DNA from: an uncultured Parabacteroides sp.
GTDB taxonomy: Bacteria > Bacteroidota > Bacteroidia > Bacteroidales > Tannerellaceae
NCBI GenBank assembly: GCA_949296075.1
Contig: CASFNG010000011.1
Span: forward strand, 222,189 to 286,188
Direction of reading: 5' to 3'
DNA length: 64,000 bases
Within the stretch, counting starts at the first letter, position 1. Every line of letters begins with the position of its first letter. Positions 1-64,000 of the stretch are shown piece by piece. A program made the translations under genes and the position numbers. The notes beneath the pieces are model-generated. The model did not search any database and was not told the origin of the DNA. It saw only the letters and a program-made list of their open reading frames with translations.

Positions 1-2762
1 ATGCCGTGGCCGCCGCGCGAAAGATCGGCTATCCGGTGATGATCCGCTCCGCCTACGCGCTGGGAGGCATGGGTAGCGGCATCTGCAAGGACGAGAAAGA
101 GCTGCTCACGCTCGCCGAGAGCGCCTTCGCCTACTCACCCCAGATCCTCGTGGAGGAATCGCTGAAGGGCTGGAAAGAGATCGAGTTTGAGGTGATCCGC
201 GACAAGAACGACCACTGTTTCACCGTAGTAAGCATGGAGAATGTCGATCCGCTGGGCGTGCATACCGGCGAGAGTATCGTGGTGGCTCCCACCTGCTCGC
301 TGACCGAGAAGGAGCTTGACCTGCTGAAAGACCTCTCCACCCGGACGATCCGCCACTTAGGTATCGTGGGTGAGTGCAACATCCAATATGCCTTCAACTC
401 GGAGACGTGTGACTACCGCGTGATCGAGGTGAACGCCCGCCTGAGCCGCTCCTCCGCGCTCGCGTCGAAAGCGAGCGGATACCCCCTGGCTTTCGTCGCC
501 GCCAAGCTGGCCATCGGCTACGGGCTCGACGAGATCGGCGAGATGGGCACGCCCAACTCCGCGTACAAGGCGCCGGAGGTGGACTACATGATCGTGAAGA
601 TCCCCCGCTGGGACCTGACGAAATTCGTGGGCGTGAGCCGGCAGATCGGATCCAGCATGAAGTCGGTGGGCGAGATCATGTCCATCGGGAAGAGCTTCGA
701 GGAGATCATGCAGAAAGGCTTGCGCATGATCGGGCAAGGCATGCACGGCTTCGTGGGCAACAACGACATCCATTTCGACAACTTAGACGAGGAGCTGGCC
801 AACCCGACCGACCTGCGTATCTTCGCCATCGCGCAAGCGCTGGAGGAGGGATACAGCGTGGATCGCATCCACGAGCTGACCAAGATCACCCGCTGGTTCC
901 TCGACGCGCTGAAGAACGTGGTGGATTACGCCAACGTGCTGAAGAAATACGACAAGATAGAGGAGCTTCCCGAGGAGGTGCTGCGCGAGGCGAAAAGATT
1001 GGGATTCTCTGACTTCCAGATCGCCCGCTTCGTGGAGAACCCGAGCGGCAACATGGAGAAGGAGAACATCCGCGTACGCAACTTGCGAAAGAAGATGGGT
1101 ATCCTGCCAACCGTGAAACGGATCAACACCATCGCGTCCGAGCATCCGGAGCTGACGAACTACCTCTACATGACCTACGACGGCACGCCGCACGACATAG
1201 CTTATTACCCGAACGACAAGAACGTGATCATCCTCGGCTCCGGCGCCTATCGCATCGGGTCGTCGGTAGAGTTCGACTGGTGCTCGGTGAACGCCGCCCA
1301 GACGGCCCGCAAGTTAGGGTACAAGTCGATCATGATCAACTACAACCCCGAAACGGTCTCCACCGATTACGATATGTGCGACCGCCTCTACTTCGACGAG
1401 CTCTCCTTCGAGCGTGTGCTCGACGTGATCGACCTTGAGCTGCCGAAAGGCGTGATCGTCTCCGTGGGCGGGCAGATCCCGAACAACTTGGCGATGAAGC
1501 TCTACCGCCAGAACGTACCGGTATTGGGCACCTCGCCCGTCTCCATCGACCGGGCCGAGAATCGCCACAAGTTCTCCGCCATGCTCGACTCCTTAGGTAT
1601 CGACCAGCCGCGCTGGGCGGAGCTTACCAGCATGGAGGAGATCGACGAGTTCATCGAGAAGGTAGGCTTCCCGATCCTGATCCGTCCGTCGTACGTGCTC
1701 TCGGGCGCGGCCATGAACGTCTGCCACACGAAGGAGCAGATGATCGAGTTCCTCGCGCTCGCCGCCAAGGTATCCAAGGAATACCCGGTGGTGGTGTCGG
1801 AATTCATGCAGGGGACGAAAGAGATCGAGTTCGACGCGGTGGCGATGAACGGCGAGGTCGTGGAATACGCCATCTCCGAGCATATCGAGTTCGCCGGAGT
1901 CCACTCGGGCGACGCCACGCTGGTGTTCCCCGCGCAGAAGATCTACTTCGAGACGGCGCGCCGCATCAAGAAAGTCAGCAAGATGATCGCGAAAGAGCTG
2001 AACATCAGCGGACCGTTCAACATCCAGTTCCTCGCGAAGAACAACTTCGTGAAGGTGATCGAGTGTAACCTCCGCGCATCGCGCAGCTTCCCGTTCGTGT
2101 CGAAGGTGCTGAAACGGAACTTCATCGAGACGGCGACCCGCATCATGCTCGACGCCCCCTACACGAAACCGGACAAGAGCGCGTTCGACATCGACTGGAT
2201 CGGGGTCAAGGCATCCCAGTTCTCCTTCGCCCGCCTGCACAAGGCAGACCCTGTATTGGGCGTGGACATGAGCTCCACCGGCGAGGTAGGTTGCATCGGC
2301 GACGATTTCAACGAGGCGCTGCTCTCCGCCATGATCGCCGTGGGCAACAATATCCCAAAGAAGAATATCCTGGTATCCTCCGGCGCCGCCAAGAGCAAGG
2401 TGGACCTGCTGGAGCCCTGCCGCGAGCTCGCCTCGAAGGGATACACCATCTATGGTACGCACGGCACCGCGAAATTCCTGAACGACAACGGGGTGAAGGC
2501 TACAGCCGTCTGCTGGCCCGACGAGGAGGGCGACCTGAATATCATGGAGATGTTCAGCAAGCACGTCTTCGAGCTGGTGGTGAACATCCCGAAAGACCAC
2601 AGTAAGCGCGAGCTGACGAACGGGTACAAGATCCGTCGCGCGGCGATCGATCACAACATCCCGCTGATCACGAACGCCCGCTTGGCGAGCGCTTTCATCG
2701 ACGCTTTTTGCAGCATGCGGATGGAGGATATCCAGATTAAGAGCTGGCAAGAGTATAAATAA
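1..2762 (+). CDS. carB: Carbamoyl-phosphate synthase large subunit, 5' end outside window
   Basis: Makes carbamoyl phosphate from glutamine-derived ammonia, bicarbonate and two ATP, for pyrimidine and arginine synthesis. The reading frame is open from base 3, so about 919 residues are visible and roughly 150 N-terminal residues lie outside the window. Visible order: end of the first ATP-grasp half (GGMGSG and NARLSRSSALASKA motifs, to about residue 230), oligomerisation region (about 270-390), second ATP-grasp half (GSGAYRIGSSVEFDW near 410, SYVLSGAAMNV near 565) and a C-terminal MGS-like allosteric domain from about residue 780. Many blocks match, from memory, animal CAD rather than E. coli CarB (GWKEIE, KIPRWDL, NYNPETVSTDYDMCDRLYFDE). 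The partner carA would lie upstream and is not seen. The identification is secure; the link to the eukaryotic type is a recalled comparison, not a search result. Confidence 0.96.
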   Translation, partial: AVAAARKIGYPVMIRSAYALGGMGSGICKDEKELLTLAESAFAYSPQILVEESLKGWKEIEFEVIRDKNDHCFTVVSMENVDPLGVHTGESIVVAPTCSLTEKELDLLKDLSTRTIRHLGIVGECNIQYAFNSETCDYRVIEVNARLSRSSALASKASGYPLAFVAAKLAIGYGLDEIGEMGTPNSAYKAPEVDYMIVKIPRWDLTKFVGVSRQIGSSMKSVGEIMSIGKSFEEIMQKGLRMIGQGMHGFVGNNDIHFDNLDEELANPTDLRIFAIAQALEEGYSVDRIHELTKITRWFLDALKNVVDYANVLKKYDKIEELPEEVLREAKRLGFSDFQIARFVENPSGNMEKENIRVRNLRKKMGILPTVKRINTIASEHPELTNYLYMTYDGTPHDIAYYPNDKNVIILGSGAYRIGSSVEFDWCSVNAAQTARKLGYKSIMINYNPETVSTDYDMCDRLYFDELSFERVLDVIDLELPKGVIVSVGGQIPNNLAMKLYRQNVPVLGTSPVSIDRAENRHKFSAMLDSLGIDQPRWAELTSMEEIDEFIEKVGFPILIRPSYVLSGAAMNVCHTKEQMIEFLALAAKVSKEYPVVVSEFMQGTKEIEFDAVAMNGEVVEYAISEHIEFAGVHSGDATLVFPAQKIYFETARRIKKVSKMIAKELNISGPFNIQFLAKNNFVKVIECNLRASRSFPFVSKVLKRNFIETATRIMLDAPYTKPDKSAFDIDWIGVKASQFSFARLHKADPVLGVDMSSTGEVGCIGDDFNEALLSAMIAVGNNIPKKNILVSSGAAKSKVDLLEPCRELASKGYTIYGTHGTAKFLNDNGVKATAVCWPDEEGDLNIMEMFSKHVFELVVNIPKDHSKRELTNGYKIRRAAIDHNIPLITNARLASAFIDAFCSMRMEDIQIKSWQEYK

Positions 2763-2796
2763 CCGAAAATTCGCTATATTCGCGTAGCGTGACACA

Positions 2797-2830
2797 GGGG
2801 GCAAGACCGCACGTCTTGCCCCCTTTTATT
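2797..2830 (+). terminator. Rho-independent terminator after carB
   Basis: A perfect 10-bp stem (2797-2806 with 2814-2823, arms GGGGGCAAGA and TCTTGCCCCC) and a 7-base loop are followed by TTTTATT. It lies 34 bases after the carB stop and ends 10 bases before the next start codon, so it could also act as an attenuator for that gene. Confidence 0.85.
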
Positions 2831-2839
2831 ATACAGACC

Positions 2840-4897
2840 ATGAGAAGACGGCTATTCATCCTATTTTCGCTCGCGTGGACGGCACTCGTTCTCCGCGCCT
2901 CGGTGATAGCTCCTTCCATCCTCGTCCAGAATTACTCCGTGGACGATTACAAGGCGAGCAGCCAGAACTGGGCGATCACGACCTCCCCCGAGGGAACCTT
3001 GTTCGCCGCCAACAACTCCGGACTGCTTACTTTCGACGGGAATACCTGGCGCATCTATCCCTTGCCTGACAAGCTCCCGATCCATCAAGTCTATTTTCGC
3101 GATGACACGATCTATACCCGGGGAGAGAACAGCTTAGGATATTGGACGCACGATCGCTTCGGCCAGTTGGTTTACCAACCGCTCGACCGCCTTCCACAAG
3201 GAATACGCCTCGAAAATCCGCGGGTGGACTACACCCTTTCCCCTGAGATCGAGGGGAAACATCCTACCGCCCGGGCCACGATAGGGGAACTTTACCTGAC
3301 GGGCACCTCCGCCGACGGCCTCTTTATTACCGATAGCTTAGGGACAATCTTCCACCACCTGGACATCAACAACCAGCTTCCTGACAATATCGTACATGCG
3401 ATCTACGTACAAGACGAGAACCGGATCTGGCTGGCGTTAGACAACGGGATCACCCAAATCGACATCAATCCCCCGATCGCCATGTTAGGAAGGCGAAACC
3501 AGATCGGGAAGCTGGAGGAGGGGACGAAAATAGGCAACCAGCTCTATATCAAGACAAGCTCAGGCTATTTCCACCGGGAGCTGACTTTCGGCGACGCCTT
3601 CGAGCGAATCCCGGAAGAGGTAGGCCGACGCTACATCCAACCGCAAGGCCCGGAGAAGGAATCACCGGCGGGCGACCTCTTCAAGAACCGGGAGATATTG
3701 GGTCCCTTCATCAACGCGGAGAGTATCCATCCCGTGCCCGACGGACTTTATTGGCTGACCGCCAAGAACGAGGCGGGGCTTTTCTTCAGGGAGCAGGGCA
3801 TCGGCTCGCTCAAATGCCGCGTCCTGTTCGACAATTACCACCTCAATCTGGTGACCAACGGCCGACGGATCATCCCGCTCGACGACTCGCTCAACTTAGT
3901 CTCCACCATGCAAGGGACGCTTCTCATCAACACCCGCCAGCTGATCGAGGCCAGTTTGCGGGGAGCCTCGATGCCAAGGATCATGCACGTGGAGTACCGC
4001 GACAAGAAAGGCGTCCACGTATTGCCCCCCGAAAGCCCGGAAATCAGCCTGCCGCATGACTATCAGGAATTATCCCTCTATATCGGGACGACAGTCCTCA
4101 CCTCCAACCGCCAGATCAGCTACCTGTTAGAAGGAATATCCACCGATTGGTCGCCCTGGCAAAAGGAGGGAGAGATCACGTTCCTTCAACTGCCGGCGGG
4201 AGATTATACCCTGCGAATCCGGAAATACGTCCCCAAGGGTCCCTTCTTGGAGATCGCCACACGCATCACGGTGCGCCCTCCCTGGTACGACACGCTTTGG
4301 GCATACCTGCTCTACCTCGCGCTGATCGGGGCCACTTGCCAGGCGCTCGCACGGCGCTATTGGAACAATATGCGCAAGAAAGAGGAAGAACAAATCGCGC
4401 GCGAACGGCAGGAGGAGCAGCAAAGGCTCCAACGCTTGAGAAGCGAGATGCTGGAGGCCGAGCTGCAAAACAAGAACAATGAGCTGACACTCCAGACAAC
4501 CGCGCTCGTCAAGCGCAACGAGGCGATCCAGAAGCTACTGGAGGAATTAGACAGGCAGAAGGAGACCTTGGGCGACCGCTACCCGAACAAGCTCTACCAA
4601 CGCCTCCGCGACCTGATGGAATCGACCCGTGAGGATCCGGCTGACTGGGTACGGTTCGAGAGCTATTTCAACAGCGCCCACCAGAACTTCACGGATCGGC
4701 TACGCCACCAATACGCCGACCTGACCACCGGCGACCTGCGAATCTGCTGCCTGTTGCGGATGAACCTATCGACCAAGGAGATCGCCTCGCTGATGAACGT
4801 ATCCGTCCGGGCCATCGAACTACGCCGATACCGGCTAAGAAAACGGCTATCCCTCGACGGCGAGACAAACTTGGTGGATTTCCTGATGAACTTTTAG
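2840..4897 (+). CDS. Membrane-anchored sensor with Y_Y_Y domain and LuxR-type HTH
   Basis: A 685-residue one-component regulator. An N-terminal signal or anchor segment leads into a long periplasmic region with propeller-like repeats (WLALDNGITQID-type blades, about 30-400), then a triple-tyrosine (Y_Y_Y) beta-sandwich (about 405-478), one membrane helix (about 485-507), a charged coiled coil (about 510-590) and a C-terminal LuxR/GerE-like helix-turn-helix (about 625-685, with LSTKEIASLMNVSVRAIE). There is no histidine kinase, receiver or AraC domain, so the DNA-binding part would work tethered to the inner membrane. The ATG at 2840 is preferred over an in-frame GTG at 2789, which lies upstream of the terminator hairpin. 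No target operon is adjacent, and the ligand is unknown. Confidence 0.85.
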   Translation: MRRRLFILFSLAWTALVLRASVIAPSILVQNYSVDDYKASSQNWAITTSPEGTLFAANNSGLLTFDGNTWRIYPLPDKLPIHQVYFRDDTIYTRGENSLGYWTHDRFGQLVYQPLDRLPQGIRLENPRVDYTLSPEIEGKHPTARATIGELYLTGTSADGLFITDSLGTIFHHLDINNQLPDNIVHAIYVQDENRIWLALDNGITQIDINPPIAMLGRRNQIGKLEEGTKIGNQLYIKTSSGYFHRELTFGDAFERIPEEVGRRYIQPQGPEKESPAGDLFKNREILGPFINAESIHPVPDGLYWLTAKNEAGLFFREQGIGSLKCRVLFDNYHLNLVTNGRRIIPLDDSLNLVSTMQGTLLINTRQLIEASLRGASMPRIMHVEYRDKKGVHVLPPESPEISLPHDYQELSLYIGTTVLTSNRQISYLLEGISTDWSPWQKEGEITFLQLPAGDYTLRIRKYVPKGPFLEIATRITVRPPWYDTLWAYLLYLALIGATCQALARRYWNNMRKKEEEQIARERQEEQQRLQRLRSEMLEAELQNKNNELTLQTTALVKRNEAIQKLLEELDRQKETLGDRYPNKLYQRLRDLMESTREDPADWVRFESYFNSAHQNFTDRLRHQYADLTTGDLRICCLLRMNLSTKEIASLMNVSVRAIELRRYRLRKRLSLDGETNLVDFLMNF

Positions 4898-5101
4898 GGA
4901 AAAGACGCTCTACAATCCGGATTTTCATTATCAACTATTTCACAGCACTTTACGAACCTTTAAAAAGCGGATGAGAAAGAGATGTAGTAATGCGGTCCAA
5001 GAAAAAAAGAGATCGCGCAAGCCTTGTTGTAGTCCGGTCATGAGGAAATCAGGCAGGGACGCGCTTTATTCGCGGAAACGAAATCTTTGAATCCACAAGA
5101 C

Positions 5102-6478
5102 ATGATGAAACACGAATTAGAAAGACACATGAGAATGTTAGAGAAATCAGAAGTGAACAGGCGCCATTTCCTCAAGCTGCTGGCCGCCACCGGCCTGATA
5201 GCGGGAGTCAACGCCCACGAGGCGAAAGCCTTCTCAAGTAACGCCAAAGGTAAGATCGTCATCATCGGCGGAGGAGCGGCCGGTATCAGCATGGCAGCCC
5301 GGCTGCACAGATGGCTGGACAACCCGGACATCACCTTGATCGACCCCAGCGACCGGCAGTTCTACCAACCGGGATTCACGTTGATAGCCTCGGGCGTGTA
5401 TCAAGCCGACGATGTATGGAAAAAACAGGAGGATTGCATCCCCGACGGCATCAAGTGGGTCAAGGATTCCGTCGTGGCCGTGGATCCCGTATGGAACCAG
5501 GTGACCACGAAAGCCAACGGGAAAATCCCGTACGATTTCTTAGTGCTCACGCCCGGCCTGCAATGCGACTGGGAGAAGGTGGAAGGGATCACCCAAGCCA
5601 CGCTCGGGCAGGGAGCCGCCAACTCGATCTACGATTTCGAGGGGGCGCAGAAGACCTGGAAGGCGCTGCAAGAGTTCGCCAAGAAAGGTGGACGAGGCAT
5701 TTTCACCGACACCTACACCAAGCACAAATGTGGGGGAGCGCCTAAGAAAATCTGCCTGCTGACGGAACATTACACACGGAAACAAGGCACGCGCGACAAG
5801 GTACAGCTCGACTACTTCACCGCGGAGAAAGAGCTGTACGACGTACCCTATTTCACCAAGCGCCTGCTGGAGATCTATAAGGAGCGGCAGATCCCCATCA
5901 ACACGCTCGTGCGGGTGAAAGGGGTGGACACCTCAGCCAAGCAGGTACACCTTGAGAAGGTGGAGACAAAAGGCGAGGAGACGATCGTGACTCCCTTCGT
6001 GGAGGATTACGACTTCCTGCACTTTACCCCTCCGATGTCGGCGCCCGATTTCGTGCGCGAGGCCGGATTAGGCTGGACGGAAGGCAAGCTGGCCGCCGGA
6101 GCCTGGGTAATGGTGGACAAAGAGACCTTGATCCATAAGAAATACCCGAATATCGTCTCTTTAGGCGACGTGGCGGGGATCCCGACCAGCAAGACGTCGG
6201 CGGCGGTACGCAAGCAGGTACCTATCGCGGCCAAGAACCTGATCGCGCTCATGGAAGGGAAAGAACCGACCGAGCGATACAACGGCTACGCGGCTTGCCC
6301 GATCGTTACCGATTACGGGCACGTGCTGCTTTGCGAGTTCGATTACGACAAGAACCCGGACATCTCGTTCCCCTTCAACCTGATCGACACCTCCAAGGAG
6401 CAATGGCTCGCCTGGCTACTGAAGGTCTATATCCTGAAGCCTCTCTACTTCTACGGGATGCTGAACGGTTACGCGTGA
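5102..6478 (+). CDS. Sulfide:quinone oxidoreductase-like FAD/NAD(P) flavoprotein, Tat signal
   Basis: A flavoprotein of 458 residues that probably oxidises sulfide and passes electrons to the quinone pool. A twin-arginine signal is visible (NRRHFLKLLAATGLIAG, residues 19-35), then the FAD-binding IIGGGAAGISMAARL. Cys210 lies in KCGGAPKKI, the family's active-site cysteine motif, and the C-terminal part has YNGYAACPIVTDYG followed by a hydrophobic aromatic tail that may dock on the membrane. The start is one of two adjacent ATG codons (5102, 5105); an upstream TTG at 5087 is less likely. The gene stands alone on its strand and is followed by a terminator shared with the convergent B12 operon. 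A sulfide-detoxification role is inferred from the family; a related dehydrogenase with another substrate is possible. Confidence 0.82.
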   Translation: MMKHELERHMRMLEKSEVNRRHFLKLLAATGLIAGVNAHEAKAFSSNAKGKIVIIGGGAAGISMAARLHRWLDNPDITLIDPSDRQFYQPGFTLIASGVYQADDVWKKQEDCIPDGIKWVKDSVVAVDPVWNQVTTKANGKIPYDFLVLTPGLQCDWEKVEGITQATLGQGAANSIYDFEGAQKTWKALQEFAKKGGRGIFTDTYTKHKCGGAPKKICLLTEHYTRKQGTRDKVQLDYFTAEKELYDVPYFTKRLLEIYKERQIPINTLVRVKGVDTSAKQVHLEKVETKGEETIVTPFVEDYDFLHFTPPMSAPDFVREAGLGWTEGKLAAGAWVMVDKETLIHKKYPNIVSLGDVAGIPTSKTSAAVRKQVPIAAKNLIALMEGKEPTERYNGYAACPIVTDYGHVLLCEFDYDKNPDISFPFNLIDTSKEQWLAWLLKVYILKPLYFYGMLNGYA

Positions 6479-6536
6479 TCGCTCTCGGGAAGGGACGGTG
6501 CGACCGATGCCATTCTTGGCGGATACAAAATAAAGA

Positions 6537-6574
6537 GACCCGGCTCCATTCCCTGGAACCGGGTCCCCTTTTCT
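6537..6574. terminator. Bidirectional terminator between SQR-like gene and B12 operon
   Basis: The stem GACCCGG (6537-6543) pairs with CCGGGTC (6559-6565) and is extended by TCC/GGA across one mismatch. It is followed by CCCCTTTTCT on the plus strand. On the minus strand it is followed by CTCTTTATTTT, so it can end both converging transcripts. Confidence 0.8.
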
Positions 6575-6600
6575 ATCGCGAAAGCCTCTTTTCCCCTATG

Positions 6601-7722
6601 TCACCGCATCTTGTGGAAATAACGGGGCTCATATCCGGGCAACAATTCCGGATGGAAGACCCATATCAGATCCCGCAACAGATAATCCGGATGCAAGGGG
6701 AATTCCTCGTAATAGGGAACGACTCCCGTATTACACGTATAGATATTTCGCTCCCGGAAAGCGTCAAAACGCTCATAGGGGGCATACTCCGCGCGCAAGT
6801 CCCCATAAGTCATCTCCGTCGGGCGGTTATATTTGATCAGCCACACGTCGGCGTGGATCGCCTTGTCGAGCACGGTCTCGAACGCCAGCGGCGAGCTTCC
6901 CGCCCCGGGAAGATACCCAAAGAGGTAATCCGCCCCCGCATCGGCATACAAACAGGCCATATAACTCTCACCCGCCGGCACGTACCAGGAGGAACCATAC
7001 CGTTTCTCGGCCAATACCGTAGGACGTTCCCCGACCTGGGCGGTCAGCTCCCTCAAGGAAAGATAAGCCTTTTCCGTCGCCTCGAACAGGGAATCCGCCA
7101 AAACCTCCTTCCCGAAGAGCAAACCGTAGAAACGGATCCACTCCGTACGCCCCAAAGGTAAGGTCTCCATGTAGTCGGCCCCCTCGATAATCGGTATGCC
7201 GATCTTCTCCACCGGCCCGTAACTGCTGTTCTGGAAAGGGGAAGCGATCACCAACTCCGCCCCAATATCGATCATTCTCTCCACGTTTGGGGCGGTAGCC
7301 TCGCCTAAGTCCGCGATTTTCCCGCTCCGTATCCCCTCCTGCACGAAGGGTATATCCATATAGCGAGGCTCGCATACCCCGATAATCTTATCCGTTTCCC
7401 CCAATTGATCGATGATAGCGGCATGGACCGAGGTATATACAACGACATCCTTCACCGGGACACGTACGATCGTCCCCTTGGGAAGGCCAGTAGGCGGCGT
7501 CTTCTCACGGTCTATCAGCAAGTACCGCTGGAGCGTGCGGGTCGTATCCCACGGATCCCGCACCTCCACCTCGGTATAGGCGTCTGCATAGCGGATGGTA
7601 AGCCCGCGGGCATAGCGAATCTCCTCCGAGGAGGCGACACTGCCCCCGGCATCCTTTTTCCCGGAAGGCGCACAAGCCCCCAGGCAACAAACAAAGCCTA
7701 TGATATAAGCACCCCAGCGCAT
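6601..7722 (-). CDS. BtuF-like ABC transporter substrate-binding lipoprotein
   Basis: A periplasmic binding protein of the BtuF/FhuD (TroA-like) class, 373 residues. It starts with a lipoprotein signal (FVCCLGAC, Cys16). The two-lobed fold is suggested by the VVVYTSVHAAIIDQLGETDKIIGVCEP block (first lobe), IDIGAELVIASPF and a C-terminal lobe ending in the DLIWVFHPELLPG region. It is the last gene of the riboswitch-controlled operon, 12 bases after the btuG-like gene, so its ligand is most likely cobalamin. The usual permease and ATPase partners (btuC, btuD) are not next to it: a terminator follows directly. Iron-chelate binding is the alternative, but the riboswitch argues for B12. Confidence 0.85.
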   Translation of the reverse strand: MRWGAYIIGFVCCLGACAPSGKKDAGGSVASSEEIRYARGLTIRYADAYTEVEVRDPWDTTRTLQRYLLIDREKTPPTGLPKGTIVRVPVKDVVVYTSVHAAIIDQLGETDKIIGVCEPRYMDIPFVQEGIRSGKIADLGEATAPNVERMIDIGAELVIASPFQNSSYGPVEKIGIPIIEGADYMETLPLGRTEWIRFYGLLFGKEVLADSLFEATEKAYLSLRELTAQVGERPTVLAEKRYGSSWYVPAGESYMACLYADAGADYLFGYLPGAGSSPLAFETVLDKAIHADVWLIKYNRPTEMTYGDLRAEYAPYERFDAFRERNIYTCNTGVVPYYEEFPLHPDYLLRDLIWVFHPELLPGYEPRYFHKMR

Positions 7723-7734
7723 CCGCGGTTCGCG

Positions 7735-9099
7735 TTAGTCTTTTTGCGCCAAGACGACCTTCATCGGGTTCAATCCCGCCTCAGCCGAAAGGATCAGTCG
7801 GCCAGCCGCGTCAAAACCATAGATCGAGCCCGTGCTCGTGAAGTCAGATTCCGAGACATACACGTTGCCTCCAGCGGAACAGAGGCCGTAAGGCTTCGCG
7901 ATCGTCGTACCATCCTTGATCCATTCCTCAACGGCACCCGTATTCGTATCGTAGCTGATGAAAGTATTCGTCGTGTTCCAGTTCGCATCGTACTGCGAAT
8001 AATAGGTATAAAGTTTCCCGTCAGCATAGGCCATCTCCGTAGCGTTCGGGCAAGCGGTCAACGGAGTCACGGCATCCGTCCGGGTATCGATCACCTGCAA
8101 GGTGTTCAGCACATCAGCGTAATTTCCCATCGAGACCACGTAAACATGGCCGCTCTCATCCGCTTGCAGGCGTGTCGGATTGATCACAACCTCCACTTTC
8201 CTCGTTTCCGTGAACGAAGCCAAGTCAACCACCGACACCGTATGGTCGTAACCCACCTCGGTATTGTAGTCCATACCACCAGAGTTCGCCACATAGAGCT
8301 TACCGTTCGAGACAGCCATCTGCTCCGGATTACGTCCTACCGCCACGGTTGCCTCCACCTCTAACGACGCCGTATCCAAACGGGCCACATATCCATTGTA
8401 ATAGGTCGCATACACTTTTCCGCCATCCGAGATCAAGGCGCGCGGTTGTCCGTCAGTCTTGATCTGCTTGATCGACTTCGCCTGCAAATCCGTGATCTCG
8501 ATCGTAGACTCACCATACACAGCGATGTACATCTTATCGCCATACACGATCATGTCTTGTGCCGTATCACCCAAGCCGCGTCCGTTCTGCGCCTTGAAAT
8601 AATCCGGTGTCACCTCTCCGGTCTCGACATCATACTTATAAAGGCTGGCATTATTGTGCCCCATACTCCCCGAGTTCAAGAAATAAAGAGCCAGGAAGGA
8701 GCCATCCACCGCCAAGTCCTCCACTTTCACGGAAGCGCAAACGGTGGCCTCTCCCGCATCGTTAGCGGCGACTACCAGCAAATAACCGAGATTCATGGTG
8801 TCCTCTATCTCAAAAGAGGTCGTACCCACGTTCACCTCGCCCAGCTTCACGTCTTTCGAGGTGGTATTTGAGGAGGCATAGATCACGTACTTCGTCACGC
8901 TACCGGACGCCGAAGGCTCTGTCCAAGTCAATGTTCCGCTAATCTTGTCAGCGGCCTCATTCACATCGGTGAAGCTCAACCCGCTCACCGACTCAGCCGG
9001 TACGCTGATCACAGGATCATCCTCGTCGCTACATCCCACGAACGAGAACGACATCGCCGCACAGAGGGCGAGGATACTCATAAATTTTCTTTTTTCCAT
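7735..9099 (-). CDS. BtuG-like surface B12-binding lipoprotein (beta-propeller, DUF5074/YncE type)
   Basis: A 454-residue lipoprotein with signal ending FSFVGC, then SDEDD, an acidic stretch like the Bacteroidetes surface-export signal. Residues about 35-125 look like a fibronectin type III or Ig-like domain (LTWTEPSASGSVTKYVIYASS). The rest is a propeller of repeated blades (AVGRNPEQMAVSNGKLYVANSG, ADGKLYTYYSQYD, CSAGGNVYVSESDFTS). In Bacteroides, BtuG is a surface beta-propeller lipoprotein that captures B12 and caps BtuB. Here the gene sits 25 bases after btuB in the same operon, which supports the same role. The extra N-terminal domain may act as a spacer. No B12 contact residues can be assigned by eye. 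Confidence 0.82.
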   Translation of the reverse strand: MEKRKFMSILALCAAMSFSFVGCSDEDDPVISVPAESVSGLSFTDVNEAADKISGTLTWTEPSASGSVTKYVIYASSNTTSKDVKLGEVNVGTTSFEIEDTMNLGYLLVVAANDAGEATVCASVKVEDLAVDGSFLALYFLNSGSMGHNNASLYKYDVETGEVTPDYFKAQNGRGLGDTAQDMIVYGDKMYIAVYGESTIEITDLQAKSIKQIKTDGQPRALISDGGKVYATYYNGYVARLDTASLEVEATVAVGRNPEQMAVSNGKLYVANSGGMDYNTEVGYDHTVSVVDLASFTETRKVEVVINPTRLQADESGHVYVVSMGNYADVLNTLQVIDTRTDAVTPLTACPNATEMAYADGKLYTYYSQYDANWNTTNTFISYDTNTGAVEEWIKDGTTIAKPYGLCSAGGNVYVSESDFTSTGSIYGFDAAGRLILSAEAGLNPMKVVLAQKD

Positions 9100-9124
9100 T
9101 ACGTCACACTTTATATAATTACAC

Positions 9125-11131
9125 TTAATAAGACACGCATACGCTCAGCCGCCAGGAACGGCCGGGCATCGGGTAATACTGGATCACGTCGTAATTCTTA
9201 TCCGCGAGATTCAGCAGCTCTCCCTGAAGGCGCACGCCCCAGTCCCCGAAACGGAACTCCCTATTCAAGGAAAGACTTTGCTCCACATACGAATCGATCC
9301 GGTTCTGCACGATATTCTGCGGCAAGGCATATCGATCCCCCACGGCGGTCATCAGATAAGAGACATTCACCCACCGGCTTTCGACCGACAGGGAAACCGT
9401 ACCGGAGTGGCGGGGTGTATAGGGGATCTGATCCTTATACGTCTTCCCCGCCGGGTCTGTCACATCCACCGCATACTGATAGGAATACGAGGAGGCGAGC
9501 CGCAGACCCATCTTCCACGGCAAAGGGAACCCCGCAGAGAGGTTAACGTCCACCCCCTTGATATTCACCTCGCCCAAGTTCATCATCCGGGCGATATACA
9601 TGGTAGGCATCACCACGATCTTATCCTCTACCGTATTATAATAGCCATCCACCGAGAGATGGAGGTCGCGCAACCAATCACCAGCCGCCCCGCTCCAAGT
9701 AAGCCCCACGTTGTATTGTGAGGTCTCCTCCGACCTCAGGTTCGTATTCCCCATGCGCAGGTAATACAGATCCGTGAACGTAGGTACCCGGAAAATGTCC
9801 TTGTAAGAGGCCCTTACCCGGAAGGTACTCTCGGGAAACGGCCGCCACGACAGGCTGACAGCCGGAGAGAGTCGCTTCCGGTCGGCTGGCTTATCACCCG
9901 TACGCACCTGATCCGTCATATACGTCCCTAAGAGGCTTCCTGTCACCGTCAGCCGGCTATCCTGATACCGGGCAGCCAAGACAGACTGCGAGGCCCAGCG
10001 CCGCGGGTTCGGCCCCTTCACGAAATTATTATCCAGACGGGTACGGGTGAGATCTGTCGTCAGCGCGACAGAGAGATACCTCAAGGGCGTATATAGCACC
10101 CCCACCGAACCGTAATATTCCTGCTGGGTATTCCGGTCCACCTGCTCGCCAGCCGCATATTTATCGCTCACGTCGCGATAACGGGTAAAGCCATAGTTAT
10201 ACTTCGCCAGCCCCCGGATCGTAAAACGGTCATCCAGTTTGTTCCTATATCCCGCCTGCACGAAGAAGTTATTGTCCCACAGCCGTTCAGAAGCCTCCTT
10301 GTTATACAGGTTCACCGATCCCGGAAGCCCCCGTTCGGAGTCGAAATAGTAAGCCTTGAGAGAGAGCTCCCCGCCACCGCCGAGGTCACCGAAAGCGTTC
10401 CCCTCCACATGATACGAACGGATGTCGCTGTTGCGCCGCTTCTCCCGGGTCACCAAGTCACCATTCACCAAGGTATAGGGATACGCCCCATCCGCCCGTG
10501 TGAAATCGCCATGCAAAGACGTGCTCCACCGCTTGCCCAAACGCTGGTCGTAATGCAGCACCGGATTGAAAAGCCCGAACGAGCCAGTCCGAACCTTCGC
10601 GTAAGCGTTGAACGATTTGTCCCGGAACGTCGGCTTGGCGGTCTGGATATTCAATGCACCTGCCGAGGCATAGACCCGCGCCGTCTGGAAAATATCATCG
10701 GATTGCCCTATCGAGAGCGATACCATCTCCACATTATCCAAGGAGAAACGGCTAATATCCACCTGTCCACTTTGCGCGTCGGAGATCGTCACCCCGTCGT
10801 AGCTCACCGCGGTATGCTTCGCCCCGAGGCTACGCACCGATACCGTCTTCAACCCGCCGATGCCCCCGTAGTCCTGCACGGTGACCCCCGAGAAGCGCTT
10901 CACCGCCTCCGACAGGTCGCGCACCCCCAAACGGTCTATCTCCCCCCGGTTCATCACCTGCAAGGGTACCCCCTCGCGGGTGACGGAACGGCGGGCTTTC
11001 TCCACTACCTCCACGCCCGACAGCTCATAATAGGCGGTCGTATCGACCCGCTGCCCCCGAGCGAGTATAGAGAAGCACAGCCATATTCCCAACAGGAACA
11101 GCGCTTTTCGCGTCCAATCTCGTATTCGCAT
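9125..11131 (-). CDS. btuB: TonB-dependent outer-membrane B12 receptor
   Basis: A 668-residue TonB-dependent receptor of the BtuB type. After a signal peptide (ending near LARGQ), a plug domain carries LSEAVKRFSGVTVQDYGGIGGLKTVSVRSLG and the barrel runs to the C-terminal aromatic strand ending CVSY. At 668 residues it is short compared with SusC proteins and lacks their N-terminal carboxypeptidase-like domain, as expected for BtuB. The cobalamin riboswitch lies directly upstream (11179-11359), with a GGAAGGA ribosome-binding site just before the ATG. Expression should fall when B12 is plentiful. It heads the btuB-btuG-btuF-like operon. Confidence 0.93.
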   Translation of the reverse strand: MRIRDWTRKALFLLGIWLCFSILARGQRVDTTAYYELSGVEVVEKARRSVTREGVPLQVMNRGEIDRLGVRDLSEAVKRFSGVTVQDYGGIGGLKTVSVRSLGAKHTAVSYDGVTISDAQSGQVDISRFSLDNVEMVSLSIGQSDDIFQTARVYASAGALNIQTAKPTFRDKSFNAYAKVRTGSFGLFNPVLHYDQRLGKRWSTSLHGDFTRADGAYPYTLVNGDLVTREKRRNSDIRSYHVEGNAFGDLGGGGELSLKAYYFDSERGLPGSVNLYNKEASERLWDNNFFVQAGYRNKLDDRFTIRGLAKYNYGFTRYRDVSDKYAAGEQVDRNTQQEYYGSVGVLYTPLRYLSVALTTDLTRTRLDNNFVKGPNPRRWASQSVLAARYQDSRLTVTGSLLGTYMTDQVRTGDKPADRKRLSPAVSLSWRPFPESTFRVRASYKDIFRVPTFTDLYYLRMGNTNLRSEETSQYNVGLTWSGAAGDWLRDLHLSVDGYYNTVEDKIVVMPTMYIARMMNLGEVNIKGVDVNLSAGFPLPWKMGLRLASSYSYQYAVDVTDPAGKTYKDQIPYTPRHSGTVSLSVESRWVNVSYLMTAVGDRYALPQNIVQNRIDSYVEQSLSLNREFRFGDWGVRLQGELLNLADKNYDVIQYYPMPGRSWRLSVCVSY

Positions 11132-11178
11132 AAATCCTTCCGATTTATCGATACCCTCACCCGAGGCACCGAATAACC

Positions 11179-11359
11179 CGATCCTGGCAGGTTTTCTGGC
11201 TCGCCCACCCTTTGTCGGCCACCTTCCCGCCCTACCGGGCAGTGGTAACGAGTTCGCCGGGGTTTCACAGGACTAACAGCTACGGGTACAGCTCCGGATT
11301 CGCACCGGATTCCCTTTTACTACCTCTTGCCCGGTCGGGCAGGAGGTACACCTGGATCG
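11179..11359 (-). promoter_or_regulatory. Cobalamin (B12) riboswitch
   Basis: On the minus strand the 5' and 3' ends pair as a closing P1 helix (GGATCG at 11354-11359 with CGATCC at 11179-11184). Inside are the conserved GGTGCGAATCCGGAGCTG core, the B12-box part CCACTGCCCGG, GGGAAGGTGGCC, and the 3' GAGCCAGAAAACCTGCC element typical of this class. It begins about where the promoter at 11364-11394 should start transcription and lies 48 bases before btuB, so it probably controls translation or termination in the leader. Confidence 0.95.
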
Positions 11360-11363
11360 ACCG

Positions 11364-11394
11364 CGAATATACGCGTATTTCTCTCGATTCGCAA
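11364..11394 (-). promoter_or_regulatory. btuB operon promoter (Bacteroidetes type)
   Basis: Minus-strand -33 element TTG (11392-11394), a 20-base spacer and -7 element TATATTCG (11364-11371). The consensus is TTTG/TAnnTTTG; here the -7 box has C in place of the third T. The predicted start falls at the 5' edge of the riboswitch. Confidence 0.7.
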
Positions 11395-11450
11395 CAAGAT
11401 CGGATCGAATCCCCCAAGGAGTCTAAAATATCCCAAGTTTTTTAATAAAT

Positions 11451-11495
11451 AAAAAAGGCTATCCAACCATAAATGACTTGGTAGATAGCCTTTTT
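11451..11495. terminator. Terminator after the protease gene
   Basis: The run AAAAAAGGCTATC (11451-11463) pairs with GATAGCCTTTTT (11484-11495). On the minus strand the stem ends in T6, so it can terminate the protease transcript that stops at 11522. Symmetry also allows plus-strand use, but no plus-strand gene precedes it. Confidence 0.75.
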
Positions 11496-11521
11496 CATTA
11501 TTCCAATGCCAGCCGATAAGC

Positions 11522-13059
11522 TTACTTAATTATCAGCTGCTTGCTCAGTTTCCGTCCGTTCACGAACACCAGCACGAAATATCTCCCGACTGGAAGGTCG
11601 GCTACGGATATATCTACCTTCGGTTGATTGAAAGTGTAGCTCTTGAGCAAGGCTGCCGGAGACCAGATCTGCACCTTGTAGCTCCCGTTATTGGCTTGGC
11701 CTTTCAACCGTGGGTTAGCGGGGTTCAATCCATCCATAGACAACGTGACGACGTTCGTCGCGGGGTTCGGGGATAACGTCAGGCTATATGGAGAGGAGCA
11801 ATCGAGAGCCTCCACTTCCCCGGCTTGCACCCAGTTCCCCGCCTGACATCCCATCGAGCGAACCTCGAACGCATACCAGCCCGGGGATACCGCATAGGAA
11901 AGGTTGTTCTCGCCTCTGTGCGCTGAGAACGTACGAACCACATTCAAGCTCGGATAACTGAGGAGACGCACCTCATAGCTGTTGATATTGTAAGACGACT
12001 CAATCGTGAACGTGTTCGCCGATCGGTTCGAACACCAATAATTCCCGCCATCGAAGGTATTGTTGGCAATGACCACGCAACTCGTGTAACCTCCGCTAAT
12101 CAACTTTTTCTGCACGGTCCGCGTATAGCTCCCGCTCGTGATGGTAGCCGTCAACACGCCTTCCCCGGTTCCGGTAGAGGTAACCGTACAGGAAGTGTTG
12201 CTCTGCGAGGTGATCCGGATCGGGCCGGTACATGACCACGAGATCGACGCATTCGGATAATTGAGCGAATAGGTTTGCGAGTCGCAGACCTGATCCGAGA
12301 TTCCATCGATGGATAACGGGATATAGGGAAGAAGGAAATCTGAAATGGATAAGATTTTCACATAAGTATTATAATAATCATCCCCTTCACCAAATCCTTC
12401 CGAAACAATACCTATTAATACGTTTTGAGAAACAGATGAATCCCATATAGTTAAAGGTCCACCACTATCACCTTTGGATGCACCTTTACCCGCACCAGTT
12501 GTTACTACCTCTTGAGGTTCCGTACTTGCAGTAGGAGAAATAATTGAGACATTGACTTTTCTCAGCCTAGTCATCTCATGCTCATCTGGCCAATCAACAT
12601 CACCAGGTTGTTTTGTACTTCCATAACCTGTTACTGTAACCTGATTTCCAACATTATAGAAAGATTGATTATAAATAATTGTAGCAGGCTTTACACTGGA
12701 ACTGTTATACGAAGCCAAACTTCGAGAAAGCTTTATTAAAGCTACATCATATTGAGGATGTAGAATTATTTCTTGCACTTCATACAAATTAGATGAAGTC
12801 ACTTCCGATAACTCTGTAACACCAACAGCTATCTGTGTTGGATTCAAATGTGACATTTCAACAACATGCTTTGCCGTAATAATAAGGTCTGGACCCAGAA
12901 TAACCCCTCCTCCTTGCCACTTATTCGAGATTTTAATGGCCGCTTGCCACGGAGCTTCCGTTATATTAAATCTGACCCTCCCACTATTTTAGGCTGGGCA
13001 ATTACCTTTATCTGTAACACAGATAAACACAAAACGAGTAATAACGCAATTTTTCTCAT
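11522..13059 (-). pseudogene. Trypsin-fold serine protease with type IX secretion tail, frameshifted
   Basis: The minus-strand ATG at 13059 begins a signal peptide (MRKIALLLVLCLSVLQIKVI), AQPK and the chymotrypsin-family mature N-terminus IVGGSD, then reaches a TAA after 32 codons. The other frame continues at once with NITEAPWQAAIKISNKWQGG and the rest of the protease, so one base is missing at 12968-12970 (AAA on the plus strand). Restored, it has 512 residues: His65 (ITAKH), Asp105 (YDVALIKL), Ser199 (GDSGGPL), a PKD/Ig-like middle and a C-terminal sorting domain (SPNPATNVVTLSM to the end, about 425-512). The position equivalent to trypsin Asp189 reads Gly, so Lys/Arg specificity is not expected. 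The 12.33-13.06 kb part is AT-rich, unlike the tail. A sequencing error is possible. Confidence 0.85.
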
Positions 13060-13094
13060 AGAAATTTGTGTTTTTTGTTGATTTATAATGTTAA

Positions 13095-13487
13095 TTAATT
13101 CAATTCTTCGATCTCAGGACTTCCTAATCGAATACATCTCACGCTGGAATCAGGAATACATAATGGATGCCTCATAGTCTCACTCATAACATCTATCTCC
13201 AATCGCAAGGCCTTCCCATATTGTCCTTTAAATTGCGAAAGAAAATCGTTGTGCGCATAAACCAATGAATCATTCAATTCGAAACCTTCATGTCCACGAA
13301 GAATAAGGAATATTCCTTCATCTTCGCATCCGGGATCAGCCACTGTGGCTGTTACCTCTATGGGGAATACTAAATATCCCTCATAGGGAATATGTTCAGA
13401 ATCTTTCCATAAACCGCTTAAATCGTCCTTGCAAGCCCCAAACATGATAAGAAACCCTGATATGAGTAAAAACAATAGATTTTTCAT
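13095..13487 (-). CDS. Small lipoprotein upstream of the protease, possible protease inhibitor
   Basis: A 130-residue protein with a lipoprotein signal (SGFLIMFGAC) followed by KDD, an acidic motif seen in surface-exposed Bacteroidetes lipoproteins. No family is recognised; the mature part of about 110 residues looks like a small beta protein (YLVFPIEVTATVADPG, IFLILRG, ALRLEIDV) with several cysteines (CEDE, LCIP, VRCIR). It lies 35 bases before the protease gene on the same strand and shares its low GC content (24 of 60 bases at 13201-13260), so the two were probably acquired and expressed together. In T. forsythia, lipoprotein inhibitors called potempins are encoded beside the secreted KLIKK proteases; size and position fit that pattern, but inhibition is inference. 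Confidence 0.7.
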   Translation of the reverse strand: MKNLLFLLISGFLIMFGACKDDLSGLWKDSEHIPYEGYLVFPIEVTATVADPGCEDEGIFLILRGHEGFELNDSLVYAHNDFLSQFKGQYGKALRLEIDVMSETMRHPLCIPDSSVRCIRLGSPEIEELN

Positions 13488-13527
13488 GATCCATTCCTCC
13501 CTTTTAAGGTTAATTCATAAGATTCGA

Positions 13528-13559
13528 CTAAATTAGCTACTTAACCCATGTTTTCCAAA
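13528..13559 (-). promoter_or_regulatory. Promoter of the lipoprotein-protease pair
   Basis: Minus-strand TTTG (13556-13559), a 20-base spacer and TAATTTAG (13528-13535), one base off the TAnnTTTG consensus. A strong GGGAGGA ribosome-binding site precedes the lipoprotein ATG. Confidence 0.5.
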
Positions 13560-13758
13560 TTTGAACGCGCAATTTGTCAGAAAGTATGGCGCAAACTCGA
13601 TCAGTGAAGCACAAGCCTTCCGACCTCGCCCTTACCCAACACGCCGATATTCCACAAATATCCATAAATATGCCGTATATGACCGGATTTCCCACTTGCG
13701 TATCTCTAAGAATTTCCCGAATATCGCGTGCGTAACATCTTAAAATGACAAAAGTGAT

Positions 13759-14553
13759 ATGAGCAGTGGCAAATGGATAGGCGGCGTGCTGGGGTTCATC
13801 GTGGGCGGGCCGCTTGGCGCCGTGGCGGGCTTCGCGCTGGGAGCCCTTTTCGACGGTAGTTCCTCGTTGATAGATACCGCCTATGGATCGGCGGGAACAG
13901 GTAATCCCTATCAAGGGCAATCCCCTTACGAGGGTACCCGTAACAGTTTTCTTTTCTCCATGTTGGTGATGGCATCCTACATCATCCGAGCCGACGGGAA
14001 AATCATGCATAGCGAGATGGAGTACGTGCGCGGGTTCCTCCGCCGCAATTTCGGCGAGGCGGCGGTGAGCCAGGGTGAGGAGATCCTGCTCCGCCTTTTC
14101 GAGGAGGCGAAGCGCAGGGAGCAGGCCGACCCGGCAGGTTACAAGCTATACATCCGCTCGTGCGGAAACCAGATCGCCCAGAACTTAGGCTATGGGGAGC
14201 GGCTTCAGTTGCTCGCCTTCCTCGCCGAGATCGCCAAGAGCGACAAATTTGTCTGCCAGGCTGAGATCGACGCGCTGAAAGAGGTCGCGGTATCGATGGG
14301 GCTCTCGGAGAGGGAGATCGAGTCGATGCTGAACTTAGGCGGCAACTCGTTAGAGGATGCCTACAAGGTGCTGGAGATCGAGCCGACAGCCTCCGACGAT
14401 GAGGTAAGGGCAGCCTATCGCCGCATGGCGATCAAGCATCACCCCGACAAGGTGGCCAACTTGGGCGAGGACATCCGCAAGGCGGCTACCGAGAAACTCC
14501 AGAAGATCAACGAGGCAAAAGAGCGCATCTATAAGGAGCGAGGGATGAAATAG
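13759..14553 (+). CDS. TerB-DnaJ domain co-chaperone (DjlA-like)
   Basis: A protein of 264 residues. The N-terminus is a glycine-rich hydrophobic hairpin (WIGGVLGFIVGGPLGAVAGF, residues 6-25) that could insert in a membrane. A TerB-like helical domain follows (about 60-190; ADGKIMHSEMEYVRGFL and KSDKFVCQAEIDAL are its acidic repeats). A C-terminal J-domain (about 198-264) carries the HPD motif in KHHPDKV, which stimulates DnaK ATPase. This order matches DjlA of proteobacteria. It is a single gene with its own terminator and likely recruits DnaK to the membrane; clients are unknown. Confidence 0.88.
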   Translation: MSSGKWIGGVLGFIVGGPLGAVAGFALGALFDGSSSLIDTAYGSAGTGNPYQGQSPYEGTRNSFLFSMLVMASYIIRADGKIMHSEMEYVRGFLRRNFGEAAVSQGEEILLRLFEEAKRREQADPAGYKLYIRSCGNQIAQNLGYGERLQLLAFLAEIAKSDKFVCQAEIDALKEVAVSMGLSEREIESMLNLGGNSLEDAYKVLEIEPTASDDEVRAAYRRMAIKHHPDKVANLGEDIRKAATEKLQKINEAKERIYKERGMK

Positions 14554-14586
14554 GAGAACTCTACCCCCTTCTCCACGACAATCTTT

Positions 14587-14622
14587 CCGGTAAGGGCATA
14601 TCTGCCTTTACCGGATTTTTTT
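14587..14622 (+). terminator. Terminator after the TerB-DnaJ gene
   Basis: A 10-bp stem with one G-T pair (CCGGTAAGGG at 14587-14596 with CCTTTACCGG at 14605-14614) is followed by a T-rich run (ATTTTTTT). Confidence 0.85.
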
Positions 14623-14756
14623 CGCCCGTATGTCATGGCCTCGCGTCACCATCCCGGCCCTTTTCCAAAAGCCTGATGGGATTTTTCTCAAGGCACGAGG
14701 AGGTTTCCATAAAAAGGCGGGGAAGTCTCCCCCGCGGATCGACCGGGATTTTTTTA

Positions 14757-14764
14757 TACCTTCG
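14757..14764 (+). promoter_or_regulatory. -7 element before the thrE-like gene
   Basis: TACCTTCG fits the TAnnTTYG pattern seen at other promoters here, about 80 bases before the start codon. No clear -33 TTG is seen at the usual spacing. Confidence 0.35.
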
Positions 14765-14842
14765 CGCCCGATTTGAAATCAGTACTCCCCCAAGCGAGGA
14801 AATAGGAGTAACAGAATAGTTCTCAATTAGCAAGGAAGATTT

Positions 14843-16180
14843 ATGATGACAGACAAGGACGTGTTGCTGCTACGGCGCAAACTGGATCTTTTGCTCCGTA
14901 CCGGGAAATTATTGATGGAGAGCGCCGCGGATACGAACCGGATCGACCGGAACATGAAGCGGGTGGCGGCGTTCATGGGGATCCCCGAGGAGAAATTGCA
15001 CATCGACATCCGCTGGAGCATGATCATGGTGAACGTGAGCGACGAGCGCAACTCGTTCTCGAAATTCCAGAAGTGCGAGCGGCATGGGATCAACATGACG
15101 ACCCTCTCCCAGATCAGCCATCTCTCGTGGCGCGCCATCGAGCAGGATTACTCGCTCGACCAATATGAGGAGGAGCTGGAACGGATCGCGAGCCAGCCCC
15201 GCAACTACCGTCCTTACTTAGTGGCTGTCTGCGCCGGATTCGCCTGCGGGGGCTTCTGCAAGCTCTTCGGGGGCGACTGGATGGCCTTCTTGCTCGCCTC
15301 GATCTGCGCCTTTGTAGGGTTCCGGGTACGGGCCCGCTGCTTAGAGGCCGAGCTCAACACCTACATGAGTATCGCCGTGGCGGCGTTCGTCTCTACCTGC
15401 CTGGCCTACGCCGCCTCCTTCTCCGGCCTATCTGAGACGCCCTACCACCCGCTGCTCGCCTGCGCGCTCTTTATCGTGCCGGGCGTACCCCTTATCAATT
15501 TCGTGGACGATATGCTCGACAATTTCCTGTTAGTGGGGATCACCCGTGCCGCCAACACGGCGATGATGGTGGCGGCGATGACCTTCGGGATCGCCTTTGC
15601 CATGCGGATCCTTGAGATGAACGACGTGGAGATCGACCACAAGTTCAGCGAGCTGAGCATGGTGCCTCACGATCCTTATTACATCTACGCGATAGCCGCG
15701 GCGATCTCCGCGATGGGCTTCTCCATGATATTCAACATCCAGCGCCGCCTGCTATGGGTCGTCGCGGTAGGCGGCATCATCGCGGTGTGTACCCGCAACT
15801 TCGTAAACTTCGAGTTAGGCTTCGGCCCCGTGATCGGCTCGTTCATGGGGAGCTTCGTGGTCAGCCTGATCGCCGTGAAAGCCGTCCATTGGTTCCACGT
15901 GCCCAACCACGTGCTGACCATCCCTTCCGTCATCCCTATGATACCGGGCGTGCTGATGTACCGGTCTCTCTTAGGATTCATCAACCTGCATGGCGTGATC
16001 GGCGAGGTGACCAACGCGTTTTTCAACGGGACTAACTCGGCGTTGATCATCCTGTGCATCTCGCTTGGCGTGGCTGTCCCTAACATCTTCGCCCGGCGCT
16101 ATATAGCGAAAGACCGCAAGCGCCTCCTGCAAGAGGAGCTGGAGAAACGGCGCCTGAGAGGGAAATTCATCGAATGGTGA
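14843..16180 (+). CDS. Threonine/serine exporter family protein (ThrE)
   Basis: A 445-residue inner-membrane protein with the two-part ThrE fold. The cytoplasmic N-terminal half (about 1-120) has the family pattern GKLLMESAADTNRIDRNMKR and the IDIRWSMIMVNV strand. About ten hydrophobic helices follow, including LLACALFIVPGVPLINFVDDML and the second-half equivalent VLTIPSVIPMIPGVLMYRSL. Known members export threonine and serine by proton antiport. Either of two adjacent ATGs (14843, 14846) could be the start. The gene appears to be single; the flavodoxin gene follows after 118 bases and has its own promoter signals. The exact substrate cannot be read from sequence. Confidence 0.88.
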   Translation: MMTDKDVLLLRRKLDLLLRTGKLLMESAADTNRIDRNMKRVAAFMGIPEEKLHIDIRWSMIMVNVSDERNSFSKFQKCERHGINMTTLSQISHLSWRAIEQDYSLDQYEEELERIASQPRNYRPYLVAVCAGFACGGFCKLFGGDWMAFLLASICAFVGFRVRARCLEAELNTYMSIAVAAFVSTCLAYAASFSGLSETPYHPLLACALFIVPGVPLINFVDDMLDNFLLVGITRAANTAMMVAAMTFGIAFAMRILEMNDVEIDHKFSELSMVPHDPYYIYAIAAAISAMGFSMIFNIQRRLLWVVAVGGIIAVCTRNFVNFELGFGPVIGSFMGSFVVSLIAVKAVHWFHVPNHVLTIPSVIPMIPGVLMYRSLLGFINLHGVIGEVTNAFFNGTNSALIILCISLGVAVPNIFARRYIAKDRKRLLQEELEKRRLRGKFIEW

Positions 16181-16219
16181 GCCGCACTGCCTATTTATAG
16201 GGATACATAAACGGGCAAA

Positions 16220-16237
16220 ATACATATTTGTAGGTAT
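16220..16237. promoter_or_regulatory. Palindromic operator candidate at the flavodoxin promoter
   Basis: ATACATA-TTTG-TAGGTAT is a 7-bp inverted repeat with one mismatch and a 4-base centre. It abuts the -33 TTG of the flavodoxin promoter, about 45 bases before the predicted transcription start. A perfect version is found upstream of eno (19533-19550). Confidence 0.45.
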
Positions 16238-16267
16238 TGCCCGGGCTGGCAAGTTATCGGATCTTTG
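16237..16267 (+). promoter_or_regulatory. Flavodoxin promoter
   Basis: TTG (16237-16239), a 20-base spacer and GATCTTTG (16260-16267), one base off TAnnTTTG. It lies 31 bases before the start codon. Confidence 0.5.
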
Positions 16268-16298
16268 CCCGTACCTGAAACATTAAAAACGAGTGAAG

Positions 16299-16808
16299 AT
16301 GAAGACGATTGGCATATTCTACGGATCCTCTACCGGGACGACCGAGGGGATAGCGAGACGTATCGCGGAAAGATTAGGTATCAACGACAAGGATATACAC
16401 GACGTGGCCGGCGCGAGCCCCGCGGATCTGGCCCCCTACGAGGTATTGCTGCTCGGCAGCTCTACCTGGGGAGCGGGCGACCTGCAAGACGATTGGGAGG
16501 ATTTCCTCGGCAAGATCAAGGGGGCAGACCTGGGCGGCAAGCTCGTCGGGCTGTTCGGATGCGGTGATTCGGCCTCCTTCAGCGATACCTTCTGCGACGC
16601 GCTCGGGACGATCCGCGACGGGCTGAGAGGGACTGGCTGCGCCTTTATCGGGGCGACCGCGGCGGACGGTTACTCTTTCGACAGCTCCACCGCCGTAGAG
16701 GACGGCAAATTCATCGGCCTCGCCTTGGACGAGATGAACGAGGACGACCAGACCGACGGACGTATCGACCGATGGATCGACACCCTTCGGCGAGAGGGCA
16801 TCGAGTGA
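16299..16808 (+). CDS. fldA: Long-chain flavodoxin
   Basis: A soluble FMN electron carrier of 169 residues. The FMN phosphate loop GSSTGTTEGIA is at residues 9-19, the first FMN-stacking loop is SSTWGAGDLQDDW, and GLFGCGDSASFSDTFCDAL gives the second loop and the long-chain insertion. It may serve pyruvate:ferredoxin oxidoreductase and related systems in place of ferredoxin when iron is scarce; this is known for the family and not shown here. The ATG at 16299 is chosen over a GTG at 16293 because it matches the usual MKxIGIFYGSSTG start. A palindrome shared with the eno promoter overlaps its promoter region, which suggests regulated expression. Confidence 0.95.
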   Translation: MKTIGIFYGSSTGTTEGIARRIAERLGINDKDIHDVAGASPADLAPYEVLLLGSSTWGAGDLQDDWEDFLGKIKGADLGGKLVGLFGCGDSASFSDTFCDALGTIRDGLRGTGCAFIGATAADGYSFDSSTAVEDGKFIGLALDEMNEDDQTDGRIDRWIDTLRREGIE

Positions 16809-16852
16809 CCCGATTCTCCGGACTTTTTTATTATCATAGCGTTCATGTAGCC

Positions 16853-16870
16853 AACTAAATTGGTTTAGTT
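16853..16870. repeat. AT-rich inverted repeat after the flavodoxin gene
   Basis: AACTAAA-TTGG-TTTAGTT is a perfect 7-bp dyad, followed by CTTTT. It could be a weak terminator for the flavodoxin gene or a protein-binding site. Confidence 0.45.
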
Positions 16871-16874
16871 CTTT

Positions 16875-16915
16875 TCGAGGGAGGGGCAGGCCTTACAGGT
16901 CGGCCTCTCCCTCTC
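16875..16915 (+). terminator. Terminator candidate after the flavodoxin gene
   Basis: A G-rich arm (CGAGGGAGGGG and AGGCC) faces a C-rich arm (GGCC and TCTCCCTCTCG) around a loop near TTACAGGTC, with small mismatches. There is no strong T-run directly after it, so support is moderate. Confidence 0.45.
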
Positions 16916-16920
16916 GCTTT

Positions 16921-16990
16921 CGGGAAGTTTCCCTTTTTTCTTTTAAATCTTTTTTGAATAACCCGGCGCTCTTTTTTAAGAAACTTCCCG
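16921..16990. repeat. Spaced inverted repeat before the sugar isomerase-like gene
   Basis: CGGGAAGTTTC (16921-16931) and its perfect complement GAAACTTCCCG (16980-16990) are 48 bases apart. The left copy also starts a short dyad of its own (GGGAAGTTTCCC). The right copy is about 23 bases before the -7 candidate at 17013. The pair could be regulator half-sites or a large hairpin. Confidence 0.45.
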
Positions 16991-17012
16991 ATCAATCTAT
17001 CAAAAGGTCGCG

Positions 17013-17020
17013 TATATTCG
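17013..17020 (+). promoter_or_regulatory. -7 element before the sugar isomerase-like gene
   Basis: TATATTCG, identical to the btuB -7 box, lies 33 bases before the start codon. No -33 TTG is seen at 19-21 bases. Confidence 0.4.
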
Positions 17021-17053
17021 CGTGAAGCTTCATTTTTAAATTAATCTATCACC

Positions 17054-18055
17054 ATGACAGACAGAAGGACATTCTTAAAGAATCTCTCCCTGCTGACCGT
17101 AGGGGGATGGGCCGGATCGAAGGCCCTTGCCGCGACTCCAGCGGCTTCCAAAGAGACTATCGACGCCATTACCGCCGCCACGGAGAGCGCGGGCGCCAAG
17201 AAAATCGGATTGCAAACCTATTCATTAGGCCAAGAGTTGCTACAAGACCTGCCGAACGGGCTGAAACGTCTCGCCAAGATGGGCTATACGGACCTGGAGA
17301 TCTTCGGCTATCAGGAGAAAACCGGGCAGTTCGGCGATTACAATCCCAAGAACACCACCTTCATCTCCCCGAAGGATTACAAACGGATGGCGGAGGATGC
17401 CGGACTGCGGATCAGCAGCTCGCACCTATCTCCCTCATTACGCGAATACACGAAGGCCAATATGCCGAAATTCGAGGAGTTCTGGAAGAAGGCCACGGAC
17501 ATTCACGCCGAACTGGGTGTCAGCTACATGGTACAACCCAGCCTGCCCCGCATCGAGAACGAGGATGACGCCAAGCGCGTCTGCGAGATATTCAACCGGG
17601 CGGGCGAGATCGCCTCGAAAGCCGGGATACGCTGGGGCTACCACAACCACAGCAACGAGTTCAAGCGGGTGCTGAAGGCGGGCGAGAAACCGGAGCAGAA
17701 CCCGAATCCTTGGGCGCCTCCCAAGGGCACCTATATCGAGGAGCTGTTCCTGAAGAACACCGACGCGGACAAGGTGATGTTCGAGCTGGACGTCTATTGG
17801 GCGGTCATGGGGCAGCAGGATCCCGTGGAGTGGATGGAGAACTACCCGGATCGCTTCAAGCTGCTGCACATCAAGGATCGCTGGATCATCGGCGATTCCG
17901 GCATGATGAATTTCCCGAACATTTTCAAGAAGGCGTACGAGATCGGTATCCTCGGCTATTTCGTCGAGTTGGAAGGCGACCGCAAGGGACGTACCCAATT
18001 CGAGGGCGTGGAGAAGAGCGCCGCCTACCTCCGCGAGGCATCGTTCGTGAAATGA
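17054..18055 (+). CDS. Exported sugar phosphate isomerase/epimerase-like TIM barrel protein
   Basis: A 333-residue protein of the xylose isomerase-like (AP endonuclease family 2) TIM barrel class. The N-terminus has a twin-arginine signal (DRRTFLKNLSLLTVGG), so it is probably periplasmic. Barrel features are KKIGLQTYSL (first strand), MGYTDLEIFGY, GLRISSSHLSPS, GIRWGYHNHSNEF (metal-binding His/Glu region), MFELDVYWAV, FKLLHIKD and the last strand GYFVELEGD. His, Asp and Glu residues at these strand ends suit a divalent metal site. Such proteins in Bacteroidetes act on sugars of unknown identity. It is a single gene ending at a terminator shared with eno. No substrate is assigned. Confidence 0.8.
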   Translation: MTDRRTFLKNLSLLTVGGWAGSKALAATPAASKETIDAITAATESAGAKKIGLQTYSLGQELLQDLPNGLKRLAKMGYTDLEIFGYQEKTGQFGDYNPKNTTFISPKDYKRMAEDAGLRISSSHLSPSLREYTKANMPKFEEFWKKATDIHAELGVSYMVQPSLPRIENEDDAKRVCEIFNRAGEIASKAGIRWGYHNHSNEFKRVLKAGEKPEQNPNPWAPPKGTYIEELFLKNTDADKVMFELDVYWAVMGQQDPVEWMENYPDRFKLLHIKDRWIIGDSGMMNFPNIFKKAYEIGILGYFVELEGDRKGRTQFEGVEKSAAYLREASFVK

Positions 18056-18077
18056 CCCACACCAGCGCGTAACAAAA

Positions 18078-18112
18078 AGAAAGGGCCTCTCCTCACGGGG
18101 AAGCCCTTTCTT
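18078..18112. terminator. Bidirectional terminator between isomerase-like gene and eno
   Basis: AAGAAAGGGC then TCTCC pairs with GGGGA then GCCCTTTCTT around a short loop. It is T-rich on the plus strand and preceded by an A-run that serves the minus strand. Confidence 0.8.
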
Positions 18113-18162
18113 GTCTCTTCGGCCTAAGCCTACTAATTAGCGATTATAATTTACTGAATAAC

Positions 18163-19455
<1,293 letters not shown>

Positions 19456-19469
19456 TTAATAAACCGTGG

Positions 19470-19500
19470 CAAATATAGTTAGGTTTCATGAACTTAGCAA
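19470..19500 (-). promoter_or_regulatory. eno promoter
   Basis: Minus-strand TTG (19498-19500), a 20-base spacer and TATATTTG (19470-19477), an exact match to the Bacteroidetes -7 consensus TAnnTTTG. Confidence 0.75.
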
Positions 19501-19532
19501 TCACCACAAATCACTATTTTCACGTCCGCGAA

Positions 19533-19550
19533 ATACCTACAAATAGGTAT
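19533..19550. promoter_or_regulatory. Perfect palindrome upstream of eno, candidate operator
   Basis: ATACCTA-CAAA-TAGGTAT has two perfect 7-bp arms around CAAA. Its centre is about 78 bases before the predicted eno transcription start. A near-identical site (one arm base different, same centre on the opposite strand) lies at the flavodoxin promoter, 16220-16237. Confidence 0.5.
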
Positions 19551-19554
19551 ACGC

Positions 19555-19923
19555 TCAGAGTTTCGAGAGGAACCTCTGCCGATCCACCACGTAGCGGACA
19601 TGGCGTCCCTCGCCGATCACGCCACGCGCGTCGCGAGCCACCACCGAGAAAGTCAGCTTACGCCCGTCCACCTCCTCCAAACGGGCGGTCGCCTCGACCG
19701 TCTCGCCCAAGCCGGAGGGACGTGTATGCGAGATCTCCAACAAGGCCCCCACCGTCGTGGAGCCCTCAGGCAAGGCAGGAGCTACCGCCCGCATCGCGGC
19801 ATTCTCCATCAAGGCCGCCATCGCCGGCGTGGCGAACACCTCCAAATCTCCCGAACCTACCGTCTTCGCCACGTTCTCCGGGCGCACGGTATCCCTACTC
19901 GTAAAAGTCAATCCTGTTTCCAT
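19555..19923 (-). CDS. Hotdog-fold thioesterase, FlK-like
   Basis: A 122-residue single-domain hotdog protein. Its landmarks follow the fluoroacetyl-CoA thioesterase-like family: TVRPENVAKTVGSGDLEVFATPAMAALME at the start, where the Thr and Glu positions are part of the catalytic set in that family, GSTTVGALLEISHTRPSGLGETV for the central strands, and VIGEGRHVRYVVDRQRF at the C-terminus. It probably hydrolyses an acyl-CoA, but fluoroacetate is not expected as the natural substrate here. It lies upstream of eno in the same direction, with the eno promoter and palindrome between, so co-transcription is possible but not required. Confidence 0.8.
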   Translation of the reverse strand: METGLTFTSRDTVRPENVAKTVGSGDLEVFATPAMAALMENAAMRAVAPALPEGSTTVGALLEISHTRPSGLGETVEATARLEEVDGRKLTFSVVARDARGVIGEGRHVRYVVDRQRFLSKL

Positions 19924-20108
19924 ATCTACCTTTCTTAATGATTAGCGGATGCCCATCGGCTTAGCGCGGACAATCGCCACACGCTCCCGAGGGGCTCTCC
20001 TACGCGAAGGTAAGCGAATTATCCGCATTCTCCCGGGGATAGGCAGCGACTCCTCTCTTCCATCATCTATTTTGGCGTCCTCACGCCCAAGGTTTCCCCG
20101 GAAAAGCG

Positions 20109-20116
20109 TACCTTTG
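20109..20116 (+). promoter_or_regulatory. -7 element before the GH92 gene
   Basis: TACCTTTG matches TAnnTTTG exactly, 52 bases before the start codon. No -33 TTG is seen at the right distance. The rest of the 245-base gap upstream shows no gene. Confidence 0.45.
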
Positions 20117-20168
20117 GGCGATCCTCGCGGATCTTTTTCGGTTCATACATAATTAACTTAGACTAAAG

Positions 20169-22511
20169 ATGACATTCTTACAGAAATCCATCGGCTGCCT
20201 CGTGCTGGCGCTTTGCTCGACAGTGGCCGCCGCGCAGACGCGGATCACGGACCGGGTGAACCCGATCATCGGGACGAACGGCATGGGGCACACCTTCCCC
20301 GGGGCTTGCGTCCCCTTCGGGCTGGTGCAACTCAGCCCGGACACCGACACCATCCCTCACAACGTGGACGGGAAGTATCAACCCCGGGCGTACGAATATT
20401 GCGCCGGTTACCAATATAAGGATAGCAGTATCGTAGGTTTCAGCCACACGCATTTCAGCGGGACGGGGCATTCCGACCTGGGCGACTTCCTGCTCATGCC
20501 GACCACCGGCCCCCTGAAGCTGAACCCCGGCACCGCCACCAACCCGGATGGGGGCTATCGCTCGCGCTTCTCCCATGAATCGGAAAAAGCTTCCCCGGGT
20601 TATTACGAAGTGACGCTGAAGGATTATGGAATCCGTGCCCAACTAACCGCCACCCAACGGGCGGGTATCCACAAATACACCTATCCCGCGGGGAGCGAGA
20701 ACCAGCGGGTCGTGCTCGACCTGATCCACGGGATCTATAATTACGACGGGAAGGTGCTCTGGGGGCAGGTGCAGGTATTGAACGATACCTTGGTGACAGG
20801 CTACCGGATCACGAACGGCTGGGCACGTACCAACTACACCTATTTCGCGTTATCGTTCTCGAAACCGATCATCCACTACGGCTGCGAGGAGAAGGCCAAG
20901 GTGGATTACAAAGGGGGCTACGGGAAATTCGACCAACGGGAGAACTTCCCGGACATGGGCGGGCGCAAGCTCGTAACTTACTTCGAGTTTGACCCGCGTA
21001 CCTCGGATGTACTGGAGGTGAAGATGGCGTTATCGGGGGTAAGCATGGACGGGGCGCTGAAAAACCTGCGGGCGGAGACGGCGAACGCCGACTTCGACCT
21101 GCTGGCGGCTCGGGCGGCCTCTACCTGGGAGAAGGCGCTTTCCGTCATCGAGGCGGAGGGCACCGACGACCAGCTCGCCATGCTTTATACCTCGCTCTAC
21201 CATACGATGATTAACCCCTGCGTCTATACCGATGTGGACGGGCAGTACCGCGGGCTCGACCAGAACATCCATCACGCGGAGGGTTTCACCAACTATACGG
21301 TATTCTCCGTATGGGACACCTATCGGGCCTTGCATCCGCTGTTCAACCTCATCAACCGGCAGGTAAACACCGACATCGCCCGGTCGATGCTCAAGCATTA
21401 CGAGCAGAGCGTGCACCATGCCTTGCCGATCTGGAGCCACATGGCCAACGAGAACTGGTGCATGATCGGTTACCATTCCGTATCGGTACTTGCCGACGCG
21501 ATCGCGAAGGGGCTGCCGATCGACAAGCAAAAGGCTTTAGAGGCTATGGTAAGCAGCTCCACGATCCCCTACTACGACGGCACGAAAGAGTACATGGAGA
21601 TGGGCTACGTACCGCTGGAAAGGAGCGGTAGCGCGGGATCCCTGACCTTGGAGTACGCCTACGACGACTGGACGATCTACCAGACCGCCCGGATAGCGGG
21701 CGACAGCTCCGTGGCGAACAGCTACCGGAAACGGGCACTCAACTACGCGAACGTGTTCGACCCAGACCTCGGATATGCCCGTCCCCGCCATGCTGACGGA
21801 CGGTTCAAGGAGGATTTCAGCCTGCTCAGCACCCACGGCGAGGGGTTCATCGAAGGCAATGCCTTGAATTATTCCTTTTACGTGCCACAAGACGTGGACG
21901 GGATGATCCGTCTCATGGGCGGAGAGAGGGCGTTCGTCGGCAAGCTGGACTCGCTTTTCGCGATGCATCTGCCGGATGAGTTCTTCGCCCAGACGGAGGA
22001 CGTGACCAAGGAGGGTCTGTTGGGCGGCTATGTACACGGCAACGAGCCCAGCCATCACATTCCTTTCCTATATGCTTGGACCAACCAGCCTTGGAAGACC
22101 CAGTACTGGCAGCGGGAGATCATGAACAAGATGTACCGCAACAACATCGACGGCCTTTGCGGGAACGATGATTGCGGGCAGATGTCGGCTTGGTACATCC
22201 TCTCGGCTATGGGATTCTATCCCGTCTGCCCGGGGACAGACCAGTATGTGCTGGGCGCCCCCTATCTCCCTTATATGAGAATCCGGTTAGAGAACGGGAA
22301 TACCTTCGAGGTGAGAGCCGAAAAGGTGAGCGACAAGAACCGGTACGTACAGGCGGTCAAGCTGAACGGGAAGCCCTATACCAAGGGATACATCACGCAG
22401 GCGGATCTGCTCAATGGCGGCACGCTGACTTTCGAGATGGGATCTCGGCCGAACAAGAAGCGGCTGTTCGAGGGTTCGGATCGCCCCTATTCGCTATCTT
22501 CCACGCATTAA
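20169..22511 (+). CDS. GH92 exo-alpha-mannosidase
   Basis: A secreted glycoside hydrolase family 92 enzyme of 780 residues. The signal peptide is about 1-22 (cleavage near VAAAQ). The N-terminal beta-sandwich begins VNPIIGTNGMGHTFPGACVPFGLVQLSPDT, and the C-terminal (alpha/alpha)6 barrel contains YMEMGYVPLE (region of the catalytic acid Glu), HGNEPSHHIPFLYAWT and GNDDCGQMSAWYILSAMGFYP (calcium and base Asp region). GH92 enzymes remove alpha-linked mannose, usually alpha-1,2, from N-glycans with inversion and need calcium. The gene is not beside a SusCD pair. The GSCFA gene follows after 12 bases and is probably co-transcribed. Linkage specificity is not readable. Confidence 0.95.
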   Translation: MTFLQKSIGCLVLALCSTVAAAQTRITDRVNPIIGTNGMGHTFPGACVPFGLVQLSPDTDTIPHNVDGKYQPRAYEYCAGYQYKDSSIVGFSHTHFSGTGHSDLGDFLLMPTTGPLKLNPGTATNPDGGYRSRFSHESEKASPGYYEVTLKDYGIRAQLTATQRAGIHKYTYPAGSENQRVVLDLIHGIYNYDGKVLWGQVQVLNDTLVTGYRITNGWARTNYTYFALSFSKPIIHYGCEEKAKVDYKGGYGKFDQRENFPDMGGRKLVTYFEFDPRTSDVLEVKMALSGVSMDGALKNLRAETANADFDLLAARAASTWEKALSVIEAEGTDDQLAMLYTSLYHTMINPCVYTDVDGQYRGLDQNIHHAEGFTNYTVFSVWDTYRALHPLFNLINRQVNTDIARSMLKHYEQSVHHALPIWSHMANENWCMIGYHSVSVLADAIAKGLPIDKQKALEAMVSSSTIPYYDGTKEYMEMGYVPLERSGSAGSLTLEYAYDDWTIYQTARIAGDSSVANSYRKRALNYANVFDPDLGYARPRHADGRFKEDFSLLSTHGEGFIEGNALNYSFYVPQDVDGMIRLMGGERAFVGKLDSLFAMHLPDEFFAQTEDVTKEGLLGGYVHGNEPSHHIPFLYAWTNQPWKTQYWQREIMNKMYRNNIDGLCGNDDCGQMSAWYILSAMGFYPVCPGTDQYVLGAPYLPYMRIRLENGNTFEVRAEKVSDKNRYVQAVKLNGKPYTKGYITQADLLNGGTLTFEMGSRPNKKRLFEGSDRPYSLSSTH

Positions 22512-22523
22512 AACCGGGACGGT

Positions 22524-23516
22524 ATGGAACTTTACACACGGATTCCTTGGACGAAGCCCCGTTTCCAGTTCGATTACGCCGACAGGATCACCCTGATGGG
22601 CTCATGCTTCGCCGAGAGTATCGGGAGCCTCCTGACGGAGAACAAGTTCACCACTGACGTGAACCCGTTCGGGATCCTCTATAATCCCGCGTCGGTGGCG
22701 GAGGGGCTGCGGATGTTGCTACACCCCGAACGCTTCACGCCCGAGGATCTGTTCCTCCACGAGGGCACCTACCACAGCTTCGCCCATCACGGGCGTTTCT
22801 CCTCCACCTCGGCGGACGAGTGCTTGGAACGGATCAACGACAGGTTGTTCCAATCGTCTGATTTCCTACGGGAAGCTACCCGTTTGGTGATTACCTTAGG
22901 CACGGCTTATGTCTATCGCCTGCGGAGCACGGGAAAGATCGTGGCGAATTGCCATAAACTTCCCGAAGGTTTATTCGAAAGACGGCGACTATCCGCGAGC
23001 GAGATCGTGGAGGAATGGAGGCCCCTGCTTCTCGCCCTTTGGGAACAGAACCCGGAGCTCAAGATCCTGTTCACCGTCAGCCCTATACGGCATTGGAAGG
23101 ATGGGGCGCACGAGAACCAGCTCAGCAAGGCGACCTTGCTGCTGGCGGAAGAGGCCCTGCGGCAGGAGTTCCCGGAGCGGATCGACTACTTTCCCGCCTA
23201 CGAGATCCTGTTGGACGAGCTGCGCGACTACCGTTTCTACGCCGACGACATGCTTCATCCCTCCCCCCTCGCGGTGGATTACATCTGGCAACACTTCGTC
23301 GGGCACCTCTTGTCGGCGGACGCCCGATCGGCGTTGACGGAATGGGAAGGGATCCGGAAGGCGCTTCTACATAAACCTTTCCACCCGGAGAGCGAGGCGT
23401 ACGCCGGATTCCTACGGAATACCTTGGCAAGGATAGCGCGGCTCCGCGAGCGGCTACCCTCTCTCCCCCTCGACAAAGAGGAAGAGGAGCTGCGCGGCAA
23501 GTTGCGTGAAGCGTGA
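22524..23516 (+). CDS. GSCFA domain protein
   Basis: A 330-residue member of the GSCFA family, named for the motif seen here as GSCFAES (residues 26-32). The Ser of GSC, with TLGTAYVY and the late YFYADDMLHPSPLAVDYIW block (Asp and His), resembles an SGNH/GDSL-type hydrolase layout, so esterase or acyl-hydrolase activity is plausible. No signal peptide is visible, so it is probably cytoplasmic. It starts 12 bases after the GH92 stop. The biochemical role of the family is not established to my knowledge. The C-terminal 60 residues are highly charged and helical. Confidence 0.88.
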   Translation: MELYTRIPWTKPRFQFDYADRITLMGSCFAESIGSLLTENKFTTDVNPFGILYNPASVAEGLRMLLHPERFTPEDLFLHEGTYHSFAHHGRFSSTSADECLERINDRLFQSSDFLREATRLVITLGTAYVYRLRSTGKIVANCHKLPEGLFERRRLSASEIVEEWRPLLLALWEQNPELKILFTVSPIRHWKDGAHENQLSKATLLLAEEALRQEFPERIDYFPAYEILLDELRDYRFYADDMLHPSPLAVDYIWQHFVGHLLSADARSALTEWEGIRKALLHKPFHPESEAYAGFLRNTLARIARLRERLPSLPLDKEEEELRGKLREA

Positions 23517-23624
23517 CAGGGAGAAATTTGCCCGCGAATACCCCCGCGGAAATGTCGCCCTCCAATTTAACGTCTGTTCAATATAAGTAAGTTTTCGACC
23601 CGCTTCATTTCTTGAAAAAATTCC

Positions 23625-23632
23625 TACCTTTG
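23625..23632 (+). promoter_or_regulatory. -7 element before murF-alr
   Basis: TACCTTTG, an exact TAnnTTTG match, lies 54 bases before the start codon in a 170-base gap. The -33 region has no clear TTG at 19-21 bases. Confidence 0.5.
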
Positions 23633-23686
23633 ATCTCGCTAAAAGAGCGAATCAGATATAAAGTCTAAACCTATTTATAGAGAAGC

Positions 23687-26152
23687 ATGGAGTACGCAAT
23701 CAAAGAGATCGCCCGGATCATCGGGGCGAAGTCGAACCCATCGCACGACGACACGATCAGCCTGCTGCTGACAAACAGCCGGCGCCTCTCCTTCCCGGAG
23801 CGAAGCCTTTTCTTCGCGCTGAAGACCAAGACGAACGACGGGCATAAATATATACGGGACCTTTACAAGCTACGCGTCCGCAACTTCGTGGTCAGCGATA
23901 TGCTCCCCGAGTTCGCGGAGATGAAGGAGGCGAATTTCCTGTTGGTGAACGACACCTTACGTGCCTTGCAGAAATTGGCCATCTTCCACCGGAAGCGGTT
24001 CAACATACCGGTGATAGGCATCACGGGAAGCAACGGCAAGACCGTCGTGAAAGAGTTCTTGTACCAACTCCTGCACAACGAGTTCAACATCGTCCGCTCA
24101 CCGCGGAGCTACAACTCACAGCTGGGCGTGCCCCTCTCCGTCTGGCAGATGAATGAGCGGCATACGCTGGGCATCTTCGAGGCGGGTATATCCCAGCCCG
24201 ACGAGATGGAGAAGCTCCAGCCCATCATCGCCCCGACCATCGGTGTCATCACGAATATCGGCGAGGCTCACCAGGAGAACTTCCTCTCCTCCACCCAGAA
24301 GTGCATGGAGAAACTGACGCTCTTCAACGACTGCGAGGCGATCATCTATGATGGCGACGACGAGTTTATCTCGAACTGTATCGAGTCGGCCTGCCTCTCC
24401 CACAAGGCGATCGTATGGAGCCGCACGGACTCGGAGGCCCCGCTCTTCATCGAGTCTATCGAGAAGCGGGAGACGGACACGGTGATCCACTGTACCCTGT
24501 TGGGATTCGACCAGGTGGTGACCATCCCCTTCACCGACGACGCCTCGATCGAGAACGTGATCCATTGCATGGCCGTCATGCTTTACCTGAAACCGACCAG
24601 CGTGAACGACGTATCGAAGTTCAACCGTCTGGAGCCGGTGGATATGCGTTTAGACGTGAAGCAAGGAATCAATAATTGCTTGCTTATCAACGATACTTAC
24701 AACTCTGACATCAACTCCCTGGACATCGCTCTCGATTTCCAACTCAGCCGCAGGGTGGGCAAGCCGCTGAAGAGCACGCTTATCCTGTCCGACATATTCC
24801 AATCGGGCACCTTGCCTAAATCTCTTTATAAGAAAGTGGCGGATCTGGTGCACCGCAAGCAGGTGGACCGGTTCATCGGCATCGGGCGCGACCTGAAGGA
24901 GTACGCCTCCGTGTTCAACGTGGAGAAGGAGTTCTACACGACCACCGAGGAGTTCATCCAGTCTCCCTCCTTCAAACGTTTCCACGACGAACTGATCCTG
25001 ATAAAAGGATCCCGCCAATTCCATTTCGAGCGGATCTCCGAGCTGCTGGAGAAGAAGGTTCACGAGACGATTTTGGAGGTGAATCTCGACGCGGTCGTCC
25101 ACAACTTCAACTACTACCGCTCCAAGTTGCGCCCGAACACGAAGATGGTCTGCATGGTCAAGGCGTTCGCTTACGGGGCGGGATCGTACGAGCTGGCGAA
25201 GACCTTGCAGGAGCATCGTTGCGACTATCTCGCCGTGGCGGTGGCCGACGAGGGTGCCGAGCTACGGAAAGAGGGCATCTCGATCCCGATCATCGTCATG
25301 AACCCGGAGTTCAGCAGCTTCAACGTGCTATTCGAGAACCATCTGGAGCCGGAAGTATATAGTTTCCGGCTGCTCGACGCCATGATCCGCGAGACGGAAC
25401 GCCGCGGGATCACCTCCTATCCCGTCCATATAAAGATCGACACGGGGATGCACCGCTTGGGCTTCCAACCGGACGACGTGCCCGAGATCTGCGCCCGGTT
25501 GCGGTCGCAGTCGGGCTTGGTGGCACGCTCGGTGTTCTCCCATTTGGCGGGAAGCGACTCGTTCGTGTTCGACGACTTTACCCACTTGCAATTAGACCGG
25601 TTCACGCAGGCGGCCAAGGCGCTCGAAGAGGGGCTTGAATACCGGGTCATCAAGCATATATTGAACTCGGCTGGCATCGAGCGCTTCCCCGAGTATCAGA
25701 TGGATATGGTGCGCTTAGGGATCGGGCTGTACGGCGTCAGCGCGTCAGGGCAGAAAGGCTTGCGGAATATCAGCACGCTGAAGACGACAATCCTCCAGAT
25801 ACAAGACGTGCCCGCGGGCGACTCGATCGGTTACAGCCGCCGGAGCTACGTAAAAAGGGACTCCCGGATCGCGATCATCCCGATCGGATACGCCGACGGA
25901 CTGGATCGCCATTTCAGCAATGGCGGGGGCGAGGTGGTCATAAACGGGCACCGTTGCCCGATCATCGGGAACATCTGCATGGATGCCTGCATGATCGACG
26001 TCACCGACATCGACGCCAAAGAGGGAGACCAAGTCATCCTTTTCGGGGAAGAGCTGCCCGTAAGCGAATTGGCGGACAAGCTGAATACGATACCCTACGA
26101 GATACTGACCTCCATCTCGCCCCGCGTTAAACGGGTCTATTATCGTGAGTGA
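23687..26152 (+). CDS. MurF-alanine racemase fusion protein
   Basis: An 821-residue fusion. Residues about 1-450 are a Mur ligase of the MurF type, with ATP loop GITGSNGKTVVKE, ITNIGEAHQENF and NDTYNSDINSLD. Residues about 460-821 are a fold-type III PLP alanine racemase: Lys in MVKAFAYGAGSYELA binds PLP, HIKIDTGMHRLGF is the barrel signature, and IGYSRRSY holds the second catalytic Tyr. The racemase makes D-alanine and MurF adds D-Ala-D-Ala to UDP-MurNAc-tripeptide. A separate complete murF is at 43.8 kb, so the fused ligase half may be redundant, specialised or structural. It still has the P-loop and the Lys (MEKLTLF) aligned with the carbamylated Lys of Mur ligases, but lacks the NHR and NANP forms seen in the separate MurF. 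Confidence 0.95.
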   Translation: MEYAIKEIARIIGAKSNPSHDDTISLLLTNSRRLSFPERSLFFALKTKTNDGHKYIRDLYKLRVRNFVVSDMLPEFAEMKEANFLLVNDTLRALQKLAIFHRKRFNIPVIGITGSNGKTVVKEFLYQLLHNEFNIVRSPRSYNSQLGVPLSVWQMNERHTLGIFEAGISQPDEMEKLQPIIAPTIGVITNIGEAHQENFLSSTQKCMEKLTLFNDCEAIIYDGDDEFISNCIESACLSHKAIVWSRTDSEAPLFIESIEKRETDTVIHCTLLGFDQVVTIPFTDDASIENVIHCMAVMLYLKPTSVNDVSKFNRLEPVDMRLDVKQGINNCLLINDTYNSDINSLDIALDFQLSRRVGKPLKSTLILSDIFQSGTLPKSLYKKVADLVHRKQVDRFIGIGRDLKEYASVFNVEKEFYTTTEEFIQSPSFKRFHDELILIKGSRQFHFERISELLEKKVHETILEVNLDAVVHNFNYYRSKLRPNTKMVCMVKAFAYGAGSYELAKTLQEHRCDYLAVAVADEGAELRKEGISIPIIVMNPEFSSFNVLFENHLEPEVYSFRLLDAMIRETERRGITSYPVHIKIDTGMHRLGFQPDDVPEICARLRSQSGLVARSVFSHLAGSDSFVFDDFTHLQLDRFTQAAKALEEGLEYRVIKHILNSAGIERFPEYQMDMVRLGIGLYGVSASGQKGLRNISTLKTTILQIQDVPAGDSIGYSRRSYVKRDSRIAIIPIGYADGLDRHFSNGGGEVVINGHRCPIIGNICMDACMIDVTDIDAKEGDQVILFGEELPVSELADKLNTIPYEILTSISPRVKRVYYRE

Positions 26153-26153
26153 C

Positions 26154-26184
26154 TTGCGTATATAGCTCATTATACCTATTTTCG
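26154..26184 (+). promoter_or_regulatory. fabI promoter
   Basis: TTG (26154-26156, just after the upstream stop codon), a 20-base spacer and TATTTTCG (26177-26184). It uses the TAnnTTCG form also found at btuB and pyrH. Confidence 0.6.
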
Positions 26185-26207
26185 CGCCGTAATCAATAGT
26201 AAAAGGT

Positions 26208-27065
26208 ATGAGTCATAATTTATTAAAAGGCAAAAGAGGTATTATCTTCGGCGCGCTGAATGATATGTCCATCGCCTGGAAAGTGGCGGAGAAAGCCGTC
26301 GAGGAGGGCGCGACAATCACGTTGAGCAACACACCGATCGCCGTCCGTATGGGACAGATCGACGCGCTCGCCGAGAAATTAGGAGCGCAAGTGATACCCG
26401 CCGACGCCACAAACGTACAAGACTTGGAGACCGTTTTCTCGAAATCGGTCGAGATCTTGGGAGGCAAGATCGACTTTGTGTTACACTCGATCGGAATGAG
26501 CCCCAATGTCCGCAAAAAACGCACGTATGATGACTTGGATTACGATATGCTGAGCAAGACGCTCGACATATCGGCGATCTCTTTCCACAAGATGTTGCAG
26601 GTAGCCAAGAAGCAAGACGCCATCGCCGAGAACGGTTCTATCGTGGCGTTGAGCTACGTGGCAGCACAGCGTACGTTCTTCGGATACAATGATATGGCCG
26701 ACGCGAAGAGCCTGTTGGAATCTATCGCCCGCAGCTTCGGCTACATCTATGGCCGCGAGAAAGGGGTACGGATCAACACGATCTCCCAATCCCCCACGCT
26801 GACCACCGCGGGAAGCGGCGTGAAAGGCATGGATCACTTGATGGATTTCGCCAACAGGATGAGCCCGCTTGGTAACGCCAATGCCGAGGAATGCGCGGAC
26901 TACTGCGTAATGATGTTCTCCGACTTCACCCGCAAAGTCACGATGCAGAACCTGTATCACGACGGCGGATTCTCAAGCATGGGCATGAGCCTGCGGGCCA
27001 TGAACCAATACAGCCAAGGGTTAGAGGAATACACCGACGAGAACGGACACATCATTTACGGTTAA
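26208..27065 (+). CDS. fabI: Enoyl-ACP reductase (NADH), FabI
   Basis: Last step of each fatty-acid elongation cycle, reducing trans-2-enoyl-ACP with NADH, cytoplasmic. The 285-residue short-chain dehydrogenase shows the FabI dinucleotide loop GIIFGALNDMSIAW, LHSIGMSP, and the FabI-specific catalytic Tyr-x6-Lys in YNDMADAKSLLES, as opposed to Tyr-x3-Lys of other SDR enzymes. It is longer than E. coli FabI (262) by a C-terminal extension ending HIIYG, common in Bacteroidetes forms. It has its own promoter, and the Sua5/YrdC gene begins 2 bases after its stop, so the two form an operon. Confidence 0.96.
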   Translation: MSHNLLKGKRGIIFGALNDMSIAWKVAEKAVEEGATITLSNTPIAVRMGQIDALAEKLGAQVIPADATNVQDLETVFSKSVEILGGKIDFVLHSIGMSPNVRKKRTYDDLDYDMLSKTLDISAISFHKMLQVAKKQDAIAENGSIVALSYVAAQRTFFGYNDMADAKSLLESIARSFGYIYGREKGVRINTISQSPTLTTAGSGVKGMDHLMDFANRMSPLGNANAEECADYCVMMFSDFTRKVTMQNLYHDGGFSSMGMSLRAMNQYSQGLEEYTDENGHIIYG

Positions 27066-27067
27066 AT

Positions 27068-27676
27068 ATGCTAATCAAGATCTACCCGGAGAACCCGAAT
27101 CCCAAAGAAATAGACAAGGTCGTCAAGGTCCTGGAGGACGGCGGCCTTGTCGTCTATCCGACCGACACGGTGTACGCGATCGGTTGCGACGCGCTTAACG
27201 TCCGTGCGGTGGAGCGGATCTGCCGGATGAAGGGAGTCAATCCGCAAAAGAGCGACCTATCCATCATCTGTTACGACCTATCCAACATAAGCGAGTACGC
27301 AAAGGTGAGCAACGCCGCCTTCAAGCTGATGAAAAGGCACCTGCCGGGTCCGTTCACCTTCATCTTGCCGACCAGCGGCGAACTGCCCAAGATCTACAAG
27401 AACCGTAAGGAGGTAGGCATACGCGTCCCCGACAACAATATCATCCGTACCTTGGTGAACACGTTAGGGAATCCCATCCTTACCATGTCTATCCACGATG
27501 AGGACGAGATGATCGAGTACTCCACGGATCCGGAGCTGATCGAGGAAAAATACGGAAGCCGGGTGGACATCGTGATCGATGGCGGATATGGGGGAATTGA
27601 GCCCTCGACCGTAGTGGACTGCACGACCGACTCTTTCGAGATCGTGCGCCAAGGTAAGGGCGAGCTCCTGCCATAA
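27068..27676 (+). CDS. L-threonylcarbamoyladenylate synthase (Sua5/YciO/YrdC family)
   Basis: A 202-residue YrdC-fold protein. It probably makes threonylcarbamoyl-AMP from threonine, bicarbonate and ATP for the tRNA t6A modification. Motifs are GGLVVYPTDTVYAIGCDA, the KxR-like RICRMKGVNPQKSDLSIIC, LPGPFTFIL, and the strand VGIRVPDNN, all typical of the nucleotide and carbonate site. No C-terminal Sua5 domain is present, so it is the short YrdC/YciO form, and the YciO branch cannot be excluded by eye. The ATG is 2 bases after the fabI stop, which indicates coupled expression. A strong terminator follows. Confidence 0.9.
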   Translation: MLIKIYPENPNPKEIDKVVKVLEDGGLVVYPTDTVYAIGCDALNVRAVERICRMKGVNPQKSDLSIICYDLSNISEYAKVSNAAFKLMKRHLPGPFTFILPTSGELPKIYKNRKEVGIRVPDNNIIRTLVNTLGNPILTMSIHDEDEMIEYSTDPELIEEKYGSRVDIVIDGGYGGIEPSTVVDCTTDSFEIVRQGKGELLP

Positions 27677-27698
27677 CCGTTTCCATCCACATGAAGAG

Positions 27699-27744
27699 AA
27701 CGGTCTCCTGAGCCGACAGAAAAGGCTCAAGAGACCGTTTTTTT
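27699..27744. terminator. Bidirectional terminator between yrdC-like and GH2 genes
   Basis: AACGGTCTC plus CTGAGCC (27699-27714) pairs with GGCTCAA plus GAGACCGTT (27724-27739), about 15 pairs with one mismatch, followed by T7. It ends just before the stop codon of the convergent GH2 gene. Confidence 0.9.
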
Positions 27745-27745
27745 A

Positions 27746-30388
27746 TCACCTCCCGACGAGGATCCTTCCGGAGGTCCAGCTATCCACCGCGATCTCGATA
27801 CGATCTTCCGGCAAATCTGAGGGGAACTCCAACCGGACCATCCGCCGGTCGCCCGGCATCAGGGTGACATAATTATCGGAATAATGCACGGGGAGGATCC
27901 GCTTACCGGTCTGCTTGTCGAGCACCTTGACCCGGTTGAAGAAGGAGATCCGGTCGCCAGCCGCCATCCGCAGCGTACCGACATAGCCCTTATCGCCCCG
28001 GGTAAGCTCCAGCTCAAGCGAAGGTTTAGACTCAGGCAGCTCCGAGAGGGTAGTATAATCCTTCGGCTCCGTGGTCAGCCAATAGATGTTAGGCGCATCC
28101 CCGTCCACCGCCAAGCGAAGGAAATAAACCCCTTTCACCCCATCTGGCCGGGGGACATCCACGATCTCCCGCACCGTATTGGCCGCGGCGTCCGTACGTA
28201 TGGTATTATCCCACAGCAGCTTCCCATCCCGGTCGTACAAGCGTGCGGATACCTCCAGCGCCTTCCTGTCCTCCAAGGTAGTATTCAGCACCCCCACCTT
28301 ACGGGAAACGGGATTATAGTAGGCATGAAGCGGCGCGCAGCCCTGCCGGGTACCATACAGAGAGGCGTTCACGTCGAGCGACCAATCGTACATCTGCCCG
28401 CGCAAGGAGGTCCAGGGATTCTGGGTCTTCCAGATCAAGATCCCCGTGTACCAGTCCCAAAGGCGCGAAGCCCAGCCCTCCATGAAGCTCCGGTACTGGT
28501 CGTAATTCACCACCTGAGCGTATTTGCAGTAGGTCTCGATGTCGGTCACCTCGCCATAGCGTTCCAAATGATCGCCATAGCCTAAGTCCTTATGATATTT
28601 CCACACCGGGTTCCGGGTGATCCCTTTCCGGGGGAAAGCCGCCAGATCCGCCTCCTCCATCATCTCGCGCATACTCTCCACCTCGGGCGATCCCACCGAT
28701 CCCGCCTCCGGGTTGAAGGGGTGCGAGCGGAAAGTGAAGAACCATTCCGGCTCCTGTATGCCGTAAGGGCCATCCCCGTTATCGCCCAAATAATTACGGG
28801 TGAAGAGGGTATCGGTGGAGTAGCTCACGAAAAGCCTGCCGGGATCCAACCGGGGGAAGACCTCCTCCCGCAAACGCCGGTCCACGTCCTTCGCCAACGG
28901 CCACTCGTTCGCCCCACACCAGAAGCAGAGGCTGGGATGGTTGCGGATCATCTTCACCTGATCCTCCACCGAGGCGATGAACAGGTCGTGGTTATCGGGA
29001 TACTCCCAACGCCGTTCCCGCGAGTCTTTCTTGGTAGGATCCTCCCAGGCGCCGTTACAGTCGCCGCTGCCCCACAGATCCTGGAAGACCAAGAGGCCGA
29101 ACTCATCGCAAGCGTCGTAGAACTCCGGCCGTTCCAGCAACGCCCCGCCCCACACGCGGATCATGCGCAGGTTCATCTCCGCGTGGAAACGCACCTCGTC
29201 GCGATACCGCTCCGGGGAAAGGCGCAGCAGCCAATCGGAATTGATGTAATTGCCGCCCGTGACGTAAATCTTCCGCCCGTTCACGAAGAAGCGTCTTCCC
29301 CCATTATGGGGATCCTTGTCCGAGGAGATCTCGCGGATGCCATAGCGCGACCGTAGCCTATCGCTCACCGCCCCGTCAAGCTCGAAGGAGAGATCCATGT
29401 CGTAAAGCGGTTGCCCGCCGATACCGTTCGGCCACCACAGGCGGGGATTGTCTATCGCGATCGGGTCCAAGCTCACCGTCGTCCGCTCATGCGGGGCGAG
29501 GGTGACCGTCCGGGTAAGCCGCCTGCCATCCGTGGCGCAGACCAACGAGCCTTTCAGCTCCTTGCCGGAGGTATTTTCCAGCTCCACCGAGGTTTCCACA
29601 AAAGCTCTCGATTGTTTCGCGGAACGCGGGTCACGGATTCCGGGGACCTTGGTGACGATATAGGGAGCGGAGAGGCGCACCCGCCCGGTCGTGGTGAGCG
29701 ACACCTCGTCCCAGATACCGGTGTTGCGGTCGCGCACGGGCTGTATCCAGTCCCATCCCGGCGTATATTGCATCGTGTTGTCGCGCGCGATCTGCCCGTC
29801 GCCCCCCTGCCCGCCATTCGGGTTGCCCGGATGGGTCGGGGGATATACCAGCACCGCCAATACGTTCGGGGCATCCGTACGGAGATACGGGGTCACCTCG
29901 AACGATCGCCGGAGGAACATCCCCTCGTGGGTCGTCGGGTTGATGCGCTTTCCGTTCAGGAAAATCTCCGCCTTATAATTGATCCCCCTGAAATTCAGCC
30001 ACACCAAGCGGTCGGCGGGCAGACTGCCCACCTCGAACTGGCAAGCGAACCAATAGGTATAGAAGTCGTTGCCCACCTCATAAATATCCGGGATCAGCTG
30101 ATTGTTCATCCCAAACTCCGGGGCGGGATACATCCCGTTCTCCAACAAGGTCGTAAGCACCGTCCCCGGCACACGGGCGGGCAGCCATCCATCCTTGTTG
30201 ATCGGGTGGGCGCTCAAGCGATTGCCATCCACCCTCACCTCATCCGCCCTACGGGCATACCAGCCCGTATGCAAGAGGCTCTTCTCCCCCGGCCCGGGGA
30301 TCCTCAAGGCCTCTGCCGATACCGCCAGCGGCACGAGCCAACAAGCCACGCACAGCCAGCATACTAAATCCATACACCTTTTTCTCAT
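27746..30388 (-). CDS. GH2 glycosidase of the endo-beta-mannosidase/exo-glucosaminidase type
   Basis: A secreted family 2 glycoside hydrolase of 880 residues with signal peptide (CVACWLVPLAVSAEA). Domain order: N-terminal galactose-binding-like domain (about 40-210), Ig-like domain (about 230-345), TIM barrel (about 350-700) and C-terminal beta domains. The acid/base Glu is in CFWCGANEWPLA. The expected SEFG-type nucleophile motif of beta-mannosidases is absent. Instead YRSFMEGWASR followed by WTSLRGQMYDWSLDVNASLYG resembles, from memory, exo-beta-D-glucosaminidase CsxA and plant mannosylglycoprotein endo-beta-mannosidase. It lies downstream of susC-susD, after a hairpin, which suggests a role in glycan breakdown, for example the beta-mannose core of N-glycans. 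The substrate remains inferred. Confidence 0.9.
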   Translation of the reverse strand: MRKRCMDLVCWLCVACWLVPLAVSAEALRIPGPGEKSLLHTGWYARRADEVRVDGNRLSAHPINKDGWLPARVPGTVLTTLLENGMYPAPEFGMNNQLIPDIYEVGNDFYTYWFACQFEVGSLPADRLVWLNFRGINYKAEIFLNGKRINPTTHEGMFLRRSFEVTPYLRTDAPNVLAVLVYPPTHPGNPNGGQGGDGQIARDNTMQYTPGWDWIQPVRDRNTGIWDEVSLTTTGRVRLSAPYIVTKVPGIRDPRSAKQSRAFVETSVELENTSGKELKGSLVCATDGRRLTRTVTLAPHERTTVSLDPIAIDNPRLWWPNGIGGQPLYDMDLSFELDGAVSDRLRSRYGIREISSDKDPHNGGRRFFVNGRKIYVTGGNYINSDWLLRLSPERYRDEVRFHAEMNLRMIRVWGGALLERPEFYDACDEFGLLVFQDLWGSGDCNGAWEDPTKKDSRERRWEYPDNHDLFIASVEDQVKMIRNHPSLCFWCGANEWPLAKDVDRRLREEVFPRLDPGRLFVSYSTDTLFTRNYLGDNGDGPYGIQEPEWFFTFRSHPFNPEAGSVGSPEVESMREMMEEADLAAFPRKGITRNPVWKYHKDLGYGDHLERYGEVTDIETYCKYAQVVNYDQYRSFMEGWASRLWDWYTGILIWKTQNPWTSLRGQMYDWSLDVNASLYGTRQGCAPLHAYYNPVSRKVGVLNTTLEDRKALEVSARLYDRDGKLLWDNTIRTDAAANTVREIVDVPRPDGVKGVYFLRLAVDGDAPNIYWLTTEPKDYTTLSELPESKPSLELELTRGDKGYVGTLRMAAGDRISFFNRVKVLDKQTGKRILPVHYSDNYVTLMPGDRRMVRLEFPSDLPEDRIEIAVDSWTSGRILVGR

Positions 30389-30420
30389 ACATTCTTAGAT
30401 TTGTGTTGACGAAAATTCCC

Positions 30421-30459
30421 TAAAAATAAAGAAAGACCTCCCCAGTTCATAGGAAGGCC
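30421..30459 (-). terminator. Terminator or attenuator between susD and the GH2 gene
   Basis: On the minus strand GGCCTTCC pairs with GGGAGGTC (30452-30459 with 30435-30442, two G-T pairs) and is followed by TTTCTTTATTTTTA. It may set a lower GH2 level than SusCD while allowing some read-through. Confidence 0.65.
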
Positions 30460-30501
30460 CTTCACATATACGTTTATTTAACAGATCAACCTCGCGGGCG
30501 A

Positions 30502-32157
30502 TCAGAAGTTACCCACTCCGGCCTTGTCCCACCAGACGTGCGTACCGCCCTTGTCGCCCGAGATCGACCCGGTATTCTCCTTGTTGAGCAGCTCGATCCC
30601 TTTCTGGAGCTCCTCGTTGTTCGTGTTGATCTCCACCGAGGAATAGATCATCCGGCGGATCTGCTCGTTGGTATCGATCTCCCCGTTGCTCAGGTTCACC
30701 CGGTTCGGGAAGAGTTTCGGATAGCCCGTACGGCGATACTCAGCCCAAGCCTCGCACGAGAGCGGGAAGTTGGCGATCCACTTCTGGGTGATGATCCGCT
30801 GCAACTTCTCCTCCTTGCTGGCAGACTCGTCCCACTTCACGCCCAAGGTGTTCATCGCCTTGATGCTATTGACCGCCTTCACCGGATCCACGAAATCAGC
30901 CTGCCCGGTCGTACCTTGCAGATAGGTGTCGATCTCGGCGTCGGAGATGGAGGATACGCCTGCCAACGCGCCCCGGTAGCTCAGCTCGTTCTTGATGGAG
31001 ACACGTACACCCTCCTCATAGAGATCCTTGGCGCTACCGCCCATATTCCAGCCGCGCAAGGCTCCCTCAGCGCGAAGGAAATAGCCCTCTGCCACCTTCA
31101 TGACGGGGAATGGCAGGGTATAGGAGCAAACCACCTTCGAGAAATTGCTCCACTGATTCGGTTTCGGAGGCAGGTTGCAGCCCCCGCGGATACCCAAATA
31201 GCGTGTATCCTTGGCGATGGTAGAGCCATCCTCGCAAGCCACGGCCGCCTGGTTCTTCGTCACGTACAACGGCAGACGCGGATCCTTGAAGCCTTCCAAG
31301 ATGGTGATCAGGCTGGCGTTCATGCCGCAATCTCCCCACTCGAACATACGGGTCAGCTCATTGCTCAGGCCCTGGTTGATCAGGATGTCGCGATCAGCCG
31401 CGGTCAATACGCCGGCGGCAACCGCCTCTTCCGCCTTTTGCTTCGCCAAGGTCGGGTTCACTTTCACGATACGCATCGCCATACGCAGCTTGAGCTGGTT
31501 GGCCACCTTCCGCCACAAGGCGATGTCGCCATTGCACCAATAGTCGAACGCCTGCATGTCAGCCACGGAAGCTGTCCCCTTGAAACCGGCGATCGCCTCG
31601 TCGACCAGCTTGAAAAGCGCGTTATAAATATCCTCTTGCGAGTCGTAGGCGAAAGAAGCCCCGTGCGTGGGATCCTCGATCACCGAGCTGTAAGCCACCG
31701 GGCCGTAGGCATCCGTCAGCATCTGGATCGAGTAAGCCTGCACGACGCGCATCATCGATCCGTAATCGCTCAGCCCCTGCTCGTCGCAATAGGCGATCAA
31801 TCGGCGCGTATTGTTGAAGAGGTGCAGATAGACGTTCTCGTACATTCCGCCGCAGAAGTTACGGTTCAGCGCGTAATCCACGTTACCGGAGCCGTTGAAG
31901 TTGTGCGGGGTCATGAAATAGCCGCTGAACAGATCGACACCTAAGTTAAAGCAAAACTGGAACATGTTCTCTTGCGGCGCATAGACATACGAGAGAGGCT
32001 CCTTGAATTGCGCCGAGAAAGGAAGTTCATTCGGATTGACCTCGTAAGGATCCGTGTTCAACTTCTCGAAATCTTCCGTACAACCAACGGTCATGAAGCC
32101 CGCGGAAACCGCCAAGGCCATCAACGCGACAGGTTTAAATATATTATTCAGTCTCAT
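30502..32157 (-). CDS. SusD-like glycan-binding lipoprotein (SusD-like_2 type)
   Basis: A surface lipoprotein of 551 residues that pairs with the SusC transporter to capture glycans. The lipoprotein signal ends GFMTVGC (Cys26), followed by TEDFEKLNTDPYEVNP, the usual start of this SusD branch. Helical TPR-like segments include LIAYCDEQGLSDYGSMMRVVQAYSIQMLTDAYG and WRKVANQLKLRMAMRI; the C-terminal QKWIANFPLSCEAWAEYRRTGYPKLFPN block is typical of SusD-like_2 (PF12771). It starts 17 bases after the susC stop. The ligand cannot be read from sequence. Confidence 0.95.
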   Translation of the reverse strand: MRLNNIFKPVALMALAVSAGFMTVGCTEDFEKLNTDPYEVNPNELPFSAQFKEPLSYVYAPQENMFQFCFNLGVDLFSGYFMTPHNFNGSGNVDYALNRNFCGGMYENVYLHLFNNTRRLIAYCDEQGLSDYGSMMRVVQAYSIQMLTDAYGPVAYSSVIEDPTHGASFAYDSQEDIYNALFKLVDEAIAGFKGTASVADMQAFDYWCNGDIALWRKVANQLKLRMAMRIVKVNPTLAKQKAEEAVAAGVLTAADRDILINQGLSNELTRMFEWGDCGMNASLITILEGFKDPRLPLYVTKNQAAVACEDGSTIAKDTRYLGIRGGCNLPPKPNQWSNFSKVVCSYTLPFPVMKVAEGYFLRAEGALRGWNMGGSAKDLYEEGVRVSIKNELSYRGALAGVSSISDAEIDTYLQGTTGQADFVDPVKAVNSIKAMNTLGVKWDESASKEEKLQRIITQKWIANFPLSCEAWAEYRRTGYPKLFPNRVNLSNGEIDTNEQIRRMIYSSVEINTNNEELQKGIELLNKENTGSISGDKGGTHVWWDKAGVGNF

Positions 32158-32174
32158 AAGATTTACCCAAGATT

Positions 32175-35100
32175 TTAGAAATTAAGTTTTAAATTCAAGC
32201 CAAAGCTGCGCGACGAGGGCAGGGCGAACATATCCACTCCTTGCCATCCGTTCCCGGTACCGGCAGCCACGTCGGGATCCATCGGGGCATCCTTGTAGAA
32301 GAAGAACAGGTTACGTCCGATGATTGAGGCCGTAAGGTTCTTGCCCGCACCCATAAGGTTACGGAAAGTATAGCCGAACGAGAGCTCGCGCAGCCGGACG
32401 TTGGTCGCGTTATAGACATATTGCGAGGTCAGGATGTTCGAGTTATAGCTGGTTCCGCCCGTAGTGGTAAAATAAGCCTTCGGATCGAACGACACGCCAT
32501 CCACGACAACCGCTCCCGCGTCGCGGGCATCGCCCGAGCGTTCGGATACGCCCCAGCCGTCCAAGGTAGCTTCCGTCATGGAGAATACCTTACCGCCCAC
32601 CTTCGAGTCGATCAGGAACGACAAGGTGAAGTCCTTATAGTGGAACGTATTGCTCCAACCCATGTTCACTTTCGCGTTCATATCGCCGACATAGACCAGA
32701 TCCTTGTTGTCGGAGCCTGCCAAGATCGGGGCGCCAGCCTCGGTCTTCAGGGGCTTTCCGTTCTCGTCGCGCTTCAGATCGCGCACATACAGGTCACCGA
32801 AATGGCCACCCTCCTTAAGGATCACGTTAGCGCCGGTGCAATAGCTTGCCAAGGTCCAGTCCTTCAGCTCATCCGCCAGCTCGATAATCTTGTTATTGTT
32901 AAACGCGAAATTGAAATTCGTGCTCCAGCTGAAATTATCCGTGAAGGCGTTGTACCAGCCGAGGCTCAACTCGAAGCCTTGGTTCTCCACGTTTCCGGCG
33001 TTGATATAGCGCTTTCTCAAGCCCGTCTCCCAAGGAGCGGTGATGTTGAAGTACTGGTTTTTCGTGTTTGTCTTATAATACGTGAGGTTCACGTTGAAGC
33101 GGTTCTGGAAGAAGGTACCGTCGAATCCCACCTCCAAGGAGTGCGTCTTCTCCGGCTTCAAGGTCCTGAACGCCGCCTCCTCGGGAGGATTGATCGTCCC
33201 TTGGTCGCCCAGCCGATAACGCTTGTTGGAGGCATAGATAGGCACGTCGTTACCTACGATAGAATAAGAGGCGCGCAGCTTGAACAGATCCACGTTCTTC
33301 CCGAAATCAATGAACTTATCCAGCAGGGCGCTCACGCCGACCGACGGATAGAAGAACGACATGCCCTCGGTATAGGCGAGCGCGGACGACCAGTCGTTAC
33401 GTGCGCTCAAGTCGAGGTACAGCCCCTCCTTGTAACCCAGTTGGGCGGTCGCGAAGACAGAGTTCAGCCGTTTCTCCTTCAGAGACATCGTAGTCGTCAG
33501 CTTATAGTAGTTGTTCGGCGTAAAGATGTTCGGGTAATACGCTCCCGGGGTCACCACGCCGTTGTTCACGGCGAACTTCTTATCGCCCCAACCGATCAAG
33601 TCCAAGGAGGAGGCGCTTGTCTTCGTGAAGCTGCCACCAGCCGTTACCGACAGCGAGTAGGTATCTTCCCACGTCTTATTATAGCTTGCCAGCGCGTCAC
33701 CGTAGAGCTGCTCGCTGAACACCCGCGAGTCTTTCATCGTACCCAGCAGGTTACGCTCGGCGGTACTGGAGGCATACTCGTTCATGTACCACTTCTCGTC
33801 GCCCCGCTCGTAGCGCAGACGGCCCGTCACCGAGAGACCTTCCATTATATCGTAGCGCACGCTTCCGCCGAACTCATAGCGGTTACGGTCAGACACCGGC
33901 TTCTGGCGGTTCAGCATCCAGTAGGGGTTGGAGAACTGCTCCTGCTTCGTATTGGTCCAGTTGTGCACGTTCACGTTGCGGATACCGTCATATACCTCGA
34001 AGTTGTCGTGATAGCCGTCCCAATCCTCGCCTCTCGGGAAGAGATAGGCGCCGGTAAGCGGGTTATTCAGGTAGCCGGCGGCCGGCTGGTTCTCGATATG
34101 CTGCTTGTTGTAGCGGGCGCTCACGTCTACCTGCACCTTCTTCCACAGGTTAAAGCCCACCTTGGCCAGCAAGTTATGGCTCAGGTAATCGTTCTCCGGC
34201 ATGATACCTCCGGAAGCCACGTTCGCGTAGGAGAAGTAAGAGGTGATGTTCTCCGTACCGCCCGAGAGGGAGATCGAGTTGTTCGCCGTATAACCGGGGC
34301 GGAAGAAAGAGCGCGCGTAGTCAGGCGCTTTCGAGGCGAGTTTATCGCCCCAGCTGAAAGTTCCCTCGTCGCTGACACCGTAATGATCCTGGAACTTGGG
34401 AAGCGACATGGCCTGCTCCACGGTCGTGTTGCTCGACACGTTGATCGCCACCTTGCCCGCCTGGGCGGATTTCGTGGTGATCATGATCGCGCCATTGGCG
34501 GCCACCGCACCATACAGGGCCGCTGCCGAGGCTCCTTTCAGCAAGGTGATCTGGGCGATGTCGTCGGGGTTGATGGTCGACATGGCGTCGCCGCCGTCGC
34601 GCTGGCCACCATACGACATCTTCACCTGCGAGTCGGAGACGGTCATCATCAAGGGCACGCCGTCCACCACGATGAGCGGCTGGTTGTTCCCGCTGATCGA
34701 CTTGTTCCCGCGGAAGAGGATCTTGGAGGCTCCTCCGGCTCCCGTGGAGTTCGGGGTGATCTGCAACCCGGCGCTCTTGCCTTGCAGCGAGTTGATCAGG
34801 TTCACGTTCTTGATCTCGTTCAGATCCTTGCCACCCACGGTCTGCGCCGAGTAGGTCAAGGTCTTCGACTCACGCTTGATACCCATCGCCGTGACCACCA
34901 CCTCGTCCAAGGCTTCCGATTCGGATTGCATGGCCACGTCGATCCGGGTACGCCCGTTCACCGGCTCCTCTACCGTACGCATACTTAAATAAGAGAATAC
35001 CAAAGTAGCGTTCTTGTCCACCTCCACGGTGTATTTCCCGTCGAAATCGGTAATCGTACCGACTGTCGTGCCTTTCACCAGCACGTTCACTCCCGTCAGC

Positions 35101-35207
35101 GGCTCATTCAGCTCCTTGTCGGTAACCACTCCGCTAACCGTCAGTTTTTGCGCGTATCCCATCACGCATAGGAACAGTGCGCATAATAAAGAAATTGACT
35201 TTCTCAT
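32175..35207 (-). CDS. SusC-like TonB-dependent outer-membrane transporter (first locus)
   Basis: A TonB-linked glycan importer of 1010 residues. Signal peptide MRKSISLLCALFLCVMGYAQ, then a carboxypeptidase D-like beta-sandwich (about 21-105; VSGVVTDKELNEPLTGVNVLVKGT), the TonB-box region LDEVVVTAMG, a plug with LQGKSAGLQI and PLIVVDGVPL, and a 22-strand barrel ending LGLNLKLNF-like aromatic strands. No N-terminal STN domain is present, so it is unlikely to signal to an anti-sigma factor. The ATG at 35207 is chosen because the signal peptide follows it directly; an ATG further upstream (35312) adds a non-signal extension. It heads the susC-susD-GH2 locus. A 340-base gap lies upstream. Confidence 0.95.
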   Translation of the reverse strand: MRKSISLLCALFLCVMGYAQKLTVSGVVTDKELNEPLTGVNVLVKGTTVGTITDFDGKYTVEVDKNATLVFSYLSMRTVEEPVNGRTRIDVAMQSESEALDEVVVTAMGIKRESKTLTYSAQTVGGKDLNEIKNVNLINSLQGKSAGLQITPNSTGAGGASKILFRGNKSISGNNQPLIVVDGVPLMMTVSDSQVKMSYGGQRDGGDAMSTINPDDIAQITLLKGASAAALYGAVAANGAIMITTKSAQAGKVAINVSSNTTVEQAMSLPKFQDHYGVSDEGTFSWGDKLASKAPDYARSFFRPGYTANNSISLSGGTENITSYFSYANVASGGIMPENDYLSHNLLAKVGFNLWKKVQVDVSARYNKQHIENQPAAGYLNNPLTGAYLFPRGEDWDGYHDNFEVYDGIRNVNVHNWTNTKQEQFSNPYWMLNRQKPVSDRNRYEFGGSVRYDIMEGLSVTGRLRYERGDEKWYMNEYASSTAERNLLGTMKDSRVFSEQLYGDALASYNKTWEDTYSLSVTAGGSFTKTSASSLDLIGWGDKKFAVNNGVVTPGAYYPNIFTPNNYYKLTTTMSLKEKRLNSVFATAQLGYKEGLYLDLSARNDWSSALAYTEGMSFFYPSVGVSALLDKFIDFGKNVDLFKLRASYSIVGNDVPIYASNKRYRLGDQGTINPPEEAAFRTLKPEKTHSLEVGFDGTFFQNRFNVNLTYYKTNTKNQYFNITAPWETGLRKRYINAGNVENQGFELSLGWYNAFTDNFSWSTNFNFAFNNNKIIELADELKDWTLASYCTGANVILKEGGHFGDLYVRDLKRDENGKPLKTEAGAPILAGSDNKDLVYVGDMNAKVNMGWSNTFHYKDFTLSFLIDSKVGGKVFSMTEATLDGWGVSERSGDARDAGAVVVDGVSFDPKAYFTTTGGTSYNSNILTSQYVYNATNVRLRELSFGYTFRNLMGAGKNLTASIIGRNLFFFYKDAPMDPDVAAGTGNGWQGVDMFALPSSRSFGLNLKLNF

Positions 35208-35353
35208 GAAAAAATCACGTTTGATTAAATGTTTTGACTGTTTGTGTCTCGTGTAAACATAAATAGGCTTGCCCCTCCCCCGAAAAAAAGAGAAGAGCCG
35301 CTCAATTGGCATGATGTCTGTCTCGATCTTCCTTCATAGGCATTTCTTTAGGT

Positions 35354-35419
35354 TTGACGTTAACTAAAAACATCCGTCTTTTATTTAAATTTTCTTGACG
35401 TTGTTGTCATAAAAACATC
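35354..35419. repeat. Direct repeats in the gap between susC and dgt
   Basis: TTGACGTT occurs at 35354-35361 and 35395-35402 (41 bases apart, close to four helical turns). Each is followed by AAAAACATC (35366-35374 and 35411-35419). The rest of the gap (35208-35547) is AT-rich with no gene, terminator or clear susC promoter that I can defend. Confidence 0.4.
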
Positions 35420-35513
35420 GAAGTGACCTGAAAAGTTCATCCCCGCCTTTTTTTTAACAATTGGCGAGCCGTGAAAAGGGCTCCCCGATCCCCCGGAATT
35501 GGATGGATTGTCC

Positions 35514-35521
35514 TACATTCG
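35514..35521 (+). promoter_or_regulatory. -7 element before dgt, decides the start codon
   Basis: TACATTCG fits TAnnTTYG. The transcript would begin near 35527, on an ATG that is therefore too close to the 5' end. The ATG at 35548 (MNWNQLL) is the more likely start. Confidence 0.4.
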
Positions 35522-35547
35522 CGAAGATGGAATCAACAAGACAGACT

Positions 35548-36873
35548 ATGAATTGGAACCAGCTACTCTCCGGCAAGCGGTTCGGCATGGAGGAGTATCA
35601 CGAGCGCAAGCATGAGCGGACCGATTTCCAGCGCGACTACGACCGGCTGATCTTCTCCTCCCCCTTCCGGCGGTTGCAGAACAAGACGCAAGTATTCCCC
35701 CTCCCCGGCAGCATCTTCGTGCACAACCGGCTCACCCACAGCTTAGAGGTATCCTGCGTAGGGCGCTCCTTGGGCAATAACGTGGCGAAGGGGTTGCAGG
35801 CGAGATACCCCGACGGGAGCGTCAACTTCCCGGAGATCGGGTCGATCGTATCGGCGGCCTGCCTCGCCCACGACATGGGGAACCCGCCTTTCGGGCACTC
35901 CGGCGAGCGGGCCATATCCGCCTATTTCTCCGAGGGGAACGGGAAGAAGTTAGAGGAAAAGGTACGCGCCGAGGGCGGACGATGGGAGGATTTCGTCCAC
36001 TTCGAGGGCAACGCCAACGCGATGCGCCTGCTCACCCATCAGTTCATCGGGCGACGTAAGGGGGGCTTCGCGCTCACTTATTGCACGCTGGCCTCCATCG
36101 TGAAGTATCCCTACGCCTCGATCCACGCCGGGAAGAAGGGAAAATTCGGCTTTTTCCAGTCGGAGGAGGAGAGCTACCTCCGGATCGCCCACGAATTGGG
36201 TATAGGCCATCACCCCGACGATCCGCGGAGATACCTCCGCTACCCGTTAGTCTATTTGGTGGAGGCGGCCGACGACATCTGCTACCAGGTCATGGACATC
36301 GAGGATGCCTGCAAGCTGCATATCCTGACCACCGAGGAGGCGATCCACCTGATGCTGGATTTCTTCGAGGGAGAGCGGCTGGAACATATCCGGAAGGTGA
36401 TGCGGATGGTGGACGACACCAACGAGCAAATCGCCTACCTGCGCTCCTGCATCATCGGCCTGCTGGTAGACGAGTGCTCAAGGGTATTCCTCGAGAACGA
36501 GGAAGGGATACTCGACGGCAGCTACGACAGCCCGCTGATCGAGCGGATCGACGGGCACGCCAAGCAAGCCTACGCCAACTGCTCGGCGACCGCCTACAAG
36601 AAGATTTACCGGGCGAAGGAGGTGCTCGACATCGAGCTGGCGGGTTACCACATCTTCAGCCACCTGATCGACAGCCTCACCGAGGCGGTGATGAACCAGG
36701 AGCACGCTTATAGCAAACTGTTGCTCCAACGGATCCCGGAGCAATACGACACCAACGCGGCGACCACCTACGGGAAGATCCAATGTGTGCTTGATTATAT
36801 ATCGGGAATGACGGACGTGTACGCGCTCGACCTCTACCGGAAGATCACCGGGATGAGCCTGCCCGCCGTATGA
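35548..36873 (+). CDS. dgt: Deoxyguanosinetriphosphate triphosphohydrolase-like HD protein
   Basis: Hydrolyses dGTP (or other dNTPs) to the nucleoside and triphosphate, helping balance nucleotide pools. It has 441 residues from the preferred ATG. HD-domain metal ligands are visible: His in NRLTHSLEV, His-Asp in CLAHDMGNPPFGHSGE, and a later Asp in VYLVEAADDICYQVMDIED. The sequence begins MNWNQLLSGKRFGMEEYHERK, with RTDFQRDYDRLIFSSPFRRLQNKTQVFP, a strong dGTPase signature. It is a single gene converging on rsgA, with only 4 bases between the two stop codons. Substrate range among dNTPs is not certain. Confidence 0.95.
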   Translation: MNWNQLLSGKRFGMEEYHERKHERTDFQRDYDRLIFSSPFRRLQNKTQVFPLPGSIFVHNRLTHSLEVSCVGRSLGNNVAKGLQARYPDGSVNFPEIGSIVSAACLAHDMGNPPFGHSGERAISAYFSEGNGKKLEEKVRAEGGRWEDFVHFEGNANAMRLLTHQFIGRRKGGFALTYCTLASIVKYPYASIHAGKKGKFGFFQSEEESYLRIAHELGIGHHPDDPRRYLRYPLVYLVEAADDICYQVMDIEDACKLHILTTEEAIHLMLDFFEGERLEHIRKVMRMVDDTNEQIAYLRSCIIGLLVDECSRVFLENEEGILDGSYDSPLIERIDGHAKQAYANCSATAYKKIYRAKEVLDIELAGYHIFSHLIDSLTEAVMNQEHAYSKLLLQRIPEQYDTNAATTYGKIQCVLDYISGMTDVYALDLYRKITGMSLPAV

Positions 36874-36877
36874 CACG

Positions 36878-37810
36878 CTAAAATTCCTCGCGATACTTGC
36901 TTTCCGAGCGATCCTCCAAGATGCTCAGGTAGCTCTTGTAGCGCGACTCGCTGACCGTTCCCTCCTTGACCGCCTGGATGACGGCGCAGCCCGGCTCGTG
37001 CCGATGTGTACAATTGTTGAAGCGGCAGTCGCGAGCCTTCGCGAACAGCTCGGGGAAGTAGTGGGAGATCTCGGCGTCGGTCATCTCGATCGTCCCGAAG
37101 CCTTTTATCCCCGGAGTGTCAATCAAGTAGCCTCCCTCGGGCAGGGGAATCATCTCCGAGAAGGTCGTGGTATGCGTCCCCTTGTTGTGATACTCGGAGA
37201 TATTGCCGGTACGGAGGTTCACGCCCGGCACCAACTGGTTGATGATCGTGGATTTCCCTACACCGGAATGGCCGGAGAGCAGGGTGATCTTCCCGCGCAA
37301 GTCGGCTTTCAAGGCATCGAGCCCCTCGCCGGTACGGGCGCAAAAGGTAGAACAGGGATAGCCGATCGAGGTATATAGGTCGATGAGGGAGTCGAGCGTC
37401 TTGCGGTCGTCCGTCCCATAACGATCTATCTTATTGAACACCAACTTGACGGGGATACGATAGGCTTCCGCCGTGGCGAGGAAACGGTCGATAAAGATAG
37501 TCGTGGTGATGGGGTAGTTCACGGTAGCGATCAGCAGCGCCTGATCCAGGTTGGCGGCGATGATGTGCGCCTGTTTCGACAGGTTGGAGGCGCGTCGGAT
37601 GATGTAATTCCGCCGTTCCTCGATCTCGGAGATGAAGGCGGTCCCCTCCTTGTTGACCTCGATCACCACCCGGTCGCCCACCGCCACGGGATTGGTGCTC
37701 CGGATCTCCTTGAGGCGGAAATTCCCCTTGATCTTGCTCTCGATGGTCTGCCCGTCCTCGGTACGTATCGTGTACCAGCTGCCCGTGTTCTTCACTACCA
37801 GTCCTCTCAT
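36878..37810 (-). CDS. rsgA: Ribosome small-subunit-dependent GTPase A
   Basis: A circularly permuted GTPase that helps 30S subunit maturation, 310 residues. The OB-fold comes first ([20 protein letters not shown], about 1-75). The permuted G-domain then shows G4 (NKID in [10 protein letters not shown]), G1 ([15 protein letters not shown]) and G3 (DTPG in [12 protein letters not shown]). A C-terminal zinc motif follows with [15 protein letters not shown] (Cys/His ligands). The ATG at 37810 fits the family; a GTG two codons upstream is less likely. A -7-like TATTTTCG lies at 37820-37827. It is downstream of frr on the same strand. Confidence 0.97.
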
Positions 37811-37913
37811 ACTCACTCACGAAAATAAGATTGGCAGCCGACAAGCGCATCTTTGCCGCGCGATATGGACCGCACGGCTTCCGCCCTTATCACCTGCCAA
37901 CCCGGTCAAACGA

Positions 37914-38477
37914 TTAAACGGTCATGATCTCTTTCTCTTTCAAAGCGTACAGCTCATCGATCTTCTTGATGAACTTGTCGTGCACCTTTTGCACCTCGGC
38001 CTCGGCGTCTTTCTCCACGTCCTCGGGGACACCGTCAGACTTCACGCTTTTCTTCAGGGCCTCGATCGCGTCGCGGCGCGCGTTGCGCACGCTGATCTTC
38101 GCGTTCTCCGCCTCCTGCTTACATTGCTTCACCAACTGGCGGCGGCGCTCCTCTGTCAACGGGGGGATCCCCAGACGGATCACCTCGCCGTTGTTCTCCG
38201 GCGTGATACCCACTTCCGAGTCGAGGATACCTTTCTCGATGTCACGGATGATCTTCTTCTCCCAAGGCGTGATCAGGATGGTGCGCGCGTCGGGCACGGT
38301 CACTGTCGCCACGTTCGACAAGGGCACCGGAGCCCCATAGTACATCACCCTCACGCAATCGAGGATTTTCGGGTTCGCCTTGCCTGCCCGGATATGGGAC
38401 AGCTGCTCGTCTAAATACTCGATGGCGAATACCATCTTCTCCTCTCCCGCCTTGATCAGTTGTTTCGTGTCTATCAT
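37914..38477 (-). CDS. frr: Ribosome recycling factor
   Basis: Releases ribosomes from mRNA after termination together with EF-G, cytoplasmic. The 187-residue length is standard. The long-helix domain and small domain are recognised by [40 protein letters not shown] split across residues about 28-70 (the HxRxGxA pattern) and the C-terminal [14 protein letters not shown]. It lies between pyrH and rsgA in the same direction, the common pyrH-frr order. It also has its own well-formed promoter. Confidence 0.98.
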
Positions 38478-38511
38478 AAATCGTTCTGTTTGTTTACGAC
38501 AATTTAATTAA

Positions 38512-38542
38512 CAAAAGTAATAAAGATTTCCAAATTCTCAAA
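38512..38542 (-). promoter_or_regulatory. frr promoter
   Basis: Minus-strand TTTG (38539-38542), a 19-base spacer and TACTTTTG (38512-38519); both boxes are exact consensus matches, 35 bases before the start codon. Confidence 0.7.
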
Positions 38543-38621
38543 CGGCTAATGGCGAAATACTTCATTTTCACCCCGAAGCCGGCGAACAGGGAAAACCTGC
38601 CCGGGTTCCGGGGAAAAGCCG

Positions 38622-38645
38622 GGCAACTTCCGCCGGGAAGTTGCC
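38622..38645. terminator. Hairpin after pyrH, possible terminator
   Basis: A 10-bp perfect stem (GGCAACTTCC with GGAAGTTGCC) closes a GCCG loop 10 bases after the pyrH stop on the minus strand. Only a short T-run (CTTTT) follows, so termination is uncertain. Confidence 0.5.
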
Positions 38646-38655
38646 GTGATTCCTG

Positions 38656-39366
38656 TCAGTTGTGGACGAGCGTCCCGATCTTCTCCCCGCTCATCACCCG
38701 TTTCAGGTTGCCGTTGGTATCCATGTCGAACACGATGATCGGCAGGTTGTTCTCCTTGCACATGGTGGTGGCTGTCAAGTCCATCACCTTCAGCCCCCGG
38801 GTGTAGATCTCGTCGTAGGTGATCTCGTCGAACTTCACGGCCGTCGGGTCCTTCTCGGGGTCGGCGGTATAGATCCCGTCCACGCGGGTCCCTTTCAGCA
38901 TCACGTCCGCCTCGATCTCGATCCCCCGCAGCGACGATCCGGTATCGGTGGTGAAGAAGGGGTTCCCCGTCCCGCCTGACATGATCACCACGTAGCCCTG
39001 CTCCAGCAGCTCGATGGCCCGCCATTTGTTATAGAACTCGCCGATCGGCTCCATCCGGATGGCCGTCAGCACCTTCGCCTTCACGCCTCTCGCCACCAGC
39101 GCCGAGCTGAGCGCCAGGCTGTTGATCACCGTGGCGAGCATCCCCATCTGGTCACCCTTCACGCGGTCGAAGCCTTTCGAGGCGCCGCTCAGCCCGCGGA
39201 AGATATTGCCTCCGCCGATCACGATGCCGATCTGCACGCCCATCCCGGCGATCTCCCGGATCTGCTCCGCGTACTCGCCGAGCCTTACCTCGTCGATCCC
39301 ATACTGTTTGCTACCCATCAGCGACTCGCCGCTTAACTTCAATAAGATTCGTTTATATTGAGCCAT
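38656..39366 (-). CDS. pyrH: UMP kinase
   Basis: Phosphorylates UMP to UDP with ATP, cytoplasmic hexamer of the amino-acid kinase fold. It has 236 residues, standard length. Landmarks are RILLKLSGESLMG, GVQIGIVIGGGNIFRG (phosphate loop), the VINSLALSSAL helix, VVIMSGGTGNPFFTTDTGSSLRGIEIEADV (nucleotide site) and VMDLTATTMCKENNLPIIVFDM. It precedes frr. A promoter with a good -33/-7 pair is found upstream. Confidence 0.98.
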   Translation of the reverse strand: MAQYKRILLKLSGESLMGSKQYGIDEVRLGEYAEQIREIAGMGVQIGIVIGGGNIFRGLSGASKGFDRVKGDQMGMLATVINSLALSSALVARGVKAKVLTAIRMEPIGEFYNKWRAIELLEQGYVVIMSGGTGNPFFTTDTGSSLRGIEIEADVMLKGTRVDGIYTADPEKDPTAVKFDEITYDEIYTRGLKVMDLTATTMCKENNLPIIVFDMDTNGNLKRVMSGEKIGTLVHN

Positions 39367-39409
39367 ATCCCTTGTTATTTAGAGTATTCATAAGGAAAAT
39401 CCCTGCCCG

Positions 39410-39441
39410 CGAAAATAGGAATTAATCCCCTTTACGACCAA
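39410..39441 (-). promoter_or_regulatory. pyrH promoter
   Basis: Minus-strand TTG (39439-39441), a 21-base spacer and TATTTTCG (39410-39417), 43 bases before the start codon. Confidence 0.55.
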
Positions 39442-39450
39442 GTTTAGCCA

Positions 39451-39484
39451 AAAAAAGATCGCCCCAACCGGTGTCGGGGCGATC
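39451..39484 (-). terminator. Terminator after ackA
   Basis: GATCGCCCC (39457-39465) pairs perfectly with GGGGCGATC (39476-39484). On the minus strand it is followed by T6. Confidence 0.88.
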
Positions 39485-39552
39485 CAAACACTAATCCATG
39501 TTTTGTAAGCCGCAAGGATTAGAATCAATTATTATGTATAAGATTCAAGCGA

Positions 39553-40752
39553 TCATTTCCGCAAGATATTCAATGTATCGGAAGCGATCATGTATTCCTC
39601 GTCGGTCGGGACGACGATGACCGTCACCTTGCTGTCGGGCGTGCTGATCACCATCTCCTGGCCTCGCATCCCCTTGTTCTTGGCAACGTCGAGCTTCATG
39701 CCCATATACTCCATGTTCTCGCAAACCATCTGGCGGGTCGTCCATTGGTTCTCGCCCACGCCACCGGTCCATACCAAGATGTCGCAACCACCCATAGCGG
39801 CGGCATAAGCGCCCACGTACTTCTTTATGCGATAGTTATAGACGTTCAACGCCAAGATGGCGCGGGGGTTCCCGGCTTCCACGGCGGCCTCTATCTCACG
39901 CATATCCGAGGATACGCCCGACAGCCCGGCCACGCCGCTCCGCTTGTTGATCATGTCGGAAAGGCCGAAGCCGTCCATTCCCTCTTTCTCCATGATGAAC
40001 GACAGGGCGCCCGCGTCCACGTCGCCGCAACGCGTACCCATCAGCAGGCCCTCCACCGGGGTCAGTCCCATCGAGGTATCCACGCATTTCCCGTGATCCA
40101 CGGCCGCGATAGAGCCTCCGTTGCCCACGTGAGCCGTGATGATCCGCTGCTCCTCGAACGGAACGCCCAAGATCTCGCAGGCACGTTGGGAAACGTAGCG
40201 ATGGCTCGTCCCGTGGAAACCGTACCGGCGCACGCCATATTTCGTGTACATCTCGTAAGGCAATCCGTACATATAGGCGTAGTCAGGCATCGTCTGGTGG
40301 AATGCCGTGTCGAAAACCGCCACTTGGGGAATGCCCGGGATCAAGGCCTCCATCGCGTCGATTCCCTTCAGGTTGGCGGGATTATGCAGCGGAGCCAAGT
40401 CGGAGCACTCGATCACCTTGTTGATCACGTCCTTGTCTATCAAGACACTGGAGGCGAATTTCTCGCCACCATGCACCACCCGGTGCCCGACAGCGTCAAT
40501 TTCCTTGTAATCCTTGATACACCCATAGGTATTGTCGGTCAAGACACTGAGGATAAACTCAATCCCTTCCTGATGTCCCGGGATCTCTTTTTCCAGAATC
40601 ACCTTCTTCCCATCCTTATCGGTCAGCTTCAGGAACGCGCCCGGCAAGCCGATTTTCTCGATACCTCCCTGAGCCATCACCAAGCCGGAGGTCATATCGA
40701 ACAATTTGTATTTGATAGAACTGCTACCACAGTTCAACACTAAGATTTTCAT
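39553..40752 (-). CDS. ackA: Acetate kinase
   Basis: Converts acetyl phosphate and ADP to acetate and ATP, the energy-yielding end of acetate fermentation. It has 399 residues, usual length. ASKHA-fold signatures are MKILVLNCGSSSIKYKLF at the start, VGHRVVHGGEKF, the phosphate region VFDTAFHQTMP with RRYGFHGTSHRYVS, HVGNGGSIAAVDHGKCVDTSMG and FTGGVGEN-like VWTGGVGENQ. It follows pta after 35 bases in the same direction, the usual pta-ackA operon, and ends at a strong terminator. Confidence 0.98.
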   Translation of the reverse strand: MKILVLNCGSSSIKYKLFDMTSGLVMAQGGIEKIGLPGAFLKLTDKDGKKVILEKEIPGHQEGIEFILSVLTDNTYGCIKDYKEIDAVGHRVVHGGEKFASSVLIDKDVINKVIECSDLAPLHNPANLKGIDAMEALIPGIPQVAVFDTAFHQTMPDYAYMYGLPYEMYTKYGVRRYGFHGTSHRYVSQRACEILGVPFEEQRIITAHVGNGGSIAAVDHGKCVDTSMGLTPVEGLLMGTRCGDVDAGALSFIMEKEGMDGFGLSDMINKRSGVAGLSGVSSDMREIEAAVEAGNPRAILALNVYNYRIKKYVGAYAAAMGGCDILVWTGGVGENQWTTRQMVCENMEYMGMKLDVAKNKGMRGQEMVISTPDSKVTVIVVPTDEEYMIASDTLNILRK

Positions 40753-40787
40753 ATTACTTTAGTCGTCAAAAACAGGTTACGGAATTT

Positions 40788-41801
40788 TTATTTAGATGCC
40801 TTCAAAGCGATCGATTGATTGCAAGCGATCGCCACCATCTTATAGACGTCGTCCACGGAGCAACCGCGAGACAGGTCGTTAACAGGAGCGGCCATTCCCT
40901 GAAGGATCGGGCCGATCGCCTCGGCTCCTCCCAAACGTTGAACCAGCTTATAGGCGATATTCCCGACCTCCAACGTCGGGAACACCAACACGTTCGCCTT
41001 GCCGGCGATCTCGCTTCCCGGAGCTTTCTTGCTACCCACGGCCTCTACCAAGGCAGCGTCGGCCTGCAACTCACCATCGATCTTCAGCTCCGGAGCCATC
41101 TCCTTCGCCAAGCGAGTCGCCTCGACGACCTTATCCACCATCTCGTGCGAGGCGCTTCCCTTCGTCGAGAAGCTCAACATCGCCACACGAGGCTCCACGC
41201 CTACAATACCACGTGCGGTACCGGCGGTAGCCACGGCGATGCTTGCCAGCTCCTCCGCGTTCGGATTCGGCATGACAGCGCAATCAGCGAATACAAGGAT
41301 GCCGTTATCTCCGTACTGCGGTGTCTTCGTAAACATGATGAAAGCGCCAGAAACGCATTTCATGCCCGGCGCCGTCTTGATGATCTGCAATGCCGGACGC
41401 AGCACGTTGCCGGTAGTGTTCTCCGCACCGGCGATCTCGCCATCCGCGTCGCCCGCCTTAATCATCAGGCAAGCCAGGAAAAGAGGATCCTCTACCAACG
41501 CGGCCGCCTTCTCGGGCGTCATGCCTTTTTTCTGGCGAAGCTGGAAAAGCAGATCCGCGTACGCCGCCTTCTTCTCGTGATTCTTGGGATCGACAAGGGT
41601 CGCCTTCCCGATATGCTCCAATCCCAAACGCCCTGCCAAGGCATTGATCTCGGCGGGATTCCCCAATAAGATGATGTCCGCTACTCCGTCGGCCAGTAAA
41701 CGGTCGGCAGCCTTCAGGGTCCTTTCCTCCGTCCCTTCAGGAAGCACGATGCGTTGCTTGTCAGCTTTAGCTCGCGCGATAATATCTTGCATTAAATCCA
41801 T
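40788..41801 (-). CDS. pta: Phosphate acetyltransferase
   Basis: Converts acetyl-CoA and phosphate to acetyl phosphate and CoA. It has 337 residues, the short Pta form without the N-terminal DRTGG or P-loop regulatory domains of E. coli Pta. Motifs are [20 protein letters not shown], the [19 protein letters not shown] block, [37 protein letters not shown] and [33 protein letters not shown], all characteristic. First gene of pta-ackA, with a -7 consensus match upstream. Confidence 0.97.
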
Positions 41802-41849
41802 GATGGAAGATTTTATGATGTTTATAGTGTAATCCTACATATCCGGCCA

Positions 41850-41857
41850 CAAAATTA
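41850..41857 (-). promoter_or_regulatory. -7 element before pta
   Basis: TAATTTTG on the minus strand matches TAnnTTTG exactly. A TTG lies 23 bases further up (41881-41883), slightly wider than at the other promoters. Confidence 0.5.
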
Positions 41858-41927
41858 GCCATAATGCTATATAGAGTTGGCAAAAATGTAAAAAGATTTA
41901 TAGGCAGAAACGAAGGTTTCAGATCTT

Positions 41928-42713
41928 TTAACAATAATTCGTAACTTCTCGCTCGCCGGAAAGAATCTGTTGCAGCTCCTCCGCCGCCACGTTCACGCTG
42001 ATCTTCCCCTTATGCGCCACCGAGATTTTCCCCCGTTCCTCCGAGACGATAATGACCAGCGCGTCGGTCTCCAGCGACATCCCCAGCCCGGAGCGGTGAC
42101 GCAAGCCCATCTCCTTCGGCAGGGAGGCGTTCTGGGCGACCGGCAATATGCACCCCGCCGCCCGGATCCGGTTATCGGCGATAATCATCGCCCCATCATG
42201 CAACGGACTATTCTTGAAGAAGATATTCTCGATCAGGCGGGCGTTCACGTCGGCATTGAACATCTCTCCCGTATGCTCGAAAATCGCCAGGTCCATCTCC
42301 TGCTGGATCACGATCAAGGCGCCCGTCTTTTTCCGGGCCATGTTCATGCAGGCGAGCACCACCGGGGCGACAAACTGCCCCTCCTTCTCCTCCACGCCCC
42401 GCCGGGCGGAGAAGAGCTTCCCGATAAAATTCCATCCCTTGTGCGAACCGAGCGCCAACAGGAAGCGACGTATCTCATCCTGGAACAGGATCACCAGCAC
42501 CACGAAGCCAACCCCGATGAACTTATCCAGGATAGCGCCCATCAAACGCATCTCCAATACCCGGGAAATCAGGATCCATACCACGATAAACGAGACGATC
42601 CCGTTAAAGATCGTCAGCGTACCGGAGCTCTTCATCAGCTTGTAGGTCTGATACAGGAAGAAGGCGACCAGCAGTACGTCAATCAAGTCCTTTATTCCGA
42701 AATGAATCCACAT
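41928..42713 (-). CDS. cdaA: Membrane diadenylate cyclase, CdaA/DacA type
   Basis: Makes the second messenger c-di-AMP from two ATP. The protein has 261 residues. Three N-terminal membrane helices (about 10-75, IDVLLVAFFLYQTYKLMK, LTIFNGIVSFIVVWILI, FIGVGFVVLVILFQDEIRRFL) are followed by the DAC domain. That domain holds the DGA motif in SPLHDGAMIIADNRI and the RHR motif in GLRHRSGLGMSLETDALVIIVSEE. c-di-AMP controls potassium and osmotic balance and cell-wall stress in other bacteria. The start overlaps the end of folP by 22 bases, so the two are translationally linked. No CdaR partner gene is seen next to it. Confidence 0.95.
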   Translation of the reverse strand: MWIHFGIKDLIDVLLVAFFLYQTYKLMKSSGTLTIFNGIVSFIVVWILISRVLEMRLMGAILDKFIGVGFVVLVILFQDEIRRFLLALGSHKGWNFIGKLFSARRGVEEKEGQFVAPVVLACMNMARKKTGALIVIQQEMDLAIFEHTGEMFNADVNARLIENIFFKNSPLHDGAMIIADNRIRAAGCILPVAQNASLPKEMGLRHRSGLGMSLETDALVIIVSEERGKISVAHKGKISVNVAAEELQQILSGEREVTNYC

Positions 42714-43561
42714 GGCAAATCCGATGTTTTAAGATGACCGTTCACGATGCGTACCGCCTCCACCGCCGCCCGGACGTCGTGCACGCGCAAAATGTCCGCC
42801 CCGTTCAGCAGGGCGTAGGTATGGAGCACCGTCGTTCCGTTCAAGCTCTCGGCGGGCGTGCCGCCCAGCAATTGGTAAATCATGCGTTTCCGGGAGACCC
42901 CCACCAAGAGCGGAAGGCCAAACATCCGGAAGTCGCCCAGATGCCTCATCAGCAAATAATTCTGCTCCAAGGTCTTGCTGAAGCCGAAACCCGGATCCAG
43001 CACGATGTCGTTCACGCCCAGTTCGCGCAACTCGCGCACCTTACGGGCGAAATAGAGCGTCACCTCCTCCAGCAAGTCCGCGTAATCGGTATGCTGCCCC
43101 ATCGTCTGGGGAGTACCGCGCATATGCATCAATATATAAGGTACACGAAGATCCGCCACGGTACGGAACATCGCCTTGTCGATCTCCCCGCCCGAGATGT
43201 CGTTGATGACCGCCGCCCCATACTCCTCCACGCAACGGCGAGCGATCCCCGACCGGAAGGTATCCACCGAGACCGGCACCTCCGGATAATGGTCCCTCAG
43301 GATCCGCAAAGCCACCTCTAAGCGGCTCATCTCCTCCTCGGGAGATACCTCCGCGGCATCGGGGCGCGACGAGTAACCGCCCACATCGACCATGCCTCCC
43401 CCTTCCGACAGGATCTCCTCGATCCGCCCCGCGATAGCCTCCTCGGTCTGTTTCCGGCTACCGGCGTAGAAGGAGTCGGGGGTCACGTTCAGGATCCCCA
43501 TGACCAATGGCGTGGAAAGGGAGACCAAACGCCCTTTCACATTGAGTGTCTTATCCAACAT
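42692..43561 (-). CDS. folP: Dihydropteroate synthase
   Basis: Condenses p-aminobenzoate with the hydroxymethyl-pterin pyrophosphate in folate synthesis; the target of sulfonamides. The TIM barrel of 289 residues shows PLVMGILNVTPDSFYAG (pyrophosphate loop), GGMVDVGGYSSRP, VPVSVDTFRSGIA, VINDISGG, ILMHMRGTPQTMGQ, IVLDPGFGFSKT and LPLLVGVSRKRMI, the full set of pterin-site residues. It has a promoter with both boxes, and its last 22 bases overlap cdaA. Confidence 0.97.
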   Translation of the reverse strand: MLDKTLNVKGRLVSLSTPLVMGILNVTPDSFYAGSRKQTEEAIAGRIEEILSEGGGMVDVGGYSSRPDAAEVSPEEEMSRLEVALRILRDHYPEVPVSVDTFRSGIARRCVEEYGAAVINDISGGEIDKAMFRTVADLRVPYILMHMRGTPQTMGQHTDYADLLEEVTLYFARKVRELRELGVNDIVLDPGFGFSKTLEQNYLLMRHLGDFRMFGLPLLVGVSRKRMIYQLLGGTPAESLNGTTVLHTYALLNGADILRVHDVRAAVEAVRIVNGHLKTSDLPCGFISE

Positions 43562-43580
43562 GCTGTTTTTCTATTTACCG

Positions 43581-43610
43581 CAAAGATAATGAAAGCCGGG
43601 CGCCACGCAA
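43581..43610 (-). promoter_or_regulatory. folP-cdaA promoter
   Basis: Minus-strand TTG (43608-43610), a 19-base spacer and TATCTTTG (43581-43588), an exact -7 match 20 bases before the folP start codon. Confidence 0.7.
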
Positions 43611-43779
43611 AAGGGAACTCGCCCAATTTCGCATGGCCGAGGCGGACCCTACCTTCGGGAATGCCCAAAGATAGGAAAAAAAGCTCGTTATACACCTCCT
43701 CCCGGCCCACCCGCCCCGGCACGCTTCCGCGAGTTTTTCAAAAAACCTCCGCATGATTCGCCCATCTTCATTTAATTAC

Positions 43780-43787
43780 TACTTTTG
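43780..43787 (+). promoter_or_regulatory. -7 element before murF
   Basis: TACTTTTG matches TAnnTTTG exactly. A TTCG at 43757-43760, 19 bases upstream, may act as the -33 element. A TTG codon inside the box (43785) therefore cannot be the murF start. Confidence 0.55.
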
Positions 43788-43823
43788 CCCCCGCTAAACG
43801 AAATGATTTTAAAGCGATACGAA

Positions 43824-45107
43824 ATGAACCTTATCGACCTGTATGACTTATTCATACATCATCCGGCCATCACGATCGATAGCCGGAACTGCCCGATGGG
43901 GTCGATCTTCTTCGCCCTGAAGGGGGAGAGATTCGATGGGAACCGATACGCCGGGCAGGCTTTGGCGGCGGGATGCGCCTACGCCGTGATCGACAACCCG
44001 GAATACGAGGAGGGGGAACGAACCATCCTTGTTGATAACGTGTTGAAAACTTTGCAACAATTAGCGCATCACCACCGTAAGATACTGGGGATCCCCGTCA
44101 TAGGGATTACCGGGACCAACGGGAAAACAACGACCAAGGAGCTGCTCGCCGCCGTGCTTTCCACCAAGTTCAACACCCTTTACACCGAGGGGAACCTCAA
44201 CAACCAGATCGGCGTCCCCCTCACCCTGCTCAGGCTGAACCACGACCACGAGATGGCGGTGATCGAGATGGGAGCCAGCCATCCGGGCGACATCAAGGAG
44301 CTGGTAGACATCGTGCACCCGAACTACGGGATCATCACGAACGTGGGCCGCGCCCACTTGGAGGGATTCGGCTCGTTCGACGGGGTGATCCGCACGAAGG
44401 GGGAGCTATACGACTACCTCCGCCACGCCAAGGGGAAGATCTTCATCAACCGCGAGAACCCCTACCTCCAGCCGATCGCCAAGGGGATCGAGCAGATCAC
44501 TTACGGATACGACGACCAGGCGTTCGCCTCGGGGCAGGTGGTCAGCAGCGCTCCCTTCCTCGTGTTCAACTGGAAGCAGCAGGGGAAGATACACACCGTG
44601 GAGACACACCTGATCGGAGCCTACAACTTAGATAACGTATTGGCGGCCGTCGCCGTAGGCCGGTACTTCAAGATCCCCGCCGAGCGGATCAGCCGGGCGA
44701 TCGCGGCCTATGAGCCGACCAACCACCGCTCCCAACTCATGCGGACGGAGGCGAACGTGCTGATTATCGACGCTTACAACGCCAACCCGAGCAGCATGAA
44801 GGTGGCCTTGGATAATTTCATCGCCTTGCCCGAAGGACCGAAAGCGGTGATATTGGGCGACATGAAGGAATTAGGGCCTGATAGCGAGGCCTTGCACCGG
44901 GAGGTGGCGCGACAGATCCGTACCGCCGGTTTCGACCGGGTATTCCTCTGCGGTGAGGAGTTCGCCCGCGCGGGTGAGCCGTTCGATACCTTCCCCTCCA
45001 CGGAGGCGCTCATGGAGGAGCTCCGCCAGCACCCGCTAAAGGGGTATCACGTATTAATCAAGGGATCGCACGGCATGGGGCTTGAGCGTATCGTGGAGCT
45101 GCTCTAA
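43824..45107 (+). CDS. murF: UDP-N-acetylmuramoyl-tripeptide--D-alanyl-D-alanine ligase
   Basis: Adds the D-Ala-D-Ala dipeptide to the cytoplasmic peptidoglycan precursor. From the ATG at 43824 (MNLIDLYDLFIHHPAITIDS) it has 427 residues; ATG 43803 would add seven. Features are TIDSRNCPMGSIFFALKGERFDGN (UDP-substrate domain), ATP loop GITGTNGKTTTKELL, TNVGRAHLEGFGSF with the carbamylated Lys in RTKGEL, NHRSQL and DAYNANPSSMKVAL. All hallmark residues are present, so this is the fully canonical MurF, in contrast to the divergent ligase half fused to alanine racemase at 23.7 kb. Confidence 0.96.
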   Translation: MNLIDLYDLFIHHPAITIDSRNCPMGSIFFALKGERFDGNRYAGQALAAGCAYAVIDNPEYEEGERTILVDNVLKTLQQLAHHHRKILGIPVIGITGTNGKTTTKELLAAVLSTKFNTLYTEGNLNNQIGVPLTLLRLNHDHEMAVIEMGASHPGDIKELVDIVHPNYGIITNVGRAHLEGFGSFDGVIRTKGELYDYLRHAKGKIFINRENPYLQPIAKGIEQITYGYDDQAFASGQVVSSAPFLVFNWKQQGKIHTVETHLIGAYNLDNVLAAVAVGRYFKIPAERISRAIAAYEPTNHRSQLMRTEANVLIIDAYNANPSSMKVALDNFIALPEGPKAVILGDMKELGPDSEALHREVARQIRTAGFDRVFLCGEEFARAGEPFDTFPSTEALMEELRQHPLKGYHVLIKGSHGMGLERIVELL

Positions 45108-45138
45108 GCCTTACGGGAAACAAGGGCGACTTTCCGCC

Positions 45139-45167
45139 AAGGATTCCGGATGTTTTTCCGGATCCTT
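45139..45167 (+). terminator. Hairpin after murF, possible terminator
   Basis: AAGGATTCCGGA (45139-45150) pairs with TCCGGATCCTT (45157-45167) with one bulged T. There is no long T-run after it. Confidence 0.45.
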
Positions 45168-45262
45168 CCCCATCTTTCGCCTCAAGGTCCACGGGGGTAT
45201 CATCCCGTAGCCCCGGGGTGGGAGAATCCGGCCGGCAAACGCTCGGCTAACGGGCTTTTCGC

Positions 45263-45270
45263 TATCTTCG
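45263..45270 (+). promoter_or_regulatory. -7 element upstream of tamB
   Basis: TATCTTCG fits TAnnTTYG, 136 bases before tamB. A second match, TACCTTTG, lies at 45358-45365 within the leader. Neither has a clear -33 TTG. Confidence 0.35.
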
Positions 45271-45300
45271 CGCCACAATCAATAAGAAACGCTAAGGATC

Positions 45301-45402
45301 ATGAATATTTTCAAGCCATCGCCCTCACGCGAGTGCTTCTCATACCCAAATTATTCATACCTTTGGATGGAATGTCACAACCAGCTAAGGAATAAGGGAT
45401 GA
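45301..45402 (+). CDS. Possible 33-residue leader peptide coupled to tamB
   Basis: An ATG at 45301 preceded by CTAAGGATC opens a 33-codon frame (MNIFKPSPSRECFSYPNYSY then LWMECHNQLRNKG). Its TGA overlaps the tamB start as ATGA. It is rich in aromatic and polar residues and matches nothing I recognise. The overlap could couple tamB translation to the leader, or it may be chance in a 291-base gap. It starts about 25 bases after the expected transcript start from 45263-45270. Confidence 0.25.
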   Translation: MNIFKPSPSRECFSYPNYSYLWMECHNQLRNKG

Positions 45403-48400
45403 ATAAATGGATCAAACGGATAGGAATAGCGTGCCTGATACCGATCGCCTTGGTATCGCTGCTCTCCATCGCCCTGTATATTCCTTCTCTCCAGGATCTC
45501 GCGGTCAGGAAGGCGACCGCCTACGCTGAGCGGGCGACCGGGATGCGGATCGGGATCGGGCAGATCCGGCTGCATTTCCCGCTGGATCTCACGATACGGC
45601 AGGTGGAGGTCATGCGTCCGCCCGCCGATACCCTGCTCAACTTGAGGAGCCTGACCATACGCCTGCGCGCGCTTCCGCTCCTGCATCGGCAGGTATCGGT
45701 CGAGATGATCGACCTGCGAGAGGTACAAGCGAACTCGTTCGACTTGATCGATGGCATGGAGATCAAGGGATTCGTAGGGCAACTGCGGCTCCGGGCCGAT
45801 CCGGTCGACTTAGCGGGAGAGACTGCCGTGATCAATGCCATCGACCTGTCAGATACCGCCTTGACTCTTATCCTGAAAGAGAGCGAGGCGGAGGAGGATA
45901 CCACATCCACTCCCTTAGATTGGGTCATCCGCCCCGAACGGATACGGCTGGAACGGGTGGCTCTCGCGCTCCAGATGGAGGCGGACTCATCCCGCCTGAC
46001 CTCATTCGTGCAGGAGGCGACACTGACGGGAGGCATGGTGGATCTCGGGAAAGCGGCCTATGCCGTCGGGAATCTCGACATCGCGCGCTCTAACCTGACT
46101 TACGACACCGATTTCGAGACACCCCAGCCGGGTCTGGATCCCGCGCATATCGACTTGCGGAACATCCGGATCTCGATCGACTCGATATTCTATCAGGATA
46201 AAAAGATAAACACCCATATCCGCCAACTATACGCCGAGGAGCGGTCCGGATTGGTGATCGACTCGTTGGCGGGCCACCTGCATAGCGACGGGGAGCGGAT
46301 CCTTATCCCAGACCTGTCGCTACGGACGGCGAGCTCGGAGGTCGGGATAAACGCGGCAATCCCCTGGGACGCGCTCGATGAGCGGCCGCGGGGCAGCATG
46401 GATGCCGCCTTGCGCATGGCGATCGGGAAGGAGGATCTGCTCATCGCCGCAGGGACGCTGCCGGAAGCTTTCAAGCGGGCTTACCCGAACCATCCGTTGC
46501 GGATCGAGACGGAGGTGGAGGGAAACCTCTCCGCCATGCGGATCAAGACGGGCGAGGTGGCGTTGCCCGGAGCGTTCCGGCTCTCGGTGAGCGGAAGCGC
46601 GGAGGAGCTGGCCGACAGCCTGTGGCGCAGGGGAGAAGTAAAGGTCGAGGCGAGGTCGGGCAACTTAGATTTCGTCTTGGGGTTGCTCCCTGAGTTCCAG
46701 CGGAAACAGTTCGCCATCCCGCATGGGATCCTCCTGAAAGGGAACGCCACGCTAGCGAACCGGGAGTACCGCTCCGAACTGGTCCTCATCGAGGATAAAG
46801 GGAAGGTAGACCTGACCGCCCGATATAATCCGGTGAAGGAGGAATATGAGGCGGCGCTGCGGATCGATAGCGTCGAGCCGACTCACTTCCTGCCGAACGA
46901 CTCGCTCTATGCCTTGACGGTAGCGATGAAGGCGCAAGGCAAGGGCATGGATCTCTTCTCGGAGCGTACGTGGGCCCGGTTAGAGGGTCATATCGAGGAT
47001 ATTCATTACGGGAGCTCGTCGGTATCGGACGTCTCCATCGAAGGAAAATTGGAGAAACACCTGCTCCAGATGGATCTGAGGAGCCTCTATCCGTTAGCGA
47101 AACTGGATGTCAGCCTCAACGCCTCGCTGAGAAAGGAGAGGGTGGAAGGGATGCTGATCGCGGACGTGGAGCATTTAGACCTTTACGGGATGCACTGGAT
47201 AGCCAACCCGCTCGCCACCTCTTTCCAGCTTTTCGCCGAGGCGAGCAGCGACCTCGACGAGGATAACGCGATCGACGTGACCTTGGGTAACTGGGAGTTG
47301 GAGACCCCGAAAGGGAATTATCACCCCAAGACGCTTACCCTACGGGGGAAGACGGACGCGGATACGACCCGTGTCTCGTTCCATGCCGGCGACTTGGGGA
47401 TCATGCTCACGGGCTCGGATTGTATCCACGACATGACGGCTCAGCTCTCGAAGGTATCCGGAGAGATCGCCTCGCAACTGGAGCGCGACTCGACGGTTAA
47501 CTTGGAGAGCTTGCGCCCGCTGCTACCGGAGATGCGGTTAGAGGTACGGGCAGGGCAGGATAACCCGATCTATAATTACTTGCAGACCTATTATATCGAC
47601 TTCAAGAATATCGCCCTGAACGCGACGACCTCCCCGGATAGGGGCGTGCGTGTGGATGCCGCCTTGACAGAGCTCGCGCGCGACACGATGCAGATAGACA
47701 CCATTCGGGCGGAGATCTTCCAAGACTCGCTGGGGTTGGTTTATAGCGCGCGGGTGATCAAGAAACCATACCGCAAGCAACAACCGTTCAGCGCCGGGCT
47801 GGACGGTACGGTACGCTATGGATCGACAGACGCGCGCCTCTTCATGAAAGACGGGAAGGGGGAGACTGGCTTGTTGCTTGGGATACGGGCCGACAAGCTG
47901 GATCGGGGGATGCGGTTCTCGCTCTATCCCGATGAGCCGATCATCGCGTTCCGGACTTTCCGGCTGAACCCGGGGAATTATATAGAGGTACGAAGCCCGA
48001 AGGAGATCACGGCGGATATGCGCCTGAGCGGGGATGAGAACGCCTCTCTCTGGATCCACTCCTTGCCTGCGGGAGAGGGGCTCGACGAGCTGCACGCGGA
48101 GCTGAGCCAGATCGACCTCGGGGTACTGTCGAAGGCATTTTCCTATATGCCTTCCCTGAAGGGACTCTTGAACGCGGATTTCCAGTACGCGCCTTCAGAT
48201 TCGGCCTTCATGGTGGCTACCGACGTGAACATAGACAACCTGCATTACGAGAATGAGCGGGTCGGCGATTTGATGTTTAACGGAATTTACTTACCTTTGG
48301 CGCAGGGAGACCATCAGGTGGATGTCCACCTCTTCCGGGATCAGCAGGAGATCAGCTCGATCAACGCGCTCTACCAGGCGGGCGACACGAGCCGTTTCAG

Positions 48401-50012
48401 CGGAAGCGTCGATTTCTTGCATTTCCCCTTGGATATAGCGAACCCGTTCATCCCTGACGACATGGCAAAGATGGGCGGCGATCTGGATGGCTCGCTCAAG
48501 ATCAGCGGGACGGGCGACCGTCCGGTGGTAGGAGGCTCCCTGATGTTGGACACGGCATCGGTATATGTGGGGGCGGCGGGCTCTACCTTCCGCTTCGACA
48601 CACGGGAGATTGAGATCAAGGATAACCGGATCCTGTTCAACAAGTTCGGGATCTATGCCTATAACAAGAACCCGTTCCTTATCGATGGCTTCGTGGATTT
48701 CAACGATTTAGCGCGGATGACGGCCGATTTACGGCTCACGGCGAACAATTTGCAGCTGCTGAACGTGAAAAGAAACGCGGAGAGTTTGGTCTATGGCCGC
48801 CTGTTCACAAACCTGAACGCTACGGCAAAGGGACCGATAGATGCGTTAATCATGCGGGGAGACTTGCGATTGCTTGGCGGAACGAACATCACCTACGTGC
48901 TGAAAGACTCGCCCCTGACCGTCCAGGATCGGATGTCGGGATTGGTGAGCTTCACCTCGTTCACGGATACCGTACGCCGGAAAATGCCCAAGAAGCCGCC
49001 TCTTCCGGTAGGAGGACTGGATATGTTGATGACGATCCGCATCGATCCTGCGGTACAGATGAACGTGGATCTCAGCCCCGACCAATCGAATCATATCAAT
49101 TTAGAGGGAGGAGGAGACCTATCTTTCCAATATACACCGCAAGGGGATATGTTCCTTAACGGGCGTTATACGCTATCTGGCGGGACAATCAAATACTCTA
49201 TCCCCGTTATCCCGCTGAAGGAATTCAACGTACAAGAAGGTAGTTATGTGCAATGGACAGGCGATCCGATGGATCCTACGCTGAGCCTTTCCGCCACGGA
49301 GCGAGTCCGTGCCTCGGTCACGCCCGTCGGGCAATCCAGCCCTCGCCCGGTTAATTTCGACGTGGGCATCGCCTTGAGCCAACGGTTGGAGAACTTAGGG
49401 CTGCGGTTCACGCTGGAAGCTCCCGAAGACTTAGCCATGCAGGAGGAACTGGCCTCGAAAGGAGAGGAAGAGCGGGCCAAGCTGGCGGTAAGCATGCTCG
49501 TGACCGGTATGTACCTTGGCAATAACGCCGGAGGGGGAAAGGTAAACGTGAACATGGGCGACGCCTTGAGCAGCTTCCTGCAAAGCGAGATCAACAACAT
49601 CGCGGGGAGCGCGTTGAAGACGGTTGACATCAGCTTTGGCATGGAGACTTACGACGATAATGGCGACGCCGGCGGAGGAGCCCGCACGGACTACTCGTTC
49701 CGCTTCGCCAAACGGTTCTACAACGACCGGATCCGTGTGGTACTGGGCGGCAGGATCTCCACGGGGGAGAACATCAACAACGGACAAGCGCAACCTTTCA
49801 TCGACAACGTATCCGTGGAATACCGGCTGGATAGCAGCGGATCGCGGTACGTTAAACTTTTCCACGACAAGAACTACGAGAGCTTGCTTGAGGGCGAGAT
49901 CACGGAGACCGGGGCGGGCGTGGTGCTGCGCAAGAAGATGATGCGGCTGAGAGAACTGTTCAATTTCAAGAAACCAAAAGTAAAACCCGTAAACGAGGAG
50001 GAAAAAGAATGA
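45399..50012 (+). CDS. tamB: TamB-like inter-membrane transport protein (DUF490)
   Basis: A 1537-residue AsmA/TamB-type protein. One N-terminal membrane helix (IACLIPIALVSLLSIALYI, about 9-27) anchors it in the inner membrane. A very long beta-rich periplasmic region follows, with the typical start YAERATGMRIGIGQIRLHFPLDLTIRQVEV. The C-terminal DUF490 domain (about 1150-1500) includes GDLRLLGGTNITYVL and GGGDLSFQYTPQGDMFLNGRYTLSGGTIKYSIP. Such proteins form a hydrophobic groove linked to lipid transport and outer-membrane protein assembly. It overlaps tamL by 4 bases (ATGA), so the two proteins are translated together. Confidence 0.93.
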   Translation: MNKWIKRIGIACLIPIALVSLLSIALYIPSLQDLAVRKATAYAERATGMRIGIGQIRLHFPLDLTIRQVEVMRPPADTLLNLRSLTIRLRALPLLHRQVSVEMIDLREVQANSFDLIDGMEIKGFVGQLRLRADPVDLAGETAVINAIDLSDTALTLILKESEAEEDTTSTPLDWVIRPERIRLERVALALQMEADSSRLTSFVQEATLTGGMVDLGKAAYAVGNLDIARSNLTYDTDFETPQPGLDPAHIDLRNIRISIDSIFYQDKKINTHIRQLYAEERSGLVIDSLAGHLHSDGERILIPDLSLRTASSEVGINAAIPWDALDERPRGSMDAALRMAIGKEDLLIAAGTLPEAFKRAYPNHPLRIETEVEGNLSAMRIKTGEVALPGAFRLSVSGSAEELADSLWRRGEVKVEARSGNLDFVLGLLPEFQRKQFAIPHGILLKGNATLANREYRSELVLIEDKGKVDLTARYNPVKEEYEAALRIDSVEPTHFLPNDSLYALTVAMKAQGKGMDLFSERTWARLEGHIEDIHYGSSSVSDVSIEGKLEKHLLQMDLRSLYPLAKLDVSLNASLRKERVEGMLIADVEHLDLYGMHWIANPLATSFQLFAEASSDLDEDNAIDVTLGNWELETPKGNYHPKTLTLRGKTDADTTRVSFHAGDLGIMLTGSDCIHDMTAQLSKVSGEIASQLERDSTVNLESLRPLLPEMRLEVRAGQDNPIYNYLQTYYIDFKNIALNATTSPDRGVRVDAALTELARDTMQIDTIRAEIFQDSLGLVYSARVIKKPYRKQQPFSAGLDGTVRYGSTDARLFMKDGKGETGLLLGIRADKLDRGMRFSLYPDEPIIAFRTFRLNPGNYIEVRSPKEITADMRLSGDENASLWIHSLPAGEGLDELHAELSQIDLGVLSKAFSYMPSLKGLLNADFQYAPSDSAFMVATDVNIDNLHYENERVGDLMFNGIYLPLAQGDHQVDVHLFRDQQEISSINALYQAGDTSRFSGSVDFLHFPLDIANPFIPDDMAKMGGDLDGSLKISGTGDRPVVGGSLMLDTASVYVGAAGSTFRFDTREIEIKDNRILFNKFGIYAYNKNPFLIDGFVDFNDLARMTADLRLTANNLQLLNVKRNAESLVYGRLFTNLNATAKGPIDALIMRGDLRLLGGTNITYVLKDSPLTVQDRMSGLVSFTSFTDTVRRKMPKKPPLPVGGLDMLMTIRIDPAVQMNVDLSPDQSNHINLEGGGDLSFQYTPQGDMFLNGRYTLSGGTIKYSIPVIPLKEFNVQEGSYVQWTGDPMDPTLSLSATERVRASVTPVGQSSPRPVNFDVGIALSQRLENLGLRFTLEAPEDLAMQEELASKGEEERAKLAVSMLVTGMYLGNNAGGGKVNVNMGDALSSFLQSEINNIAGSALKTVDISFGMETYDDNGDAGGGARTDYSFRFAKRFYNDRIRVVLGGRISTGENINNGQAQPFIDNVSVEYRLDSSGSRYVKLFHDKNYESLLEGEITETGAGVVLRKKMMRLRELFNFKKPKVKPVNEEEKE

Positions 50013-52360
50013 GAAAGCTGCGGACGGCATCGAGAAAGTCGCGTGGGATGTGGAAAATCATGGCCGGATGCGGGATGGCTCTCGCGCTGCTCTTAGCGGG
50101 TTGCTCCACCACGAAAAACCTGCCGGAGGGGGAGATCCTCTACACGGGCATCGAGAAAATAGAGGTGACCGACGAGGATATGACAAAAGCCGGGGAAAGC
50201 GCCTTGGAAGAGGTGGAGGCGGCCTTGGCGTATCCACCCAACAACGCCCTGCTCGGAAGCTCCTCGATCCGGGTCCCCCTCCCCTTCGGATTATGGGTCT
50301 ATAACGCCTTCGTCAACAAAAAGGGGAAAGTAGGCCAATGGATCTTCAACAAGCTGGCCGCCAAGCCGGTCTTGATCTCCACCGTGAATCCGGAGGTCCG
50401 CGTGAAAGTGGCGCGCAACTTGCTGAACGAGTACGGCTACTTCAACGGAGAGACCGCCTTCGAGCTGATCCCCGACGAGAAAAATCCCCGGAAGGCGAAG
50501 GTTGGCTACACGGTATCCATGAAAGCCCCTTACACGCTCGACAGCATCCAATACGTACATATCCGCCACCGGGCGGACTCCTTGATCGACGCGACAGCTC
50601 CTGAGAGGCTGCTCCACGAGGGAGACAACTTCAACGTCGTCCGCCTCCAGGAGGAGCGCGAGCGGATCTCCTCCCTTCTGCGAGACAATGGGTATTACTA
50701 TTTCCGCCCGGACTTCATCACCTACCAAGCGGATACCTTATTGAATCCCGGGAAAGTTGCGCTGCGGGTCAGCCCGAAAGAGAGCCTCCCAAGGACAGCC
50801 TTGCGCACATGGAAATTAGGCGACATATCCGTCTGGCTGAACGGGTACAACAATGAGCCGCCTACCGACTCGATCCGCTACAAGGACCTGACCATCCATT
50901 ACGAGGGGAAGCTCCGCGTACGCCCATCGGTGATCTACAACCGCCTGTTCTTCAAGCCCGGTGATCTCTACAGCCAACAGGCGCAAGAACGCAGCCAGAC
51001 GGCGCTCTCCCGGCTGGGCATCTTCCGCTACGCGGAGCTTCAATACACCCCTCGCGACACCGCCCGACGGCAAGATACGCTCGACCTGAGGATCAACACG
51101 GTATATGACCTTCCCCTCGACGGGGAACTGGAGCTGAACGTCACGGCGAAAAGCAACGACCAGGTAGGGCCGGGGGCGGTATTCAGCGTAACCAAGCGGA
51201 ACATTTTCGGCGGGGGCGAGACCTTCGGCGTGAAACTACGGGGCTCTTACGAGTGGCAGACGGGCAATAAGCTCGACGAGAGCAGCTCGAAAATAAACAG
51301 CTACGAACTTGGCCTGACAACTACGCTGACTTTTCCGAGAATCCTGCTGCCGAATTTCAAAAACCGTGACACGGATTTTCCGGCAAGTACCACGTTCCGC
51401 CTTTACGCGAACCAGATGAACCGAGCGCGCTTCTTCAAGCTGTTGGCGTTCGGGGGCGACGCCACGTTCGACTTCCAGCCGACACCTACCTCGCACCACT
51501 CCCTCACCCCCTTCAAGCTCACCTATAACCTGCTGCAACGCACGACGCATGAGTTCGACAGCATCACCGGGGAGAACAGGGCGCTGATGAACAGCTTGCA
51601 AGACCAGTTCATCCCTGCCATGAGCTATACCTATACTTACGACAACTCCTCGATCACGAGCCGCCCGAACCATCTCTGGTTCCAGGCATCCGTCACGCAA
51701 GCCGGACTTATCATCGACGGGATACACGCCTTGGCCGGCGAGGGGTTCAACAAGGAGGGGAAGAAACTGCTGGGGAATCCTTTCGCCCAGTTCATCAAGG
51801 GGACGGCCGAACTGCGCTATAACTACGACTTGGGGAAGAAGCACCGCCTCGTGGGACGGATGATGGCGGGGGCGATATACAGCTACGGCAACGCCCGCAC
51901 CTCGCCCTACAACGAGCAGTTCTATATCGGGGGGGCGAACAGTATCCGCGCTTTCACGATCCGGAGCATCGGGCCCGGACGGTATTACCAGGACAGCGAG
52001 AACAACCGCTACGCGTACATCGACCGCACGGGCGACCTGAAGTTCGAGGCTAACCTCGAATACCGCTTCCCGATCCTCGGGGATCTCCACGGAGCCACTT
52101 TCTTAGATTGCGGCAATATCTGGCTGCTCCGCGACGATGGCGACCGCCCGGGAGGCCAGCTCAAATGGGGAAGTTTCCTGAAAGACTTGGCCTTGGGCAC
52201 CGGCTTCGGATTGCGCTACGACCTGACTTTCATCGTCGTACGCTTCGATGTCGGGATCGGGCTTCACCTCCCCTACGACACCGGCAAGAGCGGCTACTAT
52301 AACATCCCGAGGTTCAAGGATGGCATGGGCTATCACTTGGCGATCGGTTACCCCTTCTGA
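50009..52360 (+). CDS. tamL: TamL: lipoprotein BamA/TamA-family outer-membrane barrel
   Basis: A 783-residue Omp85-family protein. A lipoprotein signal (ALALLLAGC then STTKNLPEGE) distinguishes TamL, the Bacteroidetes form of TamA. POTRA domains follow (about 50-400; RVKVARNLLNEYGYFNG, RISSLLRDNGYYYFRPDF and TALSRLGIFRYAELQYTP mark their ends). The barrel (about 410-783) has the conserved GGANSIRAFTIRSIGPG loop (the Omp85 RGF-like motif) and FEANLEYRFPI. The two N-terminal ATGs (50009 and 50048) both allow a signal; the first gives the ATGA overlap with tamB. Its terminator is shared with the convergent acyltransferase gene. Confidence 0.93.
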   Translation: MRKLRTASRKSRGMWKIMAGCGMALALLLAGCSTTKNLPEGEILYTGIEKIEVTDEDMTKAGESALEEVEAALAYPPNNALLGSSSIRVPLPFGLWVYNAFVNKKGKVGQWIFNKLAAKPVLISTVNPEVRVKVARNLLNEYGYFNGETAFELIPDEKNPRKAKVGYTVSMKAPYTLDSIQYVHIRHRADSLIDATAPERLLHEGDNFNVVRLQEERERISSLLRDNGYYYFRPDFITYQADTLLNPGKVALRVSPKESLPRTALRTWKLGDISVWLNGYNNEPPTDSIRYKDLTIHYEGKLRVRPSVIYNRLFFKPGDLYSQQAQERSQTALSRLGIFRYAELQYTPRDTARRQDTLDLRINTVYDLPLDGELELNVTAKSNDQVGPGAVFSVTKRNIFGGGETFGVKLRGSYEWQTGNKLDESSSKINSYELGLTTTLTFPRILLPNFKNRDTDFPASTTFRLYANQMNRARFFKLLAFGGDATFDFQPTPTSHHSLTPFKLTYNLLQRTTHEFDSITGENRALMNSLQDQFIPAMSYTYTYDNSSITSRPNHLWFQASVTQAGLIIDGIHALAGEGFNKEGKKLLGNPFAQFIKGTAELRYNYDLGKKHRLVGRMMAGAIYSYGNARTSPYNEQFYIGGANSIRAFTIRSIGPGRYYQDSENNRYAYIDRTGDLKFEANLEYRFPILGDLHGATFLDCGNIWLLRDDGDRPGGQLKWGSFLKDLALGTGFGLRYDLTFIVVRFDVGIGLHLPYDTGKSGYYNIPRFKDGMGYHLAIGYPF

Positions 52361-52406
52361 AAATATTTCCCGGAATACCCGCAGGGTTTGTACGGACCCA
52401 ACAAAA

Positions 52407-52449
52407 AAACGAGCGGGGGAGGAATCGTATGTTCCTCCCCCGCTCGTTT
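52407..52449. terminator. Bidirectional terminator between tamL and the acyltransferase gene
   Basis: A perfect 18-bp stem (52407-52424 with 52432-52449) with a 7-base loop TCGTATG. An A-run precedes it and T-rich bases follow, so both strands are served. Confidence 0.92.
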
Positions 52450-52467
52450 AGCGACAACAGCCGCCAT

Positions 52468-53637
52468 TTATAAAGTAGTCAGGTAATTCTTCAACGGATT
52501 CGAGTACATCTCCAACAATTTCCGGCGCAGGAAGGCCTCATCCTTATCCGGGATGACGATCTTCGCCAGCTGCCCGTCGATATACTCCCCGAAACGTTTC
52601 TTGTCGGCCAGCCCATAATGGCTCTGGAAACGGCTCGATCCGTACAACCAATCATAAGCCACGTAATTACAGGGATAGAAACGGTAATTCTTATAGATCT
52701 CCCGGTCAATGATCGAGGCGACCTTACCGACCAGCTCGTTCTTCTCCATCTCCGGATCCAACTCAGCGAGATATGGGTTAATGGGCGAGGTGATCGTGAA
52801 ATGAACCCGCCCCTTATTGTTCAGGATACCCGTCTCCATGCTCAAGAGATCGTCGTGCTGGCACTTCACGAAGTCAGGGTTATCCCGCTTCTGCTGGAAC
52901 TCCTTAGCTTTAAGGTAGTCGCAAGGATCGATCTCGTACGAGATAGCCACCGGAACGATGTTAAGTTCCATCAGGTTCGAGAGCAGGTTGCCCTTATCCC
53001 CCCCGATACTGAGCATCTTCAATACGCTCCCTTGCGTACGGTCGTCCGAGTCTTTCGCGCGTCCCTCACGCTGGGCGATCCAGACCGACTCCTTCACCTC
53101 GCGGATCGCGTGATGTATATAGGCGGAAAGCGTCTTGCTCGCCTCCAGCTTCTGCCGGACAGATACTCCTCGCTTGACGATGAAGCTGTTGTTCAAACGC
53201 ACTAAAGTCTCGATCCAGGGACGGATCAACAGGTTATCCCCGATCGCCACCTGCGTAAGCCCGTAGCCCACGTCGTAGAGCATCACGTTCAGGAACGAGG
53301 CATCCAGCACGATGTCGCGGTGATTGGAGATGAACGTACACGCGGACTTGTCCTTCGGCAGCCGGCTCCTGCCCGAGATCGTGAGCGAGAAGGTGGTATT
53401 CTTCGCCACCGTCATCACGGCATCGTAACTAAGGGTTGTCTTGAATTCCTCCTTGGTCTTGCACGCACGCATGGCAGCGGCGAACTTCTCCCACTCCAAG
53501 TTCGGCTTGATATAGCGCAACGCCCGCTCAAACTCCTTGTTCGCGATCAAGGACTCGATCGCGTCCTTCACCTCACTGTTGTTCAGCGGACGGATCTCGT
53601 CGAAGTTAGTGGAAACTATCTCTGTATCCATAAGCAT
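52468..53637 (-). CDS. PlsC-type acyltransferase family protein
   Basis: A 389-residue acyltransferase related to 1-acyl-glycerol-3-phosphate acyltransferases. The catalytic NHxxxxD motif is in FISNHRDIVLDASFL (about residue 105). A later FIVKRGVSVRQKLEASKTL block suits acyl-acceptor binding and VWIAQREGRAKDSDDRTQ is the PlsC EGT-like region. About 90 N-terminal residues before the domain are helical and of unknown function, and the C-terminal 130 residues extend past the usual family length, so the acceptor may not be lysophosphatidate. It starts 7 bases before the end of the space after ddl, in the same direction, and is probably in its operon. Start at 53637 or two codons later (53631). 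Confidence 0.82.
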   Translation of the reverse strand: MLMDTEIVSTNFDEIRPLNNSEVKDAIESLIANKEFERALRYIKPNLEWEKFAAAMRACKTKEEFKTTLSYDAVMTVAKNTTFSLTISGRSRLPKDKSACTFISNHRDIVLDASFLNVMLYDVGYGLTQVAIGDNLLIRPWIETLVRLNNSFIVKRGVSVRQKLEASKTLSAYIHHAIREVKESVWIAQREGRAKDSDDRTQGSVLKMLSIGGDKGNLLSNLMELNIVPVAISYEIDPCDYLKAKEFQQKRDNPDFVKCQHDDLLSMETGILNNKGRVHFTITSPINPYLAELDPEMEKNELVGKVASIIDREIYKNYRFYPCNYVAYDWLYGSSRFQSHYGLADKKRFGEYIDGQLAKIVIPDKDEAFLRRKLLEMYSNPLKNYLTTL

Positions 53638-53644
53638 TCATTTT

Positions 53645-54631
53645 TTATTTATCCTTGAGTTCGTGCTCAATAATATCGGTCATTACCTCCGTGATGTCCA
53701 GTCCGGCCGCACGAACCTGCTGCGGGATGAAGCTGGTAGCGGTCATTCCCGGCGTCGTGTTGATGTCCAGCATGACAGGCTCCCCGTCGGAAGGGATGAT
53801 ATAGTCCACACGGATCAATCCCTTGGCGCCCAAGATGTCATAGATTCTCGAAGTCTCTTCCCTCACCTTCCGGGCGAGCGGCTCCGGGATCCTGGCGGGG
53901 GTTATCTCCTCCACCTGACCGTTATATTTCGCGTCAAAATCAAAGAACTCATTATGCGTCACCACCTCTGTCAGGGGGAAGGTCACCTCCTTGCCCGTTA
54001 CCTTGTAGCAACCGCAGGTCACTTCCGTACCCACGACGAGACGCTCGATGAGCACCTCTTTCCCCTCCGCGAATGCCTTGGCTATCGCGGGCTGGATGTC
54101 GGCGGCATGCTTCACCTTCGTCGTGCCGAAACTGCTGCCTCCATCATTCGGTTTCACGAAGACAGGCAAGCCCAGCGTCCGCGCCACCTCCTCATCCGTG
54201 ACGGTCTTCCCTCTCCGGACAAGGATGGAGTCGGGCACTCGCACGCCGAAGCCGCTCAAGAAGTGGTTGCAGGCATACTTATTGTTGGTCAGCGCGCTCA
54301 CCAACATCCCGCATGAGGAGTAAGGCATCCCGATCAGGTCGAAATATCCTTGCAGGCGCCCGTCCTCTCCCGGCGTACCGTGGATCGTGATGTAAGCGAA
54401 ATCGAAACAAATCTTCTCGCCATCCATCCGGAAGCTGAAATCGTTCTTGTCGATCGGAGCGCGTTCCCCTCCGGGAAGGATCACCGACCACTCTTCCTTC
54501 CTGACGATGGCAATATATAAATTATATTTGTCTTTATCAATAAAAGAGTGGATTCCATCCGCGCTTTTCAGCGAAACGCCATATTCGGAGGAATCCCCGC
54601 CCGCTACGATCACTATGTTCCTTTTCATCAT
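53645..54631 (-). CDS. ddl: D-alanine--D-alanine ligase
   Basis: Joins two D-alanines with ATP to make the dipeptide used by MurF. It is an ATP-grasp enzyme of 328 residues. Features are NIVIVAGGDSSEYGVSL (N-terminal ligand site), ITIHGTPGEDGRLQGYFDLIGMPYSSCG, LPVFVKPNDGGSSFGTTKV, and the catalytic DYIIPSDGEPVMLDINTTPGMT. Two adjacent ATGs are possible; the upstream one (54631) overlaps the rluD stop as ATGA, a sign of coupling. It lies in the order PASTA protein, rluD, ddl, acyltransferase. Together with the racemase at 25 kb and murF at 44 kb it completes the D-Ala branch. Confidence 0.96.
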   Translation of the reverse strand: MMKRNIVIVAGGDSSEYGVSLKSADGIHSFIDKDKYNLYIAIVRKEEWSVILPGGERAPIDKNDFSFRMDGEKICFDFAYITIHGTPGEDGRLQGYFDLIGMPYSSCGMLVSALTNNKYACNHFLSGFGVRVPDSILVRRGKTVTDEEVARTLGLPVFVKPNDGGSSFGTTKVKHAADIQPAIAKAFAEGKEVLIERLVVGTEVTCGCYKVTGKEVTFPLTEVVTHNEFFDFDAKYNGQVEEITPARIPEPLARKVREETSRIYDILGAKGLIRVDYIIPSDGEPVMLDINTTPGMTATSFIPQQVRAAGLDITEVMTDIIEHELKDK

Positions 54632-55710
54632 TCTAACTCTTTTGTGTTCGCGTACACGCGCCATCTGTCGATCAGTTGCCTCATGTCGGAAGGTATCTCG
54701 GAGTCGAAGAACATCTCCTTCCCGGTGGAAGGGTGCACGAAGCCCAAGGTCTTGGCATGCAACGCCTGACGCGGGCAAATGGCGAAACAGTTTTGCACGA
54801 ACTGCCTATATTTCGTAAAAGTTGTCCCTTTCAAGATCTCATGTCCGCCGTACCGCTCGTCGTTGAAGAGCGTATGGCCGATATGTCTCATGTGGACGCG
54901 TATCTGGTGCGTCCGTCCCGTCTCTAACCGGCATTCCACCAAGGTGACATAGCCGAGGCGCTCCAGCACCCGGTAATGCGTGACGGCGGTTTTCCCCTGG
55001 TCTCCCTCGGGGAAGACGGTCATTCGCATCCGGTCACGCGGATCGCGCCCGATATTTCCCTCGATCCGGCCCTCGTCCTCGCGGATCACGCCCCAGACCA
55101 ACGCCTGATAGTGGCGCTTGGTGGTCTTGTGGAAGAACTGGAGCCCTAAGTTGCTCTTCGCTTCCGGGCGTTTCGCCACGACCAGCAGCCCGGAGGTGTC
55201 CTTGTCGATCCGGTGTACCAGCCCCAGCCGGGGATCCGACGGGTCGTAATAGGGATCGTCCCTGAGGTAATAGGCCAAGGCGTTCACCAAGGTCCCGGTA
55301 TAGTTGCCGTGCCCCGGATGCACCACCAGCCCGGCGGGCTTGTTCACCACCAGCAGGTCGTCGTCCTCATAAACGATGTCCAAGGGGATCTCCTCGGGAA
55401 TGATCTCGATCTCCCGGCGCGGGCGATCCATCATGACCGTCACCACGTCGAGCGGTTTCACCCGGTAATTGCTCTTCACCGGCTTGCCGTTCACCACGAC
55501 ATAGCCCGCGTCGGCCGCCAGCTGCACCCGGTTACGCGTGATGCCCATGATCCGGTCCACGAGGAACTTGTCTACCCGGAGCAGCGTCTGCCCCTTGTCC
55601 GCCACGAAGCGGTAGTGCTCGTAGAGCTGCCCCTCCGGCGTATCCTCGTCGCCAGGCATCAGCAGATCGTCGATCCGCTCATCGTCATTATCGTCGAAGA
55701 AATCGTCCAT
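54628..55710 (-). CDS. RluD-family pseudouridine synthase
   Basis: Converts uridines in 23S rRNA to pseudouridine. It has 360 residues: an acidic N-terminus (about 1-30), an S4 RNA-binding domain (about 40-100, LLRVDKFLVDRIMGITRNRVQ) and a catalytic domain with the Asp motif HRIDKDTSGLLVVAKR and the ETGRTHQIRVHMRHIGH loop. The class matches RluD (RluA family); which uridine is modified cannot be told. It overlaps ddl by ATGA and lies 3 bases after the PASTA gene stop. The group has this tight spacing throughout. Confidence 0.95.
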   Translation of the reverse strand: MDDFFDDNDDERIDDLLMPGDEDTPEGQLYEHYRFVADKGQTLLRVDKFLVDRIMGITRNRVQLAADAGYVVVNGKPVKSNYRVKPLDVVTVMMDRPRREIEIIPEEIPLDIVYEDDDLLVVNKPAGLVVHPGHGNYTGTLVNALAYYLRDDPYYDPSDPRLGLVHRIDKDTSGLLVVAKRPEAKSNLGLQFFHKTTKRHYQALVWGVIREDEGRIEGNIGRDPRDRMRMTVFPEGDQGKTAVTHYRVLERLGYVTLVECRLETGRTHQIRVHMRHIGHTLFNDERYGGHEILKGTTFTKYRQFVQNCFAICPRQALHAKTLGFVHPSTGKEMFFDSEIPSDMRQLIDRWRVYANTKELE

Positions 55711-55713
55711 TCG

Positions 55714-56340
55714 CTAAAACCACTTTTCCACCTCACTGTCCAGCTCCTCGACGGGGATGCTATCCAGCGCCAAGGAGTCGGGAAGCATATTCGGGTCGCC
55801 GCTGCTCACCTTCAGCAGGAGGGGAGCCGTCAGCAAGACCTGCTCTCCCTTGGCCAACGGGCGTCCGTTCAGCTCCAGCCCCATCACCAAGTCCTTATAG
55901 TCGCCCGCCACGTACTCGATCTCTATCGAGGAGAATCCCCGGGAGCGGAGCAGCGCATAGGCCTGCCTGAACGACAGGTCCGCCACCTCGGGTATCGCCG
56001 CCATCTGCGAGGTCAAGGCGTTGATCGTGATGAACAGGATACGTCCTTCCTTCACCTTCGATCCCACGCCGGGTACCACCTCGACGATCGCGCCGGGCGC
56101 CACCTCTTTCGAGAAGACGGAATCGATCACGCTATACCGGAGCCCGCTCTTCCGCAAGGGAGCGTCGGCCTCCTCCAGGCTCATCCCCTTCACGTCGGGG
56201 ACGACCACCGCCTGGTTATGCCGTGTGTAGGTATCCAGCCACGACAGCACGCCGTAAACGACGCCGCACGTCACGACGATCATCAGCAGGAGGTTGATGA
56301 CGAATGGATGCCTTATCAGTTTCACAAAAAAGTCGCTCAT
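55714..56340 (-). CDS. Single-pass membrane PASTA domain protein
   Basis: A 208-residue protein. A short cytoplasmic start, one membrane helix (VINLLLMIVVTCGVVYGVLSW, about 14-34), then two PASTA domains: VVVPDVKGMSLEEADAPLRKSGL (about 45-110) and AAIPEVADLSFRQAYALLRSRGF (about 113-180), and an acidic tail. PASTA domains elsewhere bind peptidoglycan fragments and sit on kinases or penicillin-binding proteins; no kinase or transpeptidase part exists here. It precedes rluD and ddl closely. The context hints at a cell-wall role, but this is inference. It has an exact -7 match upstream. Confidence 0.88.
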   Translation of the reverse strand: MSDFFVKLIRHPFVINLLLMIVVTCGVVYGVLSWLDTYTRHNQAVVVPDVKGMSLEEADAPLRKSGLRYSVIDSVFSKEVAPGAIVEVVPGVGSKVKEGRILFITINALTSQMAAIPEVADLSFRQAYALLRSRGFSSIEIEYVAGDYKDLVMGLELNGRPLAKGEQVLLTAPLLLKVSSGDPNMLPDSLALDSIPVEELDSEVEKWF

Positions 56341-56365
56341 TTCACCTTAAGTTTCGTAACTGCCC

Positions 56366-56373
56366 CAAAAGTA
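56366..56373 (-). promoter_or_regulatory. -7 element before the PASTA-rluD-ddl operon
   Basis: TACTTTTG on the minus strand is an exact TAnnTTTG match, 25 bases before the start codon. No TTG at the standard spacing. Confidence 0.5.
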
Positions 56374-56423
56374 GGAAAAAAACAGCAATTCGCCCACACC
56401 GCGGGGCGGACAGGAGGCCCGAA

Positions 56424-56467
56424 AACAAAAAAAGTAAAGGCTCCCTATCCGAGAAGACCTCTACTTT
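56424..56467 (-). terminator. Terminator after rpmH
   Basis: On the minus strand AAAGTAGAGG and CCTTTACTTT form a 9-pair stem with one mismatch (56458-56467 with 56431-56440), followed by T7. Confidence 0.75.
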
Positions 56468-56496
56468 CTTCTAAAATCGTCAAAAAAACGGCCGGC

Positions 56497-56649
56497 TTAT
56501 CCGTTGTACTCGTCGGATACCGTCAATTTAGCGCGGCCTTTCGCGCGACGGGCAGCTAATACTCTACGGCCATTAGCGGTAGCCATTCTCGAACGGAAGC
56601 CATGCTTGTTCTTTCTTTTTCTGTTAGAAGGTTGGAATGTTCTTTTCAT
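56497..56649 (-). CDS. rpmH: 50S ribosomal protein L34
   Basis: A 50-residue highly basic protein that is part of the large ribosomal subunit. The signature [19 protein letters not shown] and the [20 protein letters not shown] block are unmistakable; the tail [10 protein letters not shown] is acidic. It was found by translating the minus strand between the PASTA and susD genes. It has the best promoter in the window and its own terminator, so it is a monocistronic gene. Confidence 0.98.
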
Positions 56650-56692
56650 TTCTCTATCTTATTTATTATTATTCACGTAATGATTCGGGCTG

Positions 56693-56723
56693 CAAAGATA
56701 GGCTCTTTTTTTTAATAAACAAA
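56693..56723 (-). promoter_or_regulatory. rpmH promoter
   Basis: Minus-strand TTTG (56720-56723), a 19-base spacer and TATCTTTG (56693-56700); both boxes match the Bacteroidetes consensus fully. The leader is about 40 bases. Confidence 0.78.
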
Positions 56724-56816
56724 GGGTTGCGCGTTTTTTCCGAAAAACATCGGCGAGTTTCGGGGAAACCCTCGCCTGATTCCGCGGAAAACACCAGCAA
56801 TATCCATACGAGCGAA

Positions 56817-56891
56817 GGCGTGCCGGCAAGCCTTTTCCTTTCGCTTGACCGGCACGCCTCCCAAGGCTCCGCCCGCGTAGGAAGCGGGCGG
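56817..56891 (-). terminator. Tandem GC-rich hairpins after susD (second locus)
   Basis: First hairpin after the stop: CCGCCCGC with GCGGGCGG (56869-56876 with 56884-56891). Second: GGCGTGCCGG plus CAAGC (56817-56831) with GCTTG, a bulged A and CCGGCACGCC (56843-56858). T-runs are poor, so they may terminate or protect the 3' end. Confidence 0.6.
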
Positions 56892-56904
56892 GGATTCCAT
56901 TCTC

Positions 56905-58476
56905 TTACTGGGCGCTACCGAAATCCGAGTAACCGGCGGAGGGGTTGTTGACCAGCACGCCGTTACTGTTATCGATCTCCGTCTGAGGCAGAGGGATGTG
57001 CGCGTCGGTAGACGGGTCGAACTGACGCGGGCCGCGCGGATCGAGATCGGTCGTCATCGAGCCATATACCTCCTGGGCCATGCCCCAACGGACGAGGTCG
57101 TAGTGGCGCTCATCCTCGTAGGCCAGCTCGCAACGGCGCTCCTTCACCAAGTCGTTGAAGGTCGGGGCGGTGATGGCGGCGGAAGGATCGTTGCCAAAGG
57201 CACGCACACGTACCTGGTTGAACGACTCCGCAGCGGCTGCCACGCCCGTCTCACGGTTGTCAGGTCCGGCACCTGCCAAGCGCATCACGGCCTCCGCGTG
57301 GAGCAGCAGCACGTCGGCGTAGCGCAACAGGGGCACGTCGGCCCCGGCTTCCCAGTTCCAGCCCGTCAGCGACTCATACGCGGCGGCATACTTCGTGCTC
57401 ATGAAACCGGTCTGCATATCGGAAATATCACCGAGGATCTGTCCCTCGGCGAGAGCCGGGGCGTTGGAAGGATCCGTGGCCAGCATATAGGTGTTGCCAA
57501 GGGCGTCGAAGGTCTCCCCGTTGCCGCGCATGGTCACACGGCGGCGCTGGTCACCCTCGTCGAAAGCCTCGTACAGGCTGCGTGTCGGGGCGAAATAGTA
57601 CCATCCCGTACCGCCGGACAATGTACCGGACAGGGGCACGACGCTGATGATCGAGCCTTGGTGACGCGTACTGGTGTTGTTCAGGTTGAACAGTACCTCG
57701 TCCGACTTCTCTCCGGCCGGGGAGAACAGGTGCGCGTAGCCATTACCGTTGGTCGTATCCAAGGAGTACTCTCCGGAGTTGATCACGGCCTCGGCAGCCT
57801 GACGGCACTCCTCGAACTTGCCCCAGTGAGCATACACCTTGGCCAGCAGCCCATAAGCCGCGCCCAAGTTCGGGCGGCCGAAATCATCGTCGGCCTGATG
57901 CCACAGCGGCGCGCCGTTCACGTCAGAGAAATAGCGGATCGCCTCCTGCAAGTAATGCTCGATGCGCTCGTAAGTCTCCTGCTTCGTGGAGCGGGGCACG
58001 TTCGTCTCCTCCGGGTTGTTCACGTCGAAGAAAGGCAGCCCGCCGTAACGTTTCGCCAGGAAGAAGTAAGAATAGCCGCAAAGGAAGTTGGCCTCTCCCA
58101 TCATCGCGTTCAAGGTTCCCGGGTCGGTCACCACGTCCGGCGCGTTCTTCATCACGTCGCTGGCGCGGCGGATCACCTGGTACATCATTTTCCAGTTACG
58201 AGCCAATCCGCTGGAGCCGTTGGTCGGCGTGGTGAAGTAGCTCAGGGGCTCCTCCTCCGGCTGCGTACGGTTATAAATCATGTCGTCACTCAACGGGCCA
58301 ACCCACCAATGACCCTCGCCGAAGGCCTCCTCGTCGTACAAAGGCACGTAAGCCGCGTCCAAGGCCATCTGCACATTCTCTACCGAGTTCCAAAGCCCGG
58401 CCAAGCCGTTCGGCTCCTTTTCCATCTCGCAAGAGGCCAGTAACGGGAGAAACAATAAATATTTATAGAATTTCAT
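56905..58476 (-). CDS. SusD/RagB-like glycan-binding lipoprotein (second locus)
   Basis: A 523-residue surface lipoprotein with signal ending LLASC (Cys16). It is the canonical SusD type: NVQMALDAAYVPLYDEEAFG, MMYQVIRRASDVMKNAPDV, the ANFLCGYSYFFLAKRYGGLPFF helix pair, GRPNLGAAYGLLAKVYAHWG and the late LLRYADVLLLHAEAVMRL with LVKERRCELAYEDERHYDLVRWG. It starts 12 bases after its susC partner. It belongs to a different SusD branch from the first-locus protein, so the two loci probably bind different glycans. Confidence 0.96.
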   Translation of the reverse strand: MKFYKYLLFLPLLASCEMEKEPNGLAGLWNSVENVQMALDAAYVPLYDEEAFGEGHWWVGPLSDDMIYNRTQPEEEPLSYFTTPTNGSSGLARNWKMMYQVIRRASDVMKNAPDVVTDPGTLNAMMGEANFLCGYSYFFLAKRYGGLPFFDVNNPEETNVPRSTKQETYERIEHYLQEAIRYFSDVNGAPLWHQADDDFGRPNLGAAYGLLAKVYAHWGKFEECRQAAEAVINSGEYSLDTTNGNGYAHLFSPAGEKSDEVLFNLNNTSTRHQGSIISVVPLSGTLSGGTGWYYFAPTRSLYEAFDEGDQRRRVTMRGNGETFDALGNTYMLATDPSNAPALAEGQILGDISDMQTGFMSTKYAAAYESLTGWNWEAGADVPLLRYADVLLLHAEAVMRLAGAGPDNRETGVAAAAESFNQVRVRAFGNDPSAAITAPTFNDLVKERRCELAYEDERHYDLVRWGMAQEVYGSMTTDLDPRGPRQFDPSTDAHIPLPQTEIDNSNGVLVNNPSAGYSDFGSAQ

Positions 58477-58488
58477 ACCTGATCGATT

Positions 58489-61400
58489 TTAAAAGTTTAC
58501 GTTAATACCAAATATAAAGGATCTCGCCTGCGGGAATTGTCCGCGATCGACGGCCAGCTCGCTCACGCCATAATTGCCGTTGCTGTCCGCGTTGGTCTCA
58601 CCCAGCTCCGGGTCGAAGCCGCTATACTTCGTGATAGTGAAGAGGTTCTGGGCGGTAGCATATACTCTCAGGCGTTGCAACCCGAACTTGGAAGTGAACG
58701 TCTTCGGCAACGTATAGCCCAAGGTGATATTCTTCAGGCGGAGGTAATTACCGTTCTCCACGTAGAGATCGGAGAACCGTCTGTTCTGGTTCATGTCGAG
58801 CGTGCTGACACGAGGCAGCTCACCGTCCGGATTGGCCGTAGGATGGTAACGGTCGAGGATGTCCGCGAACTGGTTGTAGCGGGAATCCACGAACATACCC
58901 TCATATTTCAAGGCGTTGAACACGTCGTATCCGGCGACACCCTGGAAGAACAACGACAGGTCGAAGCCCTTATAATCCCCGTTGAAGCCGAAGCCATAGG
59001 TGAAGTCGGGGAAACCGTCGCCGATATTGGTACGGTCGTTCGCGTCGATCACGCCATTGTTGTCGTAGTCCACGAACTTCACGTCGCCCACCACGGCATT
59101 CGGCTGGTACAGCTCGCCATCGGCATTCCTATAATTGTTGATCTCCTCCTCGCTATGGAAGATACCATCGGTCTTGTAGCCGAAGAAGTGAGCCATCGGA
59201 TCGCCCACAGTCGTACGGGTGATGTTCTGGTCGCGGTACGTGCTGCCGTAGATCGCCTCGCTTCCGCCTCCCAAGCTCAGCACCTCGTTGTCGATCGTAC
59301 TGAAGTTGGCATATACATTGTAGTTGAATCCGCTCGATGTAGAGCCATTATATCCGAGGTTCATCTCGAAACCTTTGTTGCGCACCTTACCGGCATTCAC
59401 CCAAGGCTCGCTATCGATACCGACAACCGAGGTGATGGGCACCTGCAAAAGCACGTCGGAAGTGGTCTTCACGTAGTAGTCCGCCGTGATGTCCAAGCGG
59501 TCGAACAGGTTCAAATCCAGACCGACATCCACCTGCGTGGTCACCTCCCACTTAATGTCCGGGTTGGCGATAGAGGACTCGTAGCGACCTCCGGCGATCG
59601 TCTCGCCCTTTCCGAACACGGCGTAGTAACCATCACTGTCGTACGTGTTGCTTACCTGCGCGTAAGTCGGGTAATTATCGAAGATATTCTGGTTACCCAA
59701 CTGACCCCAGCTGGCACGGATCTTCAAATTGCTGAACACGTCCTTGGCCTCCTCGAAGAACGGCTCCTCGGAAATACGCCAAGCACCGGACACAGAGGGG
59801 AAGTATCCCCAGCGGTTATCCTTCGAGAACTTGGAAGAGCCATCGGCACGGAAGCTGGCGGAGAACAGGTAGCGATCGCCAAACGAGTAATCGACGCGTG
59901 CGAACCCTGACATCAACGCCCATTCCTCGCGGCCGCTCGTCAGCCAGTTGATCGTACCGGCGCACTCCAGATAGCGCTGGCTCTCGTCCTCCGACACGAA
60001 GTCGGATCCGCGACCGTCGATATAGTCCATCTTATACGACTCGTACGACCATCCGCCCATCGCCATGAGCTTATGTCCTCCCCACTGCTTGTCGTAGCGC
60101 AAGGTGGTGGTGTTCATCCAGCGGGTAGCGGTCTCCTCACGCTGGCTCAGCTCGTTGTTGTTGCTGGCGCGGCCGGCCTCCGGCACACGGCAGACGAACC
60201 ATTTATCCCGCCATTGCGACCAGTCGTAACCGAAGTCGGTCTTGGCGGTCAATCCCTCGATAAGCTCCCACTCGGCATAGACGTTACCGAAGATACGGTC
60301 ACGCGTCAGCGTACGGTCCATACGGTCGATGATGGATACCGGGTTGCGAAGGTCGGCACCCAGCTCACCGCTGCCGCTGAAAGATCCATCCTCCGTATAG
60401 ACAGGAACGGACGGGTCATACTGGAGAGCGGAGGAGACAGCGCCACCCGAACCGGAGCTATCCACCAAGTCTTGCGAGGAGTGCATGATCGACATATTCT
60501 CGCCGACCTTGAAATTCTTGAAGATCTGGTACTCCGTATTGACACGGAAGTTCAGGCGGTCGTAACCACTACCTTCCAGGATACCGTTCTGTTCGAGGTA
60601 ACCCAGCGCCATGTTGTAGGTAGCCTTGTCCGAACCACCGGAGATTCCTAAGTCGTAGTTGCCGGTATAGGAGTTGTTCATCACCTCGTCCAACCAGTTG
60701 GTACGGGTCACTTGCGCGTAATCGGAATCATAGTAAGAGGGGATCGTGATCGACTGCGTCGGGTATGCGGCAATATCATTGTTATAAGCCTCCTTGTGAA
60801 TCATGTTACGCTCTTGCGCGTTCAGCACCTGCACCTTGTTCATCGGGGTATAGAATCCGTGGTGGGTGTTGAAAGTGACGTTCACCTTCTCCGACTTGCG
60901 TCCTTTCTTGGTCTGGATAATCACGACACCGTTGGCGGCACGCGAACCGTAGATCGCGGCGGAGGCGGCATCCTTCAGCACGTCGATACGCTCAATATCC
61001 GAGGGATTGACATCGTTCATGTCCTCGGCGGGCATACCATCGATCACGTAGAGAGGGTCGTTGTTACCGATCGTTCCCAGACCGCGCACACGCACGGAGG
61101 CGGAAGCACCCGGGGCTCCACTGTTCTGGTAAACCGTCACACCCGACATCTTTCCCTGCAAGGCGTGGTTCACGCCCGTCACGGCGATGTCCTGCATCTC
61201 CTCCATCTTCACGGAGGATACGGCACCCGTCAAATCAGCCTTGCGCTGGGTCGTATAACCCACCACGACGACTTCGTCCAAACTCTGCGAATCTTCTCGC
61301 AAAGTAACGGCAAGTTTTGTCTGAGACCCGACCTTGGTTTCGTAGGTCAGGTAGCCGATATAAGAGATCTCCAATACCGCGTCAGCCGGTACGTCCAGCG

Positions 61401-61704
61401 TGAAGGCTCCATCGATGTCGGTCACCGTACCGATGGTCGTCCCTTTCACCACGACATTCGCCCCGATAACAGGAATCCCCGTCGCGTCCACGACGGTACC
61501 CGTCACGGTCTTGGTGCCATCTTGCTGCACCATACTCACATTCATCGAACCGGGAGCCACAGGGCCCATGCCCGACGGGTTCTCATTCGCATAGACAGAT
61601 GACGCGCACATCAACGAGAACGCGCAGGTCAACAACGTCACCTTGTTCACTGGCCTCAAACCGTGCCATGCCCAAGGGCTACTTCCATTTGTTACTCTTT
61701 TCAT
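58489..61704 (-). CDS. SusC/RagA-like TonB-dependent transporter (second locus)
   Basis: An outer-membrane importer of 1071 residues. The N-terminal signal is long (MKRVTNGSS to about SSVYAN). A carboxypeptidase D-like domain (about 65-145; VTGTVVDATGIPVIGANVVVKGT) precedes the TonB box DEVVVVGYTTQRK, the plug (LQGKMSGVTVYQ, DPLYVIDGMPAEDMNDVNPSDIE) and the barrel ending SFIFGINVNF. No STN domain is visible. The GH20 gene lies 52 bases upstream in the same direction, so GH20-susC-susD may be one transcript. No dedicated regulator is next to it within the window. Confidence 0.96.
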   Translation of the reverse strand: MKRVTNGSSPWAWHGLRPVNKVTLLTCAFSLMCASSVYANENPSGMGPVAPGSMNVSMVQQDGTKTVTGTVVDATGIPVIGANVVVKGTTIGTVTDIDGAFTLDVPADAVLEISYIGYLTYETKVGSQTKLAVTLREDSQSLDEVVVVGYTTQRKADLTGAVSSVKMEEMQDIAVTGVNHALQGKMSGVTVYQNSGAPGASASVRVRGLGTIGNNDPLYVIDGMPAEDMNDVNPSDIERIDVLKDAASAAIYGSRAANGVVIIQTKKGRKSEKVNVTFNTHHGFYTPMNKVQVLNAQERNMIHKEAYNNDIAAYPTQSITIPSYYDSDYAQVTRTNWLDEVMNNSYTGNYDLGISGGSDKATYNMALGYLEQNGILEGSGYDRLNFRVNTEYQIFKNFKVGENMSIMHSSQDLVDSSGSGGAVSSALQYDPSVPVYTEDGSFSGSGELGADLRNPVSIIDRMDRTLTRDRIFGNVYAEWELIEGLTAKTDFGYDWSQWRDKWFVCRVPEAGRASNNNELSQREETATRWMNTTTLRYDKQWGGHKLMAMGGWSYESYKMDYIDGRGSDFVSEDESQRYLECAGTINWLTSGREEWALMSGFARVDYSFGDRYLFSASFRADGSSKFSKDNRWGYFPSVSGAWRISEEPFFEEAKDVFSNLKIRASWGQLGNQNIFDNYPTYAQVSNTYDSDGYYAVFGKGETIAGGRYESSIANPDIKWEVTTQVDVGLDLNLFDRLDITADYYVKTTSDVLLQVPITSVVGIDSEPWVNAGKVRNKGFEMNLGYNGSTSSGFNYNVYANFSTIDNEVLSLGGGSEAIYGSTYRDQNITRTTVGDPMAHFFGYKTDGIFHSEEEINNYRNADGELYQPNAVVGDVKFVDYDNNGVIDANDRTNIGDGFPDFTYGFGFNGDYKGFDLSLFFQGVAGYDVFNALKYEGMFVDSRYNQFADILDRYHPTANPDGELPRVSTLDMNQNRRFSDLYVENGNYLRLKNITLGYTLPKTFTSKFGLQRLRVYATAQNLFTITKYSGFDPELGETNADSNGNYGVSELAVDRGQFPQARSFIFGINVNF

Positions 61705-61756
61705 AATTTTTAAATAATAAGGATCATATATCTATTGATTGCTCAATATTCTCTAC

Positions 61757-64000
61757 TTAACGGATCTCTATCTCGTCCAAGGCCAGCTCGCTTTGCGTGC
61801 CCTCGCCGGGCTGCCCCTCCGGGCAAAGCCCCCCACTTCCTATCTCCACACGGACGAATGCCGCCTTACGGGGCTCGAACGTGAGCGATACGGGGAAGCG
61901 GGTCGCCTCCGTACGGGTGAAATCATACGCCAATACCCGCTCATCCACCTGCCGGTACCGCTTTCCGTCTTCCGAGACGAACACCTTCGCGTAGCGGGCG
62001 GGCCAGATCATGTTACGAGGCTTCCAGAGCGAGGCGAACGCCACCTCCCGGATCTCCGAGGGTTCCCGCAAACGTACGTCGATCCGCACGGTGTCCTCAT
62101 AGAAACTGATCCAGCGGCGCATCTGGATCGGGTATCCCCTCACGCCATCGGTCAGGCCGAATCCCTCGTTCAGGTGCTCCCATCCCGCCTTTGGCACGCT
62201 GGTATAGTCGCAACCGGTGGCGAGGTTCACGGCGAAAGTCTTGCGGGTGATCTTCCCGAGACGCTTCCCGTCCAAGTAAGCCGCCGCGTAAACCGTGGCG
62301 GTCTCGTCCAACGCGATCGGGGAAGTATAGCGACCCTTGAGGTTCGCCTCCGCGGAATCGTTCAAGGCATAACGGATCTCCATCCCCGGGCAGAAGGTCT
62401 TCATCGCGACCTCGTACCGTCCGGAGGCGGCGTTCCAGCTACCCTCGAAATTCACCTCGTAGAAGTTACGGCAAGCGTTCACCTTATTGTAATCCAACCG
62501 CTTGAACTCATCCGCCAAGCGATGGGTGAAATCCTCGAAATCCTTGCGATCCGGGTTCGTCCACTGTACCTCCGACATCGCCAACAGGCGGGGGAAAGCC
62601 ATATATTCCAGATACTCCGGTGTCTGGATGAACTCGCCCCATACATTGGCCTGCGGCCCTATTATATGAAGCCGCTCCTCAGGAGTCAGCTCAAGGGGGA
62701 CAGGATCGTAGGCATAGGCCGTATCCAACGGCAGGAAGCCGCTGATCTCCATCGGCGCATATTCCGGATCCTCTTGATAATGATCGTAATAACAATACCT
62801 GCTGGGCGACATGATCACGTCGTGACGCTGCCGGGCGGCGGAGATACCTCCCGTCTCACCCCGCCACGACATCACCGTGGCATTGGGAGCCAAGCCGCCT
62901 TCCAAGATCTCGTCCCAGCCGATTATGTCGCGTCCCTTGCTGTTCACGAACGCCTCGATCCGGTGGATGAACCAGCTTTGCAGTTCCTCCTCGTTCTTCA
63001 AGCCCTCCTTCCGGATCAGCGCCTGGCAACGAGGGCACGCTTTCCAGGCATCTTTCGGGCACTCGTCGCCCCCGATATGGATATAATGGCTCGGGAAAAG
63101 CTCGATCACTTCGGAGAGCACATCCTCCAAGAAGGTGATGGTACGTTCCGTGGGGCAGAAGATCTCCTTGAAGATCCCCCACGACTGGCGCACGGCATAG
63201 TCTTTACCCAAGCCGCACGAGAGCTCCGGATAAGCCGCCAGCGCGGCAGAGGCGTGCCCCGGCATCTCGATCTCCGGGATAACCGTGACGAAGCGCTCCT
63301 CGGCGTACCGCACGATCTCCTTTATATCCTCCTGCGTATAGTAACCCGAGCGGGGAATACTGTCGAAACGCTCCGGCCAATAATAATCGGAATGGCCGAT
63401 CAAGGTTCCGCTACGCTTGGAGCCTACCTCCGTGAGGCGGGGGTATTTCTTGATCTCGATGCGCCAACCTTGGTCGTCCGTCAGGTGGAAATGCAGGCGG
63501 TTCATCTTGTAAGCCGCCATCTGGTCGATGAATTTCATGACAAACTCCTTGGGCATGAAATTCCTGCCCACGTCGATCATCGCGCCCCGGTAGCCGAAAC
63601 GCGGACGATCCTTGATCCTCACCGCCGGAATCTCCAAGCGATCCGGAACGGGAGCGCCGTCGGTATAATAATCGGAAGGGATCAGTTGGAGAAGCGACTG
63701 CACGCCGTAGAAGAAACCGGCGCCGTCGGCGTTGGAACGGAGCAGGATCTTGCCATCGCCCACCTCCAGCTCATAAGCCTCAGAAGGAAGCGTATCACAG
63801 ACGGCGAGACGGATCGTCTCGCCTGAGGCGCCCGCCTCAACGGGCAACAGCGTCACGCCGGCGCGCTTCAGGTGATCGCCCAAATACGAGCAGACACCAC
63901 GGGCGCGCTCATTCTCCGGAAGGGATACCTTCACCTCGCCCGACAAGACGACCGAGCCTTGCCTATCCTCTATCTCGTTCGGGAGCGGGATGATCGAGTA
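61757..64000 (-). CDS. GH20 beta-N-acetylhexosaminidase, N-terminus outside window
   Basis: A family 20 enzyme removing terminal beta-linked GlcNAc or GalNAc. The frame is open to base 64000, so 747 residues are visible and the signal peptide is missing. Order: N-terminal GH20b domain (begins IIPLPNEIED, to about 140), catalytic TIM barrel (about 150-500; RGAMIDVGRNFMP, RLHFHLTDDQGWRIEI, and the catalytic Asp312-Glu313 in HIGGDECP), a linker beta domain (about 530-590) and a C-terminal discoidin-like domain (DTVRIDVRLREPSEIREVAFASLW). The Asp-Glu pair fits substrate-assisted catalysis. With susC-susD downstream it suits glycoprotein or mucin glycan trimming. Confidence 0.95.
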   Translation of the reverse strand, partial: YSIIPLPNEIEDRQGSVVLSGEVKVSLPENERARGVCSYLGDHLKRAGVTLLPVEAGASGETIRLAVCDTLPSEAYELEVGDGKILLRSNADGAGFFYGVQSLLQLIPSDYYTDGAPVPDRLEIPAVRIKDRPRFGYRGAMIDVGRNFMPKEFVMKFIDQMAAYKMNRLHFHLTDDQGWRIEIKKYPRLTEVGSKRSGTLIGHSDYYWPERFDSIPRSGYYTQEDIKEIVRYAEERFVTVIPEIEMPGHASAALAAYPELSCGLGKDYAVRQSWGIFKEIFCPTERTITFLEDVLSEVIELFPSHYIHIGGDECPKDAWKACPRCQALIRKEGLKNEEELQSWFIHRIEAFVNSKGRDIIGWDEILEGGLAPNATVMSWRGETGGISAARQRHDVIMSPSRYCYYDHYQEDPEYAPMEISGFLPLDTAYAYDPVPLELTPEERLHIIGPQANVWGEFIQTPEYLEYMAFPRLLAMSEVQWTNPDRKDFEDFTHRLADEFKRLDYNKVNACRNFYEVNFEGSWNAASGRYEVAMKTFCPGMEIRYALNDSAEANLKGRYTSPIALDETATVYAAAYLDGKRLGKITRKTFAVNLATGCDYTSVPKAGWEHLNEGFGLTDGVRGYPIQMRRWISFYEDTVRIDVRLREPSEIREVAFASLWKPRNMIWPARYAKVFVSEDGKRYRQVDERVLAYDFTRTEATRFPVSLTFEPRKAAFVRVEIGSGGLCPEGQPGEGTQSELALDEIEIR

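What the first reader, a model, noticed from the sequence alone, without database searches (positions are those of the whole stretch)
11522..13487. Lipoprotein plus type IX-secreted serine protease pair resembling the KLIKK protease/potempin systems
Seen: a small lipoprotein gene with a CKDD start is followed after 35 bases by a trypsin-fold protease (IVGG, His65, Asp105, Ser199) ending in a type IX sorting domain whose last residues are rich in Lys and Ile. Known: T. forsythia encodes KLIKK proteases with C-terminal type IX signals beside lipoprotein inhibitors named potempins. Inferred: this is a related pair, with the lipoprotein guarding the outer membrane. The lipoprotein matches no family I recognise, so it could be a new inhibitor type. 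The Gly at the trypsin-189 position and Gly216 predict a preference for small or hydrophobic residues, not Lys/Arg.
Basis: partly seen in the sequence, partly recalled or inferred. Interest (0 to 1): 0.75.

Follow-up and report, generated by a model that had tools for sequence, protein, structure and literature searches.

The report
Broken secreted protease with lipoprotein partner
A gut Parabacteroides carries a gene pair resembling the secreted-protease and surface-inhibitor pairs of a gum-disease bacterium, but here the protease gene is broken while the likely inhibitor gene is intact.

Summary
The pair is real. A 130-aa lipoprotein (13095-13487, -) lies 35 bases before a type IX-secreted S1A (trypsin-fold) protease. 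Its last 86 residues match the T. forsythia mirolase sorting domain best of all PDB chains (E 1e-14). The lipoprotein has no sequence relative in Pfam, NCBIfam or PDB; its AlphaFold2 model is an OB fold like potempins A, C and D, but tied with other OB proteins. Clear members of its family occur in 3 of 38 genus genomes, each before this protease, which is broken in all three at different places. In Tannerellaceae all 10 S1A loci found have a small lipoprotein gene directly upstream (one a remnant), of three families without detectable mutual similarity; 6 loci of other families have none. GC content jumps at the head/tail boundary here and in some relatives, not all. Best reading: a KLIKK/potempin-like system outside Tannerella, inhibitor and catalytic head kept together on a KLIKK-type tail. 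Inhibition itself is untested.

The parts
13095..13487 (-). small lipoprotein (130 aa), predicted OB fold from about residue 41; likely surface inhibitor of the downstream protease
   Evidence: ORF; AlphaFold2 block pLDDT 75-90 over residues 41-130; potempins D, A, C among structural matches; clear family members in 3 of 38 genus genomes, each beside this protease
13431..13433 (-). codon of lipobox Cys19, followed by Lys-Asp-Asp (Asp at +3 and +4, as in the B. fragilis surface export signal)
   Evidence: translation; export signal as described in PMC5080379 (passages)
12961..13059 (-). N-terminal piece of the protease gene: signal peptide, AQPK, IVGG, then a few codons to a stop
   Evidence: three-frame translation
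11522..12985 (-). second open piece of the protease gene (487 residues plus stop): S1A catalytic domain and C-terminal extension
12311..12985 (-). S1A catalytic domain (His codon from 12868, Asp from 12748, Ser from 12466); GC 0.39
   Evidence: GC change point at residue 222 of the piece
11525..12310 (-). C-terminal extension of KLIKK type, GC 0.52-0.54
   Evidence: profile A3 matches tails of genus g39, the longest over positions 6/7-264 of 265, best E 3.2e-24; GC
11525..11785 (-). type IX sorting domain, ending KQLIIK
   Evidence: best match among PDB chains is the mirolase sorting domain 8qb1, E 1.1e-14
11448..11499 (-). inverted repeat with A/T runs, likely intrinsic terminator
   Evidence: repeat I1; terminator role is inference
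11368..13687 (.). 2320 bases between stretches that are homologous to G001, where 595 bases lie instead, without the pair
   Evidence: blastn and ORF listing

Best explanation
This is an accessory two-gene cassette of the KLIKK/potempin kind. The upstream gene makes a surface lipoprotein with an OB fold, which most likely binds and blocks the co-encoded S1A protease so that the cell's own surface is spared. The protease would be exported by Sec, pass through the type IX system by its KLIKK-type sorting domain, and become active after a cut before Ile16. Inhibitor and catalytic head stay together on a KLIKK-type tail. In this genome and in both close relatives with the same lipoprotein family the protease is broken, at different places, while the lipoprotein is intact. 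Shown: gene order, domains, breaks, tail kinship, co-occurrence. Predicted: OB fold, surface location. Inferred: inhibition and self-protection.
Confidence: 0.65

Rival explanations
1. The lipoprotein is not an inhibitor but a helper: a surface partner that anchors, folds or aids secretion of the protease.
Against: Lipoproteins in the same place before KLIKK proteases are stated to be inhibitors (PMC7296668, passages). Family B goes with one catalytic group although its tails fall in two places of the tail tree (the place of G009's tail has weak support, 81/72), which fits a partner of the head better than of the tail.
Confidence: 0.2
2. The locus is decayed: protease dead, and the lipoprotein open only because it is short or the loss is recent.
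For: Protease broken in 5 of 10 Tannerellaceae loci (window, G016, both of G017, G123); the G017:C98 lipoprotein frame lacks a signal peptide; lipoprotein genes are three to four times shorter than the protease genes, so fewer breaks are expected by chance.
Against: Lipoproteins are intact in 9 of 10 loci. Intact pairs exist in G003, G009, G100, G126 and G130, so the system is alive in the family.
Confidence: 0.25
3. The break in the window is a sequencing or assembly error and the protease is intact in the living cell.
For: One genome only, 83.75% complete, 16 contigs; public T. forsythia sequence at KLIKK loci had errors (PMC4404884, passage).
Against: ORFs of 100 aa or more cover 91% of the window, though other genes were not tested for breaks by homology. 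The G016 copy lost several codons as well as its frame, so real breaks do occur in this gene.
Confidence: 0.3

Closest known systems
KLIKK proteases of Tannerella forsythia (karilysin, mirolysin, forsilysin, mirolase, miropsin-1, -2)
   Same: Secreted protease with C-terminal extension and type IX sorting domain of the same kind; small lipoprotein gene directly upstream; varied catalytic heads on a shared kind of tail.
   Different: S1A head (theirs: metallo and serine types, miropsins S1D); only a few residues between signal peptide and IVGG; ends KQLIIK; found in Parabacteroides; broken here.
Potempins A, C, D (PDB 8b2m/8b2n/8b2q, 8ehe, 8ehb)
   Different: No detectable sequence similarity; inhibition not tested; other OB proteins score equally.
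S1A/type IX proteases with lipoproteins in other Tannerellaceae (G003, G009, G100, G126, G130)
   Same: Same catalytic family and gene order; genes intact.
   Different: Other lipoprotein families (B and C) and other tails. Family C resembles the PotA-like profile by sequence (hhalign 94%), in an alignment that includes the signal peptide.

Membership tests
KLIKK proteases | C-terminal extension with the KLIKK-type sorting domain | tested here: met
   Best PDB match mirolase sorting domain; profile match; tail tree 87/100, not starred
KLIKK proteases | C-terminal residues Lys-Leu-Ile-Lys-Lys | tested here: not met
   Ends KQLIIK; relatives QLIIR and QLIIK
KLIKK proteases | N-terminal profragment between signal peptide and catalytic domain | tested here: not met
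   Only a few residues lie between signal peptide and IVGG (relatives)
KLIKK proteases | Directly preceded by a small lipoprotein ORF | tested here: met
   35 bases upstream; also in G016 and G017
KLIKK proteases | Complete protease gene | tested here: not met
   Reading frame broken after IVGG
Potempins | Small lipoprotein upstream of the protease | tested here: met
   Lipobox and position; surface location is a prediction only
Potempins | OB fold (as in PotA, PotC, PotD) | tested here: inconclusive
   Model is an OB fold by match and strand order, tied with other OB proteins
Potempins | Sequence similarity to a known potempin | tested here: not met
   No PDB match at E 10; profile comparison with PotA-like A6 9%
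Potempins | Specific inhibition of the co-encoded protease | not testable with these tools
   No two-chain prediction and no assay available
S1A peptidases (Pfam Trypsin) | Trypsin profile with His-Asp-Ser and GDSGG | tested here: met
   PF00089 E 6.5e-27; triad positions

The most novel reading that the evidence does not exclude
Inhibitor lipoprotein and catalytic head form one exchangeable module that is swapped onto type IX secretion tails: the mirror image of polymorphic toxins, where the toxic end and its downstream immunity gene are swapped. In Parabacteroides the protease is then lost repeatedly while the inhibitor is kept, as an orphan immunity gene against protease-bearing neighbours.
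Probability: 0.25. Interest if true: 0.75.

Novelty: new variant of a known kind. Interest (0 to 1): 0.52.

Why it matters
[quoted passage not shown] This locus shows the KLIKK-type tail and the lipoprotein-protease order in gut Parabacteroides, within a family-wide set of S1A pairs with three lipoprotein families. That makes it possible to test how protease and inhibitor co-evolve, and whether lone inhibitors protect cells from other bacteria's proteases.

Tried and rejected
Sequence searches with the lipoprotein against Pfam, NCBIfam and PDB gave nothing of use. Profile comparison of family A with families B and C matched signal peptides only; with the PotA-like profile it matched 25 columns at 9%; B with C matched 11 columns at 4%. 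The protease model (window piece plus two pieces of L025) has mean pLDDT 41.8 and was not used. Rfam: a cobalamin riboswitch near by; no family at gathering score in ten related loci, so no Acido-Lenti-1 there, although PMC13298647 reports it near miropsin and karilysin; the one weak hit in the cassette lies on the terminator hairpin, far under its gathering score. Programmed frameshifting was rejected because the breaks fall at different places in the three genes. The order-wide search with profile A1 found only the window itself in a drawn sample of 393 genomes.

Results against module swapping: the GC jump is strong in the window, L018, L081 and L055 (change-point scores 17.3, 26.3, 28.2, 14.2), middling in L068, L069 and L019 (9.2, 7.9, 6.4) and weak in L064, L082 and L084 (4.2, 1.9, 1.9); in G017:C105 the lipoprotein gene has GC 0.53 while the head has 0.33-0.36. 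In the tail tree G090_768 branches apart from the other 14 KLIKK-labelled tails, and those tails were themselves found with the family-A tail profile, so their nearness is partly by selection; the mirolase match does not depend on this. Two weak hits of profile A1 (G009, G003; frames of 381 and 385 aa) were not examined.

Literature: searches listed no title or abstract about such a pair in Parabacteroides. Of the three papers that hold both 'KLIKK' and 'Parabacteroides' I saw passages of one (PMC11285876); PMC7014623 and PMC4804311 were seen in the listing only. A DOI that I recalled for the main potempin structure paper is not held; potempin structures are known here from PDB titles.

Full report
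The window lies in a genome of 2.73 Mb in 16 contigs, 83.75% complete. G017 is of the same genus; its contig has the length (43816) and the match of NZ_SRYM01000034.1 of Parabacteroides distasonis NM39_I3.

The lipoprotein (13095-13487, -) has 130 residues with Cys19 followed by Lys-Asp-Asp. Asp at +3 and +4 is the pattern reported for surface lipoproteins of B. fragilis (PMC5080379, passages). No Pfam family over its cut-off, no NCBIfam family and no PDB chain matches by sequence.

The protease gene starts at 13059, 35 bases on. Its first piece reads signal peptide, AQPK, IVGG and ends at a stop (12961); the catalytic domain and tail are in another frame, 12985-11522. This second piece matches Trypsin (E 6.5e-27) and carries His, Asp and Ser, Gly189 and Gly216 (numbering by me). 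I kept the pieces apart throughout.

The tail is of KLIKK type. Of all PDB chains the mirolase sorting domain matches the piece best (E 1.1e-14; next a kallikrein at 9e-12). A profile of the extension (A3) matches 12 of 123 family genomes, among them 7 of genus g39, which by its karilysin-, mirolase- and KLIKK-ended genes is Tannerella (inference). In a tree of 25 tails the three family-A tails group with the KLIKK-labelled ones (87/100, under the starred level) apart from the tails of five other S1A proteases; the labelled tails had been found with A3, so this is partly by selection.

Distribution. Profile A1 has a match in 5 of 38 genus genomes at E 0.001: clear members in the window, G016 and G017, weak hits in larger frames in G009 and G003 that I did not examine. 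The three clear members each lie directly before an S1A protease. A drawn sample of 393 order genomes gave the window only, so G016 and G017 were not in it. The S1A domain search in 123 family genomes gave 9 genomes with 10 loci. In all 10 a lipoprotein gene lies directly upstream: family A in the window, G016 and G017:C105; family B in G003 (five in tandem), G009, G100 and, as a frame without signal peptide assigned by eye, G017:C98; family C in G123, G126, G130. The families show no mutual similarity beyond the signal peptide. In a tree of 7 heads, B heads (G003, G009, G100) are split from the rest and C heads (G126, G130) pair; the window and G016 are left unresolved beside C. By BLAST the broken heads fit: G017:C98 with B, G123 with C, and G017:C105 with G016 (60%), then G126 (47%), then the window (44%). 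Of 84 other genes in part of the fetched DNA none has such an upstream neighbour by my lipobox rule, which I did not run on the S1A loci themselves. Six S1A loci of 5 genomes of other families, found at E 1e-15 in the order sample, have none. So the pairing looks specific to this family. In the loci, eight KLIKK-ended genes are whole with a visible start (L055 two, L061, L064, L066 first, L067, L068 second, L069 first): seven follow a lipoprotein gene of 116-202 aa, the eighth (L066) one of 262 aa; truncated or broken genes were not counted.

Mosaic. GC is 0.52-0.54 in the tail, 0.39 in head and lipoprotein, 0.57-0.59 in the two flanking genes. The best change point of the open piece is at residue 222, where the catalytic domain ends (score 17.3); among 19 long ORFs of the window the next gene scores 8.2. 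L018, L081 and L055 show the same, others weakly or not, and in G017:C105 the lipoprotein does not share the head's low GC. In G001 595 bases lie where the window has 2320, with no ORF over 71 aa. G016 and G017 carry their pair elsewhere, and other genes or none at this place. The cassette is accessory and sits at three different sites in three genomes.

Decay. Proteases are broken in 5 of 10 loci: window, G016 (catalytic domain whole, tail cut off, several codons lost), G017 twice, G123. Lipoproteins are intact in 9 of 10 (not G017:C98), but they are shorter. All three family-A proteases are broken, at different places. Kept inhibitors could protect against other cells' proteases, or the losses may be recent; the data cannot tell.

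Mechanism, step by step. Sec export and lipidation: prediction from sequence. Type IX export: tail kinship plus SprA in 36 of 38 genus genomes, this one included. Activation: the signal peptide is followed by Gln-Gln-Arg/Lys-Ile in seven family members, Gln-Gln-Asn-Ile in G130 and Gln-Pro-Lys-Ile in the window; a cut before Ile would free the new N-terminus as in other S1A enzymes (established knowledge), by which enzyme is unknown. Specificity: no Asp189 in any of 8 members argues against Lys/Arg. Inhibition: inferred from the KLIKK/potempin precedent (PMC4404884 and PMC7296668, passages).

Conclusion: a new variant of a known kind, with good evidence for the pairing, fair evidence for the inhibitor role, and a broken protease in this genome. 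After checking I lowered the best explanation from 0.68 to 0.65 and the novel case from 0.30 to 0.25, because the family-A heads are unresolved and the G017 lipoprotein differs in GC.

Noticed in passing
window 11169-11370 (-) and 9125-11131 (-): Cobalamin riboswitch (105.8 bits) directly before a TonB-dependent-receptor-like gene (named by eye) and a lipoprotein gene: probably a vitamin B12 uptake operon.
   Followed up: no
L018 5145-7696: Five tandem lipoproteins of one family directly before an intact S1A protease in G003.
   Followed up: partly
L061, L062, L063, L065 (genome G103): KLIKK-tail loci stand beside DUF3408, HTH_17 or integrase genes, whereas PMC13298647 (passage) found no mobile elements near them in T. 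forsythia isolates.
   Followed up: partly
L016 7986-8111: Remnant of the 3' end of a second family-A lipoprotein gene between the pair and a polA-like gene in G017.
   Followed up: no
L019 5308-6412: Two further lipoprotein-like genes of another type follow the intact protease in G009.
   Followed up: no
L057, L059, L062, L068 2764-4211: Several KLIKK-tail genes of Tannerella-like genomes are split into pieces too (read by eye), with upstream lipoprotein genes open in L059, L062 and L068.
   Followed up: no
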